A stretch of DNA of 64,000 nt from positions 1 through 64,000 of the forward strand of contig CABXSY010000003.1 in NCBI GenBank assembly GCA_902514875.1, read 5' to 3'. Source of the DNA: an uncultured Alphaproteobacteria bacterium (GTDB lineage Bacteria > Pseudomonadota > Alphaproteobacteria > HIMB59 > GCA-002718135). The translations under genes and the position numbers were made by a program. Below are positions 1 through 64,000 of the stretch, piece by piece. Within the stretch, counting starts at the first letter, position 1; each line of letters starts with the position of its first letter. Below the pieces are notes generated by a model. That model did no database searches. It saw nothing but the letters and a program-made list of their open reading frames with translations, and was not told the DNA's origin.

Positions 1-1
1 A

Positions 2-1000
2 CATCTATCTGTAGACCACATATTATCTAATAAAGAAATTGAATTAATTATAAATTTGACAATTCCAGATGTTCACTTTGAAGTTTCAAAATCAATTCTT
101 GAATCTGGAAAACATTCTTATTCAGAAAAGCCATTGTCTATTAAGTTTGAACATGGTGAAGAGTTAGTCAATTTAGGTAATTCAAAAGGTCTGCATGTTG
201 GTTGTGCTCCAGATACATTTCTTGGCGCTGGTATACAGGAAGCAAAAAATATTATTGATCAAAATGAAATAGGTAAAATAAATCTTGGTAGTATTTCAAT
301 GGGTGTAGCTGGACATGAAATTTGGCATCCAAACCCAGATTTTTATTACAAATATGGTGGTGGTCCAATTCTTGATATGGGCCCATATTATTTTACTGCC
401 TTAGTAAATCTACTTGGTCCTGCTAAAAATGTTTTTACGCAATCAAGAACGGTTTATCAAAAAAGAGTTATTGGCAGTGGTGATAGACAAGGGCAAGAAA
501 TAGAAGTAGAAATTCCAACAACTTTAGTTTCTCAAATTGAATTTGAGAATGGTGCATTAATTGACTCATTTTTTTCTTTTGATGTTTGGAAACACAGTAA
601 GAATCACATTGAGTTATATGGTGATAAAGGTTCAATAAATATTCCTGATCCAAATATGTTTGGTGGTGATATTCTGGTTTGTAAATCAAAAAATGGAAAT
701 TGGGAAAATATAGATACCAAGAATAATAATTTAGGTAAAATAAATATTAAAAATAAATCTGAAAAAGCAAATGAGTCAGCGGGTATTGCTAACTATAGAG
801 GTATTGGTGTGAGCGAAACAGTTGATGCAATAAAAAATAATCGTTTAAATAGATGTAGTGGAGAATTAAGCCTTCACGTTTTAGATATATTAGATAGTAT
901 TATTACATCATCAAAAGAAAATAAAAAAATAGAACTTAGAAGTTCTATTAAAAATTTAAATTACTTCTCAGAAGATGAGATTAGTAATTTACTAAAGTGA
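2..1000 (+). CDS. Gfo/Idh/MocA family oxidoreductase, 5' end cut off by the window
   Basis: NAD(P)-dependent sugar or inositol dehydrogenase-like protein, probably cytoplasmic. The frame is open from base 2 with no start codon needed, so the gene begins before the window; the first TTG at 56 is not a true start. Visible hallmarks are the end of the Rossmann fold (NLTIPDVH), the family motif SEKPLS with its conserved Lys, and the GCAPDTFLGAG segment typical of this family. The C-terminal half carries the usual substrate domain (GGGPILDMGPYY). It lies 10 bases before a ThuA-like gene and 0.75 kb before xylA, so it is probably part of a sugar operon. The substrate cannot be told from sequence. 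Confidence 0.88.
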   Translation, partial: HLSVDHILSNKEIELIINLTIPDVHFEVSKSILESGKHSYSEKPLSIKFEHGEELVNLGNSKGLHVGCAPDTFLGAGIQEAKNIIDQNEIGKINLGSISMGVAGHEIWHPNPDFYYKYGGGPILDMGPYYFTALVNLLGPAKNVFTQSRTVYQKRVIGSGDRQGQEIEVEIPTTLVSQIEFENGALIDSFFSFDVWKHSKNHIELYGDKGSINIPDPNMFGGDILVCKSKNGNWENIDTKNNNLGKINIKNKSEKANESAGIANYRGIGVSETVDAIKNNRLNRCSGELSLHVLDILDSIITSSKENKKIELRSSIKNLNYFSEDEISNLLK

Positions 1001-1010
1001 AAGGAATAAA

Positions 1011-1724
1011 ATGAAAAAAGCTCTTATAGTTTATGGAGGTTGGCCTGGACATGAGCCAGAAAAATGTACTGAAATAATTAAAGGCATGCTGGAGCCTGAA
1101 GGATATGAGGTAAGAGCAGAATATCAAACTTCTGCATTTGCAGAAGACTATGTTCACGAAATGGATTTGCTTATACCTATAGTGACCATGGCCTTTCATT
1201 TTGATCCTAGAGGAGAAATAAAAAAAACTGCTGTTAATAATGTTATTAAAGCTGTGCACAATGGTTGTGGTCTTGCAGGTCATCACGGTGGAATGTGTGA
1301 TGCATTTAGACAATCAATTGATTGGCAGTTCTTAACAGGAGGTCAATGGGTAAGTCACCCAAATGGTATTCATGATTATAAAGTAAATATAACAAAAAAA
1401 GATGATCCAATTATGGAAGGCATTGAAGATTTTGATTACCATTCAGAACAATATTACATGCATGTGGATCCATTAAATGAAGTTTTAGCAACGACAACAT
1501 TTAAAGGTAACGAAGTTTGGAAGCTTGAACAAGAACCTGGCTCATCAAGTGGTGACGCATATACAACAGAATGGTTAAAGGGTGTAGAAATGCCAGTTGC
1601 TTGGAAAAGACGAATTGGGAAAGGAAAAATTTTTTATATTTCTCTTGGTCATTTTGCTCATGAATTAAACCACCCACAAATGAATAAAATTTATAAACGT
1701 GGTTTACTTTGGGCATCAAGATAG
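1011..1724 (+). CDS. ThuA-like domain protein
   Basis: A 237-residue protein of the ThuA (trehalose utilisation) family, a fold related to class I glutamine amidotransferases but without a clear catalytic triad. Supporting segments are AGHHGGMCDAF in the middle and the C-terminal block KGKIFYISLGHFAHE, both typical of ThuA-like proteins that accompany Gfo/Idh/MocA dehydrogenases. A Shine-Dalgarno-like AAGGAA precedes the ATG. It sits between the oxidoreductase and xylA in one direction. The biochemical role of this family is poorly defined; participation in sugar catabolism is inferred from the neighbours. Confidence 0.8.
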   Translation: MKKALIVYGGWPGHEPEKCTEIIKGMLEPEGYEVRAEYQTSAFAEDYVHEMDLLIPIVTMAFHFDPRGEIKKTAVNNVIKAVHNGCGLAGHHGGMCDAFRQSIDWQFLTGGQWVSHPNGIHDYKVNITKKDDPIMEGIEDFDYHSEQYYMHVDPLNEVLATTTFKGNEVWKLEQEPGSSSGDAYTTEWLKGVEMPVAWKRRIGKGKIFYISLGHFAHELNHPQMNKIYKRGLLWASR

Positions 1725-1747
1725 AGTAATATAATACAAGTAATAAT

Positions 1748-3061
1748 ATGAAAGAATATTTTAGTAAAATACCAGAAATTAAATTTGAGGGTAAAGAAAG
1801 TACAAATCCATTTGCGTTTAAATTTTACGATGAAAATAAAAAAGTTTTAGGTAAGTCTATGAAAGAGCATTTAAGATTTGCTACTTGTTATTGGCATACA
1901 TTTACTTGGCCTGGCCTTGATCCATTTGGCGGTCAAACATTTGATAGACCTTGGATGCAAGCAGGTGATGAAATGAAAATGGCTGAAATGAAACTTGATG
2001 CTGCATTTGATTTTTTCACCAAAATCAAAACACCTTTTTTCTGCTTTCACGATAGAGATATTTCTCCTGAAGGTTCAAATTATGCTGAGACACAAAAAAA
2101 TTTCTTTCATATTATAGATTTAATGGAACAAAAAATTAATGACTCAGGAATGAAATTACTTTGGGGAACAGCAAATGCTTTTTCTCATAAAAGATATATG
2201 AGTGGTGCATCTACCAATCCAGACCCAGAAGTTTTTGCATATAAAGCTGCACAAGTAAAAGATTGTATGGATGCAACGATGAGATTGGGTGGTCAAAACT
2301 ACGTTCTTTGGGGTGGAAGAGAAGGATACGAAACTATTCTTAATACTGACATGACTAAAGAAACAGCTAATCTTCAAAGATTTTTAGAATTAGTTGTTAA
2401 TTATAAACACAAGATAGGATTTAAAGGTCAAATTTTATTGGAACCAAAACCTCACGAACCAACTAAACATCAATATGACTTTGACTCTGCAACTTGCTTA
2501 GCGTTTTTACGAAAGGCAGGTTTAGAAAATGAGATTAAATTAAATGTTGAAGTTAATCATGCAACTTTATCTGGTCATAATTTTGAACATGAAATTGCTT
2601 ACGCAACTTCAAACAACGCATTAGGAAGCATTGATATTAATAGAGGTGATACTTTAATAGGTTGGGATACGGATCAATTCCCAAATAATCCTGCCGACTT
2701 AATTATGTCATTTTACTTTATTTTTAAGAATGGTGGCTTGGGTCAAGGAGGAATGAACTTTGATGCAAAAATAAGAAGACAATCTATTGATCCTGAAGAT
2801 TTATTTCATGCTCACATTGGGGGAATGGATGTATGTGCAAAAACACTTATTGCTGTTGAAAAATTAATGAATGATAATGTTATTCCTAAGTTTATTGAAG
2901 ATAGATATTCGGATTGGAATAAAGAATTGGGTCAGCTTATTCATAATAAAGACACTGGATTAGATGATATAAATAAAAAAGTAATCGACGATAATATTGA
3001 ACCAGAACCTCGTTCAGGAAGACAAGAATATCTGGAAAATATCTTTAATAAATATTTGTAG
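1748..3061 (+). CDS. xylA: Xylose isomerase
   Basis: Converts D-xylose to D-xylulose in the cytoplasm. At 437 residues it has the length of class II xylose isomerases. The catalytic His lies in FCFHDRDI (H101, the family position). Metal-ligand segments appear in order: LEPKPHEP, NVEVNHATLSGH, SIDINRGD with GWDTDQFP, and MNFDAKIRR. It is the third gene of the left-hand sugar operon. Xylulokinase, the next step, starts at 62801 on the same strand about 60 kb away, so the two are not one operon. Some homologues also isomerise other aldoses. Confidence 0.96.
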   Translation: MKEYFSKIPEIKFEGKESTNPFAFKFYDENKKVLGKSMKEHLRFATCYWHTFTWPGLDPFGGQTFDRPWMQAGDEMKMAEMKLDAAFDFFTKIKTPFFCFHDRDISPEGSNYAETQKNFFHIIDLMEQKINDSGMKLLWGTANAFSHKRYMSGASTNPDPEVFAYKAAQVKDCMDATMRLGGQNYVLWGGREGYETILNTDMTKETANLQRFLELVVNYKHKIGFKGQILLEPKPHEPTKHQYDFDSATCLAFLRKAGLENEIKLNVEVNHATLSGHNFEHEIAYATSNNALGSIDINRGDTLIGWDTDQFPNNPADLIMSFYFIFKNGGLGQGGMNFDAKIRRQSIDPEDLFHAHIGGMDVCAKTLIAVEKLMNDNVIPKFIEDRYSDWNKELGQLIHNKDTGLDDINKKVIDDNIEPEPRSGRQEYLENIFNKYL

Positions 3062-3103
3062 TTACTAATCATAAGTTTCTATACTAATTGATTTATAAAT
3101 ATT

Positions 3104-4033
3104 ATGAAAATTTATAAATTAGACACAGCATCAGATTTTGAAAAATTAAACCTTTGTCTCGCAATAGGTAATTTTGATGGAATTCATAAAGGGCACCAAG
3201 AAATAATAAATAAAATTAAGGAGATTGCATCAAACAATAATTTATTATCTTCTATAATGAGTTTTAATCCTCATCCTCGTATTTACTTTAATCAAATTAA
3301 TGAGCCTTTTAATATTTATACTCAAAATGATAAAATAAATTTTCTTGAACAATTGGGTTTAGATATATTTATAGATTTTACTTTTGATAACAATCTATCA
3401 GTATTATCAGCTGATGATTTTGTAACTAAAATTCTTATTGATAAATTAGACATTAAATACTTAGTTATAGGTACTGACTTTAAGTTTGGAAAAGACAGAA
3501 AAGGTAATTTTAAAACATTAGAAAAGTATACTGAAAAAAATAATTTTAATATTCATTTAATCGAACCTATTATGCTTGCTGATAAATCTGATAAATATTC
3601 ATCTTCAATAATTCGATCACAAATAAAAGAAGGTTATGTGGAAGATGTTACAGAGTCTTTAGGTAGGCCCTGGCATATGCATGGAACAATAATTGAAGGT
3701 GATAAAAGAGCTAGAGAAATCAATTTTCCAACTGCTAATATGATACCAGATCAACACATATTACCAAAAAGAGGTGTTTACTGTGTGGAAGTGCTATTAG
3801 AAGGCAAAAAATACAAAGGTATTTCAAATTTTGGTTTAAGACCAACAGTCGATGGAAGCAAACTCCTTCTAGAGACACATATGTTTAATTTTAGTGAAGA
3901 AATATATGGTAAAGAATTGACTGTTGAATTCCTTACATTTATTAGGTCTGAACAAAAATTTAATAATTTTGAAGAATTAACTAAGCAAATCAATAAAGAT
4001 ATAAATACAGCTAAAGAATATCATCAACTATAA
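3104..4033 (+). CDS. ribF: Bifunctional riboflavin kinase / FAD synthetase
   Basis: Makes FMN and then FAD from riboflavin. The N-terminal nucleotidyltransferase domain shows AIGNFDGIHKGHQEI (GxFDGxHxGH) near residue 20, and the C-terminal riboflavin kinase domain shows NFPTAN near residue 207 plus GVYCVEV. The length of 309 residues is normal. It overlaps ileS by one base (TAATG), the classical ribF-ileS-lspA order. No FMN riboswitch is visible in the 42 bases before it. Confidence 0.95.
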   Translation: MKIYKLDTASDFEKLNLCLAIGNFDGIHKGHQEIINKIKEIASNNNLLSSIMSFNPHPRIYFNQINEPFNIYTQNDKINFLEQLGLDIFIDFTFDNNLSVLSADDFVTKILIDKLDIKYLVIGTDFKFGKDRKGNFKTLEKYTEKNNFNIHLIEPIMLADKSDKYSSSIIRSQIKEGYVEDVTESLGRPWHMHGTIIEGDKRAREINFPTANMIPDQHILPKRGVYCVEVLLEGKKYKGISNFGLRPTVDGSKLLLETHMFNFSEEIYGKELTVEFLTFIRSEQKFNNFEELTKQINKDINTAKEYHQL

Positions 4034-6807
4034 TGGAATATAAAGATACAATTTTTCTTCCCAAAACATCTTTTGAAATGAGAGCTAATCTTCCCTCAAA
4101 AGAACCTGCAATAATAGAGGAGTGGGATAAAGAAAATATTTTTAAAAAGCTAAGAGATAAATCTAAAGGTAGAGAAAAATTTGTTCTTCATGATGGTCCG
4201 CCATACGCAAATGGACATATTCATATGGGAACTGCTCTTAATAAAATTTTAAAAGATGTTATTGTGCGAACACAACAAATGGCTGGTAAAGACTCTATCT
4301 ATGTTCCTGGTTGGGATTGTCACGGTTTACCAATTGAATGGAAAATAGAAGAAGAATATAGAAAAAAAGGAAAGAACAAGGATGATGTTCCAACTGTTCA
4401 ATTTAGGAATGAGTGTAGAGAGTTTGCAGAAAAATGGATCGATATACAAAAAAAAGAGTTTAGGCGACTTGGTGTTGAAGGGGATTGGGAAAATCCATAT
4501 CTCACAATGTCAAATCAAGCAGAAGCACAAATTGTTCGAGAGCTCGGAAAATTTCTTCTTGATGAAAGTTTGTATAAAGGAGCAAAACCAGTTCTCTGGT
4601 CTGTTGTAGAAAAGACAGCTCTAGCTGATGCAGAAGTTGAATATGAAGATCATACGTCTAACACTATATATGTTAAATTTTTAATTAAAAATTCTACCGA
4701 TAAAGATTTAATTGATTCTAATATTGTTATTTGGACAACAACTCCTTGGACTATTCCAGGTAATAGAGCTTTGGCTTATGGAAAAGAATTAGATTATTCA
4801 CTTATTGTTGTTGAAGAATTAGAAGAAGATAGTTTAGTCAAAAAAAATGATAAATTAATTTTCGCTTCAGAACTTGTAGAAAGTGTAACTGAAGAAATTG
4901 GAATTAAAAAATTTAGTACAAAAAAGAAATTTAAAGGAGATAATTTATCTTCTTGCGAATGTGAGCATCCATTTAAAAAATTGGGATATGACTTTATTGT
5001 AAAACCATTTCATGGAGACTTTGTAAATTTAGAACAGGGAACAGGGGTAGTTCATATAGCTCCTGGACACGGAGATGACGACTATGTTTTAGGGATAAAA
5101 AACAATGTTGATATTATCCAGACAGTACAAGATGATGGAAAATATAATCAACACGCTGTTGGTTTTGAAGGTGAACATATTTATAAAGTAGATCATAAAA
5201 TTGCAGATAAATTAGAAGAATTTTCAAAATTATTATTTAAGGGTACTCTTCGTCATAGCTACCCACATTCGTGGAGGTCTAAAGCTCCTCTTATTTATAG
5301 AAATACTCCTCAATGGTTCATTTCTATGGAAAAAAATAATCTAAGAGAGATTGCTCTTAAATCAATTGATGAAACTATTTTCTATCCACCTCAAGGTCAA
5401 ACAAGGCTTAGATCAATGATTGAAACTAGACCAGATTGGTGTGTGTCTAGACAAAGAGTTTGGGGTGTGCCTTTGCCATTATTTGTAAGTAAAAAAACTG
5501 GTCAACCTTTAAGAGATGAAAACATTATTAATAGAATAGCTGATATATATGAAAAAGAAGGAAGCAATACGTGGTTTACCGAAGATCCACAAAGATTTTT
5601 AGGGGATGAATATTCAATTGATGATTATGAACAGGTAAAAGATGTAGTTGAAGTATGGTTTGATAGTGGCTCTACACATGCTTTTTGTCTAGAACAAAGA
5701 GAAGATTTGAAATGGCCTGCATCTATGTATTTAGAAGGCAGTGATCAACACAGAGGATGGTTTCATTCATCTCTTTTGGAATCTTCAGGCACTAGAGGCA
5801 AAGCACCTTACGAAAGTGTTCTAACACATGGATTTGTTGTTGATGGAAGAGGACGTAAAATGTCTAAATCTTTAGGTAACGTTATTTCTCCAGATGATAT
5901 ATTAAAAAAATATGGAGTAGATATTTTAAGATTGTGGGTCGTTGCTTCTGATTATTATGATGATCTTAAACTTGATAATGCCATTCTCCAATCACAAGCA
6001 GAGTCTTATAGAAGAATAAGAAACACCTTCCGTTTTTTAATTGGTAATTTAAATAATTATAAGAATGAAGAGTCGATAGATGAGAAAGAGTTTCCAGAAT
6101 TAGAACAATATCTTCTTCATAGATTATGGGAAGTTGATCAAACTATTCAAAAATGTGTAAAAACTTTTAATTTTCATTTAATGTTTACCACACTTTTAAA
6201 TTTTTGTTCTAATGATCTTTCAGCTTTTTATTTTGATATTAGAAAAGATACTATCTACTGTGATAGTATAAATTCAATCAAAAGGCGATCTACAAGAACT
6301 CTTTTAAATATTATCTTTAACCATTTAGTAAGGTGGTTTGCTCCTTCTATTTCTTTTACTTCTGAAGAAGCTTGGAAAGCTATGGGAAATACTGAAAGTA
6401 TACATCTTCAAGATTTTTTAAATTGTAAAAAAGAATACCAAAATGATCAATTAAATGAAAAGTGGAATTTGATTAAGAATATAAGAAAAGTTTCTACGGG
6501 TGCTATTGAAAAAATAAGAGAAGAAAAAATTATACGTTCAAGTTTAGAAGCTCATTTGGATATATTTGTATCAAAAGAAAATTTTGATAAAGTTAATGAG
6601 GTAATGTTTGATGAAATTGCGATTACTTCATCATATAAACTGCATGAACTTGATGAAAATAGCCAGGGCTTTTCAATAGATGAAATTGAAAATGTAAAGG
6701 TACAATCATCAAAAGTTAGTGGTCAAAAATGTCAAAGATGCTGGAAATATGAAAAAGAATTAGTGAAAAATGAAATTTGCAATCGTTGTAATGATGCAAT
6801 AAGTTAA
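4033..6807 (+). CDS. ileS: Isoleucyl-tRNA synthetase
   Basis: Class I aminoacyl-tRNA synthetase charging tRNA-Ile, 924 residues. The HIGH motif is seen as PPYANGHIHMGTAL near residue 55 and the KMSKS loop as GRKMSKSLGN near 614. The CP1 editing domain includes VIWTTTPWTIPGN. The bacterial C-terminal zinc site is present as CQRCWKYE and CNRC. It is translationally coupled to ribF upstream (one-base overlap) and abuts lspA downstream with no spacer. Confidence 0.97.
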   Translation: MEYKDTIFLPKTSFEMRANLPSKEPAIIEEWDKENIFKKLRDKSKGREKFVLHDGPPYANGHIHMGTALNKILKDVIVRTQQMAGKDSIYVPGWDCHGLPIEWKIEEEYRKKGKNKDDVPTVQFRNECREFAEKWIDIQKKEFRRLGVEGDWENPYLTMSNQAEAQIVRELGKFLLDESLYKGAKPVLWSVVEKTALADAEVEYEDHTSNTIYVKFLIKNSTDKDLIDSNIVIWTTTPWTIPGNRALAYGKELDYSLIVVEELEEDSLVKKNDKLIFASELVESVTEEIGIKKFSTKKKFKGDNLSSCECEHPFKKLGYDFIVKPFHGDFVNLEQGTGVVHIAPGHGDDDYVLGIKNNVDIIQTVQDDGKYNQHAVGFEGEHIYKVDHKIADKLEEFSKLLFKGTLRHSYPHSWRSKAPLIYRNTPQWFISMEKNNLREIALKSIDETIFYPPQGQTRLRSMIETRPDWCVSRQRVWGVPLPLFVSKKTGQPLRDENIINRIADIYEKEGSNTWFTEDPQRFLGDEYSIDDYEQVKDVVEVWFDSGSTHAFCLEQREDLKWPASMYLEGSDQHRGWFHSSLLESSGTRGKAPYESVLTHGFVVDGRGRKMSKSLGNVISPDDILKKYGVDILRLWVVASDYYDDLKLDNAILQSQAESYRRIRNTFRFLIGNLNNYKNEESIDEKEFPELEQYLLHRLWEVDQTIQKCVKTFNFHLMFTTLLNFCSNDLSAFYFDIRKDTIYCDSINSIKRRSTRTLLNIIFNHLVRWFAPSISFTSEEAWKAMGNTESIHLQDFLNCKKEYQNDQLNEKWNLIKNIRKVSTGAIEKIREEKIIRSSLEAHLDIFVSKENFDKVNEVMFDEIAITSSYKLHELDENSQGFSIDEIENVKVQSSKVSGQKCQRCWKYEKELVKNEICNRCNDAIS

Positions 6808-7260
6808 GTGATAAAGATAGCTATACTAGTATCATTAATTTTTTTTGATCTTCTAACTAAGTATTTAATTCAAGATAATTTGTTTTTAAATCAATCAATA
6901 AAAATCAATGAATATTTTGATTTAGTTTATGTTCAGAACTTTGGTGTTTCTTTTGGTTTATTCTCTGGTTATGTTTCTTATTGGATATTAATACTTATAG
7001 CCTTAATAGTTGTTATATTAATTTTTTATTTATTTATTAAATCAGATAAACAACTAGAAAAACTGGCTTATTTCTTTGTTATAATTGGGGCTTTATCAAA
7101 TATCATTGATAGATTGATAAATAGTTATGTTGTTGATTTTATCTTACTACATTATAAAAATTTTTATTGGCCAGCATTTAATCTAGCAGATATCTATATT
7201 ACAATTGGAATTATCATGTTAATAATGAGTTTTTTTATAAAATCAAAAACAGTAAAATGA
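6808..7260 (+). CDS. lspA: Lipoprotein signal peptidase (signal peptidase II)
   Basis: Inner-membrane aspartyl protease that removes signal peptides from prolipoproteins. A 150-residue protein with four hydrophobic segments. The two catalytic Asp blocks are visible as SNIIDRLINSYVVDFI and FNLADIYI, and the NFGVSFGLF segment is the usual NxGxAFG region. The start is GTG immediately after the ileS stop. The next gene encodes a predicted lipoprotein, a likely substrate, and overlaps by four bases (ATGA). Confidence 0.95.
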   Translation: MIKIAILVSLIFFDLLTKYLIQDNLFLNQSIKINEYFDLVYVQNFGVSFGLFSGYVSYWILILIALIVVILIFYLFIKSDKQLEKLAYFFVIIGALSNIIDRLINSYVVDFILLHYKNFYWPAFNLADIYITIGIIMLIMSFFIKSKTVK

Positions 7261-7757
7261 AAAAAGTTATTTTTGTAATAATCATTTCCTCAATTTTTCT
7301 ATCTTCTTGTAATACTATAAGAAGTAGTGCTGGTGTAGAAAGAAAAGTAATAGATGAATATAATGTAGTTGAAAATCCTCCATTAGTAATTCCACCAAAT
7401 TTTAATTTACTACCACCTGATCAAATTGAATCAAAAGATATTGATGATACCGATACTGAGCTAGCAAAGGAAATTCTCTTTGGTCTGGATGAAGAAAGTG
7501 ATGAAACACCTTCTGAAAATTCTGTTATCGACAATATTTTAAAAGAAACTGAAGCAGATCAAGTAGATAATAGTATCAGGGAAGATCTTGATGGAAACTC
7601 AGAAGATGAAATAAGGCAAGATAATGCAGATGTTGAAAGTGAAAATATAGAAGAGCCAAAAAAGAAGAAAAGATTTTTCTTTTTCAACAGTAAAGAAGAA
7701 AATGAAGATGACGAAGAAGGTGAACCTAAAAAGAAAAAAAGATTTTTCTTCTTTTAA
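7257..7757 (+). CDS. DUF3035/BamF-like lipoprotein with duplicated basic-Phe motif
   Basis: A 166-residue predicted lipoprotein. The signal ends in a lipobox (FLSSC, Cys18). The segment after it, DEYNVVENPPLVIPPNF, matches the DUF3035 family, called BamF in alphaproteobacteria and linked to the outer-membrane BAM complex; the position after lspA is also typical. The second half is acidic and low in complexity. Its tail holds two copies of EPKKKKRFFFF (residues 133-143 and 156-166), the second ending the protein. The family assignment rests on the short N-terminal motif, so BamF identity is probable rather than certain. Confidence 0.75.
   Translation: MKKVIFVIIISSIFLSSCNTIRSSAGVERKVIDEYNVVENPPLVIPPNFNLLPPDQIESKDIDDTDTELAKEILFGLDEESDETPSENSVIDNILKETEADQVDNSIREDLDGNSEDEIRQDNADVESENIEEPKKKKRFFFFNSKEENEDDEEGEPKKKKRFFFF
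7653..7754 (+). repeat. Duplicated 11-codon motif in the BamF-like gene
   Basis: Codons at 7653-7685 and 7722-7754 both encode EPKKKKRFFFF. The copies differ at five third-codon positions (Glu, Pro, one Lys and two Phe codons), all silent. This points to selection on the peptide rather than a fresh DNA duplication. Confidence 0.9.
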
Positions 7758-7765
7758 TTTTATAA

Positions 7766-8965
7766 ATGGAAATAAAATACTTTAATTCAAATTTTGACAA
7801 AATCTCTCAAAATAAAGATACTGATCAAAGTATAACCAATTTAATAGAAAAACTTCCTTCTCTGAATATTGTTTCAGATAAAAATTTATTAGAAGAAACC
7901 ATAAAAATTTCAAAACAATTTAAAGAGAAAAAGGAAAAAATAATTGTATTTGGTACAGGAGGTTCAAATTTAGGAGCTAGAGCATTAAATAATATTATTT
8001 CCAATAATAAAATTATCTTAGAATTTTATGATAATGTTGACCCTATTAATTTTGAAAAAAATTTTCAAAATATTAATTTTGAGCTAACTGGCTTCTTAGT
8101 TATTTCAAAATCGGGTACTACACCAGAGACATTATCTCAATTTTCATGTCTCTATCAAAAGGCAATAGAAGCTAACAAGGTTGAAGATTTTTTTTCAAAT
8201 ACTCTAATCATAACTGAATTTAAAGAATCACCACTTTTTAAAATTGCAAAAGATAATAATTGTTTACTATTAGAGCATCATAAAGATGTTGGAGGCAGAT
8301 ATTCTATATTTACCAATGTTGGTATAGTTCCTGCAATCATTTCTGGATTAAATATAGATGCACTTTTTGGTGGAGCATCTGAAGTAATTAATAATATTGA
8401 TACTTACAAACCTTACAATCTTGGAAGATATTTAACTCAAAAAGAAAATGTAAAATTTACTAATAATGTTTTAATGACATATTCTGATTCACTTTATTTT
8501 TTTGGAAAATGGTATCTGCAACTTTGGGCAGAAAGTATTGGAAAAAATAATAAAGGTATTACAGCAATTCATTCAGTAGGGACCACTGATCAGCATAGTC
8601 AATTACAACTGTATTTAGATGGACCTAAAGATAAATATTTCACCTTTATCACTACAGATCATTCAAATAAGGGCATAAAAATTAATAATAATATGTTTGA
8701 AAATACCGATATTGACTATTTTAAAGATAAAACAATGGGGGATCTAATGGAAGCTGAACAGCGCGCAACCATTGAAACTTTTAAATTAAATAATTTTAGT
8801 TTTAGAGAAATCTATATTCCTAAAATAGATGAACAAAACTTAGGTAAATTATTATCGTTTAGTATAATAGAAACAATTGCTTCCTGTATGTATTTAGATG
8901 TTGATCCTTTCGATCAACCTGCTGTTGAACAAGGTAAAAAACTAACTAAAACTTATTTAAGATAA
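7766..8965 (+). CDS. pgi: Glucose-6-phosphate isomerase, short form
   Basis: Interconverts glucose 6-phosphate and fructose 6-phosphate. SIS-domain motifs are visible: VISKSGTTPETLSQF, GGRYSIFTNVGIVPA, HSVGTTDQHSQLQLY and the C-terminal QPAVEQGKKLTK. At 399 residues it is much shorter than the roughly 550-residue enterobacterial enzyme and lacks the extended N terminus, resembling compact forms in small-genome alphaproteobacteria. It starts 8 bases after the lipoprotein gene and overlaps the convergent rsmD by 9 bases. Confidence 0.92.
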   Translation: MEIKYFNSNFDKISQNKDTDQSITNLIEKLPSLNIVSDKNLLEETIKISKQFKEKKEKIIVFGTGGSNLGARALNNIISNNKIILEFYDNVDPINFEKNFQNINFELTGFLVISKSGTTPETLSQFSCLYQKAIEANKVEDFFSNTLIITEFKESPLFKIAKDNNCLLLEHHKDVGGRYSIFTNVGIVPAIISGLNIDALFGGASEVINNIDTYKPYNLGRYLTQKENVKFTNNVLMTYSDSLYFFGKWYLQLWAESIGKNNKGITAIHSVGTTDQHSQLQLYLDGPKDKYFTFITTDHSNKGIKINNNMFENTDIDYFKDKTMGDLMEAEQRATIETFKLNNFSFREIYIPKIDEQNLGKLLSFSIIETIASCMYLDVDPFDQPAVEQGKKLTKTYLR

Positions 8966-9517
8966 TTTAAAAATATAAATTATTGTTTTACCGTAAGTCT
9001 TTTTTTGAAGTAGATTTAAATTTTCTGGAATTACAATATTATCTTTCACACCAGTTTCTAAACCAATCACGGTAGTATTTTTAATATTGCTTGATAAATT
9101 TTCTAAAAGATTTGTTAAATTATACTTTGCATATGGTGGGTCAATATAAACAACTGAAATATTTTGAAATTCTATTTCTAATTTAGAATGAATAAGGTCT
9201 TCTTCATAAATTTTAAATTGATTATTTTTACAAATACTTAAACAATTTTTTTTTAAAATTTTAAGAACTTCAATATTATTCTCAAAAAAAATTACTTCAC
9301 TCATGCTTCTAGAAATTGCTTCTAAACCCATTGTGCCAATTCCTGCAAAAAGATCTAAAAAAATTTTATTTTTATATAATTCAATAGAATTTTTGATTGC
9401 ATAACTTTCAATAATTGAAAAAAAAGCTTCTCTTTTTAGAGAAGAAGTTGGTCTTACAAAATCATTAGTACTAGCTAATTTTTTTTGCTTAAATTTTCCT
9501 CCAGTAATCCGTATCAT
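8957..9517 (-). CDS. rsmD: 16S rRNA (guanine(966)-N2)-methyltransferase
   Basis: SAM-dependent methyltransferase acting on 16S rRNA, 186 residues. The SAM site is DLFAGIGTMGLEAISR and the catalytic motif is YIDPPYAKY (DPPY). The N terminus MIRITGGKFKQKKL is the usual RsmD opening. It is the last gene of a three-gene minus-strand operon with the pseudouridine synthase (4-base overlap), an arrangement common in alphaproteobacteria. Confidence 0.93.
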   Translation of the reverse strand: MIRITGGKFKQKKLASTNDFVRPTSSLKREAFFSIIESYAIKNSIELYKNKIFLDLFAGIGTMGLEAISRSMSEVIFFENNIEVLKILKKNCLSICKNNQFKIYEEDLIHSKLEIEFQNISVVYIDPPYAKYNLTNLLENLSSNIKNTTVIGLETGVKDNIVIPENLNLLQKKTYGKTIIYIFKLS

Positions 9518-10206
9518 TTGCTAATTGAATTTAATTTTTGAAATTGCCCTTCTTTAAGTCTTCCAAGCTTATAAGGGCCATATCCAATTCTTATTAATTT
9601 AACTATATTCCATGAAAAATAATTACAAATATTTCTAATTTCTCTATTTTTTCCTTCTTTAAGTTTAAAAATTAACCAATTATGATTTTTTAATTTTTTT
9701 TCAAAGGCAACTTTAATTTTTTTATAACTAATTTCTTTAATTGTAATACCTTTATTTATTTTTTGTAAATCAGTATTTTGTACATTGCTATTTATACAAA
9801 CTCTATAAACCCGCTCAATGTTTGAAGATGGAAGTTCTAAATATCTTGAATAATCACCATTATTAGTTAGTAAGATCAATCCTTCACTCATATAATCTAA
9901 TCTTCCAACGCTTATTAATTGACCGACATTCTTTGGTAATAAATCAAAAATTTTTTTCCTACCTAAATTATCTTTTGTACTACAAATATATTTAATTGGT
10001 TTGTATAACTTCCATACTTCAATTTTATTTGCTTTTTTAACAATTTTATTATTAACTTTAATTATATCTAAATTACTTACTTTATGACTTGGATGAAGGC
10101 ATACTTGATTATTAATTTTAATTTTTTTTTCTACAATTAATTTTTCTGCATCTCTTCGTGAACAAATTCCAGCACTTGATAGATATTTTGAAATCCTAAT
10201 ATTCAC
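9514..10206 (-). CDS. RluB/RsuA-type pseudouridine synthase
   Basis: Converts a specific uridine to pseudouridine in rRNA. An N-terminal S4 RNA-binding domain (IRISKYLSSAGICSRRDAEK) is followed by the catalytic domain, with the active-site Asp in VGRLDYMSEGLILLTNNG. The conserved block KEGKNREIRNIC follows. At 230 residues it is close to RluB/RluE/RsuA proteins; genomic context beside rsmD favours a 23S rRNA RluB-type enzyme, but the exact target is not settled by sequence. Confidence 0.9.
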   Translation of the reverse strand: MNIRISKYLSSAGICSRRDAEKLIVEKKIKINNQVCLHPSHKVSNLDIIKVNNKIVKKANKIEVWKLYKPIKYICSTKDNLGRKKIFDLLPKNVGQLISVGRLDYMSEGLILLTNNGDYSRYLELPSSNIERVYRVCINSNVQNTDLQKINKGITIKEISYKKIKVAFEKKLKNHNWLIFKLKEGKNREIRNICNYFSWNIVKLIRIGYGPYKLGRLKEGQFQKLNSISK

Positions 10207-10901
10207 TTTGTTTCACTAATAAAATTTTTAATTATTTTTATATCATATTTTGTTATTAAAAATTCAGGATGCCATTGTAAGCCAATACACCATTTGTGTT
10301 TTTTATGCTCTATTCCTTCAATAACTCCATCATTGGCTACACATGAAACATTCAAGTCTTTACCAATTTTTTTTACTGATTGATGATGTGCACTATTAAC
10401 ATTTATTTTTTGAGCACCACATATTTTATGTAGTTGAGTATTTTTCGAAATATTAACACTGTGACTAGTTTGATTTCTTGGATTCACTTGTTCATGGTTT
10501 ATCGGATCTCTTTTTAAATCTTGTATTAATGTTCCACCACATGCAACATTAATAAGTTGTGCACCACCACAAATTCCTAATATAGGTTTGTTGTATTTAA
10601 AAAAATTATTAAAAATATTTAATTCAAAATTTGTTCTCTTATTTTTAATATTTTTAGATTGAGTAATACTTGTTTTATATAATTTAGGATGAATATCGAA
10701 ATCTCCTCCTGTAATAATTAAACCATCAATTAAATGACAAAAATCATCAATATATTTTTTTTCATGTAACAAAGGAAATGGAATAGCATTAAATTTTGTT
10801 AAGGAAGTTAAGTAATTTTCCCTCAATGCATACCATGGAAATTTTGAGTATGTTTTCTTTTTTTCACTATCAAGAGTTATTCCAATAATTGGTTTTTTCA
10901 T
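10203..10901 (-). CDS. Peptidase C26 (gamma-glutamyl-GABA hydrolase-like) amidotransferase
   Basis: A class I glutamine amidotransferase-fold hydrolase, 232 residues. The nucleophile is in GICGGAQLINVACGG; His and Glu are in GLQWHPEF. The N terminus KPIIGITLDSEKKKTYSKFPWYAL resembles PuuD-type proteins, which cleave gamma-glutamyl amides such as gamma-glutamyl-GABA. No putrescine pathway genes are nearby, so the substrate is open. The stop overlaps the next gene by four bases, and the gene diverges from tadA. Confidence 0.87.
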   Translation of the reverse strand: MKKPIIGITLDSEKKKTYSKFPWYALRENYLTSLTKFNAIPFPLLHEKKYIDDFCHLIDGLIITGGDFDIHPKLYKTSITQSKNIKNKRTNFELNIFNNFFKYNKPILGICGGAQLINVACGGTLIQDLKRDPINHEQVNPRNQTSHSVNISKNTQLHKICGAQKINVNSAHHQSVKKIGKDLNVSCVANDGVIEGIEHKKHKWCIGLQWHPEFLITKYDIKIIKNFISETK

Positions 10902-10941
10902 TATAATTCAACTATAATGTACAACATAAGTGTGTTCCAGA

Positions 10942-11397
10942 ATGAACGTTGATTTTTTTATGAAAGAAGCAATTATTGAAGCAGACAAAGCTTATAATTT
11001 AAATGAGGTTCCAGTTGGAGGAATAATTGTTGATAATACAACGAACAAGATTGTAGCCAGAAGCTACAACACAGTAAATAAAAATAAAAATGCTATCAAA
11101 CATTGTGAATTAAATCTTATTCAAGAAACTTGCGAAAGACTAAAACTTAAATATTTAGAAAATATGACATTATTTGTTACCTTGGAACCATGCACAATGT
11201 GCGCTAGCGCAATAAGTGAAGTACATATTAAAGATCTATATTTTGGTGCGTATGATGAAAAAAATGGAGGAATCGAAAAACTTCGAATTGCTTTTCAAAG
11301 AGAAAATATATTTATGCCAAATATTTATGGTGGCATTATGCAAAAAGAATGTAGTAATTTATTAAAAAAATTTTTTAAAAATAAGTATGATAGATAA
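10942..11397 (+). CDS. tadA: tRNA-specific adenosine deaminase
   Basis: Deaminates A34 to inosine in tRNA-Arg(ACG). The zinc site appears as KHCELNLI and LEPCTMCASAI (PCxxC). The usual HAE motif reads HCE here, with His and Glu kept. I place the start at ATG 10942 (MNVDFFMKEA), which matches the family N terminus; an in-frame GTG at 10930 is less likely. The 3' end overlaps xseA by 11 bases. Confidence 0.92.
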   Translation: MNVDFFMKEAIIEADKAYNLNEVPVGGIIVDNTTNKIVARSYNTVNKNKNAIKHCELNLIQETCERLKLKYLENMTLFVTLEPCTMCASAISEVHIKDLYFGAYDEKNGGIEKLRIAFQRENIFMPNIYGGIMQKECSNLLKKFFKNKYDR

Positions 11398-12718
11398 AAT
11401 TAATATACCAGAATTTCAAGTTTCAGAATTTAATCAAGCATTTAAAGAAGTAATTGAATCCAATTTTAACTATGTAAGAATTAAAGGAGAGATTTCTGAG
11501 GTTAAAACTGCAACAAGAGGGCAAATTTATCTAACACTTAAAGACGAAGATTCAATTTTAAGTGGAGTTATTTGGGATCAGAAAAAAAAATATTTAGATA
11601 TAAATCCAGAAATAGGCCTAGAAATAATTGCAACAGGGAGAATCACCACTTGGTCTCGCTATAAAACTACTTACCAAATAGATATTGATAAAATTGAATT
11701 TGCAGGAGAGGGAGCACTTTTAAAACTTATTGAAGAAAGAAAAAAAAGACTTCAAAAAAAAGGCTATTTTGATGAAGATAAAAAAATCCCATTACCTTTT
11801 CTACCTGAGAGATTAGGTATTATTACCTCTCCCGCCGGCTCTGTAGTCCACGACATAATTAATAGAGTAAATGATCGTTTTCCAATGCCTTTAGATATAT
11901 GGCCTGTTGCTGTACAAGGTGTTGACGCAGCAGATAGCATTATAAATGCTATTGAAGGTTTCAACAAACTTAAATCCTGTAAACCAGATATTCTTATTGT
12001 TGCTAGAGGTGGAGGTAGCACCGAAGACTTAATGGCATTTAATGATGAAAATCTTGCAACAAGTATTTTTGAATCAAAAATACCAATTATTTCAGCAATA
12101 GGTCATGAAACAGATACAACAATTATTGATTTAGTATCAGATTTGAGAGCGTCTACACCAACAGCGGCAGCTGAAAAAGCTACCCCAGTTAGATTTGAAT
12201 TAATAGAAAAAATTAAAAATTTACAACTTAGATTAAACACAAAAGTTAATTCAGAAATCCAGTCCAAAAAGGAAAATTACGAATACTTAAATAAGTTTCT
12301 TAAATCACCAAGCTCAATAGTTAATAATTACAAGGAAAAGCTTTTAGATGATTTTAAAAATTTGACATTATCAATTGAAAACAGATTTAGTATATCTAAA
12401 TTGAATCTCATAAATTTAGCTAAATCTGTAATTTCCCCAGATTCTTTAGTAAGCTTAACACAAACAAAGATAGATAATCTTACAAAAAATCTTAATTTAA
12501 ATATTGCTAATAACTACAAAGATAACCTTGAAAAATATAAAGCAAATATCAGATTACTTAATTCAAATTCTATCTCTTCAAATCTAAAAAAAGGATACTC
12601 TATTTTGATGAATAAAAAGAAAATTGTTAAGACTATAAAAAAAATTGCTACCAATGATCAGTTATCTGTTAAGCTTATTGATGGCACCATTGATATAAAG
12701 GTAAAAAAAATTAACTAA
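11387..12718 (+). CDS. xseA: Exodeoxyribonuclease VII large subunit
   Basis: Subunit of the single-strand DNA exonuclease involved in repair. The N-terminal OB fold (YVRIKGEISEVKTATRGQIYL) is followed by the catalytic domain with ITSPAGSVVHDIINR, ARGGGSTEDLMAFNDE and SAIGHETDTTIIDLVSD, then a long helical coiled-coil region and the C-terminal KGYSIL block. At 443 residues the length is normal. It overlaps tadA by 11 bases and converges with lpxL by 8. xseB is not in the window. Confidence 0.95.
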   Translation: MIDKINIPEFQVSEFNQAFKEVIESNFNYVRIKGEISEVKTATRGQIYLTLKDEDSILSGVIWDQKKKYLDINPEIGLEIIATGRITTWSRYKTTYQIDIDKIEFAGEGALLKLIEERKKRLQKKGYFDEDKKIPLPFLPERLGIITSPAGSVVHDIINRVNDRFPMPLDIWPVAVQGVDAADSIINAIEGFNKLKSCKPDILIVARGGGSTEDLMAFNDENLATSIFESKIPIISAIGHETDTTIIDLVSDLRASTPTAAAEKATPVRFELIEKIKNLQLRLNTKVNSEIQSKKENYEYLNKFLKSPSSIVNNYKEKLLDDFKNLTLSIENRFSISKLNLINLAKSVISPDSLVSLTQTKIDNLTKNLNLNIANNYKDNLEKYKANIRLLNSNSISSNLKKGYSILMNKKKIVKTIKKIATNDQLSVKLIDGTIDIKVKKIN

Positions 12719-13574
12719 ATCTCTTGTGTTGCCAAAACCATTGAGAGGGCTCTGATTTAATCCACTCTTCTATTTTGTAATGTATTGTTTCCATCATTTG
12801 ATTATCACTTACATTTACATCATTGTGATAAAAAGGCTCAAGAAAGGTTAACTCAATTTTTCCATTATCAATTCTTTTATTTCTAATTGGGATTATTGGT
12901 AGTTTATATTTTCTGGCTAGTTTTAAAAAACCTGTTTGTGTTTTAACTTTTCTTTTAAAAAATAAAACTTCTTCTCCAGAAGAATCTTTTTGATCAATTA
13001 CAACCAACATTGATAAAGAATTTCTTATAGCTGTGGTTATATCTTTAGCACTTTTTTTACCTTTTGGAGTATAAAAACTTTTAGATGATACAAGTGAACT
13101 TCTTCTAATTTTTAATAATAGTTTATCTATAAAATGATTATTAATATGCCTATATACTGCACCTAGATTTACGCCAATTCTATCTAGACTAGGTACTACA
13201 ACTTCCCAATTAGACTGATGAATACATATAAATATGCCTTGAGAATTATTTTTAATTAAATTTTCAATATTTTCAATTTTATTGTACTTTATTTTTTTTT
13301 TGCTAAATAAATAGTTTAATCTAGGAAGTTCAGAAATTGTTCTGCCTAAATTATCCCAACTTTTTTTCACTATACTTTTAACCTCCTCCTCTTTCATATT
13401 AGGAAATACATATTTGCAATTTTTAATCGCAGTTTTGTTTGCACCTGATAATTTACCAAAAGTACTAAACAAAAAAGAAGTAAATTTAGCCGATATATTT
13501 AATGGTAAAAGTTTAAATAAGAAAAAAATTAAAAAAACAATAATATATTCAAAGAAATAAATTATATTTTTCAT
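12711..13574 (-). CDS. lpxL: Lipid A biosynthesis lauroyl/myristoyl acyltransferase family protein
   Basis: Membrane-anchored late acyltransferase of lipid A synthesis (LpxL/HtrB family), 287 residues. One N-terminal membrane helix (IIYFFEYIIVFLIFFLF) precedes the catalytic HX4E motif, seen as HQSNWEVV near residue 118. The motif DQKDSSGEEVLFFKRK and the C-terminal QWFWQHKRF are typical. It is the last gene of the lipid block and overlaps lpxK by four bases. Distinguishing LpxL from LpxM or LpxP is not possible by eye. Confidence 0.88.
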   Translation of the reverse strand: MKNIIYFFEYIIVFLIFFLFKLLPLNISAKFTSFLFSTFGKLSGANKTAIKNCKYVFPNMKEEEVKSIVKKSWDNLGRTISELPRLNYLFSKKKIKYNKIENIENLIKNNSQGIFICIHQSNWEVVVPSLDRIGVNLGAVYRHINNHFIDKLLLKIRRSSLVSSKSFYTPKGKKSAKDITTAIRNSLSMLVVIDQKDSSGEEVLFFKRKVKTQTGFLKLARKYKLPIIPIRNKRIDNGKIELTFLEPFYHNDVNVSDNQMMETIHYKIEEWIKSEPSQWFWQHKRFS

Positions 13575-14569
13575 ATTGCTAAATCATTTATTTTATTCTC
13601 TAAAATGTTACCTAATATTTCTTTAAGTAGATTTTCATCATCAAATTTAATTTCCCCATTCAATGTACTTACTAAAGATCGATATGATTTAGGTATTCTA
13701 ACAAAATCTTTTTTTGTAGTCACTAATACTGATTTTGTAAGATTTGCATTTTCTGCTAAATTTAACATATCATTTTCATCAAAAATATGGTGATCAGGAT
13801 AGCTGATTTTTTTTTCTAAAATAGCCCCTTGTTCAGAAAGTGAATTATAAAATTTTTCAGGATAGGCAATACCTGCAAAGGCTGTCACTTTTTGATTTTT
13901 ATATATTTTATTATCTGTACTTATTTGAAATTTAGCATGAATAATAGGAACAGTACTTGGAATTTTATCTTTTACATCTTGAGATATTTCTCCAATTACG
14001 ATTACAAGATTTGCTCTGGAAATACCTCTTGATATACTCTCTCTAAGAGGACCAGATGGGATTACCCTTTTATTTCCAAAGCCCTGTTCTCCATTAATAA
14101 CAATAATTGAAAAATCTTTTTGAAGAGCTGGATTTTGAAAACCATCATCCATAATTATACAATCAGCACCTTTTTCTTTAGCTAAAACAAAGGATTTATT
14201 TCTATCTTGACCAATCCAAGTTGGCGCAACTTCAGCTAGTAATAAAGATTCGTCACCAACACTTTTTGCAGAATGCCATTCTTTCACAAGAACATTAGAT
14301 TTTTCAATACCGCCATATCCTCTTGAAACAAAGTGAGGATTATATCCACTAAGTTTTAATAAATTTCCAATTTTTAAAGCAACTGGTGTTTTACCAGCTC
14401 CTCCTACCACTATATTTCCAATACAAATTATTGGGATGCTAGAAGATGATTTTCTGCTAATGAAATTTCTTATTTTAGTCCCAAATCTAAAAACTAATGA
14501 AAGTGGATACAAAGAGTTCGACAAGTATGTATCATTTTTTTTATACCAAAATTTAGGAGCTTTAAGCAT
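13571..14569 (-). CDS. lpxK: Tetraacyldisaccharide 4'-kinase
   Basis: Phosphorylates the lipid A disaccharide at the 4' position at the inner membrane. The P-loop reads GNIVVGGAGKTPVALKI and a later block reads DDGFQNPALQKDFSIIVI. The frame is open further upstream, but the family start MLKAPKFWY sits at 14569, two bases past the waaA stop at 14571; this avoids a 77-base overlap and gives 332 residues. Part of the minus-strand msbA-DUF374-waaA-lpxK-lpxL block. Confidence 0.93.
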   Translation of the reverse strand: MLKAPKFWYKKNDTYLSNSLYPLSLVFRFGTKIRNFISRKSSSSIPIICIGNIVVGGAGKTPVALKIGNLLKLSGYNPHFVSRGYGGIEKSNVLVKEWHSAKSVGDESLLLAEVAPTWIGQDRNKSFVLAKEKGADCIIMDDGFQNPALQKDFSIIVINGEQGFGNKRVIPSGPLRESISRGISRANLVIVIGEISQDVKDKIPSTVPIIHAKFQISTDNKIYKNQKVTAFAGIAYPEKFYNSLSEQGAILEKKISYPDHHIFDENDMLNLAENANLTKSVLVTTKKDFVRIPKSYRSLVSTLNGEIKFDDENLLKEILGNILENKINDLAI

Positions 14570-14570
14570 T

Positions 14571-15791
14571 TTAATTAATATACTTTTCAATGTTTTGAAA
14601 AAGTTTTTCTTTTTCAAAAAAAGACCTATTTGAAAACTCAAGTGCATTTGTTTGAATTTTTTTAATTTCCAAATTATTATTTATTAATGCTCTCATCTTT
14701 ATATCAATGTCATCAAACTTATTTACAACTATACATGCATTTGCTTTTACCATATCTTCATAAATATTAGTCCAATTATCAACATAATTACCGCTAATAA
14801 TAGCACATCCATAACTTGCAGGCTCTATAGGATTATGTCCACCAATATTTTTTAAAAAAGAACCACCTAAAATAACCAAATCACTAATTTTAAAATATTG
14901 ATCTAATTTTCCAAAACTGTCAATTATAACGATATTATTTTCTTCATATTCTTTTTTAGATTCTAAAGAAATATTAAATCCTTCATTATTTAATTCTTGC
15001 TTAATTGTACCAACTCTTTCTGGGTGCCTTGGTGCAATATAAATTTTTAAATTAAATTCACGAATTGTTTTTTTAATACATTTAATTATCTCCTTTTCTT
15101 CATTAGAATGAGTACTTGCAATCATGATTATATTTGATTGATCTTTATTTACTGAAGAATTGTTTTTATTCTTAGCTAATTTTAAATTTCCAACATAGTC
15201 AATTTCTAAGTTTGTTAACTCTTGAATTCTTTTCTTATCATCTGTGCTTTGTGCAAAAATTTTATTAAAACTCTTTAATGAGCTTCTGTAGAAATTTTTT
15301 GAGCTTTTCCATTTTTTAAAAGAAGTTGGAGAAATCCTTGCATTTAAATATAAACAATGGATATTTTTTATTCTAATTTTATTAAGCATATTTGGCCAAA
15401 TATCTGACTCTATCCATAGAATCAGATTTGGTTTCCAAAAGTTTAAAAATCTTGAACACCATAGAGAAACATCAAATGGGATATACTGATGGATAATTTT
15501 ATTTTTATAAAACTCTTTAATATATTCCGCTGAAGATTTTGTTGTTGTAGTCACTAAAATATCAAATACTTTATGATATCGTTCTATAATTAAATCTGAA
15601 GATTTAAATTCGCCAATACTTGCTGCATGTATCCATAAAATTTTTTTCTCACTATTTTTTTTTACCGTTGGTTTCCCGAACCTTTCAATAAATCTTAATC
15701 TATCCTCTTTTTTTCTATAGATGCGAATAAATATATTAAAAATAATTACTGGTATGAGAAGAGTACTGAGTATTTGATATATTCTAAGCAT
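14571..15791 (-). CDS. waaA: Kdo transferase (3-deoxy-D-manno-octulosonic acid transferase)
   Basis: Transfers Kdo from CMP-Kdo to lipid A precursor at the inner membrane. A 406-residue protein with an N-terminal membrane helix (ILSTLLIPVIIFNIFI), the conserved acceptor region IHAASIGEFKS with the catalytic Glu, APRHPERV, and the C-terminal GGSFLKNIGGHNPIEPA. It overlaps the upstream DUF374 gene by eight bases and the lpxK start lies one base beyond its stop, indicating a single transcript. Confidence 0.94.
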   Translation of the reverse strand: MLRIYQILSTLLIPVIIFNIFIRIYRKKEDRLRFIERFGKPTVKKNSEKKILWIHAASIGEFKSSDLIIERYHKVFDILVTTTTKSSAEYIKEFYKNKIIHQYIPFDVSLWCSRFLNFWKPNLILWIESDIWPNMLNKIRIKNIHCLYLNARISPTSFKKWKSSKNFYRSSLKSFNKIFAQSTDDKKRIQELTNLEIDYVGNLKLAKNKNNSSVNKDQSNIIMIASTHSNEEKEIIKCIKKTIREFNLKIYIAPRHPERVGTIKQELNNEGFNISLESKKEYEENNIVIIDSFGKLDQYFKISDLVILGGSFLKNIGGHNPIEPASYGCAIISGNYVDNWTNIYEDMVKANACIVVNKFDDIDIKMRALINNNLEIKKIQTNALEFSNRSFFEKEKLFQNIEKYIN

Positions 15792-16455
15792 GTAGATTTT
15801 TTTCTGCTGATTCCATGCAATAATTAATTTTTTCTTCCAAGAAATTCTTATATTTGTCTAAATCATCATCTTTAGTTGAAGAAGGAATAGTAATTGGCTC
15901 ACCCCAGACAAATCTACATTTTGAAAATGGATATGTTATTAAAAATGAGTCCCAAGATTTAAGTTTAAGATTTTTATTTGAAGCAAAACCAAGTGGTATA
16001 ATTGGGACTTGAGAATGAATTGCAATTTTTATAACTCCTTCTGAAACTTTCTTATTAGGTCCTCTTGGTCCATCAGGAGTAATACCAATATAATTTCTAT
16101 CTTTTAAAATTTTAAATACCTTCCTTAATGAAGGTGATTTATTTTTTGACACTATAGAAACATTTTTTAAATTAAAATGACCTGCAATATATGCACCAAA
16201 ACGACCATCACTATGACTAGATGCTAACATATTTAACACAGATTTACTTTTCCATACATGTCCTATCATCATTAATTGACCATGCCAAAATGCTAAAATA
16301 AAAGGTTTATTCTCTCTCCATAATTTTTCTGGTAACTCAGAGTTTACAATCTGTATTTTAGAAGTGTAACATACGAATAAGATATATAGGTAACCTATAA
16401 ATGCCAATATTTTTTGAGAAATAGAAAATTTAAAAATTTTTTTTTTAAAACTCAT
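15784..16455 (-). CDS. DUF374 lysophospholipid acyltransferase family protein
   Basis: A 223-residue membrane-associated protein of the DUF374 family, related to LPLAT acyltransferases. The motif AFWHGQLMMIGH and the block ITPDGPRGPNKKVSEG are diagnostic. In alphaproteobacteria it is regularly linked to waaA and lpxK, and here it lies between msbA and waaA with short overlaps on both sides, so a role in lipid A or envelope lipid acylation is likely. The precise substrate is unknown. Confidence 0.86.
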   Translation of the reverse strand: MSFKKKIFKFSISQKILAFIGYLYILFVCYTSKIQIVNSELPEKLWRENKPFILAFWHGQLMMIGHVWKSKSVLNMLASSHSDGRFGAYIAGHFNLKNVSIVSKNKSPSLRKVFKILKDRNYIGITPDGPRGPNKKVSEGVIKIAIHSQVPIIPLGFASNKNLKLKSWDSFLITYPFSKCRFVWGEPITIPSSTKDDDLDKYKNFLEEKINYCMESAEKNLHA

Positions 16456-18193
16456 TTTCTAACTGTTCTCGTAGTTGTAATTTTTTATAAATAGTTGACT
16501 TTGAAATTAACTCTTCATGTGATCCTTGACTTTCAATTTTACCTTTATCTAAAACGTAGATAATGTCTGCGTCTTCTATTGTGCTTAATCTATGTGCAAT
16601 TATTAACTTAGTTTTGTTATTCATAAGATTATTAATTGTTTCATGAATCTTATTTTCAGTAATGTTATCAAGAGAAGATGTAGCTTCATCCATAATTAAA
16701 AGTGGTGCATCTTTTATTAGAGCTCGGGCAATAGCAATTCTTTGTCTTTGTCCACCTGATAATTTTATACCGTTTTCTCCGATAACAGTGTGTAGTTTTT
16801 GATCCAATTCTTTTGAAAAATTATTCACACCAGCATTTTTAGCAACTAATCCAATCTCTTCATCACTTGCTTCAAGGTTTCCATATTTAATATTATTAAA
16901 AATACTCTCATTAAATAAAATTGTCTCTTGAGTAACTATTGAAACACTACTTCTTAAATCTGTCAGATCGAGTTCTTTTATATCTTTTGAATTAATTAAT
17001 ATAGAACCTGAATAATTATCATATAATCGCAAAATTATATTTGCTATCGTCGATTTACCAGATCCAGATAAGCCAACTAATGCAACTTTTTTTCCTTTTG
17101 GTATTCTTAAACTTATTTTATCAAGTACTGTAATATCGTTATACGCAAATGAAACATCTTTAAAAACAATGTCTCCATCAAGATCTGTAGTTTTTTTTGT
17201 AGTAATATTTTCGATATTTTTTTCACTTGTATCTAAAAGTTTAAATATTCTTTCAGCTCCAGCTAGTCCTTCTTGGACACTAATGTTTAGATTGCCAAGT
17301 GCCTTTACTGGTTGATAAGCCAGAAGAAGACTTACTAAAAAACTCATAAATTGACCTGTTGTCATACTTTCATTTAAGACAAAAACTCCCCCAGCATAAA
17401 TTGAAAGTGCTACGGCTAAACTTCCAATAAATTCCATTAAAGGGCTTAAGCGATTGCTAATAAAGGCAGATTTTGTAAAATATTTTTGAATGAAACTAAT
17501 TGTTTTAAATGCTCTTTGTTTTTCATAGTTTTCTCTTGAATATGCTTTTACCTGTCTAATACCTTTAATACTCTCAGCTAATACATTAGAAAAAACTGCA
17601 ATTTCGTTTTGAATAGTGTAAGTAATTTTTCTTATACTCTTTCCAATTTTTCTTATGGGCCATATTGCTAAAGGGAATGCAAAAAAAGCAAAAAGAGTTA
17701 GGGTCCAACTTTGGTAAAACATATTACCTAGTAAAAAAATAATAACTAAAACATCTTTTATAATCCCTGTTACAGATTTGACTATTGCAAGTCTTAAGTA
17801 GTAAGTATCATTAATGAGTCTTGAAATTAAATTACCTGACTTAGAGTCATTATAAAATTTCATATTTAAATACATGAGTTTTTCAAACATCTGAGTTTGA
17901 AGCTTTGCAATAATAGAATGTGCAACTTTACTCATTTGATAAGAGTGAGTATATGTTGCTAATCCTTTACAGAGGGTCACTATAATAATTGCAATTGGAA
18001 TTAAAAATAACATTTCTTTATTCCCTTTGATTAAGACTTCATCAAGCGCAGGTCTTACTAACCAAGCATGTAAGCCTGTTGCTGCTGCTGAAATAACCAT
18101 CATAAATAAAGCTAAAATTATTTTGAGTTTATGACTCATTAAATATTGCAATACTATTCGTGAAGTAACTGACTGTTTTTTATCTGAAGACAT
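16445..18193 (-). CDS. msbA: MsbA-type lipid A export ABC transporter
   Basis: A 582-residue half-transporter: an N-terminal six-helix membrane domain and a C-terminal ATPase with Walker A GLSGSGKST, signature LSGGQRQR, Walker B LLIMDEATSSLD and H-loop IIAHRLST. It is predicted to flip lipid A-core across the inner membrane as a homodimer. Identity as MsbA rather than another type I exporter rests on its place at the head of the lipid A block. It overlaps the DUF374 gene by 11 bases and shares one base with the end of ubiA's reading direction. Confidence 0.87.
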   Translation of the reverse strand: MSSDKKQSVTSRIVLQYLMSHKLKIILALFMMVISAAATGLHAWLVRPALDEVLIKGNKEMLFLIPIAIIIVTLCKGLATYTHSYQMSKVAHSIIAKLQTQMFEKLMYLNMKFYNDSKSGNLISRLINDTYYLRLAIVKSVTGIIKDVLVIIFLLGNMFYQSWTLTLFAFFAFPLAIWPIRKIGKSIRKITYTIQNEIAVFSNVLAESIKGIRQVKAYSRENYEKQRAFKTISFIQKYFTKSAFISNRLSPLMEFIGSLAVALSIYAGGVFVLNESMTTGQFMSFLVSLLLAYQPVKALGNLNISVQEGLAGAERIFKLLDTSEKNIENITTKKTTDLDGDIVFKDVSFAYNDITVLDKISLRIPKGKKVALVGLSGSGKSTIANIILRLYDNYSGSILINSKDIKELDLTDLRSSVSIVTQETILFNESIFNNIKYGNLEASDEEIGLVAKNAGVNNFSKELDQKLHTVIGENGIKLSGGQRQRIAIARALIKDAPLLIMDEATSSLDNITENKIHETINNLMNNKTKLIIAHRLSTIEDADIIYVLDKGKIESQGSHEELISKSTIYKKLQLREQLENEF

Positions 18194-19056
18194 TAAAAAG
18201 TTTGTAAAAGTAAAAACAACATAATTGCAAAAATATTATTTTGTCTGAAATAATAATTTGAACTTAACGGTGATGTTATATCCCATTTCTGAATTGCTAT
18301 ATACGTACAAATTGCGATAGTTGCTATAATAATTGAACTTAGTAAAAAATTTGAGGAATTCCATACAAAATAAGACAATATAATTAAGATAATAAGATAG
18401 CATGCTTGAACAAATCTTTTACCATTTTTATCAAAATAAACTGCTGTAGATTTAATTTTATTTAAAATATCATCTGCCTTATCTTGGTAGGCATAAATCG
18501 TATCATATGCAAATGTCCAAAATATACATACAAAATACAATAAAAGAAAATCAAATGTAATTCGTGTATTAAATTGCATTGATACTATTAGCACACCCCA
18601 ACTAAAAATAATTCCAAGGAATAACTGTGGGAAGTAAGTTATTCTTTTCATAAAAGGATATAAAATTACAAATGGCACACTTAACAAACCTAATACAATT
18701 GATTGAAAATTAAACTCAAGAAGAATGAAAAAACTAATTACCAATAATATAGTTAATAATAATATGGATTCAGTAATAGAAATTTTCTTAGATGCTAAGG
18801 GTCTAAATTTGGTACGTGTAACTTTTTGATCAAAATCAATATCGATAATATCATTAATTATACAACCTGCGCTTCTCATTAAAAAAGAACCAATTAAAAA
18901 AAGTAAATACCAAAATAATAGTTTAGAAGTTTCTATTTTTAGTAACGCTAAACCAAACCAGCAAGGCCACATTAATAGAAGGAAGCCAATAGGTTTGTTC
19001 AGTCTAATTAACTCACAGTAATCAAATATTTTTTTTACAACTAAGTTATCCCACAT
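18193..19056 (-). CDS. ubiA: 4-hydroxybenzoate polyprenyltransferase
   Basis: Integral-membrane prenyltransferase of ubiquinone synthesis, joining the polyprenyl tail to 4-hydroxybenzoate. The first Asp-rich motif is NDIIDIDFDQKVTRTKFRPLAS and the second is YAYQDKADD; eight or nine hydrophobic helices surround them. The N terminus RLNKPIGFLLLMWPCWFGL is typical. It is first in the minus-strand block and diverges from rsmE, with a 35-base gap holding both starts. Confidence 0.93.
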   Translation of the reverse strand: MWDNLVVKKIFDYCELIRLNKPIGFLLLMWPCWFGLALLKIETSKLLFWYLLFLIGSFLMRSAGCIINDIIDIDFDQKVTRTKFRPLASKKISITESILLLTILLVISFFILLEFNFQSIVLGLLSVPFVILYPFMKRITYFPQLFLGIIFSWGVLIVSMQFNTRITFDFLLLYFVCIFWTFAYDTIYAYQDKADDILNKIKSTAVYFDKNGKRFVQACYLIILIILSYFVWNSSNFLLSSIIIATIAICTYIAIQKWDITSPLSSNYYFRQNNIFAIMLFLLLQTF

Positions 19057-19091
19057 ATATGAATATAATGTTATAATTCTAAAACATTGAA

Positions 19092-19823
19092 ATGAAAATG
19101 TCTAAAACACGATTATTTGTATCAAAAAAATTATCAGCCAATATTTTAATTTATATAAAAAATAAGCAGCACCACTTTTTAAAAAATGTTCTTAGAATCA
19201 AAAAAGAAGATAACATAAATTTGTTCGATGGTTTGACAGGTGAATGGTTATCTAAAGTAATTTCTATCAATAGAGATAACATTGTTTTACAAATACAAAA
19301 CAAATTGAGAGAACTTCATCATGAACCTGATTTATGGTTAATATTTGCTCCAATCAAATCTTATAGAATGAATATTACCATTCAAAAAGCTACTGAGCTT
19401 GGCATCTCTAGATTTATTCCGATTTTGACAGAATATACAAATCAATCAAAAATAAATTTTAAAAATTTTGAATTAAATATGATTGAAGCATCAGAACAAT
19501 CTGAGAGATTATCCATTCCAACTTTAGATAAAACAATTAAACTAGATGATTTAGTTAACAATTTTCCATCTGAGAGAGGGTTAGTTTTTTGTGATGAAGG
19601 AAATGAAAATTTACCTACTATTTACAATGCATTAACTAATGAAACAAAAAAATACAAAAAATGGGCTGTCATTATTGGACCTGAAGGCGGTTTTTCTGAA
19701 AAGGAACGAAGAACCATCTCTTCTTTGTCTTCATGTATACCTGTATCTTTGGGAAAAAGAATTTTACGCTCAGACACTGCAACAACAGCTGCAATTTTTT
19801 CTATTCAATCGGTCATTGAATAA
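19092..19823 (+). CDS. rsmE: 16S rRNA (uracil(1498)-N3)-methyltransferase
   Basis: SPOUT-class methyltransferase of 243 residues acting on 16S rRNA. An N-terminal PUA-like part (RLFVSKKL, HHFLKNVLRIKKED) precedes the knotted SAM site with IIGPEGGFSEKE and LGKRILRSDTAT. The first ATG is used here; a second lies two codons on. It is divergent from ubiA, its common neighbour in alphaproteobacteria. The next 98 bases up to coxB hold no recognisable gene or clear terminator. Confidence 0.93.
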   Translation: MKMSKTRLFVSKKLSANILIYIKNKQHHFLKNVLRIKKEDNINLFDGLTGEWLSKVISINRDNIVLQIQNKLRELHHEPDLWLIFAPIKSYRMNITIQKATELGISRFIPILTEYTNQSKINFKNFELNMIEASEQSERLSIPTLDKTIKLDDLVNNFPSERGLVFCDEGNENLPTIYNALTNETKKYKKWAVIIGPEGGFSEKERRTISSLSSCIPVSLGKRILRSDTATTAAIFSIQSVIE

Positions 19824-19921
19824 ATCATAATGAGCGACAACCTGTCCTAGAATTTTGCCTCTAAATCACTGGTTAATTTACTGAATAATTTATTTATTAG
19901 TATATACATAATTTAAATAAG

Positions 19922-22331
<2,410 letters not shown>

Positions 22332-22336
22332 TAATT

Positions 22337-23257
22337 GTGGAGGTTAAAACCTTATTAGAGGAGGGCTATAGCAATAATATCTTTTTAAGAAAAACTAAAG
22401 GATATTATGAGCTCATGAAGCCAAGAGTAATGTCCCTAGTTATTTTTACCGCCTTCACTGGAATGTTTTTAGCACCAGACCAGATTCCTATTTTAAATTA
22501 TTTAATTATTATTTTTGCAGTTGCCTTAGGAGCAGGTTCTTCAGCTGCAATCAATATGTGGTTTGATGAAGATATAGATAGAACTATGAAAAGAACTAAA
22601 CTGAGGCCAATTCCTCTTGGAATAGTTTCAAAAAATGAAGCTTTGGTTCTTGGAATTCTTACTGGAACAGTTTCATTAATTTTAATGCAATGGTTTTCTA
22701 ATTCACTTGCTACAAGCTTATTACTTTTTACAATTTTGTTTTATATATTTATTTATACCTTTTGGTTAAAAAGAACCACGTCGCTTAACATTGTAATAGG
22801 TGGGGCAGCTGGAGCTATTCCACCAATAATTGGATGGACATCCGTTACTCCTGAGATTAGTCTTTTGCCATTAAGTATGTTTGTAATTATTTTTTTTTGG
22901 ACGCCACCACATTTCTGGGCTTTATCAGTTTATAGATTTAATGATTATGCAAAAGCTAAAGTTCCTATGTTGCCAAATGTTAGCAGTATAGATGAAACAA
23001 AAAGACAAATTATTTATTACTCAGTAATTTTGATAGCTTCAAGCTATCTACCGAATATTGATAAGGGAGTAGGTTTAATATATTTTGTAATAGCAACAAT
23101 TTTAAATTTCTTTTTACTAAACAACGCAATTAAGTTAAAAAAATCTAAAGAAAAAAAATCAATTCCAAATACTGAGGGATTAAAATTTTTTGCATTAACT
23201 ATATTTTACCTTTTTAGTTTGTTTGCTGGATTATTAATTGACCATGTGATTATGTAA
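22337..23257 (+). CDS. ctaB: Protoheme IX farnesyltransferase (haem O synthase)
   Basis: Membrane UbiA-superfamily enzyme adding a farnesyl group to haem B for the oxidase. A 306-residue protein with the motif NMWFDEDIDRTMKRTKLRP and a second segment IFFWTPPHFWALS. It starts with GTG 5 bases after the coxA stop; the following AGGAGGG lies inside the coding region. Its stop overlaps the start of a 35-codon gene by one base. Confidence 0.95.
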   Translation: MEVKTLLEEGYSNNIFLRKTKGYYELMKPRVMSLVIFTAFTGMFLAPDQIPILNYLIIIFAVALGAGSSAAINMWFDEDIDRTMKRTKLRPIPLGIVSKNEALVLGILTGTVSLILMQWFSNSLATSLLLFTILFYIFIYTFWLKRTTSLNIVIGGAAGAIPPIIGWTSVTPEISLLPLSMFVIIFFWTPPHFWALSVYRFNDYAKAKVPMLPNVSSIDETKRQIIYYSVILIASSYLPNIDKGVGLIYFVIATILNFFLLNNAIKLKKSKEKKSIPNTEGLKFFALTIFYLFSLFAGLLIDHVIM

Positions 23258-23364
23258 TGAAAAATAGAAGAAAAAAAAATATAATAACCTTAATAATCCT
23301 ACTCTGTGTCGTAGCCTTTTTTTATTTATATACCATATTTAAAGCAAATATTTTAGGGGTTTAA
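23257..23364 (+). CDS. CoxF-like small single-helix membrane protein
   Basis: A 35-residue frame starting at ATG 23257 (overlapping the ctaB stop) and ending one base before the ctaG start. It has a basic N terminus (MKNRRKKN), one hydrophobic helix and a short tail FYLYTIFKANILG. This matches the small CoxF protein found between ctaB and ctaG in alphaproteobacteria, which has the same basic-helix-tail pattern. Position, tight coupling at both ends and pattern support it as a real gene; the assignment is by eye. Confidence 0.75.
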   Translation: MKNRRKKNIITLIILLCVVAFFYLYTIFKANILGV

Positions 23365-23365
23365 G

Positions 23366-23881
23366 TTGGCAAATATTAGAACTGCAATTGGATTATCTTT
23401 TATAGTTTTGACCATGATAACGCTTGTTGCATTTTCAGTACCTATTTATGATCTTTTTTGTCGAGTAACGGGCTTTGGAGGCAAAACAAACACATCTGAG
23501 TTTAGTTCAAACACAATATTAGAAAGAGATATAAACTTGAAATTTAATGCGGATGTTAATGATAGTATAAATTGGTCTTTTGAAGCTCCCGAAAAAATTA
23601 ATTTTAAAGTTGGTGAAAATATGCTTGTTAATTATAAAGCAACAAATCTCTCTAATATTGAAAATATTGGAACTGCAACTTTTAACGTTTTACCTCAAAA
23701 AGTTGGCCCTTATTTTATAAAAACACAATGTTTTTGTTTTGAGAAACAAACCCTAAAACCAGGTGAGACTGTTGAAATGCCAGTCGTATTTTACGTAGAT
23801 CCATCAATCAGTGAAGATCCTACAATGAAAGATGTTGAAGAGATAACATTGTCATATACTTTTTTTAAATATATAGAATAA
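23366..23881 (+). CDS. ctaG: Cytochrome c oxidase assembly protein CtaG/Cox11
   Basis: Membrane-anchored copper chaperone that delivers copper to the CuB site of subunit I. One N-terminal helix is followed by a periplasmic domain; the copper-binding Cys pair is in QCFCFEKQTLKPGE and the conserved MPVVFYVDP follows. At 171 residues it is slightly short for the family. The start is TTG one base after the small CoxF-like gene; no in-frame ATG gives the membrane helix. Confidence 0.93.
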   Translation: MANIRTAIGLSFIVLTMITLVAFSVPIYDLFCRVTGFGGKTNTSEFSSNTILERDINLKFNADVNDSINWSFEAPEKINFKVGENMLVNYKATNLSNIENIGTATFNVLPQKVGPYFIKTQCFCFEKQTLKPGETVEMPVVFYVDPSISEDPTMKDVEEITLSYTFFKYIE

Positions 23882-23883
23882 TT

Positions 23884-24732
23884 ATGGCGGAAAAATCTAC
23901 AAGTACAGGACAGAAACACCCTTATCATTTAGTTGATCCAAGTCCACTTCCCTTTTTATCTTCAATTGCCGGGCTGGCAATGGCTGCAGGCTTGGTCTTC
24001 TATATGCATTATGGAACTAGTTGGTTGTTAATATTGGGTACAATTGGATTGTTAACTGTCATGTTTCTTTGGTGGAGAGATGTAATTAAAGAATCTACTT
24101 ATCAAAAAGTTCATACTCCTGTTGTTGAGTTAGGTTTAAGATACGGTATGGCTTTATTTATTGCATCTGAAGTTATGTTTTTTGTTGCTTTTTTTTGGGC
24201 TTTTTTTGATGCAAGTCTGACTCCCAAACTTCCAATTGAAGAATTTTCAGAAACTTTTGATTCTGAAGGTGCAGTTGGTATTTGGCCTCCAGAGGGTATT
24301 AAAACTTTTGATCCATTAGATGTTCCTTTTTTAAACACCTTAATTTTATTAATGTCTGGGACAACTTGTACATGGGCTCACCACGCTGTAAGAGAGGGTC
24401 ACAGAGATCAAGCCATTCAGGCTTTATGGTGTACAGTTGGTTTAGGAGTTTTCTTTTCATTTATGCAAGGTGTAGAATATTACGAAGCTGCACATCATTA
24501 CTTTAGCTTCACAGACGGAATATATCCCTCTGTTTTTTATATGGCAACTGGATTTCATGGCTTTCATGTTATGGTTGGTACAGCTTTTTTAGCTGTTTGT
24601 TTATATAGGGTTTATAAAAATCACTTCACAGTAGAAAGACACTTTGGATTAGAGGCTGCTGCTTGGTACTGGCATTTTGTAGATGTTGTTTGGCTATTCC
24701 TTTTTGTTTGTGTTTATGTTTGGGGTGCATAA
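23884..24732 (+). CDS. coxC: Cytochrome c oxidase subunit III
   Basis: Seven-helix subunit stabilising the oxidase core, 282 residues. The N terminus GQKHPYHLVDPSPLPF and the segments ASEVMFFVAFFWAFF, CTWAHHAVREG, TGFHGFHVM and WYWHFVDVVWLFLF are family hallmarks. It starts two bases after ctaG. Its TAA stop is followed without a frame change by the SURF1 reading frame. Confidence 0.96.
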   Translation: MAEKSTSTGQKHPYHLVDPSPLPFLSSIAGLAMAAGLVFYMHYGTSWLLILGTIGLLTVMFLWWRDVIKESTYQKVHTPVVELGLRYGMALFIASEVMFFVAFFWAFFDASLTPKLPIEEFSETFDSEGAVGIWPPEGIKTFDPLDVPFLNTLILLMSGTTCTWAHHAVREGHRDQAIQALWCTVGLGVFFSFMQGVEYYEAAHHYFSFTDGIYPSVFYMATGFHGFHVMVGTAFLAVCLYRVYKNHFTVERHFGLEAAAWYWHFVDVVWLFLFVCVYVWGA

Positions 24733-25422
24733 ATTATAAAATTTCCAATAAAATTTTATTTATTTAGTTTATTTTGTATTGCATTGACAATATTCTTAGG
24801 AATTTGGCAGTTACAAAGACTCGACTGGAAAAACAAATTAATCACTGAATTTAATGAACTAAAAGACCAAAAACCTCTTTCTCTATCAATGGGAAAAATG
24901 AAATATCCAAACATTGATGAGTTTACAAAAGTTATAACCTTAGGAACTGTTGATAGAAGTAAAAAAATTTTTTTTCCAGCTAAAACAATGAATGGTATTT
25001 CTGGTGTTAGAATAGCTAGTTTAATGTCAGATAATCATGGCAATAATTATTTAATTGATGAAGGTTGGTTTGAACAAAGTAGATATGATTATTTTAAAAA
25101 AAATAATGAAATAATAAATGCTGAAATTCTTGGATACATCCGATATCCAACTCAAAAACAGATGTTTACTCCTGATAATTCTATCTCTTCAAATGAATGG
25201 TATTATTATGATCTAGAGCAAATTCAGACTTTCTTAAAAGTGAAGATTAATCAGAAATTTTTCATTAAAAATATGAGCAATTATGCAGAGGATTACTTAA
25301 TACCATCATCTCAAAATCATAATTTTTCAAATAATCATTTGCAGTATGCAATTACATGGTTTTTGATGAGCTTTTCTTTTTTGATTATTTTTATAATTTA
25401 TTTATTTAGGAAGAAAAAATGA
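24733..25422 (+). CDS. SURF1 family cytochrome oxidase assembly protein, unusual start
   Basis: Inner-membrane factor for haem a insertion into subunit I. Two membrane helices bracket a periplasmic domain: the N-terminal one ends in FLGIWQLQRLDWK (the SURF1 signature) and the C-terminal one in FSFLIIFIIYLF. The first conventional start, TTG 24784, would cut the helix in half. The frame is open back to 24733, directly after the coxC stop, where ATT (or ATA 24736) is the only option; GGGG at 24722-24725 is at Shine-Dalgarno distance. I therefore place the start near 24733, with low certainty on the codon. The end overlaps the next gene by four bases. Confidence 0.8.
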   Translation: MIKFPIKFYLFSLFCIALTIFLGIWQLQRLDWKNKLITEFNELKDQKPLSLSMGKMKYPNIDEFTKVITLGTVDRSKKIFFPAKTMNGISGVRIASLMSDNHGNNYLIDEGWFEQSRYDYFKKNNEIINAEILGYIRYPTQKQMFTPDNSISSNEWYYYDLEQIQTFLKVKINQKFFIKNMSNYAEDYLIPSSQNHNFSNNHLQYAITWFLMSFSFLIIFIIYLFRKKK

Positions 25423-26897
25423 AAACATATTTAAAACTTAAAGAAATCTTTAATGAAGCTTCACTGACATCAGATATTGCAGGTATTTTACACTGGGATA
25501 TGGCAACAATGATGCCGAGCAGCTCAAGAGATCAAAGATCAGATCAATTAGCCTATTTATCAAAACTTAGTCATAGTAAAATTTCCTCTTCTGAAGTTGG
25601 TGATTTAATTGAAGACTCTAAGAATCTTAATCTAAATAACAGTGATCAGAAAAACTTAAATGAAATGGATAGAGAATATAAATTAGCTTCTGCTATTCCA
25701 ACGGAGCTTGTAGAAAAAATTTCAAAATCTTCAGCTAAATGTGAAGGTGTTTGGCAAGAAGCAAGGGAAAAGTCTGAATTTAATTTAGTAAAAAAAGATT
25801 TAGAAGAACTTATAAATTTAACGAAAGAAGAAGCTAATATTCTAGGGGAGACTTTTAAAATTTCTCCTTATGAAGCACTAATAAATAAATTTGAACCTTC
25901 TTCAGAAGAAAATAAAATATCTGAAGTATTTGATGATTTACAAAAATTTCTAACACCACTTATTGATAAAATTATTGATAAGCAAAAAAAAGAAGAAACA
26001 CTTCAATTTGAAACAAGTATTGATGAAGAAAAGCAGAAAAATATTTCTGAATATATAATGAAACAAATAGGTTTTGATTTTACAAGGGGAAGACTTGATA
26101 AAAGTGTCCACCCTTTTTGTGGAGGATCTACAAATGATGTTAGAATTACAACTAGATATAATAATGATAATCCATTTTCATCTTTAGATGGCGTTATGCA
26201 TGAAACTGGACATGCATTATATGAGCTAAACCTACCAAAAGATTGGATGCATCAGCCAGCAGGTAAATCTAGAGGAATGGCCATGCATGAAAGTCAATCT
26301 CTATTAATTGAAATGCAAATCACAAGGTCTTTAGCTTTTAAAAAATTTTTATCTAATACTTTAAATAAACAACTTAATGTTAAAGACAAAGCTATAGATC
26401 CAGAAAATCTTTACAAATTAGGTACTCGAGTAAATAAATCTTTTATAAGAGTTGAGTCAGATGAAGTAACTTACCCCTTGCATATTATTTTAAGATTTAA
26501 TTTAGAAAGAAAAATTTTTAATAATGAAATAAATATTGCCGACATCCCAGATGCTTGGAATGATGAGTTCAATAGATTATTTAATTTATCGATAAATAAA
26601 GACACTGATGGATGTTTACAAGATATTCATTGGTTTGCTGGATTATTTGGATACTTTCCAACATATTCATTAGGAGCACTCACTGCTGCTCAATTTGCAT
26701 CTCAATTGAGAACTGATCAAAAGGAATTAGATAAGGAAATAGAAAATGGTGAATTTTCAAATTTAGTAAATTGGCTTAAAAAAAATATCCATGAAAAAGC
26801 TAGTTTTTTTTCAACTAATGAGGTTTTAGAACAGGTTACAAAGTCGCCTTTAAATGCTAAATATTTTAAAGAATATATTACTAATCGCTATCTTTAA
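25419..26897 (+). CDS. Carboxypeptidase Taq (M32 family metallopeptidase)
   Basis: Zinc carboxypeptidase of 492 residues, cytoplasmic. The HExxH zinc motif is in GVMHETGHALYE near residue 265, and the M32 hallmarks HPFCGG, DVRITTRYN, MHESQSL and RVESDEVTYPLHI are all visible. The helical N terminus ILHWDMATMMP is also typical. It overlaps the SURF1 gene by four bases and shares one base with thrC, so it appears to ride on the cox transcript. Confidence 0.94.
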   Translation: MKTYLKLKEIFNEASLTSDIAGILHWDMATMMPSSSRDQRSDQLAYLSKLSHSKISSSEVGDLIEDSKNLNLNNSDQKNLNEMDREYKLASAIPTELVEKISKSSAKCEGVWQEAREKSEFNLVKKDLEELINLTKEEANILGETFKISPYEALINKFEPSSEENKISEVFDDLQKFLTPLIDKIIDKQKKEETLQFETSIDEEKQKNISEYIMKQIGFDFTRGRLDKSVHPFCGGSTNDVRITTRYNNDNPFSSLDGVMHETGHALYELNLPKDWMHQPAGKSRGMAMHESQSLLIEMQITRSLAFKKFLSNTLNKQLNVKDKAIDPENLYKLGTRVNKSFIRVESDEVTYPLHIILRFNLERKIFNNEINIADIPDAWNDEFNRLFNLSINKDTDGCLQDIHWFAGLFGYFPTYSLGALTAAQFASQLRTDQKELDKEIENGEFSNLVNWLKKNIHEKASFFSTNEVLEQVTKSPLNAKYFKEYITNRYL

Positions 26898-28273
26898 TGA
26901 AATATTTAAGCACAAGAGATGATTCTCTAAGCAGATCATTTAACGATATTCTTTATCAAGGATTATCGAGAGATGGTGGTCTATATTTACCCAAAAGCTG
27001 GCCCAAAATAGACTTACTAAGTTTAAAAAATAAATCATACGAAGAAGTAGCATGTGAAATTATTTTTCCTTATGTAAATGAAAATATAGAAAAATTAGAA
27101 TTACAAAAAATTTTAAATGAAACTTATGCAAATTTTAATCATGAAAAAATAGCTCCATTAGTAGAATTAGAAAATAATAAATTTTTATTAGAATTAATTT
27201 ATGGACCTACTTATGCTTTTAAAGATTATGCTTTACAATTTCTTGGTAACCTATTTTCTACAAGTTTAGAGGTTTCTCCAAAAAAAATTACTATTTTAGG
27301 TGCAACTTCTGGTGATACTGGCTCAGCTGCAATTCATTCTTTTAAATCAAAAAAAGACATAAATGTTTTTATTTTACATCCTCATAACAAAGTTTCACCT
27401 ATTCAACAAAAACAAATGACCACAGTAGTTGATAAGAATATTTTTAATATTGCTATAGCTGGTAATTTTGATGATTGTCAAAAAATTGTTAAAGAATTAT
27501 TTGTTGATGATGAAATACAACAGTCTACTTCTTTAACTGCTGTAAACTCTATAAATTGGGCACGATTAATTGCGCAAGTTGTTTATTATTTTTGGGCCTA
27601 CCTACAAACTGATAAGCAGCAAATTAATTTTATTGTTCCTTCAGGAAATTTTGGTAATATTTTTTCAGCCTTTGTTGCTAAACAAATGGGATTACCTATT
27701 TGTCATTTGCATATTGCAACTAATTCTAATGATATCTTGAAGTCCATAGTAGACAATGGAGAAATGAAAAAAAAATCTGTTTCTCAAACATATAGTCCTA
27801 GCATGGATATACAAGTTTCAAGTAACTTTGAGAGGCAAATTTTTGAGAGCGTAAATAGAGATAGCAAAAAAGTAAATGAAGTATTCGAAAGCTTTTCATC
27901 AAAAGGTTTTTACCAATTTGATGACTCTGTATTAGCTAAGTTTCAGCACATATACAAGGCTTCTTCAATTGATGATAATCAGACTCTGGAGACAATTAAA
28001 TATGTATATGAAAAATATAATTATATTTCCGATCCACATACTGCAACAGGTCTAAAAGTATTATTAGATAAAAAAGATGATGAAGCCTGGGTATCTTTGG
28101 TTTGTGCACATCCTGCAAAATTTGACAAAGCTGTGAATAAAGCAATTAATAAAGAAATTGATATACCGAAGGAATTGAGCATTCTCTTTGATAAAAATGA
28201 AAAGATGACTATATTACCCAATAGTACTATAGATGTAAAAAACTTCATCTTAGAAAAAATAAGCAATGCATAA
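26897..28273 (+). CDS. thrC: Threonine synthase
   Basis: PLP enzyme converting O-phosphohomoserine to threonine, 458 residues (the longer class). The N terminus MKYLSTRDDS with QGLSRDGGLYLP is standard; the PLP lysine is in YAFKDYALQFLG, the phosphate loop is GATSGDTGSAA, and PSGNFGNIFSAF follows. It is coupled to the carboxypeptidase gene (TAATG) and overlaps the M16 peptidase gene by eight bases, the usual thrC-M16 pair of alphaproteobacteria. Confidence 0.95.
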   Translation: MKYLSTRDDSLSRSFNDILYQGLSRDGGLYLPKSWPKIDLLSLKNKSYEEVACEIIFPYVNENIEKLELQKILNETYANFNHEKIAPLVELENNKFLLELIYGPTYAFKDYALQFLGNLFSTSLEVSPKKITILGATSGDTGSAAIHSFKSKKDINVFILHPHNKVSPIQQKQMTTVVDKNIFNIAIAGNFDDCQKIVKELFVDDEIQQSTSLTAVNSINWARLIAQVVYYFWAYLQTDKQQINFIVPSGNFGNIFSAFVAKQMGLPICHLHIATNSNDILKSIVDNGEMKKKSVSQTYSPSMDIQVSSNFERQIFESVNRDSKKVNEVFESFSSKGFYQFDDSVLAKFQHIYKASSIDDNQTLETIKYVYEKYNYISDPHTATGLKVLLDKKDDEAWVSLVCAHPAKFDKAVNKAINKEIDIPKELSILFDKNEKMTILPNSTIDVKNFILEKISNA

Positions 28274-29519
28274 AATTACAACACTAGAAAACGGATTAAG
28301 AATAGTAACCCAGAATATGCCAGGGCTGGAAACAGTATCAATGGGTATTTGGAATTTTGTTGGCGGTAGAGATGAAACAAAAGACATAAATGGTGTTGCT
28401 CACCTATTAGAGCATATGGCCTTTAAAGGTACATCAACTAAAAATGCTCTTCAAATAGCTGAAACAATTGAAAATGTTGGAGGAGATATAAATGCTTATA
28501 CTTCAAAGGAAATAACAGCTTATTATGTTAAGCTCTTAGCTGATGATCTACATTATGGAATAGATATTCTGACAGATATTTTGCAAAATTCTACATTTGC
28601 TGAAGATGAACTTAATCGAGAAAGGGGAGTCATAATTCAAGAAATTGGTATGTACCTTGATACTCCTGATGATATGATTTTTGATTATTGGCAAGAAAAA
28701 GCATACCCAGATCAGCCAATGGGACGTTCTATATTGGGTAAAACTGATATTATTAAAAATATTTCAAGAGACGAGGTTAAAGACTTTATGATGAATCATT
28801 ATAATCCAAAGAAAATGATTATAAGTGCAGCTGGAAAAATTGACCATGATCAATTTGTAGAATCAATCAAAAAATCATGCACTAATCTTCCAACCGGATT
28901 ATCTATTGAAAGACAAAAAGCAGATTATAAATCTGGAGAATACAGAGAAGATAAAAAATTAGAACAGATTCATCTATTGCTTGGTTTTGAAGGAATAGAT
29001 TACCACCATGATGACTACTACTCTTTATTGGTTTACTCTTCTTTATTAGGGGGAGGTATGTCATCAAGATTGTTTCAAGAGATTAGAGAGAAACGTGGTC
29101 TTGTATATGGTATTTCTTCTTTTAGCTCATCTTACACTGACACTGGTGTTTTTGGTATTTATTGTGGAACAGGTGAAAATCAAATCCAAGAGCTCATACC
29201 TGTATTATGTGATCAATTAAATGAAAGTTCTAATTCAATTACAGAAAAGGAAATTAATAGAGGTAAAGCTCAATTGAAAGCAAGCTTAATGATGGGGAGG
29301 GAAAGTGCATTTAGAAGATGTGAGAGTGCTGCTAGACAACTTCTGGTCTTTAATAGAATAATTGACCCAGCTGAAACTATTAAAAACATAGATAAGGTTT
29401 CTAAAGAAACTGTTCAAAAGATTGCTAATAAAATTGTAAAAGGGCCAATAACTATATCAAGTATTGGACCATTATCCAAACTTGAAAATATTGATAAAAT
29501 CCAATCACGTATAAATTAA
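28266..29519 (+). CDS. M16 family zinc peptidase (processing-peptidase-like)
   Basis: A 417-residue insulinase-family peptidase related to mitochondrial processing peptidase beta. The inverted zinc motif HxxEH is in HLLEHMAFKGT, with the downstream Glu in ELNRERGVIIQEI. The C-terminal half shows LLGGGMSSRLFQEIREKRGLVY. It probably acts in the cytoplasm on peptides; its biological substrate is unknown. Translationally coupled to thrC and convergent with the DUF6494 gene. Confidence 0.92.
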   Translation: MHKITTLENGLRIVTQNMPGLETVSMGIWNFVGGRDETKDINGVAHLLEHMAFKGTSTKNALQIAETIENVGGDINAYTSKEITAYYVKLLADDLHYGIDILTDILQNSTFAEDELNRERGVIIQEIGMYLDTPDDMIFDYWQEKAYPDQPMGRSILGKTDIIKNISRDEVKDFMMNHYNPKKMIISAAGKIDHDQFVESIKKSCTNLPTGLSIERQKADYKSGEYREDKKLEQIHLLLGFEGIDYHHDDYYSLLVYSSLLGGGMSSRLFQEIREKRGLVYGISSFSSSYTDTGVFGIYCGTGENQIQELIPVLCDQLNESSNSITEKEINRGKAQLKASLMMGRESAFRRCESAARQLLVFNRIIDPAETIKNIDKVSKETVQKIANKIVKGPITISSIGPLSKLENIDKIQSRIN

Positions 29520-29543
29520 ACTTTAAACTATAATAAAAATTAT

Positions 29544-29750
29544 TTATTTTATTTTCAAAGATTCATTGATTGAATGATTAAGTTCTTCATCTTTAGATGT
29601 TAAATTCATAGTTACTTTTATGGAATCACCTATTTTTATATTTCCCTCATTAAATTTTTTTCGTATATAGTTTTCTATTTCTCGTTGAGAGCTAATACCA
29701 ACTTGTTTAAGAAATTTTCTAATCTCTAAATTTAAATTATCTTCATCCAT
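29544..29750 (-). CDS. DUF6494 family small protein
   Basis: A 68-residue acidic protein. The opening MDEDNLNLEIRKFLKQVGISSQREIE matches the DUF6494 family of proteobacteria, whose function is unknown. It is a stand-alone minus-strand gene between the convergent M16 peptidase gene and the divergent ogt gene. No membrane or metal motif is visible. Confidence 0.75.
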   Translation of the reverse strand: MDEDNLNLEIRKFLKQVGISSQREIENYIRKKFNEGNIKIGDSIKVTMNLTSKDEELNHSINESLKIK

Positions 29751-29803
29751 AATTTACTATAAATTATTTTGATAGATTCAATCAATAATGTTATTAATTT
29801 TAT

Positions 29804-30244
29804 ATGGAAACAGCTTGTTTTGAAACTAAACTTGGTTGGATTAAAGTGAAAAAAAATAGAGGTAATGTTTATTCACTTAGCTTTGGTAAAACAAATAAAA
29901 CAATTGATATAATTAACATTAAAAATCAGATTAATTTATATGCTTCTGGAAAACTTAAAAATTTTAAGATTAAATATTTTTTTGAAGGTTCCCCTTTACA
30001 AAAAAAAATCTGGAAAGAATTATCTAAAATTAAATATGGTAAAGTTTCAACATACGGAGAAATTGCAAAAAAAGTTGGCACGTCTCCAAGATATGTAGGT
30101 AATGTTTGTGGACAAAATAAACTTTTACTTATTATCCCCTGTCACCGTGTAATTCGTAGTGATGGTAAACTTGGAGGATTTTCTGGAAGAGGGGGGATCA
30201 AACTAAAAAAAAGATTACTTAACTTAGAGCAAAGTGTCTCATAA
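29804..30244 (+). CDS. ogt: Methylated-DNA--protein-cysteine methyltransferase
   Basis: Suicide repair enzyme that takes methyl groups from O6-methylguanine. A 146-residue protein with the active site PCHRVIRSDGKLGGFSG and the helix-turn-helix region KVSTYGEIAKKVGTSPRYVGN. The N-terminal domain is short. It overlaps the following amidotransferase gene by 11 bases. Whether it is called ogt or ada C-domain is a naming matter. Confidence 0.93.
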   Translation: METACFETKLGWIKVKKNRGNVYSLSFGKTNKTIDIINIKNQINLYASGKLKNFKIKYFFEGSPLQKKIWKELSKIKYGKVSTYGEIAKKVGTSPRYVGNVCGQNKLLLIIPCHRVIRSDGKLGGFSGRGGIKLKKRLLNLEQSVS

Positions 30245-30962
30245 AATAATAATTCTTCAACATACGCCCTTAGTAACACCTGGGTATTTGACAAAGTTAA
30301 TGAATGAAGACTTAGTAGAAACAACTATTGTTCGATTGGATGAAGGAGAAAAGATTCCTGTTGATCTTGATATATTTGATGGAATGATATGTTTAGGTGG
30401 ACCAATGGATACTTGGATGGAAGAACAATATCCGTGGATGATTGATGAAAAAAATAAGATAAAGAAATTTGTTCTAAATAATCAAAAACCATATCTCGGA
30501 ATCTGTTTAGGCTGTCAATTTTTAGGAGAAATTCTTGGCGGTAAAGTAATTAAATCTAATCCTCCAGAAATTGGGGTTCTAAATATTAATATTTTAGATA
30601 ATAAAAAAAAGGATCAAATTTTTCAAAATTTTGATAATCAGATTAAAGCATTGCAATGGCATAGTTACGAAGTAAGTGAACTAAATAATTCTGAAGTTAC
30701 TATTTTGGGCTCATCAGATATTACAAAATTTCAAATTTTTAAGTATAAAAATCATGCTTATGGCATTCAATTTCATATAGAAGTAGATGAAAACACAATT
30801 ATTAAATGGTCAAAAGTCCCTGAATTAAAAAATGCTTTAGAAAAATATTTAGGAAAAAATTCTATTGATGAACTAGATAAATCGCTTAGAAATAATATTC
30901 AAGAAATGAACAATAATACTAAAAAACTTTACGAAAATTTTAAAAATTTAATGACTACCTAA
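30234..30962 (+). CDS. Class I glutamine amidotransferase domain protein
   Basis: A 242-residue stand-alone GATase1 protein starting with GTG. The catalytic Cys is in GICLGCQFLGE, and the His-Glu pair is in GIQFHIEVDE. The segment GMICLGGPMDTWMEEQYPW is typical of GMP-synthase-like amidotransferases of unknown substrate. No synthetase partner is adjacent. It is followed after 34 bases by a two-gene sugar operon with its own strong Shine-Dalgarno site. Confidence 0.88.
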   Translation: MSHKIIILQHTPLVTPGYLTKLMNEDLVETTIVRLDEGEKIPVDLDIFDGMICLGGPMDTWMEEQYPWMIDEKNKIKKFVLNNQKPYLGICLGCQFLGEILGGKVIKSNPPEIGVLNINILDNKKKDQIFQNFDNQIKALQWHSYEVSELNNSEVTILGSSDITKFQIFKYKNHAYGIQFHIEVDENTIIKWSKVPELKNALEKYLGKNSIDELDKSLRNNIQEMNNNTKKLYENFKNLMTT

Positions 30963-30996
30963 CTGTTTCGTGTTTAAATAATTATGGAGATTTAAT

Positions 30997-32049
30997 ATGA
31001 AAAAAATAAAAGGCCCTGCAATATTTCTTGCCCAGTTTGTAAGTGATGATGAACCTTTTAACTCATTAGAGTCAATATCAAAATGGGCTTCTAATTTAGG
31101 ATATAAAGGCGTACAGATACCTTCTTGGGATACAAGATTAATAGATTTGAAAAAAGCATCTGAAAGTAAAGATTATTGTGATGATATAAAAGGAATTCTT
31201 GAAAATAATAATTTACAACTTACAGAGTTATCTACCCACCTTCAAGGTCAGCTCGTTGCTGTTCATCCTGCATACGATATTCCTTTTGATGGATTTGCAG
31301 ATGAAAAAGTAAGAGGTAATCCAAGTAAAAGAAAAGAATGGGCCATTGATCAACTAATGCAAGCAGCAATGGCTTCAAAGAACTTTGGACTAAATGCACA
31401 TGCAACTTTTTCTGGTGCACTAGCTTGGCCATATTTATATCCATGGCCTCAAAGACCAGAAGGATTAGTAGATGAGGCTTTTAATGAACTTGCAAAAAGA
31501 TGGAAACCAATTTTAAATAAATTTGACGAAGCTGGGGTAGATCTTTGTTATGAAATTCATCCTGGTGAAGATCTCCATGATGGCATTACTTTTGAAATGT
31601 TTTTAGAAAAAGTTGGTAATCATCCACGATGTAATATGCTTTATGATCCAAGTCATTTTATTCTTCAACATTTAAATTATTTAGATCATATTGATATCTA
31701 TCATGACAAATTAAAAATGTTTCATGTAAAAGATGCAGAATTAAATCCAAGTGGGAAACAAGGTGTATACGGAGGTTTTCAATCTTGGATTGATAGAGCA
31801 GGCAGATTTAGATCATTAGGAGATGGTCAGGTTGACTTTAAATCTATTTTTTCAAAACTATCTGGTTATAATTTTGATGGTTGGGCAGTGCTAGAATGGG
31901 AATGTTGTATAAAAAGCCCTCAACAAGGAGCAGAAGAGGGTGCCAAATTTATAAAAGACCATATCATTGATGTAACTGAAAAAGCATTTGATGATTTTGC
32001 TGACTCAGGAATGGATGAAGAAACTAATAAGAAACTTTTAGGTATTTAG
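30997..32049 (+). CDS. Sugar phosphate isomerase/epimerase (IolE-like TIM barrel)
   Basis: A 350-residue xylose-isomerase-like TIM-barrel protein. Metal-ligand segments are visible: CYEIHPGEDLHDG, YDPSHFILQH, KMFHVKDAE and AVLEWECC. TATGGAGA precedes the ATG. It is 12 bases upstream of a Gfo/Idh/MocA dehydrogenase, a pairing common in keto-sugar or inositol degradation, where one enzyme oxidises and the other isomerises or dehydrates the ring. No specific substrate can be named. Confidence 0.87.
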   Translation: MKKIKGPAIFLAQFVSDDEPFNSLESISKWASNLGYKGVQIPSWDTRLIDLKKASESKDYCDDIKGILENNNLQLTELSTHLQGQLVAVHPAYDIPFDGFADEKVRGNPSKRKEWAIDQLMQAAMASKNFGLNAHATFSGALAWPYLYPWPQRPEGLVDEAFNELAKRWKPILNKFDEAGVDLCYEIHPGEDLHDGITFEMFLEKVGNHPRCNMLYDPSHFILQHLNYLDHIDIYHDKLKMFHVKDAELNPSGKQGVYGGFQSWIDRAGRFRSLGDGQVDFKSIFSKLSGYNFDGWAVLEWECCIKSPQQGAEEGAKFIKDHIIDVTEKAFDDFADSGMDEETNKKLLGI

Positions 32050-32061
32050 GAGGGAATTTAA

Positions 32062-33213
32062 ATGGCAAAAAGATTAAAATTAGGAATGATAGGTGGTGGT
32101 CAAGGAGCTTTTATTGGGGCTGTTCATCGTCTATGCGCAAGAATGGATGATAAATATGAATTTGTTGCTGGCTGTTTATCTTCAACTCCAGAAAAAGCTG
32201 CAAAATCTGCTGAAGAAATTGGTCTCGATCCTTCAAGAAGTTATCCTGATTTTAAAACGATGGCTGAGGAAGAATCTAAAAGAGATGATGGTATTGATGT
32301 AGTATCTATTGTTACACCAAATCACATGCATGCTGCGCCAGCAATTGCATTTCTAAATAAAAATATTCATGTCATTTGTGATAAACCTATGACCTCTACA
32401 ATGGAAGATGCTCATAAATTAGTTGATGCAGTTTCTAAATCTGAAGCTCATTTTTTCTTAACTCATAATTATTCTGGATATCCAGTTGTTAGAGGTATGA
32501 GATCACTTATTGAAAATGGATCACTTGGAAAAATAAGAATTGTTAAAGGATCTTATCTGCAAGGATGGCTCGGATCAAAAGAAGAAGATTCTGGTTCAAA
32601 TAAACAAGCAGAATGGAGAACAGATCCCTCAAGAAGTGGAGCCGCAGGAGGTGTAGGTGATATTGGTAGTCACACTATGCATTTATTGGAATTTATAACT
32701 CAATTAAAATTACAATCAGTTAGTGCAGATCTTACAACTTTTGTTGAAGGAAGAAAATTAGATGACGATGCGTCGATAATGATAAGATTAAATAACGGAG
32801 CTAAGGGCTCATTATCTATCTCTCAAGTTGCGACAGGAGAAGAAAATAATTTTACTGTAGCTATTTATGGAGACAAGGGAGCATTAAAATGGAGTCAAGA
32901 AAATCCAAATTATGCAACATTTAGTCAAGTAGGAGAACCTAGCCAAATAATAACAAGAGGTGGTTCTATCAAAGTTGAAGGAACTGAAGCTAACGTGCGA
33001 ATCCCTGCTGGTCATCCAGAAGGGTATCTTGAAGCATTTGCACAGATTTATTCAGATGCTGCCGATGTTATACAAAATAAGGAAAATAAAGAAGAATTAT
33101 TAAAAATTCTTCCAAATATTGATGATGGTTTACAAATTATGAAATTCATAAACGCAAGCGTAAACTCTAGTAACAATAACTCTTCTTGGACTGATTTATC
33201 AACAATAAAATAG
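32062..33213 (+). CDS. Gfo/Idh/MocA family oxidoreductase
   Basis: A 383-residue NAD(P)-dependent dehydrogenase. The Rossmann motif is LGMIGGGQGAFIGAVHR, the catalytic-site Lys is in VICDKPMTS, and the second domain has AAGGVGDIGSHTMHLLEF. AGGAGGG precedes the start. It pairs with the isomerase upstream. The last gene before the riboswitch leader; a weak AT-rich inverted repeat follows at 33216-33243. Confidence 0.92.
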   Translation: MAKRLKLGMIGGGQGAFIGAVHRLCARMDDKYEFVAGCLSSTPEKAAKSAEEIGLDPSRSYPDFKTMAEEESKRDDGIDVVSIVTPNHMHAAPAIAFLNKNIHVICDKPMTSTMEDAHKLVDAVSKSEAHFFLTHNYSGYPVVRGMRSLIENGSLGKIRIVKGSYLQGWLGSKEEDSGSNKQAEWRTDPSRSGAAGGVGDIGSHTMHLLEFITQLKLQSVSADLTTFVEGRKLDDDASIMIRLNNGAKGSLSISQVATGEENNFTVAIYGDKGALKWSQENPNYATFSQVGEPSQIITRGGSIKVEGTEANVRIPAGHPEGYLEAFAQIYSDAADVIQNKENKEELLKILPNIDDGLQIMKFINASVNSSNNNSSWTDLSTIK

Positions 33214-33215
33214 CT

Positions 33216-33243
33216 AATATTTCACTTAAAACTGGGAAATATT
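33216..33243 (+). other. AT-rich inverted repeat after the oxidoreductase gene
   Basis: AATATTTC (33216-33223) pairs perfectly with GAAATATT (33236-33243) around a 12-base loop. It lies three bases after the stop codon and could be part of a weak transcription end, but the stem has almost no G-C pairs and no clear T-run follows. Confidence 0.3.
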
Positions 33244-33255
33244 ACTATATGCATT

Positions 33256-33284
33256 TTTTGCATATTAATGTTAACGATTATAAT
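33256..33284 (+). promoter_or_regulatory. Possible promoter of the first amt leader
   Basis: A perfect TATAAT lies at 33279-33284. The best -35 match is poor (TTTTGC at 33256-33261, 17-base spacer). Transcription would start near 33291, about 30 bases before the first aptamer. No sigma-54 (GG-N10-GC) element was found here. Confidence 0.35.
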
Positions 33285-33321
33285 CTTACTAAAAATTAAT
33301 ATTAAACTAAGTCAGTATTCA

Positions 33322-33372
33322 CGTTCATCACTCTTTTAGAGTGACGGAAGTAGACGAAAGTCGAAGGAACGC
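33322..33372 (+). promoter_or_regulatory. Glutamine riboswitch (glnA RNA motif), first aptamer of amt copy 1
   Basis: The sequence shows the conserved core of the glutamine-binding glnA RNA: closing stem CGTTC/GAACG, a hairpin CACTC-TTTTA-GAGTG, the invariant-type GACGGAAGTAG, a small GAC-GAAA-GTC hairpin and CGAAGGAACGC. Rfam-type glnA RNAs in cyanobacteria and marine bacteria bind L-glutamine and control nitrogen genes. It precedes an ammonium transporter, as expected. The call is from memory of the consensus. Confidence 0.88.
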
Positions 33373-33389
33373 ATGCAAAGTTATTAAAT

Positions 33390-33440
33390 CGTTCAATTTG
33401 TTGAAAGCAAATCGGAAGTAGGTTTAACCCGAAGGAACGC
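33390..33440 (+). promoter_or_regulatory. Glutamine riboswitch, second aptamer of amt copy 1
   Basis: Second tandem copy 17 bases after the first. It keeps CGTTC/GAACG, the core CGGAAGTAGG and CGAAGGAACGC but has a different first hairpin, ATTTG/CAAAT, and a GGTTTAACC hairpin. The tandem arrangement suggests a sharper response to glutamine. Confidence 0.88.
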
Positions 33441-33484
33441 GGATCTTATTATTTAATTTCCATAGCTAAGCATGAAAAGTAACG

Positions 33485-33505
33485 CATGACTCAATGTGAG
33501 CCATG
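33485..33505 (+). promoter_or_regulatory. Leader hairpin between aptamers and amt copy 1
   Basis: CATGACTCA and TGAGCCATG pair with one A/C mismatch around a 3-base loop. The equivalent leader at 35523 has a 9-bp hairpin with compensatory changes at two positions, so the RNA structure appears to be kept. It lies between the second aptamer and the GGAGG site at 33524-33528 and is a candidate expression platform. TCCAT at 33459-33463 could pair with ATGGA at 33522-33526 over the ribosome site. Confidence 0.6.
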
Positions 33506-33532
33506 TACTGTGAAATTTATAATGGAGGATTA

Positions 33533-34819
33533 ATGTTAAAAAAATCTATATATTTCATTAGCATTCTTGCTGTCTTTATGCTCTTCAGTTCATATGCAAG
33601 AGCCGAAGTAGACGGTGAAGTGCAATACATTTTAAATACATTCCTATTTCTTGTATCTGGGTTCTTAGTCATGTGGATGGCAGCAGGATTTGCAATGCTT
33701 GAATCAGGACTTGTTACGTCTAAAAGTGTAGCAACAATTGCTGCAAAAAATATAGGCTTATATTCGATAGCTGGTTTAATGTTTTGGTTAGTTGGATATA
33801 ATATGGCATACGGCATTCCTGCAGGTGGCTTTATTGGATCTCCAATTCCTTGGAGTGATGGTAGCTCTCTTGATACAGGTTATTCAGATGGTTCTGACTG
33901 GTTCTTTCAGATGGTATTTTGTGCAACAACTTGTTCAATCGTATCTGGAACACTAGCTGAAAGAATCAAGATTTGGCCATTTTTTATTTTTTGTGCTTTA
34001 TTAACTGGGTTCATTTATCCAATCGAAATGGGTTGGCAGTGGGGCGGAGGATACTTAGCGGAAGCAGGTTTCTCAGATTTTGCTGGTTCAACTCTAGTTC
34101 ACAGTGCAGGAGCAGCCGCAGCACTTGCTGGTGCGATTTTGTTAGGCCCAAGACTGGGACGTTTTACTGATAGTGGTGAAGCAAGTCCAATGGAACCTTT
34201 TGCAAATTCTTCAATACCTCTTGCAACTCTTGGTGTATTTATCCTGTGGCTTGGATGGTTCGGATTTAACGGTGGATCACAATTAGCTATGGGTACATTT
34301 GATGATGTTACTGCAGTAGCAACAATATATATCAATACTAACTTGGCAGCTGGAGCAGGTGTAATGGCTTGTGCAGTAATCTCAAGATTAGCAACTGGTA
34401 AAACTGATGTTGTGATGATGCTTAATGGTGCATTAGGTGGTTTAGTAGCAATTACTGCAGAACCATTAGCTCCTTCCCCATTCTTAGCAGTAATCATTGG
34501 TGCTATAGGCGGATTAATTGTCTTCTACGGAACAAGACTTTTAATTTCTTTTAAAATTGATGACGTTGTAGGAGCTATTCCAGTACACGGTTTTGCTGGA
34601 ATTTTTGGAACATTAGTTGTTCCTATTTCAAATAGCGCAGCAAGTTTTGGTGCACAACTTTATGGGATAATAGCAATTAACGTTTTCGTTTTTGTTGTAT
34701 CATTTATCATTTGGTACATCATGAAAATGCTGTTTGGTATTAGAATCAGTGAAGAAGCTGAAAAACTTGGTACTGATAAATCTGAAGTAGGTGTAATGGC
34801 TTACAGCATCAGAGACTAA
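33533..34819 (+). CDS. amt: Ammonium transporter (Amt), copy 1
   Basis: Inner-membrane ammonium channel, 428 residues with a cleavable signal (cut after ARA, residue 24) and eleven helices. The twin pore His residues are in STLVHSAG and AIPVHGFAG; WLGWFGFNGGSQLA is the usual Amt block. An in-frame ATG at 33503 lies inside a leader hairpin and has no ribosome site; ATG 33533 has GGAGG five bases upstream and gives the same length as copy 2. No glnK is adjacent. Expression is probably set by glutamine through the tandem riboswitches. Confidence 0.95.
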   Translation: MLKKSIYFISILAVFMLFSSYARAEVDGEVQYILNTFLFLVSGFLVMWMAAGFAMLESGLVTSKSVATIAAKNIGLYSIAGLMFWLVGYNMAYGIPAGGFIGSPIPWSDGSSLDTGYSDGSDWFFQMVFCATTCSIVSGTLAERIKIWPFFIFCALLTGFIYPIEMGWQWGGGYLAEAGFSDFAGSTLVHSAGAAAALAGAILLGPRLGRFTDSGEASPMEPFANSSIPLATLGVFILWLGWFGFNGGSQLAMGTFDDVTAVATIYINTNLAAGAGVMACAVISRLATGKTDVVMMLNGALGGLVAITAEPLAPSPFLAVIIGAIGGLIVFYGTRLLISFKIDDVVGAIPVHGFAGIFGTLVVPISNSAASFGAQLYGIIAINVFVFVVSFIIWYIMKMLFGIRISEEAEKLGTDKSEVGVMAYSIRD

Positions 34820-34824
34820 TGAAT

Positions 34825-34889
34825 TTAGTGATTAGCACATCAACTCCTTATAGTTGGTCACTAAAAAATGGGAGAGCATTTGCTCTCCC
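34825..34889 (+). terminator. Two consecutive hairpins after amt copy 1
   Basis: TTAGTGA (34825-34831) pairs with TCACTAA (34858-34864), enclosing CAACT/AGTTG. Next, GGGAGAGCA (34870-34878) pairs with TGCTCTCCC (34881-34889). The second stem is strong, but AAATTTG follows rather than a T-run, so it is not a textbook terminator on this strand. Its 3' arm CTCCCA can instead pair with TGGGAG at 34907-34912, the ribosome site of the next gene. Confidence 0.5.
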
Positions 34890-34918
34890 AAATTTGTTAA
34901 AACAAGTGGGAGGGTTAA

Positions 34919-35293
34919 ATGACTGAAACAGAAATTATAAAAGAAAAAAAAAGAAACATCTATTCAAGTTTTTTTGCAGAAGATTACGTCTCAAAGTTTT
35001 TATTTAAATCAATATTACACCATGTTATTTCTCTAGAAATATATGAAAATAACAAATTAAATGGAATTTCTTTTGAAACAATTTGTGCAAATGTACCTAA
35101 GTCAATTGGCTCTAGATCATCTATTCAATCGATTTTAAACGAAGCATTAGAAAAAAATATTTTTGTTAAAGAACAAAATCAATCTGATAAACGGATTAAA
35201 AATTACTATTTAAGCAATAATTTTCTTGATAAGATAAATGGATGGTTAAAAAAAGAGGGTACTTTTTTTAATAAAATGATTTTAGAAAATTAA
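34919..35293 (+). CDS. Small winged-helix (MarR-like) DNA-binding protein
   Basis: A 124-residue protein not tied to a named family. Residues about 45-85 look like a winged helix: a helix-turn-helix (ISFETICANVPKSIGSRSSIQ, with the recognition helix IQSILNEALEKN) followed by a wing KEQNQSDKRIKNYYLS, the SDKR pattern being typical of MarR-type wings. GGGAGGG precedes the ATG. It lies between the two amt genes where glnK is often found, so a role in nitrogen control is plausible but unproven. Confidence 0.72.
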   Translation: MTETEIIKEKKRNIYSSFFAEDYVSKFLFKSILHHVISLEIYENNKLNGISFETICANVPKSIGSRSSIQSILNEALEKNIFVKEQNQSDKRIKNYYLSNNFLDKINGWLKKEGTFFNKMILEN

Positions 35294-35326
35294 TTATATT
35301 TTAATAATTAAATTTAATACTATTTG

Positions 35327-35354
35327 TTGATACTTTTCGAATTATAGTTATAAC
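35327..35354 (+). promoter_or_regulatory. Sigma-70-type promoter of the second amt leader
   Basis: TTGATA (35327-35332), a 16-base spacer and TATAAC (35349-35354). Transcription would start near 35361, right at the first base of the riboswitch leader. Confidence 0.55.
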
Positions 35355-35362
35355 TCTTATCA

Positions 35363-35413
35363 CGTTCATCACTGTTTTAGAGTGACGGAAGTAGACGAAA
35401 GTCGAAGGAACGC
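35363..35413 (+). promoter_or_regulatory. Glutamine riboswitch, first aptamer of amt copy 2
   Basis: Differs from the first aptamer of copy 1 by a single base in the variable hairpin (CTG for CTC at the CACTG/GAGTG stem). The core GACGGAAGTAG and CGAAGGAACGC are identical. Confidence 0.88.
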
Positions 35414-35430
35414 ATGCAAAGTTATTAAAT

Positions 35431-35480
35431 CGTTCAATTTGCAGTTTGCAAATCGGAAGTAGGTATACCCGAAGGAACGC
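35431..35480 (+). promoter_or_regulatory. Glutamine riboswitch, second aptamer of amt copy 2
   Basis: Tandem partner of the preceding aptamer. Closing stem CGTTC/GAACG, hairpin arms around ATTTGCAGTTTGCAAAT, core CGGAAGTAGG, small hairpin GGTATACC and CGAAGGAACGC. The loop sequences differ from copy 1 while the stems remain paired. Confidence 0.88.
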
Positions 35481-35522
35481 GGATCTTATTAATTAATTTC
35501 CATAGCTAAGCATGAAGTAATG

Positions 35523-35543
35523 CATAACTAAAGGTTAGTTATG
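35523..35543 (+). promoter_or_regulatory. Leader hairpin before amt copy 2
   Basis: CATAACTAA (35523-35531) pairs perfectly with TTAGTTATG (35535-35543) around AGG. Compared with copy 1, a G-C pair became A-T and a C-G pair became A-T. TCCATA at 35499-35504 can pair with TATGGA at 35558-35563, which overlaps the GGAG ribosome site. Confidence 0.6.
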
Positions 35544-35571
35544 TATTTATAATTTTATATGGAGTTAAATA

Positions 35572-36858
35572 ATGTATAAAAAATTTTTAAGTCTTTTTAC
35601 AATTTTCTCTTTTATTTTGTTGTTAAGTTCAACTGTGAGAGCAGAGGTAGACGCTGAAGTAGCATATATATTTAATACATTCTCTTTTTTAGTATGTGGA
35701 TTTTTAGTCATGTGGATGGCTGCAGGATTTCTATTTTTAGAATCAGGCCTTGTTACAACGAGAAGTGTATCAACTATTGCTGCTAAAAATATTGGAAAGT
35801 TCGCAATTGTTTCAATTGTTTTCTATTTAATTGGATATAATCTTGGATATTCTGTCCCTGAAGGAGGCTATGTTGGAACACCATCTATATGGACTGATAA
35901 TTCATCTATGGAAACAGGTTACTCAGATGCTTCAGACTGGTTTTTTCAAGCTTTATTTGTTTGTGCTACTGTTTCTATTGTATCTGGTGCTGTTGCAGAG
36001 CGAATAAAAATTTGGCCTTTCTTTACTTTTGCGGCAATTCTTGGAGGAGTAATTTATCCAATTCAAATGGGTTGGGAATGGGGTGGAGGATGGTTAGACG
36101 CCCTAGGATTTGCAGATTTCGCTGGCTCAACATTAGTGCACGCTTGTGGTGGTTCTGCAGCTTTAGCAGGAGTAATTCTTTTAGGTCCAAGACTTGGAAG
36201 ATTTAGTTCGAGTGGAGAACCAGCTAATATGGCTCCATTTGCTCCATCATCAATTCCTTTAGTTACATTAGGAACATTTATTTTATGGATGGGTTGGTAT
36301 GGTTTTAATGGCGGATCACAACTTGCATTAGGTTCTTATGAAGATGCAACAGCAATGTCTAAAATTTTCATGAACACTCAACTTGCTGCTTGCGGTGGAT
36401 GTATGGCTGGTGCAGCAATAACAAGATTAATTGGTGGAAAAACTGATATTGTCATGATGCTTAATGGAGCTCTGGCAGGTTTAGTGTCAATAACAGCTGA
36501 GCCATTAATGCCTAGTCCATTGCTTGCTATTGGAATAGGAGCAGTTGGTGGAGTAATAATGTATTATGGAACTAACTTCTTAAATTCATTAAAATTAGAT
36601 GATGTTGTTGGGGCAATACCAGTACATATGTTTGCTGGTATTTGGGGAACATTGGTTGTCCCTTTAACTAATCCTGATGCATCATACTCAATTCAGTTAT
36701 TAGGTGTTGGATCAGTGTGTATCTTTGTTTTTGTTTTCTCATATATTGTAATATATTTAATTAAAAATATTATGGGATTACGAATTAGTAAAGAAGCTGA
36801 AAAACTTGGAACTGATAAAGCTGAGGTTGGAGTCATAGCTTATTCAATAAGAGATTAA
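35572..36858 (+). CDS. amt: Ammonium transporter (Amt), copy 2
   Basis: Second 428-residue ammonium channel, clearly paralogous to copy 1. Signal peptide cut after VRA (residue 24), pore His residues in STLVHACG and AIPVHMFAG, Amt block WMGWYGFNGGSQLA. The cytoplasmic tail AEKLGTDKAEVGV(I)AYSIRD is almost the same as in copy 1, while several membrane segments differ (extra Cys in HACGG and AACGGCMAG). It has its own promoter and riboswitch leader, so the two copies can be controlled separately. Confidence 0.95.
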   Translation: MYKKFLSLFTIFSFILLLSSTVRAEVDAEVAYIFNTFSFLVCGFLVMWMAAGFLFLESGLVTTRSVSTIAAKNIGKFAIVSIVFYLIGYNLGYSVPEGGYVGTPSIWTDNSSMETGYSDASDWFFQALFVCATVSIVSGAVAERIKIWPFFTFAAILGGVIYPIQMGWEWGGGWLDALGFADFAGSTLVHACGGSAALAGVILLGPRLGRFSSSGEPANMAPFAPSSIPLVTLGTFILWMGWYGFNGGSQLALGSYEDATAMSKIFMNTQLAACGGCMAGAAITRLIGGKTDIVMMLNGALAGLVSITAEPLMPSPLLAIGIGAVGGVIMYYGTNFLNSLKLDDVVGAIPVHMFAGIWGTLVVPLTNPDASYSIQLLGVGSVCIFVFVFSYIVIYLIKNIMGLRISKEAEKLGTDKAEVGVIAYSIRD

Positions 36859-36872
36859 TACATATAAAAATA

Positions 36873-36900
36873 TTAAGAGAGGTAGTCTTACCTCTCTTAA
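36873..36900 (+). terminator. Strong hairpin after amt copy 2
   Basis: TTAAGAGAGGTA (36873-36884) pairs with TACCTCTCTTAA (36889-36900), a 12-bp stem with loop GTCT. An A-run and AGGAGG, the ribosome site of the next small gene, follow directly. As after copy 1, no T-run follows on this strand, so processing, mRNA protection or translational control are alternatives to termination. Confidence 0.5.
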
Positions 36901-36917
36901 AAAAAAGGAGGTTAATT

Positions 36918-37109
36918 ATGAAAACATCATTTATGATCAGTGGAAAGAAGCATTTTTTGAAATATGAAAGAAAAATGCCTGAAAAAGAAGTACTTAAAAT
37001 GAAATCATTTGTGACTAATAAAGGTATTAAGCTTGCAAAAACTGCAAAGTTTAAAATAAAAAAAGTTTTAGAAAAAGATAAGGAAAGAGTTTTTGATATT
37101 ATTTTATAA
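36918..37109 (+). CDS. Small lysine-rich hypothetical protein
   Basis: A 63-residue basic protein (Lys-rich throughout, for example KKHFLKYERKMPEKEVLKMK), no membrane helix, no Cys. The ribosome site AAGGAGG at ideal spacing argues for real translation. It ends at the base before the convergent yqgE stop. I do not recognise a family. Its position after the riboswitch-amt unit suggests co-expression with amt copy 2. Confidence 0.6.
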   Translation: MKTSFMISGKKHFLKYERKMPEKEVLKMKSFVTNKGIKLAKTAKFKIKKVLEKDKERVFDIIL

Positions 37110-37661
37110 TTAACAACTACCTGAAAATATTGAAAGTTTACTTGCGTCTATTCCTAATAAATTAAATGCATCGTTCCATTTATTATTAACTTTTTCATCA
37201 AAAATAAAATCACTGTTTGCTTTTAGTGTCATCCAACTATTTGACGCTAGTTCCTTTTCAATTTGTCCTGGACCCCATCCCGCATATCCAAGAGCTAAAA
37301 TACTATTTTTTGGACCATTACCTTTAGAAAGGTCTTCAAAAAATTCTGAAGTACTAGTTAACGCCACACCTTTGTCTATTGTTAGAGTTTCTTTTTGAAT
37401 TACTTCGTCAGAATGTAAAACGAACCCCCTACCACTTTCAACAGGACCACCATAGCGAATGTATAGCTTCTTATCTTCTAATGGCTTGTCTATACCTAGT
37501 TGTTCAAGCAAATCTGGGTAAAGATCATAATCAATTTTTTTGTTGATTATTATACCCATAGCCCCATCTTTTGAGTGAGCACACATATAAATTACCGTTT
37601 TTTCAAATCTATCATCTTCTAATGAAGGCATTGAAATTAAGAACTGACCAGTTAAATTCAT
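37110..37661 (-). CDS. YqgE/AlgH family protein
   Basis: A 183-residue protein of the YqgE/AlgH family (formerly DUF179). The N terminus LTGQFLISMPSLEDDRFEKTVIYMC and the segments GAMGIIINKK and YAGWGPGQIEKELASNSW are family hallmarks. Its molecular function is not settled; AlgH was first linked to alginate regulation in Pseudomonas. It diverges from the DsbD-like gene, and it converges on the small basic gene with no spacer. Confidence 0.9.
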   Translation of the reverse strand: MNLTGQFLISMPSLEDDRFEKTVIYMCAHSKDGAMGIIINKKIDYDLYPDLLEQLGIDKPLEDKKLYIRYGGPVESGRGFVLHSDEVIQKETLTIDKGVALTSTSEFFEDLSKGNGPKNSILALGYAGWGPGQIEKELASNSWMTLKANSDFIFDEKVNNKWNDAFNLLGIDASKLSIFSGSC

Positions 37662-37718
37662 ATAGTATATATATTCGTATTAATTTATATTTTTCAATAT
37701 TGTATTGATTTATTTTAT

Positions 37719-39776
37719 ATGGACAAGGTAATAAAAGTTATAAATCTATCAAAAATAGCAATAATACTTGCTCTTGGGCTATTTAGCACAGCTGGATACT
37801 CCTTATCTTCAGATTGGGCAATTAGTGAAAAATCAAAAGTTAGATTAATTTCACCAATGACCGCATCAAATAATAACAACCAATTAATTTTAGCATTAGA
37901 ATATGAACTAGAAGAGGAATGGAAAACCTATTGGAAATCTCCTGGAGGAGGAGGTTTTCCTCAAAAAATTATATGGAATAATTCTTCGAATGTTAAAGAT
38001 ATAAAAATACTATGGCCAGAGCCAATAGAATTTGAAATACTAGGTTTAAAATCGATTGGATATAAAGATAAAGTTATCTTTCCTTTGATTGTAGATCTTG
38101 AAGATAATCAAAAACAAACAAATTTAAATTTAAATATTAATTATTTAGTTTGTAGAGATGTTTGCATTCCAGGTAATGCGGATATATTTTTAAACTTACC
38201 ATCTGGAGATGCCGCATATACAGACTATTTTTTTGAAATTGAAAAAGTTTTATCTACTACTTTTAACAATAATATTGATTTTACACCTATTTCTAATTTC
38301 TCATTTAAGGCTATTGAAAATAATAATAACGTAATTTTTGATATAGAAATATCAACCACCTCTTTTTTTGATGATCCAAAAATTTTTATTCACACACCAT
38401 TTGGACTACCTGTCGTAGAATCAATAAATAATTATTCCCTTGATTTCCAAAAATTGAACACCTCTCTAAATTATAGTGCCGATCAATTTAATGAAAAAAA
38501 ATTTCCAATAGAAATATTTTTTTATGATAATAATCACAGCTTTAAAGTTGAAAAAGATGTAGAAATTGAAAATGTAGATAAAAATATTTCTATAAACAAT
38601 AGTCTTGTATACTTACTCTTAATTTCGCTCTTAGGCGGGTTTATTTTGAATCTTATGCCATGTGTATTTCCAGTGTTATCGTTAAAATTATTATCTGTAA
38701 TTAATACTGAAGATACAAAGATAAAAAGTAGTTTTTTTATAACTGTATTGGGTATTATTACTTCTTTTCTAATACTTGGCTCATTCTTTGCTATTCTTAA
38801 ACAAATTAACATTTCAATATCTTGGGGTATGCAATTTCAAGAACCTTACTTTTTAATGTTTATTTTAACTATTATATCAATATTCTTCTTGAATACACTT
38901 GGTCTTTTCGAAATAAATTTACCAAGTTTTTTATATTCATCAAAAATTTTAAATTCAGGAAATAATTTTTATACAAAGAATTTTTTTAATGGTTTTTTTG
39001 CTACACTTCTTGCTACACCTTGTTCTGCACCTTATTTGGGTACAGCTGTAACGGCTGCTTTTACTCAATCAACAACTTATCTATTTTTAATATTCTGTTT
39101 TATGGGTATAGGAATGAGCATACCTTATTTGGTTATTGCTTTTTTTCCAGGCTTAATTTCCTTTTTACCTCGATCTGGAAAATGGATGATTTATTTTAAA
39201 TATTTTTTATCTATTTTATTATTGATAACAATAGTTTGGCTATTAAGTGTATTAAATAACTATTTTAATTATTTTTTTGTAGTTACATTTACTCTTTTAT
39301 TAGTCTTAATATCAGCAATTTTAAAATTTAAAATTTACCAAACTCCATTGATTATTTCTTTAATAATTATTTTCTTTTTAACTCCATATTTAAATTTTTT
39401 TAAAAAAATCAATGAAGAAAATTATAAAAGTAATGATTGGTTAGATTTTAATTCCAAAAGTATTTCTGAAATAATAGCTAATAATGAAATTATTTTTTTA
39501 GATATAACGGCAGATTGGTGCATTACCTGTAAGTTTAATAAAATTAATGTTTTAAACTCAGAAACAGTTTCAGACTTTTTTGATTCACAAGAAGTGATAT
39601 TAATAAAAGCTGATTGGACAAAACCAAATGAAAAAATAAATAAATTTTTAAAAAAATATAATAAATTTGGAATACCTTTTAATGCATTTTATTCTTCAAA
39701 GTTTCCAGAAGGTATAGTAATGAATGAAATATTGACTGAGAAACAAATATTTGAAACCTATAATAAAGTTAAATAA
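37719..39776 (+). CDS. DsbD/ScsB-type protein-disulfide reductase
   Basis: Carries reducing power from cytoplasmic thioredoxin to the periplasm. Of 685 residues, the first part is a signal and periplasmic DsbD-alpha-like domain with the Cys pair in YLVCRDVCIPG. The centre is a multi-helix CcdA/DsbD membrane domain with NLMPCVFPVLSLK and ATPCSAPYLGTAV, each holding one redox Cys. The C-terminal thioredoxin domain has ADWCITCKFN. It is closer in layout to ScsB than to E. coli DsbD. A peroxiredoxin gene follows after 5 bases. Confidence 0.9.
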   Translation: MDKVIKVINLSKIAIILALGLFSTAGYSLSSDWAISEKSKVRLISPMTASNNNNQLILALEYELEEEWKTYWKSPGGGGFPQKIIWNNSSNVKDIKILWPEPIEFEILGLKSIGYKDKVIFPLIVDLEDNQKQTNLNLNINYLVCRDVCIPGNADIFLNLPSGDAAYTDYFFEIEKVLSTTFNNNIDFTPISNFSFKAIENNNNVIFDIEISTTSFFDDPKIFIHTPFGLPVVESINNYSLDFQKLNTSLNYSADQFNEKKFPIEIFFYDNNHSFKVEKDVEIENVDKNISINNSLVYLLLISLLGGFILNLMPCVFPVLSLKLLSVINTEDTKIKSSFFITVLGIITSFLILGSFFAILKQINISISWGMQFQEPYFLMFILTIISIFFLNTLGLFEINLPSFLYSSKILNSGNNFYTKNFFNGFFATLLATPCSAPYLGTAVTAAFTQSTTYLFLIFCFMGIGMSIPYLVIAFFPGLISFLPRSGKWMIYFKYFLSILLLITIVWLLSVLNNYFNYFFVVTFTLLLVLISAILKFKIYQTPLIISLIIIFFLTPYLNFFKKINEENYKSNDWLDFNSKSISEIIANNEIIFLDITADWCITCKFNKINVLNSETVSDFFDSQEVILIKADWTKPNEKINKFLKKYNKFGIPFNAFYSSKFPEGIVMNEILTEKQIFETYNKVK

Positions 39777-39781
39777 AAAAC

Positions 39782-40246
39782 ATGGTTATTGATGATTTTA
39801 AAGTTCCTATCATTAAAAAAGGTATTTCATCTATATCTTCATTAAAAAATGAATTTATAAATAAAAAAATTATTCTATTTGGTGTTCCTGGTGCATTTAC
39901 GCCAACTTGTTCTGAGAAACATCTTCCAAGTTACATTAAATTATATGATTCATTTATAGATAAAAAAATTGATGGCATTTACTGTCTATCTGTAAATGAT
40001 GAACATGTGATGAAATCTTGGTTAGTGAGTTATACAGATGGAGAAATAATCAATGGAATTGCAGATGGAAATGCTGAGATTACAAAGTATTTTGACTTGA
40101 TATCTGATAAGACAAAAAATTATATGGGTTTTAGGTGTCGAAGGTTTGCGATGATAATTGAGAATAATGTGATTTTAAACAAATTTATTGAAAATGATGG
40201 CGAATATAATGTTAGTTCAGCAGAATATATTTTAGAACAAATTTAA
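39782..40246 (+). CDS. Peroxiredoxin (Prx5-like, AhpC/TSA family)
   Basis: Thiol peroxidase of 154 residues without a signal peptide. The peroxidatic Cys lies in GVPGAFTPTCSEKHLPSY, the Prx5-type active site. Another conserved segment is VNDEHVMKSW. It follows the DsbD-like gene by 5 bases and shares one base with the following SDR gene (TAATG), giving a redox mini-operon. Confidence 0.93.
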   Translation: MVIDDFKVPIIKKGISSISSLKNEFINKKIILFGVPGAFTPTCSEKHLPSYIKLYDSFIDKKIDGIYCLSVNDEHVMKSWLVSYTDGEIINGIADGNAEITKYFDLISDKTKNYMGFRCRRFAMIIENNVILNKFIENDGEYNVSSAEYILEQI

Positions 40247-40983
40247 TGAATAAAATTAATTTAGAAAATAGAGTCGCAATTGTCACTGGTGGGGCCCAAG
40301 GGTTTGGGTTAGCAATTACAAAAAGATTTATAGAGTCAGGTGCAAGAGTATTAATATGGGACAAAGATATAGAATATTTAAATAAAGTTGATTTAAAAAA
40401 TACTCAAAAAATCGAAGTTGATGTGTCAAATTATAAAAGTGTAGAGAAAGCTTTTGCCGAAAGTCTTAAGTATGAAAATAAAATTGATATTTTAGTAAAT
40501 AATGCAGGAATAGCTGGACCAAACTTTAAGACATGGGATTATCCACTTGAGGAATGGCAAAAAGTTATAGACATAGATTTAAGCGGAGTATTTTATTGCT
40601 GTAAAACTATAGTTCCTCATTTTATTAAACATAATTATGGACGTATTGTTAATATCTCCTCGATAGCTGGTAAGGAAGGTAATCCAAATGCAATGCCTTA
40701 TAGTGCAGCAAAAGCAGGAGTTATCGCTCTTACTAAATCTTTAGGAAAAGAATTAGCTGAAAATAATATTTCAGTGAATTGTGTTACCCCTGCACCTGCT
40801 AAGACACGTATTTTTGATCAAATTACGCAAGAACATATTGATTATATGTTATCAAAAATTCCTAGAAATAGATTTGTGTTAGTTGAAGAACTAGCTTCTT
40901 TAGTTGCATGGATGTCTTCCGAAGAAAATTCTTATACCACAGGATCAACTTTTGATTTGAGTGGAGGGCGAGCTACCTATTAA
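40246..40983 (+). CDS. Short-chain dehydrogenase/reductase
   Basis: A 245-residue classical SDR using NAD(P). The cofactor motif is VTGGAQGFGLAI, then NNAGIAG, the catalytic Ser in ISSIAG and the YxxxK in YSAAKAG. Sugar or 2-keto-3-deoxy sugar-acid dehydrogenases of nonphosphorylative fucose or rhamnose pathways look like this, and the rhamnose-type genes at 52.9-57.5 kb make that reading attractive. Substrate is inferred only from context. It converges on the ABC permease gene with a four-base overlap. Confidence 0.9.
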   Translation: MNKINLENRVAIVTGGAQGFGLAITKRFIESGARVLIWDKDIEYLNKVDLKNTQKIEVDVSNYKSVEKAFAESLKYENKIDILVNNAGIAGPNFKTWDYPLEEWQKVIDIDLSGVFYCCKTIVPHFIKHNYGRIVNISSIAGKEGNPNAMPYSAAKAGVIALTKSLGKELAENNISVNCVTPAPAKTRIFDQITQEHIDYMLSKIPRNRFVLVEELASLVAWMSSEENSYTTGSTFDLSGGRATY

Positions 40984-41957
40984 TTTTTTCTTCTTTGTAT
41001 AAGAGCGTAAACTGTAACGGCAACCGTAATCATGAGCCCATTGATAAATTTTACATAAAAACCAGATAAGCCTAGAGCAACTATGCCCGATTCCAATGAA
41101 CCAATAATTAATACTCCAATAAAGGTTCCAAAAATAGTACCTTTACCACCAAAGACAGAAGTACCTCCAACAAATACAGCAGCTAATGTCGTTAACATTA
41201 AACCCTCACCTTGTGTAGGCCAGAAATATAACATTTCATACATAGTAAAAATTCCTGCTAAAGCTGAGAAAAATCCTAACTGAACAAACGCAATAATTTT
41301 TACATTATCAACATTAATCCCCATCATTTGAGCACTGGCTTTATTGTCACCTACAAAGTGGATGTGATTTCCAAATTTATGGTATCGATAAACCCATTGC
41401 ATTAATCCAGTTAATACAATGAACCAAATAAATTGCATTGGAATTTTTCCAAATAATTTTTCAACAAATATCATATGATGCCATGTATCATCTGCTACAT
41501 CTACGATTGCGATACCACTACCTTGGGAAATGACATTAACTAGTCCACGCCAAAAAAATAATGTTCCTATGGTGGCAACTATCGAAGGTATACCAATTTT
41601 GGTAACAAGTAGCCCGTTAACTAAACCAGCAAACATTCCAAGTGAAGTTGCTAATATAAAAGCAATAAAAACATTACCATCTGTTGAAGTCATAACCATT
41701 CCAAATATGAGTGAGGTAATCCCAACTATAGATGGAAATGATAAGTCTATTTCACCAAGCGTTACAACAAATGTTGCTGAAATGGCAATAATTCCAAAAA
41801 ATGGCATTGATTGCATAAAAGCTCGATAAATAGGAAATCTTGTAAATACATGAGGTGCGCCCAAGAAATAAATTAAGAATAGTACAAGGGCAATAATAGT
41901 TATACTTATCTCAAGCTTATGGGTTTTTACAAAATAACTATTTAATATACTACTCAT
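40980..41957 (-). CDS. CUT2-type sugar ABC transporter permease
   Basis: A 325-residue inner-membrane permease of the ribose/fructose/inositol (RbsC/FrcC) type. It has 8 to 10 hydrophobic helices, the GEIDLSFPSIVGI segment (the family's DLSVGSI region) and GGTSVFGGKGTIFGTFIGVLIIGSLESG near the end, which matches the conserved CUT2 block. It follows the ATPase gene with no spacer. The FrcBCA-like family is the best fit because the ATPase is a single domain. Confidence 0.92.
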   Translation of the reverse strand: MSSILNSYFVKTHKLEISITIIALVLFLIYFLGAPHVFTRFPIYRAFMQSMPFFGIIAISATFVVTLGEIDLSFPSIVGITSLIFGMVMTSTDGNVFIAFILATSLGMFAGLVNGLLVTKIGIPSIVATIGTLFFWRGLVNVISQGSGIAIVDVADDTWHHMIFVEKLFGKIPMQFIWFIVLTGLMQWVYRYHKFGNHIHFVGDNKASAQMMGINVDNVKIIAFVQLGFFSALAGIFTMYEMLYFWPTQGEGLMLTTLAAVFVGGTSVFGGKGTIFGTFIGVLIIGSLESGIVALGLSGFYVKFINGLMITVAVTVYALIQRRKN

Positions 41958-42725
41958 TTACTCTTCGACTTTTATTTTTCCAGATTCATGGAGTTGAATC
42001 ATTTTTTGTACAAGTTCTTCTCTAGAGATATCTTCTTTATTAAATTCTCCAACAACTTCACCTCTATCTAAAATAATAAATCTATCTGCAGCACCATATA
42101 CATGAATTATATTATGATCGATAAAAATTGCTGATTTGTTTTCTTTTTTTAAACCTTTAACAAAATTAAGAACTTTTTCAGTTTCTTGAATAGATAAACC
42201 CATAGTTGGTTCATCTAGAACGATTAAATCAGAATTAAAATATAAGGATCTTCCAAATGCAACACCTTGTTTTTCTCCGCCAGATAACCCCATTACTTGA
42301 GAGTCAACTGTTATAGCTTTTGATGTAAATCCTATATAATCACGAAGAATTTTCTCAGCTTCTTTTCTTTGTTTTTTTATATCTAAAAAACCAAATGAGT
42401 TTGTAATTTCTCTTCCCGCAAATATGTTTCTAAATAATTCTTGTTGATCACACAATGCTCTTTCTTGATAAACTGCTTCAATTCCCATTTTTCTTGATTG
42501 AGCAACTGATTTAATTTTTACTTCTTCTTGTTTAAAAAAAACTTTTCCTGAGTTTGGACTATGAACTCCCGTTATGACTTTGATAAGTGTTGATTTTCCA
42601 GCTCCATTATCTCCTATTAAAGCAACAACTTCACCTTTATTTATTTTAATATTTACATTTTTTAAAACTTTTACATTTCCAAAGTTTTTATAAATATTTT
42701 CTAATTTTAATAGTTCTTCTGTCAT
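41958..42725 (-). CDS. CUT2-type sugar ABC transporter ATPase, single domain
   Basis: A 255-residue ATPase. Walker A is GDNGAGKSTLIK, the signature is LSGGEKQG, Walker B is DLIVLDEPTMGLS and the H-loop is FIDHNI. Most CUT2 ATPases are tandem proteins of about 500 residues; a single domain is the FrcA-like subgroup. It starts directly after a hairpin and an A/T-rich run, with no visible Shine-Dalgarno site, which may keep its level below that of the binding protein. Confidence 0.92.
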   Translation of the reverse strand: MTEELLKLENIYKNFGNVKVLKNVNIKINKGEVVALIGDNGAGKSTLIKVITGVHSPNSGKVFFKQEEVKIKSVAQSRKMGIEAVYQERALCDQQELFRNIFAGREITNSFGFLDIKKQRKEAEKILRDYIGFTSKAITVDSQVMGLSGGEKQGVAFGRSLYFNSDLIVLDEPTMGLSIQETEKVLNFVKGLKKENKSAIFIDHNIIHVYGAADRFIILDRGEVVGEFNKEDISREELVQKMIQLHESGKIKVEE

Positions 42726-42734
42726 AAAAAAATT

Positions 42735-42761
42735 AACCTGCCTTATAAAATAAGGCAGGTT
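42735..42761 (-). terminator. Intercistronic hairpin between binding protein and ATPase
   Basis: AACCTGCCTTAT (42735-42746) and ATAAGGCAGGTT (42750-42761) form a 12-bp stem with a 3-base loop. On the minus strand a T-rich run follows immediately and ends in the ATPase start codon. A partial terminator or mRNA stabiliser of the binding-protein message is the usual role of such a site. It also has T5 on the plus side. Confidence 0.75.
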
Positions 42762-42775
42762 TTTAATATTTTAAT

Positions 42776-43756
42776 TTATCTGATTTGTACGGCTGCTAAT
42801 GGAGCAACAGCTTCCACGTTACCAGCTGTAACAAATGCAGCACCAGTATCCATTGCTAATCCAGCCATTCCATATTTTGTACTTAGGAATAATTGAATAA
42901 TTGGCATGTATCCCTGAATAAATGGTTGCTGATCAATTACTACATCGATGTAACCAGAATTTATTCCATCAACAATTGGAGCTGATAAGTCGAATCCAGC
43001 ACCACATACTTCTTCAGTACCGTGACCAGCAGCTTTCATGTAAGTTGGTAAACTTGCAGTTAATCCACCATGATCAGTAATTGCCATTTTGATATCAGGA
43101 TTTGCACTATATGTTGCAACATACATAGGAGTTCCCTGTGATGCATCTGAATTTACGTTATCAGGAATTTCTTGATAAACAACTTCTACACCAGCTGCTT
43201 CAACTCCAGCTATTGCACCTTTAGTTCTTTCTCCTCTATTTGGCATACTTGCAAGACCCCAGATAAAAGCTTTATCTCCAGCTTGTAGACCACAAACTTC
43301 AACAGCTTTTTTACCTAGATTAAATCCAGCATCAAATAAATCTGCTCCTGCATAACCAAATCCTTCAGTTTTATACTCTGACTCAAGGTCAGGAAGAGGT
43401 GTGTTCATAGTAGTAATAACTATTCCCATTTCTCTAGCTTCTTGAATGATAGGTCTCATTGCAGCGTCACCTGGGAAACCATAGATAGCAATTCCATCAG
43501 GCTGTAAAGCAACAGCTTCTTTGAATTGTTTAATCATGATTTCTGAATTCCATTGTGACCAGTAATAGTCTACATCACAACCAGTATGTTCAGCAGCAGC
43601 TACTGCACCATTATAAACAATAGTTCCAAATGGACCACCTTCAGGTCCGCCTGGGAAAAATATAAATTTCTTATCACAGCTATAATCATTTTTTGCTACT
43701 GCTGAAGTAGATGCAAAAGCAAAAAATAGAGCAATGATTGCAAAGATTTTTTTCAT
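42776..43756 (-). CDS. Periplasmic sugar-binding protein of CUT2 ABC transporter
   Basis: A 326-residue type I periplasmic binding protein with signal peptide (cut near AVA-K, residue 21-22). The mature N terminus KKFIFFPGGPEGGPFG and the hinge-region segments DGIAIYGFPGDA, AITDHGG and VVIDQQPFIQGYMPI resemble ribose/inositol/fructose binding proteins. TTTGGAGGAATT lies at Shine-Dalgarno distance. The ligand cannot be told by eye; rhizopine-type inositols, sugars and sugar acids are all possible. First gene of the minus-strand transporter operon. Confidence 0.9.
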   Translation of the reverse strand: MKKIFAIIALFFAFASTSAVAKNDYSCDKKFIFFPGGPEGGPFGTIVYNGAVAAAEHTGCDVDYYWSQWNSEIMIKQFKEAVALQPDGIAIYGFPGDAAMRPIIQEAREMGIVITTMNTPLPDLESEYKTEGFGYAGADLFDAGFNLGKKAVEVCGLQAGDKAFIWGLASMPNRGERTKGAIAGVEAAGVEVVYQEIPDNVNSDASQGTPMYVATYSANPDIKMAITDHGGLTASLPTYMKAAGHGTEEVCGAGFDLSAPIVDGINSGYIDVVIDQQPFIQGYMPIIQLFLSTKYGMAGLAMDTGAAFVTAGNVEAVAPLAAVQIR

Positions 43757-43946
43757 AATTCCTCCAAATAATTTATGACTCAGTTTATAAGTAAATAAAT
43801 CAATAATACAATTAAATAAAAGTATTAGAGACTTTATTATAAATTAAATTCAAGTTACCTTGAGTAGATAAAATAGTCGCACTTAATTACTAATTTATAG
43901 CAATTTTTATATTTATAAGATTATTAAAAAGTGTTATTTTTTAATT
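43757..43946. promoter_or_regulatory. Divergent intergenic region, 190 bases
   Basis: AT-rich spacer between the minus-strand binding-protein gene and the plus-strand oxygenase operon. It holds the Shine-Dalgarno site of the binding protein near 43758-43768 and must contain promoters for both sides. I could not identify a convincing -35/-10 pair or a clear operator repeat. Confidence 0.5.
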
Positions 43947-44933
43947 ATGGAAGTAGATTTAGGGAAATGGTATCGAGCAAATATAGATAAAAAAGAATTC
44001 AAGAAGTTATGCAAGAAATCTGATTGGCAGGGTTTTAAGCATATGATTATTTATTTTTCATCTCTATTTGTTTTTGGATATCTTGCATATGTCACATGGG
44101 GCACTTGGTGGTCTTTATTATTTTTTATAATATACGGAAATATTTGGGGATGTAGTGATGCTATTTGGCATGAAACTGGTCACAGAACAGCTTTTAAATC
44201 TAAATTCTGGAATGATTTCTTTTATTACATTGCAAGTTTCATGGATAATTTCGAGCCTATAAGATGGAGATATTCTCATTATCATCATCACACTTATACC
44301 CAATTTAATGATCCTGTGGATTTTGAAATACATGTAAAAAAACCAACTGATTTAATTGTATTTTTCTCACACTACATTCCGTTCTCCGGTTTTGTTTTTT
44401 TTAAAAATTCTCTTCAATGGGAAACTATAAAACATGCATTTGGTGTGACTACTGATGTAATGAAAGTTTGTATTCCTGAAAACGAAAGATGGAAATGTAG
44501 ATTATCCGCTTGGAGTCATCTCTCTATTTGGATTATAAGTATTGCTTCTTCAGTATACTTTCAAAGCTGGCTTCCAGTTCTATTCGTTTTATTACCTAAT
44601 TTTTATGGAAAGACACTCGTAATGCTAATGGGCCTTACTCAACACGCAGGACTTAGAGAAGATAAAAGAGATCACAGGTATACAACCAGAACAGTATATT
44701 TAAATCCAGTTTTAAGTTTTTTATATTGGCATATGGAATATCATGTTGAGCACCATATGTTCCCTCAAGTTCCTTCACATAATTTACCTAAACTACATGC
44801 TATGATTAAAGATCAATTACCACCTGCTAGAAAAGGACTTATAGGGGCTTACAAAGAAATTGTTCCAGCACTAATAAAACAAGCAAAAAATCCAGACTAT
44901 CAAATCCCATTGTCAGTTCCAAGTAACGCCTAA
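43947..44933 (+). CDS. Membrane desaturase-fold oxygenase, MocD-like, copy 1
   Basis: A 328-residue di-iron membrane protein of the fatty-acid desaturase superfamily. Three His boxes are present: HETGH (near residue 73), HYHHH (near 111) and HVEHH (near 267), with several membrane helices around them. MocD of rhizopine catabolism, which works with a Rieske ferredoxin and a reductase, belongs to this group; the two next genes supply exactly those partners. It begins a tight seven-gene run. A true fatty-acid desaturase is the alternative, less favoured because of the partner proteins. Confidence 0.85.
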   Translation: MEVDLGKWYRANIDKKEFKKLCKKSDWQGFKHMIIYFSSLFVFGYLAYVTWGTWWSLLFFIIYGNIWGCSDAIWHETGHRTAFKSKFWNDFFYYIASFMDNFEPIRWRYSHYHHHTYTQFNDPVDFEIHVKKPTDLIVFFSHYIPFSGFVFFKNSLQWETIKHAFGVTTDVMKVCIPENERWKCRLSAWSHLSIWIISIASSVYFQSWLPVLFVLLPNFYGKTLVMLMGLTQHAGLREDKRDHRYTTRTVYLNPVLSFLYWHMEYHVEHHMFPQVPSHNLPKLHAMIKDQLPPARKGLIGAYKEIVPALIKQAKNPDYQIPLSVPSNA

Positions 44934-44938
44934 ATTAA

Positions 44939-46168
44939 ATGAAAAATAACATTATAATTTTAGGCGGCGGTCAAGCTGCAATCTATGCTGCTAGAGAGGT
45001 TAGAAAAAATGATACAGATTCAAATATAAAAATATTAAGTGAAGAAAATTTATTACCATATGAAAGACCTCCTTTATCTAAAGATTTTTTGTTAAATAAA
45101 AAAAATGAGGATGATCTTTATTTTCATTCTAGCGACGTACTAAAAAATGAAAATATAGATTTTGAAAATGTATTAATTAATAAAGTTGATTTTGAAAATA
45201 AAAAACTTTTTACAAAAAATGATGATGTTTACTCTTATAATAGCCTATTAATTTCAACAGGTTCTGAAAATAAAAAGCTTAGTCTAGATAAAAATTTAAA
45301 TGATGATATTTATTATTTAAGAAATTTAGAAGAAGCCAAAACTATTAAAGAAAAAATTTCAAATAAAAATAAAATAACTATTATTGGAGGTGGTTTCATT
45401 GGCTTAGAAATAGCTTCATCTATATCTCAGCTTAAAAAAAAAGTAACAGTTATCGAAATCGGTAATCAACTCATGGGAAGAATTATACCTAAACAAATTG
45501 CTGACCTGGTTCAAAAAACTCACATAGAGCATGGTAATGATATAATATTAAATAAACAGATAGAAAAAATAAGTAAAAAAAATGATATTTATGAAATTTT
45601 ATTAAATGATAATTCTTTAATAGAAACAGAATTTATAATTGCTGGTATAGGATCAACTCCTTCTATAAAATTATTTGAAAATACAAATTTAAAACTTGAT
45701 AATGGTATAGTAACCAATCAATATTGTGAAACTTCCATTAAAGATGTTTATGCAGCAGGTGACGTATCTAATTTTTATCATCCATTATATGAAAGAAATA
45801 TAAGACTTGAGTCTTATCAACATGCACAAAATCATGGAATTTGTGCTGGAAAAAATATTGCTGGAGTAAAAACAGAATACTCTTCAGTTCCTTGGATGTG
45901 GTCTGATCAATTTAATTTAAATCTTCAACTGACCGGTATTTGTGATGATTATGATGAAATGGTTGAAAGAGGTAATAATATTAATAATGGTGTAATTTAT
46001 TTTTTTCTAAAAAATAAAATAATAAAAGGCGCATGTGGTTTAGGAATTGTAGGAAAAGTGGGTCGTGACATTAGAATAACTTCTAAATTAAGTGAGAAAA
46101 ATACCATAGTAGATACACAAATTCTCTCAGATGAAACTCAAAAATTAAATAAACTTATACAAAAATAA
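44939..46168 (+). CDS. FAD-dependent ferredoxin reductase, MocF-like
   Basis: A 409-residue reductase passing electrons from NAD(P)H to ferredoxin, of the putidaredoxin/rhodocoxin reductase type. FAD site IILGGGQAAIYAAREV, then PYERPPLSKDFLL, the NAD site ITIIGGGFIGLEIASS and the second FAD block VYAAGDVSNF. It starts 5 bases after the oxygenase gene and is followed by the Rieske ferredoxin gene, forming a complete electron chain. Biochemically generic; role assigned from context. Confidence 0.93.
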   Translation: MKNNIIILGGGQAAIYAAREVRKNDTDSNIKILSEENLLPYERPPLSKDFLLNKKNEDDLYFHSSDVLKNENIDFENVLINKVDFENKKLFTKNDDVYSYNSLLISTGSENKKLSLDKNLNDDIYYLRNLEEAKTIKEKISNKNKITIIGGGFIGLEIASSISQLKKKVTVIEIGNQLMGRIIPKQIADLVQKTHIEHGNDIILNKQIEKISKKNDIYEILLNDNSLIETEFIIAGIGSTPSIKLFENTNLKLDNGIVTNQYCETSIKDVYAAGDVSNFYHPLYERNIRLESYQHAQNHGICAGKNIAGVKTEYSSVPWMWSDQFNLNLQLTGICDDYDEMVERGNNINNGVIYFFLKNKIIKGACGLGIVGKVGRDIRITSKLSEKNTIVDTQILSDETQKLNKLIQK

Positions 46169-46220
46169 TAATTTGATTATTTAATATTTATTTTCAGAAA
46201 ATAGACATTATATACAAATT

Positions 46221-46538
46221 ATGTCTGAAGAAAATTGGATAGAAGTAGGCTCAACAGATAGTATTGAAGAAGAAGATCTTATTAGATTTGATCATCAAGA
46301 TAAAACTTTTTGCGTATACAGATTAACAGATGGTTTTTATGCAACTGATGGGATGTGTACACATGAAACAGTACATCTTGAAGATGGCCTGGTTATGGAT
46401 GATGAAATCGAATGTCCAATGCATCAAGGTATTTTTAATATTAAGTCTGGAGAAGCATTAAGCCCACCAGCTTGTGAGGATTTAAAAACATACCCAGTTA
46501 AAGTTGATAATGATAAAATATTCATTAAGATAGATTAA
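46221..46538 (+). CDS. Rieske-type [2Fe-2S] ferredoxin, MocE-like
   Basis: A 105-residue soluble Rieske ferredoxin. The cluster ligands are in MCTHETVHL (CxH) and ECPMHQGIFN (CxxH), with the normal 16-17 residue spacing. It resembles the ferredoxins of aromatic-ring dioxygenases and MocE. It should transfer electrons from the upstream reductase to the desaturase-fold oxygenases in this operon. Confidence 0.93.
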   Translation: MSEENWIEVGSTDSIEEEDLIRFDHQDKTFCVYRLTDGFYATDGMCTHETVHLEDGLVMDDEIECPMHQGIFNIKSGEALSPPACEDLKTYPVKVDNDKIFIKID

Positions 46539-46557
46539 ATATTTTTTTGGAGATTTT

Positions 46558-47385
46558 ATGAGTAGAAAAAAACTTACAGTTTACGATTATTTGCAATGCA
46601 AAGGTAAAAGACAATTAAGTGTTATGTTTGTACACAATGCTGACGAAGCTGCAGCAGCTGAAGAAGCAGGTATTGACATGATATGTACTTCGCATGATGC
46701 TCCACAATTTGGTATTTATAATTCTTTTGATGAGCTGAAAAGAATTCGTGAGGCTGCACCAACTTGCTTTATGCAGTCCGGAGGTGCAGTAAGAGTAGCT
46801 TCTGAGTATGAAGCAATGAAGCTTTCACACAAGTATTTAGATATAGGCGCAGATGTAATCTATGGAGGTAATTGGAGTTACAAATGGATTAGAGCATTAA
46901 GAGACGAATATGTACCAATTAATAGTCATGTTGGATTAGTTCCAGGAAATGCCACTTGGATTGGTGGATTTGTTGCTCAAGGCAAAACTGCTGATAAAGC
47001 AATTAGAATTTTAGAACATACCCTTGAGTTACAAGAAGCAGGAGCTATTGGAGTTGAGCTCGAAGTAGTTCCACCGAAAGTTGCTGAAGTGATTACAAAA
47101 AAAGTTAATATTATGACTCTCTCAATGGGAAGTGGCTCTGGATGTGACGGACAATATTTATTTGCTAATGATGTTCTGGGATATACTCAGGGAAAAATTC
47201 CAAGACATGCACGTATTTATAGAGATTTTAAAAAAGAATTTGCAAAACTACAAACTGAAAGAGTTAATGCATTCAAAGAGTTTCATGATGATACAGTAAA
47301 CAAAAAATTTAATGATCCTAAAATCACAGTTAATATCGATGATGGTGAATTTGACAAATTTTTAAAGCTTTCAGAAAAATTTTGA
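46558..47385 (+). CDS. PanB-family protein, noncanonical, copy 1
   Basis: A 275-residue TIM-barrel protein related to ketopantoate hydroxymethyltransferase: SHVGLVPGN and GGFVAQGKT, the Glu in GVELEVVPPKVAEVI (PanB's catalytic Glu) and MGSGSGCDGQYLFANDVLG are shared. The PanB metal Asp region (VADLPFM) reads CFMQSGG and the KIEGG substrate site reads IYGGNW, so key ligands are missing. Not expected to make ketopantoate. TTGGAG precedes the ATG. The neighbours suggest C1 or methyl-group chemistry, but that is inference. Confidence 0.75.
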   Translation: MSRKKLTVYDYLQCKGKRQLSVMFVHNADEAAAAEEAGIDMICTSHDAPQFGIYNSFDELKRIREAAPTCFMQSGGAVRVASEYEAMKLSHKYLDIGADVIYGGNWSYKWIRALRDEYVPINSHVGLVPGNATWIGGFVAQGKTADKAIRILEHTLELQEAGAIGVELEVVPPKVAEVITKKVNIMTLSMGSGSGCDGQYLFANDVLGYTQGKIPRHARIYRDFKKEFAKLQTERVNAFKEFHDDTVNKKFNDPKITVNIDDGEFDKFLKLSEKF

Positions 47386-47388
47386 TCA

Positions 47389-48402
47389 ATGTTTGCAGGC
47401 GAAGTTGATTTAAATACTTGGTATAAACCAAAAATAGATAAGAAAAAGTTAAAGGAACTTTCTAAGAGATCTGATTCAAAAGGTTTAATTGATATATCTG
47501 TATTTATTGTTGCTCTACTATTAAGCGGATATCTTTGTGTTGTAAGTTGGGGTACTTTTTGGTCAATTCCTGCTCTTCTACTTTATGGAAACATTTTCTA
47601 TTGTAAAATCATTAGCATTCAACATGAAACAAATCACGAAACATATTTTAAAACAAGAGTGTTAAATAAATTTTTTTATCATATAACTTCTTTGCTTGGT
47701 GGTTTTGAAGCAGTTCGATGGAAGTGGAGTCATTTTCATCACCATACCTACACAATTTTTACTCATGAGGAAGTATATGATTATGAAAATAATAGTCCTA
47801 AACCTACAGAACCTATTAGATTTCTTTTAAATTTTTTACCTCTGGGTCCTTTAATTAATATTCAAAAAATAAGACATTTTACACATTTTGAAATAATCAA
47901 ACATTCATTTGGAATAATTACTGCTGTTGTAAATATTACTGTACCTGAAAAAGAGATAAAAAAAATTATTAATAGCTCAAGATTATATGTTGTTTTTTGG
48001 CTAATCATTATTGCATCCTCAATTCTTTTTAAAACCTGGTTGCCAATAATAATGTTAATTCTGCCTCCATTTTATGGAAATACTATTTTAATGATTTGTG
48101 GAATGACACAACATGCAGGATTAGCTGACAATGTTAAAGATCATAGAAAAAGTACAAGAACAGTAATCATGAATCCTTTTTTCAGTTTTTTGTATTCGAA
48201 TATGGAATATCATATTGAGCATCACATCTTTCCAAAAATTCCTTGTCATAACCTCAAAGCTTTTCACCAAGTAGTTAAAGATCAAATGCCAACTCCAAGA
48301 AAAGGTGTAATAAATGCTTACAAAGAAATTATTCCTGCTATTTTTAAACAAGCAAAAGATAAAAATTATTATTTGAATGTTGAGGTACCAAGTACTAACT
48401 AG
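47389..48402 (+). CDS. Membrane desaturase-fold oxygenase, MocD-like, copy 2
   Basis: A 337-residue paralogue of the oxygenase at 43947. The N terminus VDLNTWYKPKIDKK parallels VDLGKWYRANIDKK of copy 1. His boxes read HETNH, HFHHH and HIEHH, all intact. The C-terminal segment PRKGVINAYKEIIPAIFKQAK is closely alike in both copies. It begins 3 bases after the first PanB-like gene and is followed by the second. The two copies may act on successive methyl groups or related substrates. Confidence 0.85.
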   Translation: MFAGEVDLNTWYKPKIDKKKLKELSKRSDSKGLIDISVFIVALLLSGYLCVVSWGTFWSIPALLLYGNIFYCKIISIQHETNHETYFKTRVLNKFFYHITSLLGGFEAVRWKWSHFHHHTYTIFTHEEVYDYENNSPKPTEPIRFLLNFLPLGPLINIQKIRHFTHFEIIKHSFGIITAVVNITVPEKEIKKIINSSRLYVVFWLIIIASSILFKTWLPIIMLILPPFYGNTILMICGMTQHAGLADNVKDHRKSTRTVIMNPFFSFLYSNMEYHIEHHIFPKIPCHNLKAFHQVVKDQMPTPRKGVINAYKEIIPAIFKQAKDKNYYLNVEVPSTN

Positions 48403-48404
48403 TT

Positions 48405-49238
48405 ATGAGAAAAAAAATAACTGTTAAGGACTTACAAAGTTTTAAAGGTAAAAAAAAATTAGTTTGTATATTAATTAAAAACGAAGAAGAAGCATTAGCA
48501 GCTGATAAGGTTGGTTTTGAGATGCTTGCAACTGGTTTAGCAGGTAAGTACAAAAATGATGATGACCATCCTAATTTTGATCAATTAGTTAAAATGAGAG
48601 AGGCTGCTCCTACTGCATTCATGCACTGTGGCGCTCCCGACAGTTTTATACCAACAATTGATGAAGCTAAAAAATTTTCATTTAAAATATTAGAGCATGG
48701 TTTTGATATGCTTTATTGTAATACACGTTTTGATTTAATAGGAGAATTATTCAAAGAAGGAATTCCTTGTTTAGGCCATGTTGGTCTGGTCCCACCCAAA
48801 CGAACTTGGACTGGAGGATTTGTAGCAGTAGGCAAAACAGCAAAAGAAGCTATGTGGATTTATGATCAGTGTTTAAAAATTCAAGATGCTGGAGGGGTTG
48901 CTATAGAAATGGAGTGTGTGCCATATAAAATTGCAGAGGTTATTTCAAAAAAAGTGGAACCAACAGTTATGTCAATGGGAAGTGGGTCTGGATGCGACGT
49001 GGAATACGTTTTCGGATGCGACATATTAGGAACTACGAAGGGTAAAATACCTCGACATGCAAAAAAATATAGGGATTTTCAACAAGAATTTGCAAGACTT
49101 CAAAAAGAAAGAGAGTCTGCCTTTAAAGAATTTTATGATGATGTTCATACTGGTGCTTTTCCTGAGAAAAAAAATATTGTAGAAATTAATGAAAATGAAC
49201 TAGATATATTTTTAAATAAATTAGAAAAAAGAGGATAG
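48405..49238 (+). CDS. PanB-family protein, noncanonical, copy 2
   Basis: A 277-residue paralogue of the protein at 46558, sharing GHVGLVPPKRTWTGGFVAVGKTAKEA, the Glu in AIEMECVPYK and MGSGSGCDVEYVFGCDILG. Again the metal Asp region reads AFMHCGA and the Lys-Glu substrate site reads LYCNTRF, unlike PanB. CDG of copy 1 and canonical TDG is CDV here. The pairing desaturase plus PanB-like is thus duplicated as a module. Function unknown. Confidence 0.72.
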   Translation: MRKKITVKDLQSFKGKKKLVCILIKNEEEALAADKVGFEMLATGLAGKYKNDDDHPNFDQLVKMREAAPTAFMHCGAPDSFIPTIDEAKKFSFKILEHGFDMLYCNTRFDLIGELFKEGIPCLGHVGLVPPKRTWTGGFVAVGKTAKEAMWIYDQCLKIQDAGGVAIEMECVPYKIAEVISKKVEPTVMSMGSGSGCDVEYVFGCDILGTTKGKIPRHAKKYRDFQQEFARLQKERESAFKEFYDDVHTGAFPEKKNIVEINENELDIFLNKLEKRG

Positions 49239-49240
49239 TT

Positions 49241-50248
49241 GTGAATAGAGACAAATTAAATGATGAAAATTATGGTACAAGAGACAAAAGAGGTCATTGG
49301 AAACCTTTTGGTACTATAAGTATAAATCCTCCTAAAGAAATTTTTTATAATCCGATAAGATTATTAAAATATTTTTTTAAGTTTCCAGGAATATTTTTTC
49401 CATGGACATTTGTTTTTGGAGCAATAACAGTAGCAACCTATCTATTTTTAACACCTTCCTTAGAAAGCATGAAGACTTTCGAAGTTGGTTGGATATCTTA
49501 TATTTTTTTGAGAAATGCAGCAATTATACTTTTATGGACAGGTTTTTTTCATCTAAGATTAAAAACACAAGGAACTTCATTTAAGTATAATCCACGACCT
49601 TTGGAAAAAAACAATTCGACATTTTTGTTCAACGATCAAACAAAAGATAATTTATTTTATACTTTTTGTAGCGCAATTCCACTTTGGACAGCTTATGAAG
49701 TAATTACGTTTTGGGCATTTGCTAATCAAATAATACCATATGTAAGTTGGGAAGCTTACCCCATTTATTGTTGTTTTATGTTTTTCTTAGTTCCTTTTAT
49801 ACGTGATGCACATTTTTATTTAACTCATAGATTATTACATTGGGCACCACTTTATAAAATAGCTCATAAAGTACATCATCGTAACACTAATACAGGCGCT
49901 TGGTCCGGAATGTCTATGCATCCAATTGAGCACATACTATATTTTTCTGGTATACTCATTCACTGGATTATTCCTTCACATCCTCTAGTGGCAATGTATC
50001 ATGTCTTCCATGCTGGTTTGGCACCTACTCCAGGTCATACAGGATATGAAAAGATGACTTTTAAAAATGGTGTAACAATTCCAACTGGTGATTATATGCA
50101 TTATATTCATCATAAATATTTTGAATGTAATTACTCTGGTGGAAATACAAGCTTCCTGGATAAACTAATGGGCACTTTTCATGATGGGTCTGAAGATGCA
50201 ACAAAAGAAGTGATGGCTCGTATTAAAGATAAAGCTCATTATCTTTAA
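49241..50248 (+). CDS. Sterol desaturase/fatty acid hydroxylase family protein
   Basis: A 335-residue membrane di-iron protein of the FA_hydroxylase family, distinct from the two oxygenases upstream. His clusters are HFYLTHRLLH, HKVHHRNTNTGAW, HPIEH and DYMHYIHHKYFECNY. Three or four membrane helices are visible. The start is GTG 2 bases after the PanB-like gene, so it belongs to the same transcript and may use the same ferredoxin. Substrate unknown. Confidence 0.87.
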   Translation: MNRDKLNDENYGTRDKRGHWKPFGTISINPPKEIFYNPIRLLKYFFKFPGIFFPWTFVFGAITVATYLFLTPSLESMKTFEVGWISYIFLRNAAIILLWTGFFHLRLKTQGTSFKYNPRPLEKNNSTFLFNDQTKDNLFYTFCSAIPLWTAYEVITFWAFANQIIPYVSWEAYPIYCCFMFFLVPFIRDAHFYLTHRLLHWAPLYKIAHKVHHRNTNTGAWSGMSMHPIEHILYFSGILIHWIIPSHPLVAMYHVFHAGLAPTPGHTGYEKMTFKNGVTIPTGDYMHYIHHKYFECNYSGGNTSFLDKLMGTFHDGSEDATKEVMARIKDKAHYL

Positions 50249-50292
50249 ACTTATCTTCATAAATTTTTAATTTTATTATATTGATCTTATAT

Positions 50293-51168
50293 ATGAGTAA
50301 GGTTGAAATATTTAAAGATGTAAAAAATAGCTTAGGCGAAGGCATTACATGGTCGCCACTTAATAGTTGTATATATTGGTTAGACATAATGCCAAAATCT
50401 GTTTTGTTTAAAATTGATTTAAATTCTAACAAATTAGAAACTTTTGATTTACCCGAATTTGTTACAGCGTCTTCGATAATATCTAATAATGAAATTGCTT
50501 TAGTATCAAACAATGGTGTAAACAAATTTGATTTTAATACCAATAGTTATGAAAGAATTATTGATGTAGAAAAAGATATTCCAACAAACAGGTCTAATGA
50601 TGGTGCATCTGATGCTAATGGGAGACTTTGGTTTGGAACAATGCAAAATAATTTTAATAAAGATGGAAGTGCTAAATCTTTAGATACTAAATCTGGGAGT
50701 TTATACTGTCTATCAGGTAATCAATTAAATATTGTTGAAAAAAATCTTGGCATACCTAATACGTTTGTATGGAGTCCAGATAATACAAAATTTTATTTTG
50801 CAGATACAATAGAAGGCTCATTACTTGAATATAAATTCAACCTAGATGAAGGTATTTTATCAGATAAAAAAATTTTTTTTAATTTTGATAGAGGTGCTCC
50901 AGATGGATCAACTATTGATAGTGATGGTTTTATTTGGAATTGTCGTTGGGGTGGATCGTGTGTTGTAAAAATTGATCCAAAAGGCAGGGTTGATCAAATT
51001 TACGAGCTACCTGTTGAAAATGTAACAAATTGTGTTTTTGGTGGAAATGATCTCAAAACTCTATTTATTACTACTGCTAATAATTCAGATAAAAATAAAT
51101 ATGATGGCAGTTTATTTGCATTAAATGTAAATACCCCTGGTATTGAAGATAATAAATTTAAAATTTGA
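50293..51168 (+). CDS. SMP-30/gluconolactonase family lactonase
   Basis: A six-bladed beta-propeller lactonase that opens sugar lactones to acids. I use ATG 50293 rather than the in-frame TTG at 50281; 291 residues. The metal-site segments are present: LGEGITWSP (Glu), NDGASDANGRLWFGTM, NTFVWSPDNTKFYFADT (Asn) and PDGSTIDSDGFIW (Asp). Together with the dehydratase downstream it fits sugar, lactone, acid, 2-keto-3-deoxy acid chemistry. The sugar is not determined. Confidence 0.9.
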   Translation: MSKVEIFKDVKNSLGEGITWSPLNSCIYWLDIMPKSVLFKIDLNSNKLETFDLPEFVTASSIISNNEIALVSNNGVNKFDFNTNSYERIIDVEKDIPTNRSNDGASDANGRLWFGTMQNNFNKDGSAKSLDTKSGSLYCLSGNQLNIVEKNLGIPNTFVWSPDNTKFYFADTIEGSLLEYKFNLDEGILSDKKIFFNFDRGAPDGSTIDSDGFIWNCRWGGSCVVKIDPKGRVDQIYELPVENVTNCVFGGNDLKTLFITTANNSDKNKYDGSLFALNVNTPGIEDNKFKI

Positions 51169-51199
51169 TTTTTTACTTTAATTAGATAAGACTTTTTTG

Positions 51200-52933
51200 A
51201 TGAATAAAAAAAATAAATTTAGATCTTCTGATTGGTATAATTCTAAATCACATAGAAGAGATACTTTTATACATAGGGGCTGGATGAGAAATCAAGGTCA
51301 CCCCAATCATTTGTTTGATGGACGTCCTGTAATTGGTATTTGTAATACTTGGTCAGAGCTAACACCTTGTAATGGTCATTTTAGGGAGATAGCAGAGTCA
51401 GTTAAAAAAGGTGTTTATGAAGCTGGCGGTTTTCCTTTGGAATTTCCAGTCTTTTCAGCAAGTGAATCCAATTTAAGACCAACAGCTATGTTGTTTAGAA
51501 ATTTAGCAAGTATGGATGTTGAAGAAGCAATAAGAGGTAATCCCATTGATGGAGTCGTATTGCTAATGGGTTGTGATAAGACTACACCTTCATTGATGAT
51601 GGGAGCTGCAAGTGTTGATCTTCCTACAATTGGTGTGTCAGGTGGACCAATGCTTAATGGACATCATCAAGGAGAAATAATAGGTTCTGGCACTGGCGTT
51701 TGGAAACTTGATGCAGATTTAAATGCGGGCATAATAACAGAAGAAGATTTTATTAATGCAGAAATTTCAATGAGTAGATCTAAAGGTAATTGTATGACAA
51801 TGGGGACTGCATCAACAATGGGATCAATGGTAGAAGCATTAGGAATGTCACTACCTGGAAATGCCGCAATACCTGCGGTTGATTCAAGAAGATATGCTTT
51901 AGCCCATATGTCTGGGAAAAGAATTGTTGAAATGGTCAAGGAAGATATAACTATGTCAAAAATTGTTACAAAAAAATCATTTGAAAATGCAATTAAGGTC
52001 AATGGAGCAATAGGCGGATCAACAAATGCAGTTATCCATTTAGCTGCAATTGCAGGTCGAATGGAAATTGATTTAGATTTAGATGATTGGAATAAATGTG
52101 GAGATGGTATTCCAACTTTAGTAAATCTACAGCCTTCAGGAAAATACTTAATGGAAGATTTTTATTATGCAGGTGGTGTTCCAGTAGTCATAAAAAGATT
52201 AATGGAAAAAAAATTAATAGATGAAAATTCAATGACTGTTAACGGAAAAACTATAGCTGAGAATAATATAAACGCTAAATGTTGGAACAATGAAGTTATA
52301 AAAGAATTTGAAAATCCGTTAACAAAAAATGGAGGAATTAAAATTCTAAGGGGTAATATCGCTCCAAATGGGGCAATTATTAAACCCTCAGCTGCATCAC
52401 CAGAATTAATGAAACATACTGGAAGAGCGGTAGTTTTTGAAAGCGTAGAAGAGTTTCATGAAAAGATTGATGATCCTAATTTAGACGTTGATGAAAATTC
52501 AATATTAGTTTTAAAAAATTGTGGACCAAAAGGCTATCCTGGTATGGCTGAAGTCGGTAATATGCGTCTTCCGCAAAAAGTTCTTAAAAAAGGTGTTAGA
52601 GATATGATTAGAATATCTGATGCAAGAATGAGTGGAACAGCATATGGTACAGTAATACTTCATACTGCTCCAGAAGCTGCAGTCAAAGGTCCTTTAGCAG
52701 CAGTTCAAAATGGCGATGAAATAGAAGTAGATGTTGATCAAGGCACAATGAATTTAAAAGTGGATAATGAAACAATAAAAAATCGTCTAGAAAAATATTC
52801 ACCTGTTGTTCCAGAAATCACAGGTGGTTACCAAAAAATGTATGTAGAGCATGTTATGCAAGCTGACAAAGGAGCAGATCTAGATTTTCTAATTGGGAAA
52901 AGAGGTGCTGAAGTCAAAAGACATAGCCACTAA
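51200..52933 (+). CDS. IlvD/Edd family sugar-acid dehydratase
   Basis: Iron-sulfur dehydratase of 577 residues (ATG 51200; a TTG one codon earlier is also in frame). Cluster Cys residues are in SELTPCNGHF, LLMGCDKTTPS and SKGNCMTMGTAST. The sequence MFRNLASMDVEEAIRGNPIDG is typical of pentonate/hexonate dehydratases (L-arabonate, D-xylonate) rather than biosynthetic IlvD. It follows the lactonase gene, so sugar-acid dehydration is likely. Converges with the enolase-superfamily gene with a 3-base gap. Confidence 0.9.
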   Translation: MNKKNKFRSSDWYNSKSHRRDTFIHRGWMRNQGHPNHLFDGRPVIGICNTWSELTPCNGHFREIAESVKKGVYEAGGFPLEFPVFSASESNLRPTAMLFRNLASMDVEEAIRGNPIDGVVLLMGCDKTTPSLMMGAASVDLPTIGVSGGPMLNGHHQGEIIGSGTGVWKLDADLNAGIITEEDFINAEISMSRSKGNCMTMGTASTMGSMVEALGMSLPGNAAIPAVDSRRYALAHMSGKRIVEMVKEDITMSKIVTKKSFENAIKVNGAIGGSTNAVIHLAAIAGRMEIDLDLDDWNKCGDGIPTLVNLQPSGKYLMEDFYYAGGVPVVIKRLMEKKLIDENSMTVNGKTIAENNINAKCWNNEVIKEFENPLTKNGGIKILRGNIAPNGAIIKPSAASPELMKHTGRAVVFESVEEFHEKIDDPNLDVDENSILVLKNCGPKGYPGMAEVGNMRLPQKVLKKGVRDMIRISDARMSGTAYGTVILHTAPEAAVKGPLAAVQNGDEIEVDVDQGTMNLKVDNETIKNRLEKYSPVVPEITGGYQKMYVEHVMQADKGADLDFLIGKRGAEVKRHSH

Positions 52934-52936
52934 TTA

Positions 52937-54121
52937 TTATTGATGAATTTCAAAGTTGTCTAAATATTTTTCTGTTAACCTAATTCCTAATCCATGTTCA
53001 TTTTCATCTAATTCAATAAAGCCATTCTTTGCCTGCGGTTCTCCATCAAAAATATACCAAAATAATTCATTACCAATTTCAACTGGCCAAAAAGGAAAAT
53101 ACTCAACAATTGGAGCATTAACAGAACTCATAGAAATATGAAAATTATGTACTTGTCCAGCATGAGGAATAACTGGTATTTGAAATGCCTCAGCTAGAGC
53201 AGAAATTTTATGTGCTTGTGTTATTCCCCCAACTCTATTTGTATCAAATTGCACAACATCAATTGCTTTTTTCTCTAGTAATTGTCTAAAACCAAAAAGC
53301 GTATATTCATGTTCACCCCCAGAAATAGGCGTTCTACATGATGCTTTTAAATCAGCATAACCGTCAATATCATCTGCTATAACTGGTTCTTCTAACCAAC
53401 GTAGATTTTCATTGTCGATTAATCTCATCATTCTTTTTGCATATTCAAATGTCCAACCCATGTAAACATCTGCCATTATATCAACATTACCACCTACTAC
53501 TGACCTTACGGTTTTAATAAGCTCAATATTTTTGTGCATACCTTCAGCACCATCTGTTGGTCCCCAACCAAGTCTTAATTTCATAGCTTTAAAACCTTGA
53601 TCTAAATAATCTTTAGCTTCTTTTGCAAGACTATCTAATGGCTGGCTGTATAGCTTACTTGCATAACAAGGAAGTTTTGATTTAGTCTTGCCACCTAACA
53701 ATTTAAATACAGGTTGCTTTGCTGACTTTCCAAGAGCATCCCATATTGCAATATCTACAGCACTAATAGCTGTCATTCCTATACCTTTTCTTCCCCAAGC
53801 TAATGTTTGTCGATACATTTTTTGCCATATATGTTCATAATCCCAAATACTTTCACCAATAATTGCTGGTGTTAAATAATTATCAATTACAGATTTACAT
53901 GGTTCTGGAGATAATGCTGCATTACCTAAACCTATGAAACCATCACTTGTTTCTACTTCAACAACCAACCAACTATGAAATTTATAAGTTGTCCATCTGT
54001 CGTTTGAAATATTTTCTTGATTTACAATATCAGCAGCATTCGTACAAAAATTTTCATGAATTTTTTGAACAGGTCCTGTCCATTTATAAACTTTGGCTTT
54101 TACATTTACAATTTTACTCAC
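52937..54121 (-). CDS. Enolase-superfamily sugar-acid dehydratase, L-rhamnonate dehydratase-like
   Basis: A 394-residue mandelate racemase/muconate lactonising family enzyme. Metal ligands are in ADVYMGW (Asp), RWLEEP (Glu) and SGGEHEYT (Glu with adjacent His); the catalytic His is in PHAGQVHNFHISMS. The GEHE and HNFHISMS segments recall L-rhamnonate dehydratase, which makes 2-keto-3-deoxy-L-rhamnonate. A rhamnose mutarotase gene 2 kb away supports it. L-fuconate or other acid-sugar specificity cannot be excluded. Confidence 0.82.
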   Translation of the reverse strand: MSKIVNVKAKVYKWTGPVQKIHENFCTNAADIVNQENISNDRWTTYKFHSWLVVEVETSDGFIGLGNAALSPEPCKSVIDNYLTPAIIGESIWDYEHIWQKMYRQTLAWGRKGIGMTAISAVDIAIWDALGKSAKQPVFKLLGGKTKSKLPCYASKLYSQPLDSLAKEAKDYLDQGFKAMKLRLGWGPTDGAEGMHKNIELIKTVRSVVGGNVDIMADVYMGWTFEYAKRMMRLIDNENLRWLEEPVIADDIDGYADLKASCRTPISGGEHEYTLFGFRQLLEKKAIDVVQFDTNRVGGITQAHKISALAEAFQIPVIPHAGQVHNFHISMSSVNAPIVEYFPFWPVEIGNELFWYIFDGEPQAKNGFIELDENEHGLGIRLTEKYLDNFEIHQ

Positions 54122-54170
54122 AAATCAATATTATACTATATTATAAAAATTGAAGACATATTTTTTATTA

Positions 54171-55151
54171 CTAAGATAAAAGTCTGAGTAATAATTTCAA
54201 AGATTCTAATGTAGGATTTATATTAGCTTTATTTTTACCCACTATATCAAAAGCGGTTCCATGTGCTGGAGTTGTAATTGGTATTGGTAAACCTCCTTGA
54301 ACAGTAACGCCCTTTTCAAATCCAAATGATTTAAGCCCTGATTGTATTGCATCGTGATACATACCAACTAGACAATTATACTTTTTATTTTTATACGCTG
54401 TTATAAAAGATGTATCGCATGGTAACGGTCCATGTGTGCTAATTTTCATACGATTTGCTCTTCTTATCGCTGGAATAATTATTTTTTTTTCTTCACTTCC
54501 AAATTCTGCATGAGGATTTAATGCCTGTACTGCTATTTTAGGATTTTTTAATCCATTCATTTTTAAATATTTATTTATTAACTTTATTGGCTCAAGAATA
54601 TTTTTAATAGTAATATTTTTTGCAACTTCTTTTAAAGGAATATGAGAAGTCACCCTAGCTGTCCAAAAATTATTTAATACATTAAGTTCACAGACATAAC
54701 TTTTTATTTTAAATTTTTTTTTAAAATAATGAAGTTCATCTTTAACTTTCATTCCTGCAAGTTCTAAACTTGTTTTATTAAATGGAGCAAAATTTATTCC
54801 ATCTATTTTTTTTTTATTAAATAAATCGACTGCCAAATTGATAGAATTTAAAACAGAAATTCCTGATTTTTTATTCGCTTTTCCAATAGGGAATTTTGTT
54901 TTTTGTTTAGTAATATCAAAGAAAATCTTATTAGTATTATCAAATTCTATTTGATTAATATTACGTATATATTTGATAGATTTGCTAACTTTTTGTTTTG
55001 CTATATATTTATCAAATATAGATTTTTCTCCAATAATTATAATATTTATCTTTTTCAAAATATTGTGAGATAAAATTTTAGAAATTAACTCACCGCCAAT
55101 ACCAGATGGATCACCCATAAGAATAGCAATAATTTTTTTTCTATTTTTCAT
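54171..55151 (-). CDS. PdxA-family dehydrogenase (catabolic PdxA2-like)
   Basis: A 326-residue homologue of 4-hydroxythreonine-4-phosphate dehydrogenase. The N terminus IAILMGDPSGIGGEL and the C-terminal metal-site block YHDAIQSGLKSFGFEKG with PAHGTAFDIVG are clear. The loop usually read NPHAGEGG is shortened to NPHAEFGSEE. Within a sugar cluster it is more likely a catabolic 4-phospho-threonate/erythronate-type enzyme than part of vitamin B6 synthesis. One-base overlap with the amidohydrolase gene. Confidence 0.83.
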   Translation of the reverse strand: MKNRKKIIAILMGDPSGIGGELISKILSHNILKKINIIIIGEKSIFDKYIAKQKVSKSIKYIRNINQIEFDNTNKIFFDITKQKTKFPIGKANKKSGISVLNSINLAVDLFNKKKIDGINFAPFNKTSLELAGMKVKDELHYFKKKFKIKSYVCELNVLNNFWTARVTSHIPLKEVAKNITIKNILEPIKLINKYLKMNGLKNPKIAVQALNPHAEFGSEEKKIIIPAIRRANRMKISTHGPLPCDTSFITAYKNKKYNCLVGMYHDAIQSGLKSFGFEKGVTVQGGLPIPITTPAHGTAFDIVGKNKANINPTLESLKLLLRLLS

Positions 55152-56059
55152 TAAACTCTATAAAATTTTTCTGCATTTTCTGAGAAAACTTTATTAAGTT
55201 CATTTTGTGATAAATTTTTAGTTATTTCAAAATATGAATGCCAATAGTTATCAAAAGTATTAAAAATTTTATCTACTGGAAAATTTGATCCAAACATGCA
55301 CCTATTAATACCAAAAATTTCAATTGTCTTAAGAACAAAATATTTGGTAGAAGTAACAGTCCAATTAGCGTTAAACATTCCTAAACCAGATATTTTACAA
55401 ACAAAATTATCATTTTCTGCTAGAGATTTCATTTCCCTCATCCAATATTCCTTATACTCTTCTGTTTGAAAACAAGGTTCACCAGTATGATTTAATATAA
55501 ATAAAACATTTGAATACCTTTTTGCTAATTTAGAGGCATCATCAAATTGATGAGGATATATCTGTATATCAAAAGATAATTCTCTATTACTGATATGTTT
55601 AAAGTTTTCTATCCATAACTCATCTTTTAAATAATCCTTTTTTGCATGAGAATATTGAGGCCTATCTCTATCAAATGACAAAATTTGCCGAATTCCTCGC
55701 ACGTTCTTATAATCTAGATGCTGATCAAGAATATCACTAACCTTTTCTTTTGAAAAATCAGCAAATGCCACAATTCCATTTGGAATTTTTAAGTTATTAT
55801 TATCAGAAATATTCTGCAACCATTTTGTTTCTTCTATTGGATTACTATCATCATGTTCAGCTTGAACATGAATAGATTTTATGAGATTTAAATTTTTAGC
55901 ATCATTTAAATAATCATCTAATAAATAATTTTTTTTAATACTTTTAAAATTTCCAAAAAAAGCTTTTTCTTCATTACCACTTAACCAATGATAATGCGTT
56001 TCATTAGAATTAAGATCCCATAAATGGTGATGTGAATCAACAATAGCTATTTTTTGCAT
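55151..56059 (-). CDS. Amidohydrolase 2 family, L-fuconolactonase-like
   Basis: A 302-residue TIM-barrel hydrolase of the COG3618 type. The metal motif is VDSHHHLWDL, followed by ILNHTGEP and MFGSNFPVDK with the catalytic Asp. Proteins of this type hydrolyse L-fuconolactone, L-rhamnonolactone or related lactones. It is the first gene of a minus-strand operon (amidohydrolase, pdxA-like and perhaps the enolase), divergent from the mutarotase gene. Confidence 0.88.
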   Translation of the reverse strand: MQKIAIVDSHHHLWDLNSNETHYHWLSGNEEKAFFGNFKSIKKNYLLDDYLNDAKNLNLIKSIHVQAEHDDSNPIEETKWLQNISDNNNLKIPNGIVAFADFSKEKVSDILDQHLDYKNVRGIRQILSFDRDRPQYSHAKKDYLKDELWIENFKHISNRELSFDIQIYPHQFDDASKLAKRYSNVLFILNHTGEPCFQTEEYKEYWMREMKSLAENDNFVCKISGLGMFNANWTVTSTKYFVLKTIEIFGINRCMFGSNFPVDKIFNTFDNYWHSYFEITKNLSQNELNKVFSENAEKFYRV

Positions 56060-56135
56060 TTATTTTTTTATAAAATTGAATTTTTCCTATAAGTTTATAA
56101 AATTAATACAAATATATTATTTGAAAAGAGGTTTT

Positions 56136-56447
56136 ATGAACTATGCATGGATTCTGGAGATTCAGCCAGGATATGAGGAAGAATATAAAAAAAGACATGA
56201 TGAAATTTGGCCAGAAATGGTTCAAATGCTTAAAGAAGCTGGATTACGAAATTATAATATTTTTAGATATGGATTAAAATTATTTGGATATTTTGAAACT
56301 GATGATCTAAAAAAATCCATTAACTTTATTTCTAAAAGTGAAATTAATAAAAAATGGTCTGAATATATGGAGCCCATTATGAAAGTAGATATTGATCTAA
56401 AAACAAACTTTCCATATTTGTTACCTTTACAAATGCATTTAGATTAA
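56136..56447 (+). CDS. L-rhamnose mutarotase family protein
   Basis: Interconverts sugar anomers. ATG 56136 with AGAGG upstream gives 103 residues, the family length; the longer open frame from 56076 adds an unrelated N terminus. The motif PGYEEEYKKRHDEIWPEMVQ, with the catalytic His, and AGLRNYNIF match RhaM (DUF718). It starts an operon with the dehydrogenase at 56457. Specific sugar (rhamnose or fucose) is not certain. Confidence 0.87.
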   Translation: MNYAWILEIQPGYEEEYKKRHDEIWPEMVQMLKEAGLRNYNIFRYGLKLFGYFETDDLKKSINFISKSEINKKWSEYMEPIMKVDIDLKTNFPYLLPLQMHLD

Positions 56448-56456
56448 AGATTAATA

Positions 56457-57512
56457 ATGAGTAAAGTAAGAATTGGAGTCATAGGAGCAGGTTGGTGGGC
56501 AACAGAAAATCATATTCCACATTTAGCAGAAAGAAAAGAAGTTGAGTTAACAAGTGTATGTAAACTTGAAGAAGATCAATTAAAATTTGTTAGGGAGAAA
56601 TTTGGTTTTAAATTTGCATCAACAAATTATAGAGAAATGCTTCAATTATCAGAATTAGATGGTGTAATAATTTCTTCTCCACATCACGCCCATTTTGAAA
56701 ATGCCAAAGCTGCTCTTGAAAAAAATTGTCATGTAATGATTGAAAAACCTATGACAACAAATGTACAAGATTCTGAAATTTTAATTCAACTGGCAAAAAA
56801 AAATAATAAACAAATTTTAATTCCAAATGGGTTTAATTTTAAATCTTTTATGTCAAAAGCAGAAGAAATAATTACTAATGGTGTAATCGGTGAAATTAAG
56901 CACTTAGACGCAGCTTTTTCTTCTTCTTTAACTGATTTATTTCAAGGAGTTCCATTGAGTGAATCAAATAATCACACTTTTCAACCCCATGCATCAACTT
57001 GGTCTGATCCTGAAAAAGCTGGTGGCTATGGTTGGGGACAATTATCTCATATGTTCGCCGGAGTATTAAAAATTACTAATCTCGATCCAGAATGTATATT
57101 TTGTCTTTCTGTTCCTTCACCAACAAAAGTGGATTATACCAATGCAATATCAATGAAATTTACTAATGGCGCAACTGGATCATTTTCCGGCAGTGCTTAT
57201 GTACCTAAAGATTTTGGAGGAACTTTTTATATTACAGTTCATGGAACTTTGGGTACTTTATATTTAGACATGGAAATAAAAAGAGAAAGACTATTTGTAA
57301 GACTCAATAATGGAAGTAACATCGAACACAAAATTAAAGAGGCTGATGGCACCTATTCTTATGGCACTAAAGAAGCATTAAATACTTTTATAGATATATG
57401 TTTAAATAAAAATGTAGAAAATCACTCTAATGGTGATCTTGCTCTAAAAACTGTAAGAATACTTGAAGCTATGTATAAATCTTTGAAAAGTGAAAAATTA
57501 GAACAAATATAA
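56457..57512 (+). CDS. Gfo/Idh/MocA family oxidoreductase
   Basis: A 351-residue NAD(P)-dependent dehydrogenase, the third of this family in the window. Rossmann motif IGVIGAGWWATENHIPHL, catalytic Lys in VMIEKPMTT, and GGYGWGQLSHMF in the second domain. It follows the mutarotase gene by 9 bases, so it may oxidise the sugar that the mutarotase presents. Converges with the PhyH gene with a 6-base gap. Confidence 0.92.
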   Translation: MSKVRIGVIGAGWWATENHIPHLAERKEVELTSVCKLEEDQLKFVREKFGFKFASTNYREMLQLSELDGVIISSPHHAHFENAKAALEKNCHVMIEKPMTTNVQDSEILIQLAKKNNKQILIPNGFNFKSFMSKAEEIITNGVIGEIKHLDAAFSSSLTDLFQGVPLSESNNHTFQPHASTWSDPEKAGGYGWGQLSHMFAGVLKITNLDPECIFCLSVPSPTKVDYTNAISMKFTNGATGSFSGSAYVPKDFGGTFYITVHGTLGTLYLDMEIKRERLFVRLNNGSNIEHKIKEADGTYSYGTKEALNTFIDICLNKNVENHSNGDLALKTVRILEAMYKSLKSEKLEQI

Positions 57513-57518
57513 TTATTT

Positions 57519-58301
57519 TCACCATTTATTAACAGATCCCAAAAGTAGTTTTTGTAAATTACTTCCATTTTTTTTTATTTTTGAAATAATTGGTCCATCA
57601 AATGTTTCTCGAGATTTCATCCATGAATTTTGGTAGCATATTAGGCTTACTCTTCTATTAGATTTAGAATTATTTGCTAAACCTCTATGATATATCCAGC
57701 CATTAAAGAGCACTGCTTGCCCAGGTTTTGCATAAACTATCTTTTGATCTGGAAATTCAAAATCTTTTTTCGGTGGTTTAAAAAAAGCTTTTTGACTTCC
57801 TGGCACTATTGCAATAGGGCCATTTTTATCTGTTAAAGAATCTAAGTAATATCCGCAATTTATTTGACCAGGTATACTCCCAATTGGCGTACCATTTGGA
57901 TCTACAGGCCAATTACCATCTCTATGCCAATTTTGATTTTTAGAACCAGGCCTTGATAATCTTGCAGAGGCACTGTGCAACTGTATACAGTTTCCAAGAA
58001 TTGCGGATATTCTTTTAATTACTGGTTTATTATCAAGTAAAAATAAAAAAGCTTTATCATATTCAAACAAATTAAAGTCAATATGATCTTTATTTTTTAA
58101 TTTTTTAAAAGTTTTATCAAAAGTTTTTCTTAAAATTATAATTTGATTATTTGTTAAGGCTTTATCAATAATAAGATAGCCCCATTTAAGAAAAAAATTT
58201 ACCTCTTTTTCTAAATTTTTATCTAAATCTGGATTTAGTTTATCTGGTATTATTTTTTTATCATAATTTATTTCAAACTCATTATTTAATTTATACATCA
58301 A
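57519..58301 (-). CDS. Phytanoyl-CoA dioxygenase (PhyH) family protein
   Basis: A 260-residue Fe(II)/2-oxoglutarate-dependent oxygenase. The HxD iron motif is in NWHRDGNWPVDP; the distal His is in YHRGLANNSKSNRRVS, with Arg for 2-oxoglutarate. Bacterial members hydroxylate many small molecules, so no substrate is assigned. It overlaps the FAD oxidase gene by 11 bases and is probably co-transcribed with it. Confidence 0.9.
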   Translation of the reverse strand: MMYKLNNEFEINYDKKIIPDKLNPDLDKNLEKEVNFFLKWGYLIIDKALTNNQIIILRKTFDKTFKKLKNKDHIDFNLFEYDKAFLFLLDNKPVIKRISAILGNCIQLHSASARLSRPGSKNQNWHRDGNWPVDPNGTPIGSIPGQINCGYYLDSLTDKNGPIAIVPGSQKAFFKPPKKDFEFPDQKIVYAKPGQAVLFNGWIYHRGLANNSKSNRRVSLICYQNSWMKSRETFDGPIISKIKKNGSNLQKLLLGSVNKW

Positions 58302-59661
58302 AAACTTTTCCAGGATTTAAAATATTATTTGGATCAAAACTTCTCTTAATTAATTTCATTAGAGGAATATTATCTGGATGTTGTTTCAATAAATACTCTT
58401 TCTTTTGAAGACCTATACCGTGTTCGCCTGTTATAGTTCCATCCATTTCTAATGCTTTATCAATTAATTTATTACTAAATGCTCTAATATATTTATATTC
58501 ATTTTCTTTGCTAGGATCGTAAACAACAGATACATGAAAGTTTCCATCCCCTACATGACCAACCATTGGTGCTCTTAATCCAGTATTTCTAAGTTCTGTT
58601 TCTGCAAATTTTATACATTCCACAATGTTTGAAATAGGTACACAAACATCAGTGACATACACTCTAATGTTATCTCCTTCTGCTTTTACTGAATAATACA
58701 CATTATGCCTTGCTTTCCAGATTTTATTTCTTTCTTCAGTGTTTGCTGCCCACTTAAATTCACTACCATTATTATTTTTAGAAATTTCCTCCACTACATC
58801 AATCGATTCTTTATTAGAAATTTCGCTCCCATGGAACTCATAGAATAGTGTAGGCAAACTTTCTAAATTTTCTAACTTTGAATATTTAATACTTATATCC
58901 ATTTGATCTTTATTTAATAATTCTATTCTTGCAATTGGCACACCATACTGAATTACTTCTTGTGCTGTTAAAACAGCAGAGTCTAGATCCGGGAATTGAC
59001 AAACAGCACTCATAATACTTTCAGGTATAGGTGATAACCTTAGATGAACCTCAGTAATAATCCCAAGTGTTCCTTCTGAACCAACAAAAAGATTTGTTAA
59101 ATTATATCCAGCAGAGGTTTTTTTTGCTCTACTTCCTGTTTTAATTATATTGCCATTCGCCATTACAACCGTTAAACCAAGAACACTTGTTCGCATTGTT
59201 CCATATCTAACTGCCATCGTTCCGGAAGCAGAACAAGCCGCCATACCTCCAAGAGAAGCATTTGCACCCGGATCTATTGGGAAAAAAACCCCTTTATCTT
59301 TTAAAGCTTCATTTAGTTGTTCACGTGATACGTTTGCTTGTACACGACAATCAAAGTCCGCCTCATTAATAGAAATAACTTTGTTAAAATTTTCCATTGA
59401 AATTGTAAAACCTTCATCATTTCCAACAACATGACCTTCTAAAGATGTGCCAGTACCATAGGCAGTTATTGGTACTTTAAATTCATTACAAATTTTTAAT
59501 ATTTTTGAGAGTTCTTCGTTATTTTTTGGAAACAAAACTGCCCTAGGAAGAACAGGATCATAGGCATCTTCACCTTTTGCATGATTATTTCTTACACTTT
59601 CTGAAAATGATATTCTTTCTTGTAAAATATCTTTTAAATTGTCTAATAATCCTCTATCCAT
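58291..59661 (-). CDS. FAD-linked 2-hydroxyacid dehydrogenase (GlcD/D-lactate type)
   Basis: A 456-residue flavoprotein of the vanillyl-alcohol-oxidase fold. The FAD domain has TAYGTGTSLEGHVVG and NLFVGSEGTLGIITE; the C-terminal domain has VGHVGDGNFHVS and ITGEHGIGLQKKEYL with FDPNNILNPGKVF. Such enzymes oxidise D-lactate, glycolate or other D-2-hydroxyacids. No GlcE/GlcF subunits are adjacent, favouring a single-subunit D-lactate-type enzyme. It diverges from an Ldh2-family gene across only 33 bases. Confidence 0.92.
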   Translation of the reverse strand: MDRGLLDNLKDILQERISFSESVRNNHAKGEDAYDPVLPRAVLFPKNNEELSKILKICNEFKVPITAYGTGTSLEGHVVGNDEGFTISMENFNKVISINEADFDCRVQANVSREQLNEALKDKGVFFPIDPGANASLGGMAACSASGTMAVRYGTMRTSVLGLTVVMANGNIIKTGSRAKKTSAGYNLTNLFVGSEGTLGIITEVHLRLSPIPESIMSAVCQFPDLDSAVLTAQEVIQYGVPIARIELLNKDQMDISIKYSKLENLESLPTLFYEFHGSEISNKESIDVVEEISKNNNGSEFKWAANTEERNKIWKARHNVYYSVKAEGDNIRVYVTDVCVPISNIVECIKFAETELRNTGLRAPMVGHVGDGNFHVSVVYDPSKENEYKYIRAFSNKLIDKALEMDGTITGEHGIGLQKKEYLLKQHPDNIPLMKLIKRSFDPNNILNPGKVFDV

Positions 59662-59694
59662 GATTTAATAATATTAATTATTCAATAAAAGTAA

Positions 59695-60693
59695 ATGAAT
59701 ACCACACCATTAGAATTAGAAAATATATATGATTTAGCATATAATGCACTATCAGCCCATGGATGTGATCATTTCAATGCTGATTCTGTAGCAACAACAG
59801 TTTCCCATGCTGAAAGAGATGGAAGTGTTTCTCATGGATTGTTTCGTATTCCTGGTTATGTAGCTTCTTTAAAAAGTAAAAAAGCAAATGGAGTTTCACG
59901 ACCTTCAAATACTTATCTTACACAAAATGCAATTCGTGTTGAGGGAGATTATGGCTTTGCTCCTGTAGGAATAAAAGTTGGTTTACCTGAATTGATTAAT
60001 ACTACAAATAAACATGGAGTTGGAGTTTTAACTATAACTAATACTCATCATTTTGCAGCACTATGGCATGAAACTGAAGCATTAGCTAAAAATAACTTAA
60101 TAGGAATTGCTTGTACAGCTTATAAACCAAGTGTAGCTCCTGCAGGTGCAAAAAAACCACTATTTGGAACAAACCCAATTTCATTTGCATGGCCAAGAAA
60201 AAATAAAACACCTGTGGTTTACGATATGGCAACTTCTACTATGGCTATGGGAGAAGTTCAGGTTGCAGCACGAGATGGTCATAAAGTTCCTCTTGGTACA
60301 GGCTTAAATAAAGATGGAGAAAAAACTGATGATCCATCTCAAATTGCTAATGGAGGAGTTCTTCTGACTTTTGGTGATTATAAAGGTTCCGCAATAGCAA
60401 TGATGATTGAATTATTAGCTGCTGGCTTAGTTGGAGATTTATTTAGTTTTGAAGCTAAAGAAGAAGATAATAATGATGGTGGTCCTGCAAGGGGAGGTGA
60501 ATTTATTATGGCTCTATCTCCCGAACTTATAGCAGGAAAAAATTGGAATGAACACGCAGAAAAATTTTTTGAACAAATGACATCTTTAGATGGTGTTCGT
60601 TTACCTGGACAACGAAGACATACTAATAGGCTAGATAAAGGCCCAAGAAAAATTAATTCAGAACTAATAGAAAAAATAAAGAGTTTAATCTAA
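59695..60693 (+). CDS. Ldh2-family malate/L-lactate dehydrogenase-like protein
   Basis: A 332-residue NAD(P)-dependent 2-hydroxyacid (or imine) dehydrogenase of the MDH/LDH2 fold, unrelated to classical lactate dehydrogenases. Supporting segments: AERDGSVSHGLFRIPGY, NTHHFAALWHE (catalytic His), GTNPISFAWP and FGDYKGSAIAMMIE. Relatives act on malate, sulfolactate, ureidoglycolate or piperideine-2-carboxylate. It starts a plus-strand operon with the serine hydrolase and exporter genes. Confidence 0.9.
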   Translation: MNTTPLELENIYDLAYNALSAHGCDHFNADSVATTVSHAERDGSVSHGLFRIPGYVASLKSKKANGVSRPSNTYLTQNAIRVEGDYGFAPVGIKVGLPELINTTNKHGVGVLTITNTHHFAALWHETEALAKNNLIGIACTAYKPSVAPAGAKKPLFGTNPISFAWPRKNKTPVVYDMATSTMAMGEVQVAARDGHKVPLGTGLNKDGEKTDDPSQIANGGVLLTFGDYKGSAIAMMIELLAAGLVGDLFSFEAKEEDNNDGGPARGGEFIMALSPELIAGKNWNEHAEKFFEQMTSLDGVRLPGQRRHTNRLDKGPRKINSELIEKIKSLI

Positions 60694-60700
60694 TCCACTT

Positions 60701-61891
60701 ATGGATAATATTAAATTAGATTTTCAAAAACACATTGATGCTGGTAGATGTAATGGAGCTGAATGGATAATAAATTATAAAAATAGTATTTATCATGAAG
60801 CAATTGGTTACAGAGATTTGGAGTTAAAAAATAAGCTTAATAAAAATTCATATTACAGAATTTGGTCAATGACAAAGCCAATTATTGGTTTTGCTGCAAT
60901 GCAATTAATTGAAAAAAACTTCTTATCCCTTGATGATACTATAGATAAACATTTATCTGATTTTAAAAATATTAAAAAACTTAGCAGTATTGAAAGTAAC
61001 TTAAGCGATACAACTACTCTAGAAAATAAACCTACCGTAAGACAGCTTTTACAACATACAGCAGGGTTTACGTATAATAGTTGTGATAATTTCTTAGCTA
61101 AAGAATATGAGGATAGGAGTCTATTTCATTCTTCATCTTCAAGTTTGGAGGAAGAGATTAGTAAAATTTCTGAATTACCTTTGTTATATGAGCCTGGTTT
61201 AAACTGGCATTATTCTATATCTATAGATGTTTTAGCTAGAGTTATAGAAGTGGTAACAAAAGATAAAATTTCAGATATTTTGAATGAAAATATTTTTTTA
61301 CCTTTAGAAATGAATGATACAAATTTTTATATTGATGGAAATAGTAATAAACAGTTAGTGGAAACATTTGAATACAATAGTGATAAATTAAAACTAACAA
61401 ATTTAAATTACGATAAAAGAAAATTAATTTTATATGGATACCCTGCAAATGATAAAAATTATTCCAGAGGAGGTCACGGTTTATTTTCTACAGCTGAAGA
61501 TTATGAAAAATTTGCCAGAATGCTTATCAATGGTAAAAATAAAAATGGAAAAGAGCTTATTAATTCTCAAAGTTTAGAGTTAATGCGAAATAATTCTTTA
61601 AACAAAGAGTTATTTCCAATTGAAATTACATCAATTAATACAAATAAAGATGAAGATTATGAAAATGATTTAGATGGGTATGGTTGGGGTTTAGGATTTA
61701 GAGTTTTGATGAATAATACCACTCAAAATAAGTTTGGTCCAGTTGGAGAATTTGGATGGTCAGGATATGCCGCTAGTTACTTTTTGGTAGATCCAAAAAA
61801 TAATTTATCAGCTGTTTTAATGATGCAAATTTTAGATGCTGATAAGAATATTAAAAAAGATTTTTATAATAATATCTTTAAAAATCTTTAA
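60701..61891 (+). CDS. Beta-lactamase family serine hydrolase
   Basis: A 396-residue penicillin-binding-protein-like hydrolase of the class C beta-lactamase/esterase group. The SxxK active site is SMTKPI near residue 56, the YxN-type motif reads YSI near 168, and the third motif region is GGHGLFSTAEDY. No signal peptide is seen, so it is probably cytoplasmic and an esterase or amidase rather than a resistance enzyme. It shares one base with the exporter gene. Confidence 0.88.
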   Translation: MDNIKLDFQKHIDAGRCNGAEWIINYKNSIYHEAIGYRDLELKNKLNKNSYYRIWSMTKPIIGFAAMQLIEKNFLSLDDTIDKHLSDFKNIKKLSSIESNLSDTTTLENKPTVRQLLQHTAGFTYNSCDNFLAKEYEDRSLFHSSSSSLEEEISKISELPLLYEPGLNWHYSISIDVLARVIEVVTKDKISDILNENIFLPLEMNDTNFYIDGNSNKQLVETFEYNSDKLKLTNLNYDKRKLILYGYPANDKNYSRGGHGLFSTAEDYEKFARMLINGKNKNGKELINSQSLELMRNNSLNKELFPIEITSINTNKDEDYENDLDGYGWGLGFRVLMNNTTQNKFGPVGEFGWSGYAASYFLVDPKNNLSAVLMMQILDADKNIKKDFYNNIFKNL

Positions 61892-62751
61892 TGAGCTTTA
61901 AATCAAATCCCTATACATATGGAATAACTTTAACCCTTTTAACTTATTTATCTTTTGGTATTTTAGATACAATTCAAAAAACAGCAGTTCAATATCACTC
62001 TGTTTTTGTATTATTATTTGTTAAATATTCTTTCTGTTTTATTTTTTCTTTTTTTATTGCTAAAAAAAATAAAGTTAAAAAATTTTATCTTTCAAAAAAT
62101 TACAAGATACAAATAACTAGATGTATTTTATCTGTATGCGAATCTTGTTTTTTCGTATTATCTTTTAGGCATTTAGCTTTAGCTGATGCTCATACGATAG
62201 GTTCTTTAGCACCTGTTTTAGTTTTAGTTTTTTCTTATTTCATTTTAAAAGAAAAAATAAATGCAGCTACTTGGTTAGCAATTGGTGTGAGTTTTTGTGG
62301 AGTTATTCTAATTATGCGACCTGGACTGACTATATTTAATCCTTATCTAATTATTCCATTATGTGCTGCTTTTTTTTATTCATTATTTCAAATAGCAACA
62401 AGATTAAATGCTCAATATGATGATAATGAAACTATGTTGTTCTACAATGGTCTTATAGGTGCGATTATTACATTTGTATTATCACTTTTTTTCTGGCAAC
62501 CTCTACATTCATTTTCTTTTATCTTTTTTATTTTTTTAGGCATCTTTTTTTGTACTGGTTTATTTTTACAAATTAAGGCATTGAGTATTACACCAGCAAG
62601 TATTTTAGCACCCTACAATTATACTATCATAATTTGGGGGATAATTTTTGGTTTATTAGTATATAGAGAAGTCCCAGATATATTTACGATTATAGGAGCA
62701 ATTATTATTGTTTCATCAGGAATATTTATATTTAGATATTCTTATAAGTAG
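61891..62751 (+). CDS. EamA/DMT-superfamily transporter
   Basis: A 286-residue membrane protein with about ten helices in two EamA repeats. The repeat boundaries show the family's LAPVLVLVFSYFILKEKI and, in the second half, APYNYTIIIWGIIFGLLVYREVP with the conserved Glu. Members move small metabolites, usually outwards. It is translationally coupled to the serine hydrolase gene (TAATG). Confidence 0.9.
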   Translation: MSFKSNPYTYGITLTLLTYLSFGILDTIQKTAVQYHSVFVLLFVKYSFCFIFSFFIAKKNKVKKFYLSKNYKIQITRCILSVCESCFFVLSFRHLALADAHTIGSLAPVLVLVFSYFILKEKINAATWLAIGVSFCGVILIMRPGLTIFNPYLIIPLCAAFFYSLFQIATRLNAQYDDNETMLFYNGLIGAIITFVLSLFFWQPLHSFSFIFFIFLGIFFCTGLFLQIKALSITPASILAPYNYTIIIWGIIFGLLVYREVPDIFTIIGAIIIVSSGIFIFRYSYK

Positions 62752-62800
62752 ATTTAATTTCTTTGTATCAATTAAAAAATTAATGTTATAAATTTGCTTT

Positions 62801-64000
62801 ATGTTTATTGGAATTGATCTTGGAACTTCATCAATCAAAATGATTTTAATTGATCAAAATCAAAGCATTCTTGCATCCGCTAATTCAAGTCTTACTGTAC
62901 AAACTCCTAAAGATGGTTTTAGTGAACAAAATCCACAAGAATGGATTAATTCAACCATGGAATGTTTCGAGGTTTTAAAGTCAAAAAAACCAAAAGAATT
63001 TTCACAAACTATTTCAATAGGAATATCCGGTCATATGCATGGAGCTACGTTAATAGATAAAGATGGAAAGGTTATTAGACCATGTATTCTTTGGAACGAT
63101 ACAAGATCATATCAAGAGTGTGAAGAATTTGAAAAACAAAATTTTGATGTACGATCAATTTCAGGAAATTTAACTATGCCTGGTTTTACCGCACCAAAAA
63201 TAAATTGGATAAAAAATAATGAACTAGATAATTTTAAAAAAATTTTCAAAGTCTTACTTCCTAAAGATTACTTACGATTTGTTCTTACTGGTGAATTTTT
63301 TTCGGAAATGTCAGACGCTTCTGGAACATTATGGCTAGATATCCAAAAAAGAAAATGGTCTAATCAACTTTTATCTTGCTCATTTTTAGAAGAAAAACAC
63401 ATGCCAGATCTAGTGGAAGGTAATGAGCAGACAGGATTTTTAAAAAAAGATTTAAAAGAGAAATTTAATTTTAATAATAATGTTAAAGTTGTGGGTGGAG
63501 CAGGTGATAATGCTGCCGCAGCAACTGGTATGGGTATAACAAATAAAAATCAATCATTTATATCTCTTGGCACTTCAGGTGTTTTTTTTACTCCTACTGA
63601 AAACTTTTTGAGTAATACTGGTGATGCAGTACATTCTTTTTGTCATTGTTTACCAAATAAATGGCACCTAATGTCTGTTATGTTAAGTGCGAGTAATTGT
63701 TTAGATTGGATTTGCGCTATTACCAATACTTCAATTGCTGATACTCTTAATAATGTAGAGCAATTTTATAATGATAAAAATTCTATAAAAAATTCATCAT
63801 ATTTTTTACCTTATTTGTCTGGAGAAAGAACTCCGCATAATGATCCACATATAAGAGGTTCACTCCATTCTATAAAAACAACTACAAATTCAACAGATTT
63901 ACAGTATGCAGTAATTGAAGGTGTAAGTTTTGGAATATTAGATGGAGTAAATTCTATTTTGAAAGTTAATAATAACTTTGATAAAATATTTATGGTTGGA
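62801..64000 (+). CDS. xylB: Xylulokinase, 3' end cut off by the window
   Basis: FGGY-family sugar kinase phosphorylating D-xylulose. The frame opens at ATG 62801 and runs to the last base (400 codons of an expected 480-500). Phosphate-1 motif FIGIDLGTSSIKM, the substrate motif SGHMHGATL, the catalytic Asp in GGAGDNAAAATGMG and the adenosine-site ISLGTSGVFF are present. The GHMHG segment fits xylulokinase better than glycerol or ribulose kinases. It completes the xylose route begun by xylA at 1748. Confidence 0.92.
   Translation, partial: MFIGIDLGTSSIKMILIDQNQSILASANSSLTVQTPKDGFSEQNPQEWINSTMECFEVLKSKKPKEFSQTISIGISGHMHGATLIDKDGKVIRPCILWNDTRSYQECEEFEKQNFDVRSISGNLTMPGFTAPKINWIKNNELDNFKKIFKVLLPKDYLRFVLTGEFFSEMSDASGTLWLDIQKRKWSNQLLSCSFLEEKHMPDLVEGNEQTGFLKKDLKEKFNFNNNVKVVGGAGDNAAAATGMGITNKNQSFISLGTSGVFFTPTENFLSNTGDAVHSFCHCLPNKWHLMSVMLSASNCLDWICAITNTSIADTLNNVEQFYNDKNSIKNSSYFLPYLSGERTPHNDPHIRGSLHSIKTTTNSTDLQYAVIEGVSFGILDGVNSILKVNNNFDKIFMVG

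Follow-up and report, generated by a model that had tools for sequence, protein, structure and literature searches.

Analysis of the leaders of two paralogous ammonium transporter genes in a stretch of 64,000 nucleotides (the window) indicates that each leader is probably a single riboswitch, in which two glutamine-I aptamers share one translational expression platform and are coupled by a predicted long-range helix, PX. The anatomy of these leaders, namely a linker of 17-18 nt, a shared conserved element and one start site, supports the prediction of a cooperative-type unit, and we infer glutamine binding, cooperativity and translational control. To date, glutamine doublets have been classed as serial switches that act independently. 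Should PX prove real, these leaders would represent another natural design, besides that of glycine, which couples two aptamers of the same class to one output.

A cmscan search with Rfam over the entire window produced exactly four RNA-family matches at gathering level, all of them to the glutamine-I (glnA) riboswitch RF01739 (cut-off 35 bits; E-values of 1.3e-11 to 1.8e-9; 55.4-63.2 bits). On the forward strand, aptamers 1 and 2 of the amtA leader occupy positions 33320..33375 (63.2 bits) and 33388..33443 (58.1 bits), while those of the amtB leader occupy 35361..35416 (63.2 bits) and 35429..35483 (55.4 bits). The doublets are spaced 2,041 bases apart, one ahead of each Amt gene. The conserved core (CGGAAGUA and GAAGGAACGC) and helices P1-P3 are present in all four model alignments, with non-standard pairs confined to P3 of the second aptamers, and no other known RNA family was matched in the leader, even at E<=1. 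The genes amtA (33533..34819, forward strand, ATG at 33533) and amtB (35572..36858, forward strand, ATG at 35572) encode PF00909 proteins (E-values of 6.7e-98 and 1.9e-95) that are 65% identical. The first-pass annotation had proposed four glnA-type aptamers in two near-identical pairs upstream of paralogous ammonium transporters; the covariance-model matches lie at the places it claimed, the genes are indeed paralogous transporters, and the two leaders share 94% identity across the aptamers, the linker and 30 nt beyond, differing in P2, the P2 loop and P3. What is new beyond that annotation is the linker-to-downstream pairing, the putative anti-Shine-Dalgarno (anti-SD) element, and the regulon members glnA and CP-ATP-grasp.

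Tandem glutamine riboswitches and ammonium-transporter targets have been reported previously (PMC2864571), and the present elements share with RF01739 the aptamer sequence and structure, the nitrogen-gene targets and the tandem occurrence. They occupy the 5' UTR of nitrogen-metabolism genes, amt twice in the window and glnA elsewhere in the same genome. Upstream of the first leader lies a promoter-like TTTGCA-16-TATAAT (33257-33284), a type of site that is no more frequent here than in shuffled sequence. A gene of 124 residues (34919-35293), with a weak SarA/Rot match below cut-off, separates amtA from the second leader, and a small ORF of 63 residues without a Pfam match (36918-37106) is located 3' of amtB.

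The inter-aptamer linker (CATGCAAAGTTATTAAAT in the amtA leader, 33372..33389; 35413..35430 in the amtB leader; both on the forward strand) is conserved in the leaders of three gene classes, amt, glnA and CP-ATP-grasp. It measures 16-18 nt (17 or 18 nt in nearly all leaders with PX) and has a near-fixed sequence in each class, with CATGC and AGTTAT separated by one to three bases and followed by A/T. The element 3' of aptamer 2 reads TTTCCATAGCTAAGCATGA in the amt and most ATP-grasp leaders and TTTCATAACTAGAGCATGA in glnA leaders, and the linker is complementary to it in two blocks, CAUGC:GCAUG and AUA[G/A]CU with AGUUAU. In the amtA leader, the predicted 5' strands of PX are CATGC (33372-33376) and AGTTAT (33379-33384), and the 3' strands (33462..33474) are ATAGCT (33462-33467) and GCATG (33470-33474); in the amtB leader, the corresponding strands are located at 35413-35417, 35420-35425, 35502-35507 and 35510-35514 (3' strands 35502..35514), all on the forward strand. 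Aptamer 2 would lie inside the predicted helix, which would start at the first nucleotide past P1 of aptamer 1 and adjoin that aptamer; the internal loop of PX varies in size by gene class (1x2, 2x2 or 3x3).

In duplex tests against shuffled downstream sequence, all 72 distinct leaders paired the linker with the downstream element at p<=0.02, with a median p of 0.005 and a mean energy of -11.1 kcal/mol, these leaders being mutually related and the tests not independent of one another. Of 83 unrelated tandem leaders, the same threshold was reached by 15% of the viral ones (n=61) and 5% of the others (n=22), and PX was judged absent from the SAR86 and viral tandem leaders. Both PX strands are absent from the single-aptamer amt leaders of divergent genomes. 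The CAUGC:GCAUG half is paired at every position in 71 distinct leaders, a CGUGC variant being retained through a G-U pair, while the second block shows few exceptions. The changes within PX are all one-sided, with no two-sided compensatory change, so that covariation lends PX limited support. Its conservation could reflect another constraint: part of CAUGC, the C and the AU after it, is shared with the 3' flank of the aptamer in general, and in published structures of the bound aptamer the nucleotide that follows P1 is engaged in a long-range pair. A protein or small RNA that binds both the linker and the post-aptamer element would fit their near-invariance and the one-sided changes, leaving the complementarity incidental. 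We regard this as unlikely, as two separate blocks are complementary in matching order in 72 of 72 leaders, G-U pairs are tolerated, and the five leaders of a glnA subgroup with the linker AGUUUGAA re-pair in a different manner. A small hairpin adjoining PX, GGA[X]...[Y]UCC, is weakly supported: X-Y is A-U or U-A in a subset of leaders, and most amt leaders carry a U-U mismatch there.

The arrangement may also be read as two independent riboswitches in series, a pseudo-cooperative design under which 157 glutamine doublets and four triplets have been filed (PMC9481103). That definition requires an aptamer and an expression platform in each unit, however, and the leaders provide neither space nor signal for a platform between the aptamers: no terminator-like site lies there on the coding strand, nor any start site or ribosome-binding site, and a linker of 16-18 nt leaves no room for them. 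Furthermore, the linker is connected with the sequence 3' of aptamer 2 through a conserved element, which argues against independent units. A series of separate switches is, therefore, unlikely, and the lack of a second platform together with the PX pairing favours one cooperative-type unit. The tandem glycine riboswitch also combines two close homologous aptamers with a single platform (PMC9481103), but its ligand class and fold are different, and in the present leaders coupling would run via a helix enclosing aptamer 2. The SAR86 and viral doublets likewise comprise two tandem RF01739-type aptamers; in contrast to the leaders described here, their linkers are mostly 6-11 or 22-25 nt long and lack PX complementarity, and their SD hairpin often begins directly after P1. 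Three consecutive glutamine aptamers, with linkers of 7 and 24 nt, occur in three SAR86 or related records (L128, L140 and L191). In the literature searched, which did not include the original papers of Ames and Breaker, Ren et al. and Klahn et al., no description came up of an inter-aptamer helix that is conserved, or an anti-SD that is shared, among amt, glnA and a CP-ATP-grasp gene.

The putative expression platform follows the second aptamer. In the amtA leader, a candidate anti-SD (TTTCCATA, 33457..33464, forward strand) overlaps PX by 3 nt and is complementary to ATGGAG at 33522-33527, which overlaps the Shine-Dalgarno sequence GGAGG (33524..33528, forward strand); in the amtB leader, TTTCCATA (35497..35504, forward strand) is complementary to TATGGAG at 35558-35564, which includes GGAG (35561..35564, forward strand). 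Across the amt leaders, UUUCCAUA shows complementarity to the [U]AUGGAG found around the SD, whereas in glnA leaders AUUUCAUA is complementary to UAUGAAAU at the start codon, a target that is also under constraint from the Met-Lys protein start. Each of these two classes pairs best with its own start site (amt, -7.2 versus -6.0 and -5.7 kcal/mol; glnA, -8.0 versus -5.1 and -4.5 kcal/mol); against shuffles the amt anti-SD is modest (median p 0.21). The pairing energies of the CP-ATP-grasp leaders were not best within their class, and the anti-SD is not convincing there. Between the post-aptamer element and the SD lies a spacer hairpin, H (33485..33505 in amtA and 35519..35547 in amtB, both on the forward strand), whose fold is kept while its sequence changes from class to class (mean z -2.5 in amt, -2.8 in glnA and -4.1 in ATP-grasp leaders). 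H is followed by the SD at a near-constant distance, and the spacing from aptamer 2 to the start codon is near-constant in amt and glnA leaders. The aptamers, the fixed linker length, the PX complementarity, H and the class-specific anti-SD complementarity of amt and glnA can all be read from the sequence.

Other candidates for regulatory features found no support. The amt leaders have no U-tract after H that would indicate a transcription terminator; a conserved upstream peptide starting at GCAUGA is not tenable because the reading frames differ among leaders; and sequestration of the anti-SD by the unbound aptamer core (GGAAGU:AUUUCC) is unsupported, occurring at 0-17% in folding ensembles.

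In the proposed mechanism, the linker would pair with the element just 3' of aptamer 2 to form PX, which the folding of either aptamer should stabilise, providing a simple route to cooperative binding. Because aptamer 2 lies within PX and P1 of aptamer 1 directly precedes it, ligand binding by each aptamer should promote the same helix, and it is on this basis that a cooperative unit is proposed. The steep glutamine response suggested by the first-pass annotation would be plausible for such a tandem unit. The long-range pair that terminates P1 of the bound aptamer involves the nucleotide that follows P1, which in these leaders is the first C of CAUGC, so that PX and aptamer 1 would touch at the ligand site. 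The glutamine ligand is located at the end of P1, which is terminated by a long-range pair (PMC6698751). The 3' strand of PX overlaps the anti-SD or anti-start by three nucleotides (AUA), so that the state of PX would decide whether the anti-SD can pair with the ribosome-binding site, with the variable hairpin H spacing the anti-SD from the start site.

The sign of the response depends on how this overlap is used. In a nested model, PX and the anti-SD helix would be mutually exclusive, aptamer folding would favour PX, and the start would open, leading to activation; in a pseudoknot version, which repression would require, the two helices could coexist, with PX presenting the anti-SD to the SD. 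We lean slightly towards repression by glutamine, with activation not far behind, because activation of glnA and amt would constitute positive feedback in which low glutamine means low glnA and amt, leaving glnA starved at low glutamine. This is only a lean since nested folding of 132 leaders points to the opposite sign: when the aptamers are forced, PX is predicted to increase and anti-SD pairing to decrease in both amt and glnA. Indeed, an ON switch of the same architecture, in which glutamine folds the aptamers, PX and the GGA...UCC hairpin lock the anti-SD, and the start opens, would have every helix nested and compatible with the folded aptamers. In glnA leaders, modelled start-codon opening starts at 0.10 and reaches 0.41 when both aptamers are forced, or 0.64 when only aptamer 1 is, and in amt leaders the number of anti-SD:SD pairs drops from 2.56 to 0.16 with the aptamers forced; the SD of the amt leaders, however, is hardly altered in the model (0.33 to 0.34). 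Cases have also been cited of glnA RNAs that lower expression under nitrogen depletion (PMC2864571), and glutamine-II, a related element, acts as an ON switch (PMC6698751). Altogether, we give the ON switch somewhat less than an even chance. More tentatively still, we propose a true cooperative two-aptamer glutamine riboswitch in which a conserved long-range helix couples the aptamers and may combine with the anti-SD helix into an H-type pseudoknot, the whole serving as a shared module for a nitrogen regulon in a lineage where RpoN was not detected.

The copy-number comparison in related genomes that the first-pass annotation had raised gave RF01739 matches in 36 of 37 same-genus genomes, almost always in pairs, and the pairs in the window are hence not due to chance. 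The genome itself (78% complete) contains a third doublet between glnB and glnA, and the most complete relative (96%) contains eight aptamers, whose spacing indicates four doublets. The loci retrieved from the genus fall into amt, glnA and CP-ATP-grasp classes, plus a divergent amt that has only one aptamer; genus-wide, the complete leaders of the first three are all doublets with a linker of 16-18 nt. The CP-ATP-grasp gene encodes a circularly permuted ATP-grasp protein of 468 residues (PF14403, E-value of 4.9e-153). Its function is uncertain, and in L043 (594-2251) and relatives the tandem leader is accompanied by a small ORF upstream of the gene, the end of which coincides with or adjoins the start codon. 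The glnA doublet of the present genome (L037, G000:C17:9088-9598, minus strand) lies approximately 60 nt past the glnB stop codon, and the divergent amt of some relatives (L039, L062, L107 and L111) has a different leader, with one aptamer and without PX strands. Among 385 genomes sampled from the class, the remaining matches are single aptamers from one family only, which precede the CP-ATP-grasp gene in both loci readable in coding orientation (L356 and L357).

RF01739 was matched in none of 24 sister-family genomes; in genomes of that family an amt gene adjoins a P-II gene. A search for RpoN (PF04552) in 13 genomes from the genus and the sister family (including G000 and G220) detected it in none, while it was found in four control genomes. 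Each of the ten genus genomes checked has a single P-II gene, mostly adjoining the glnA leader. Taken together, these observations suggest that part of nitrogen control may have passed to the riboswitch. If PX is real, it would help to explain the joint control of ammonium uptake and glutamine synthetase in a small-genome marine group without detected RpoN. The genus also carries a protein of approximately 450 residues with a sigma-54-activator domain, despite the lack of a detected RpoN.

The first-pass annotation had further proposed that two leader-gene units allow independent dosing. The analysis gave no support for this. The leaders appear to be kept alike: amt leaders from the same genome resemble each other more than randomly paired ones (p = 0.013), which suggests gene conversion. 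In one genome (L086) the two amt leaders are identical. Across the leaders of the window (33320-33475 and 35361-35515) and those of L086, L047 and L065, the pairs are either identical or have aptamer 1 in common, while the transporters differ.
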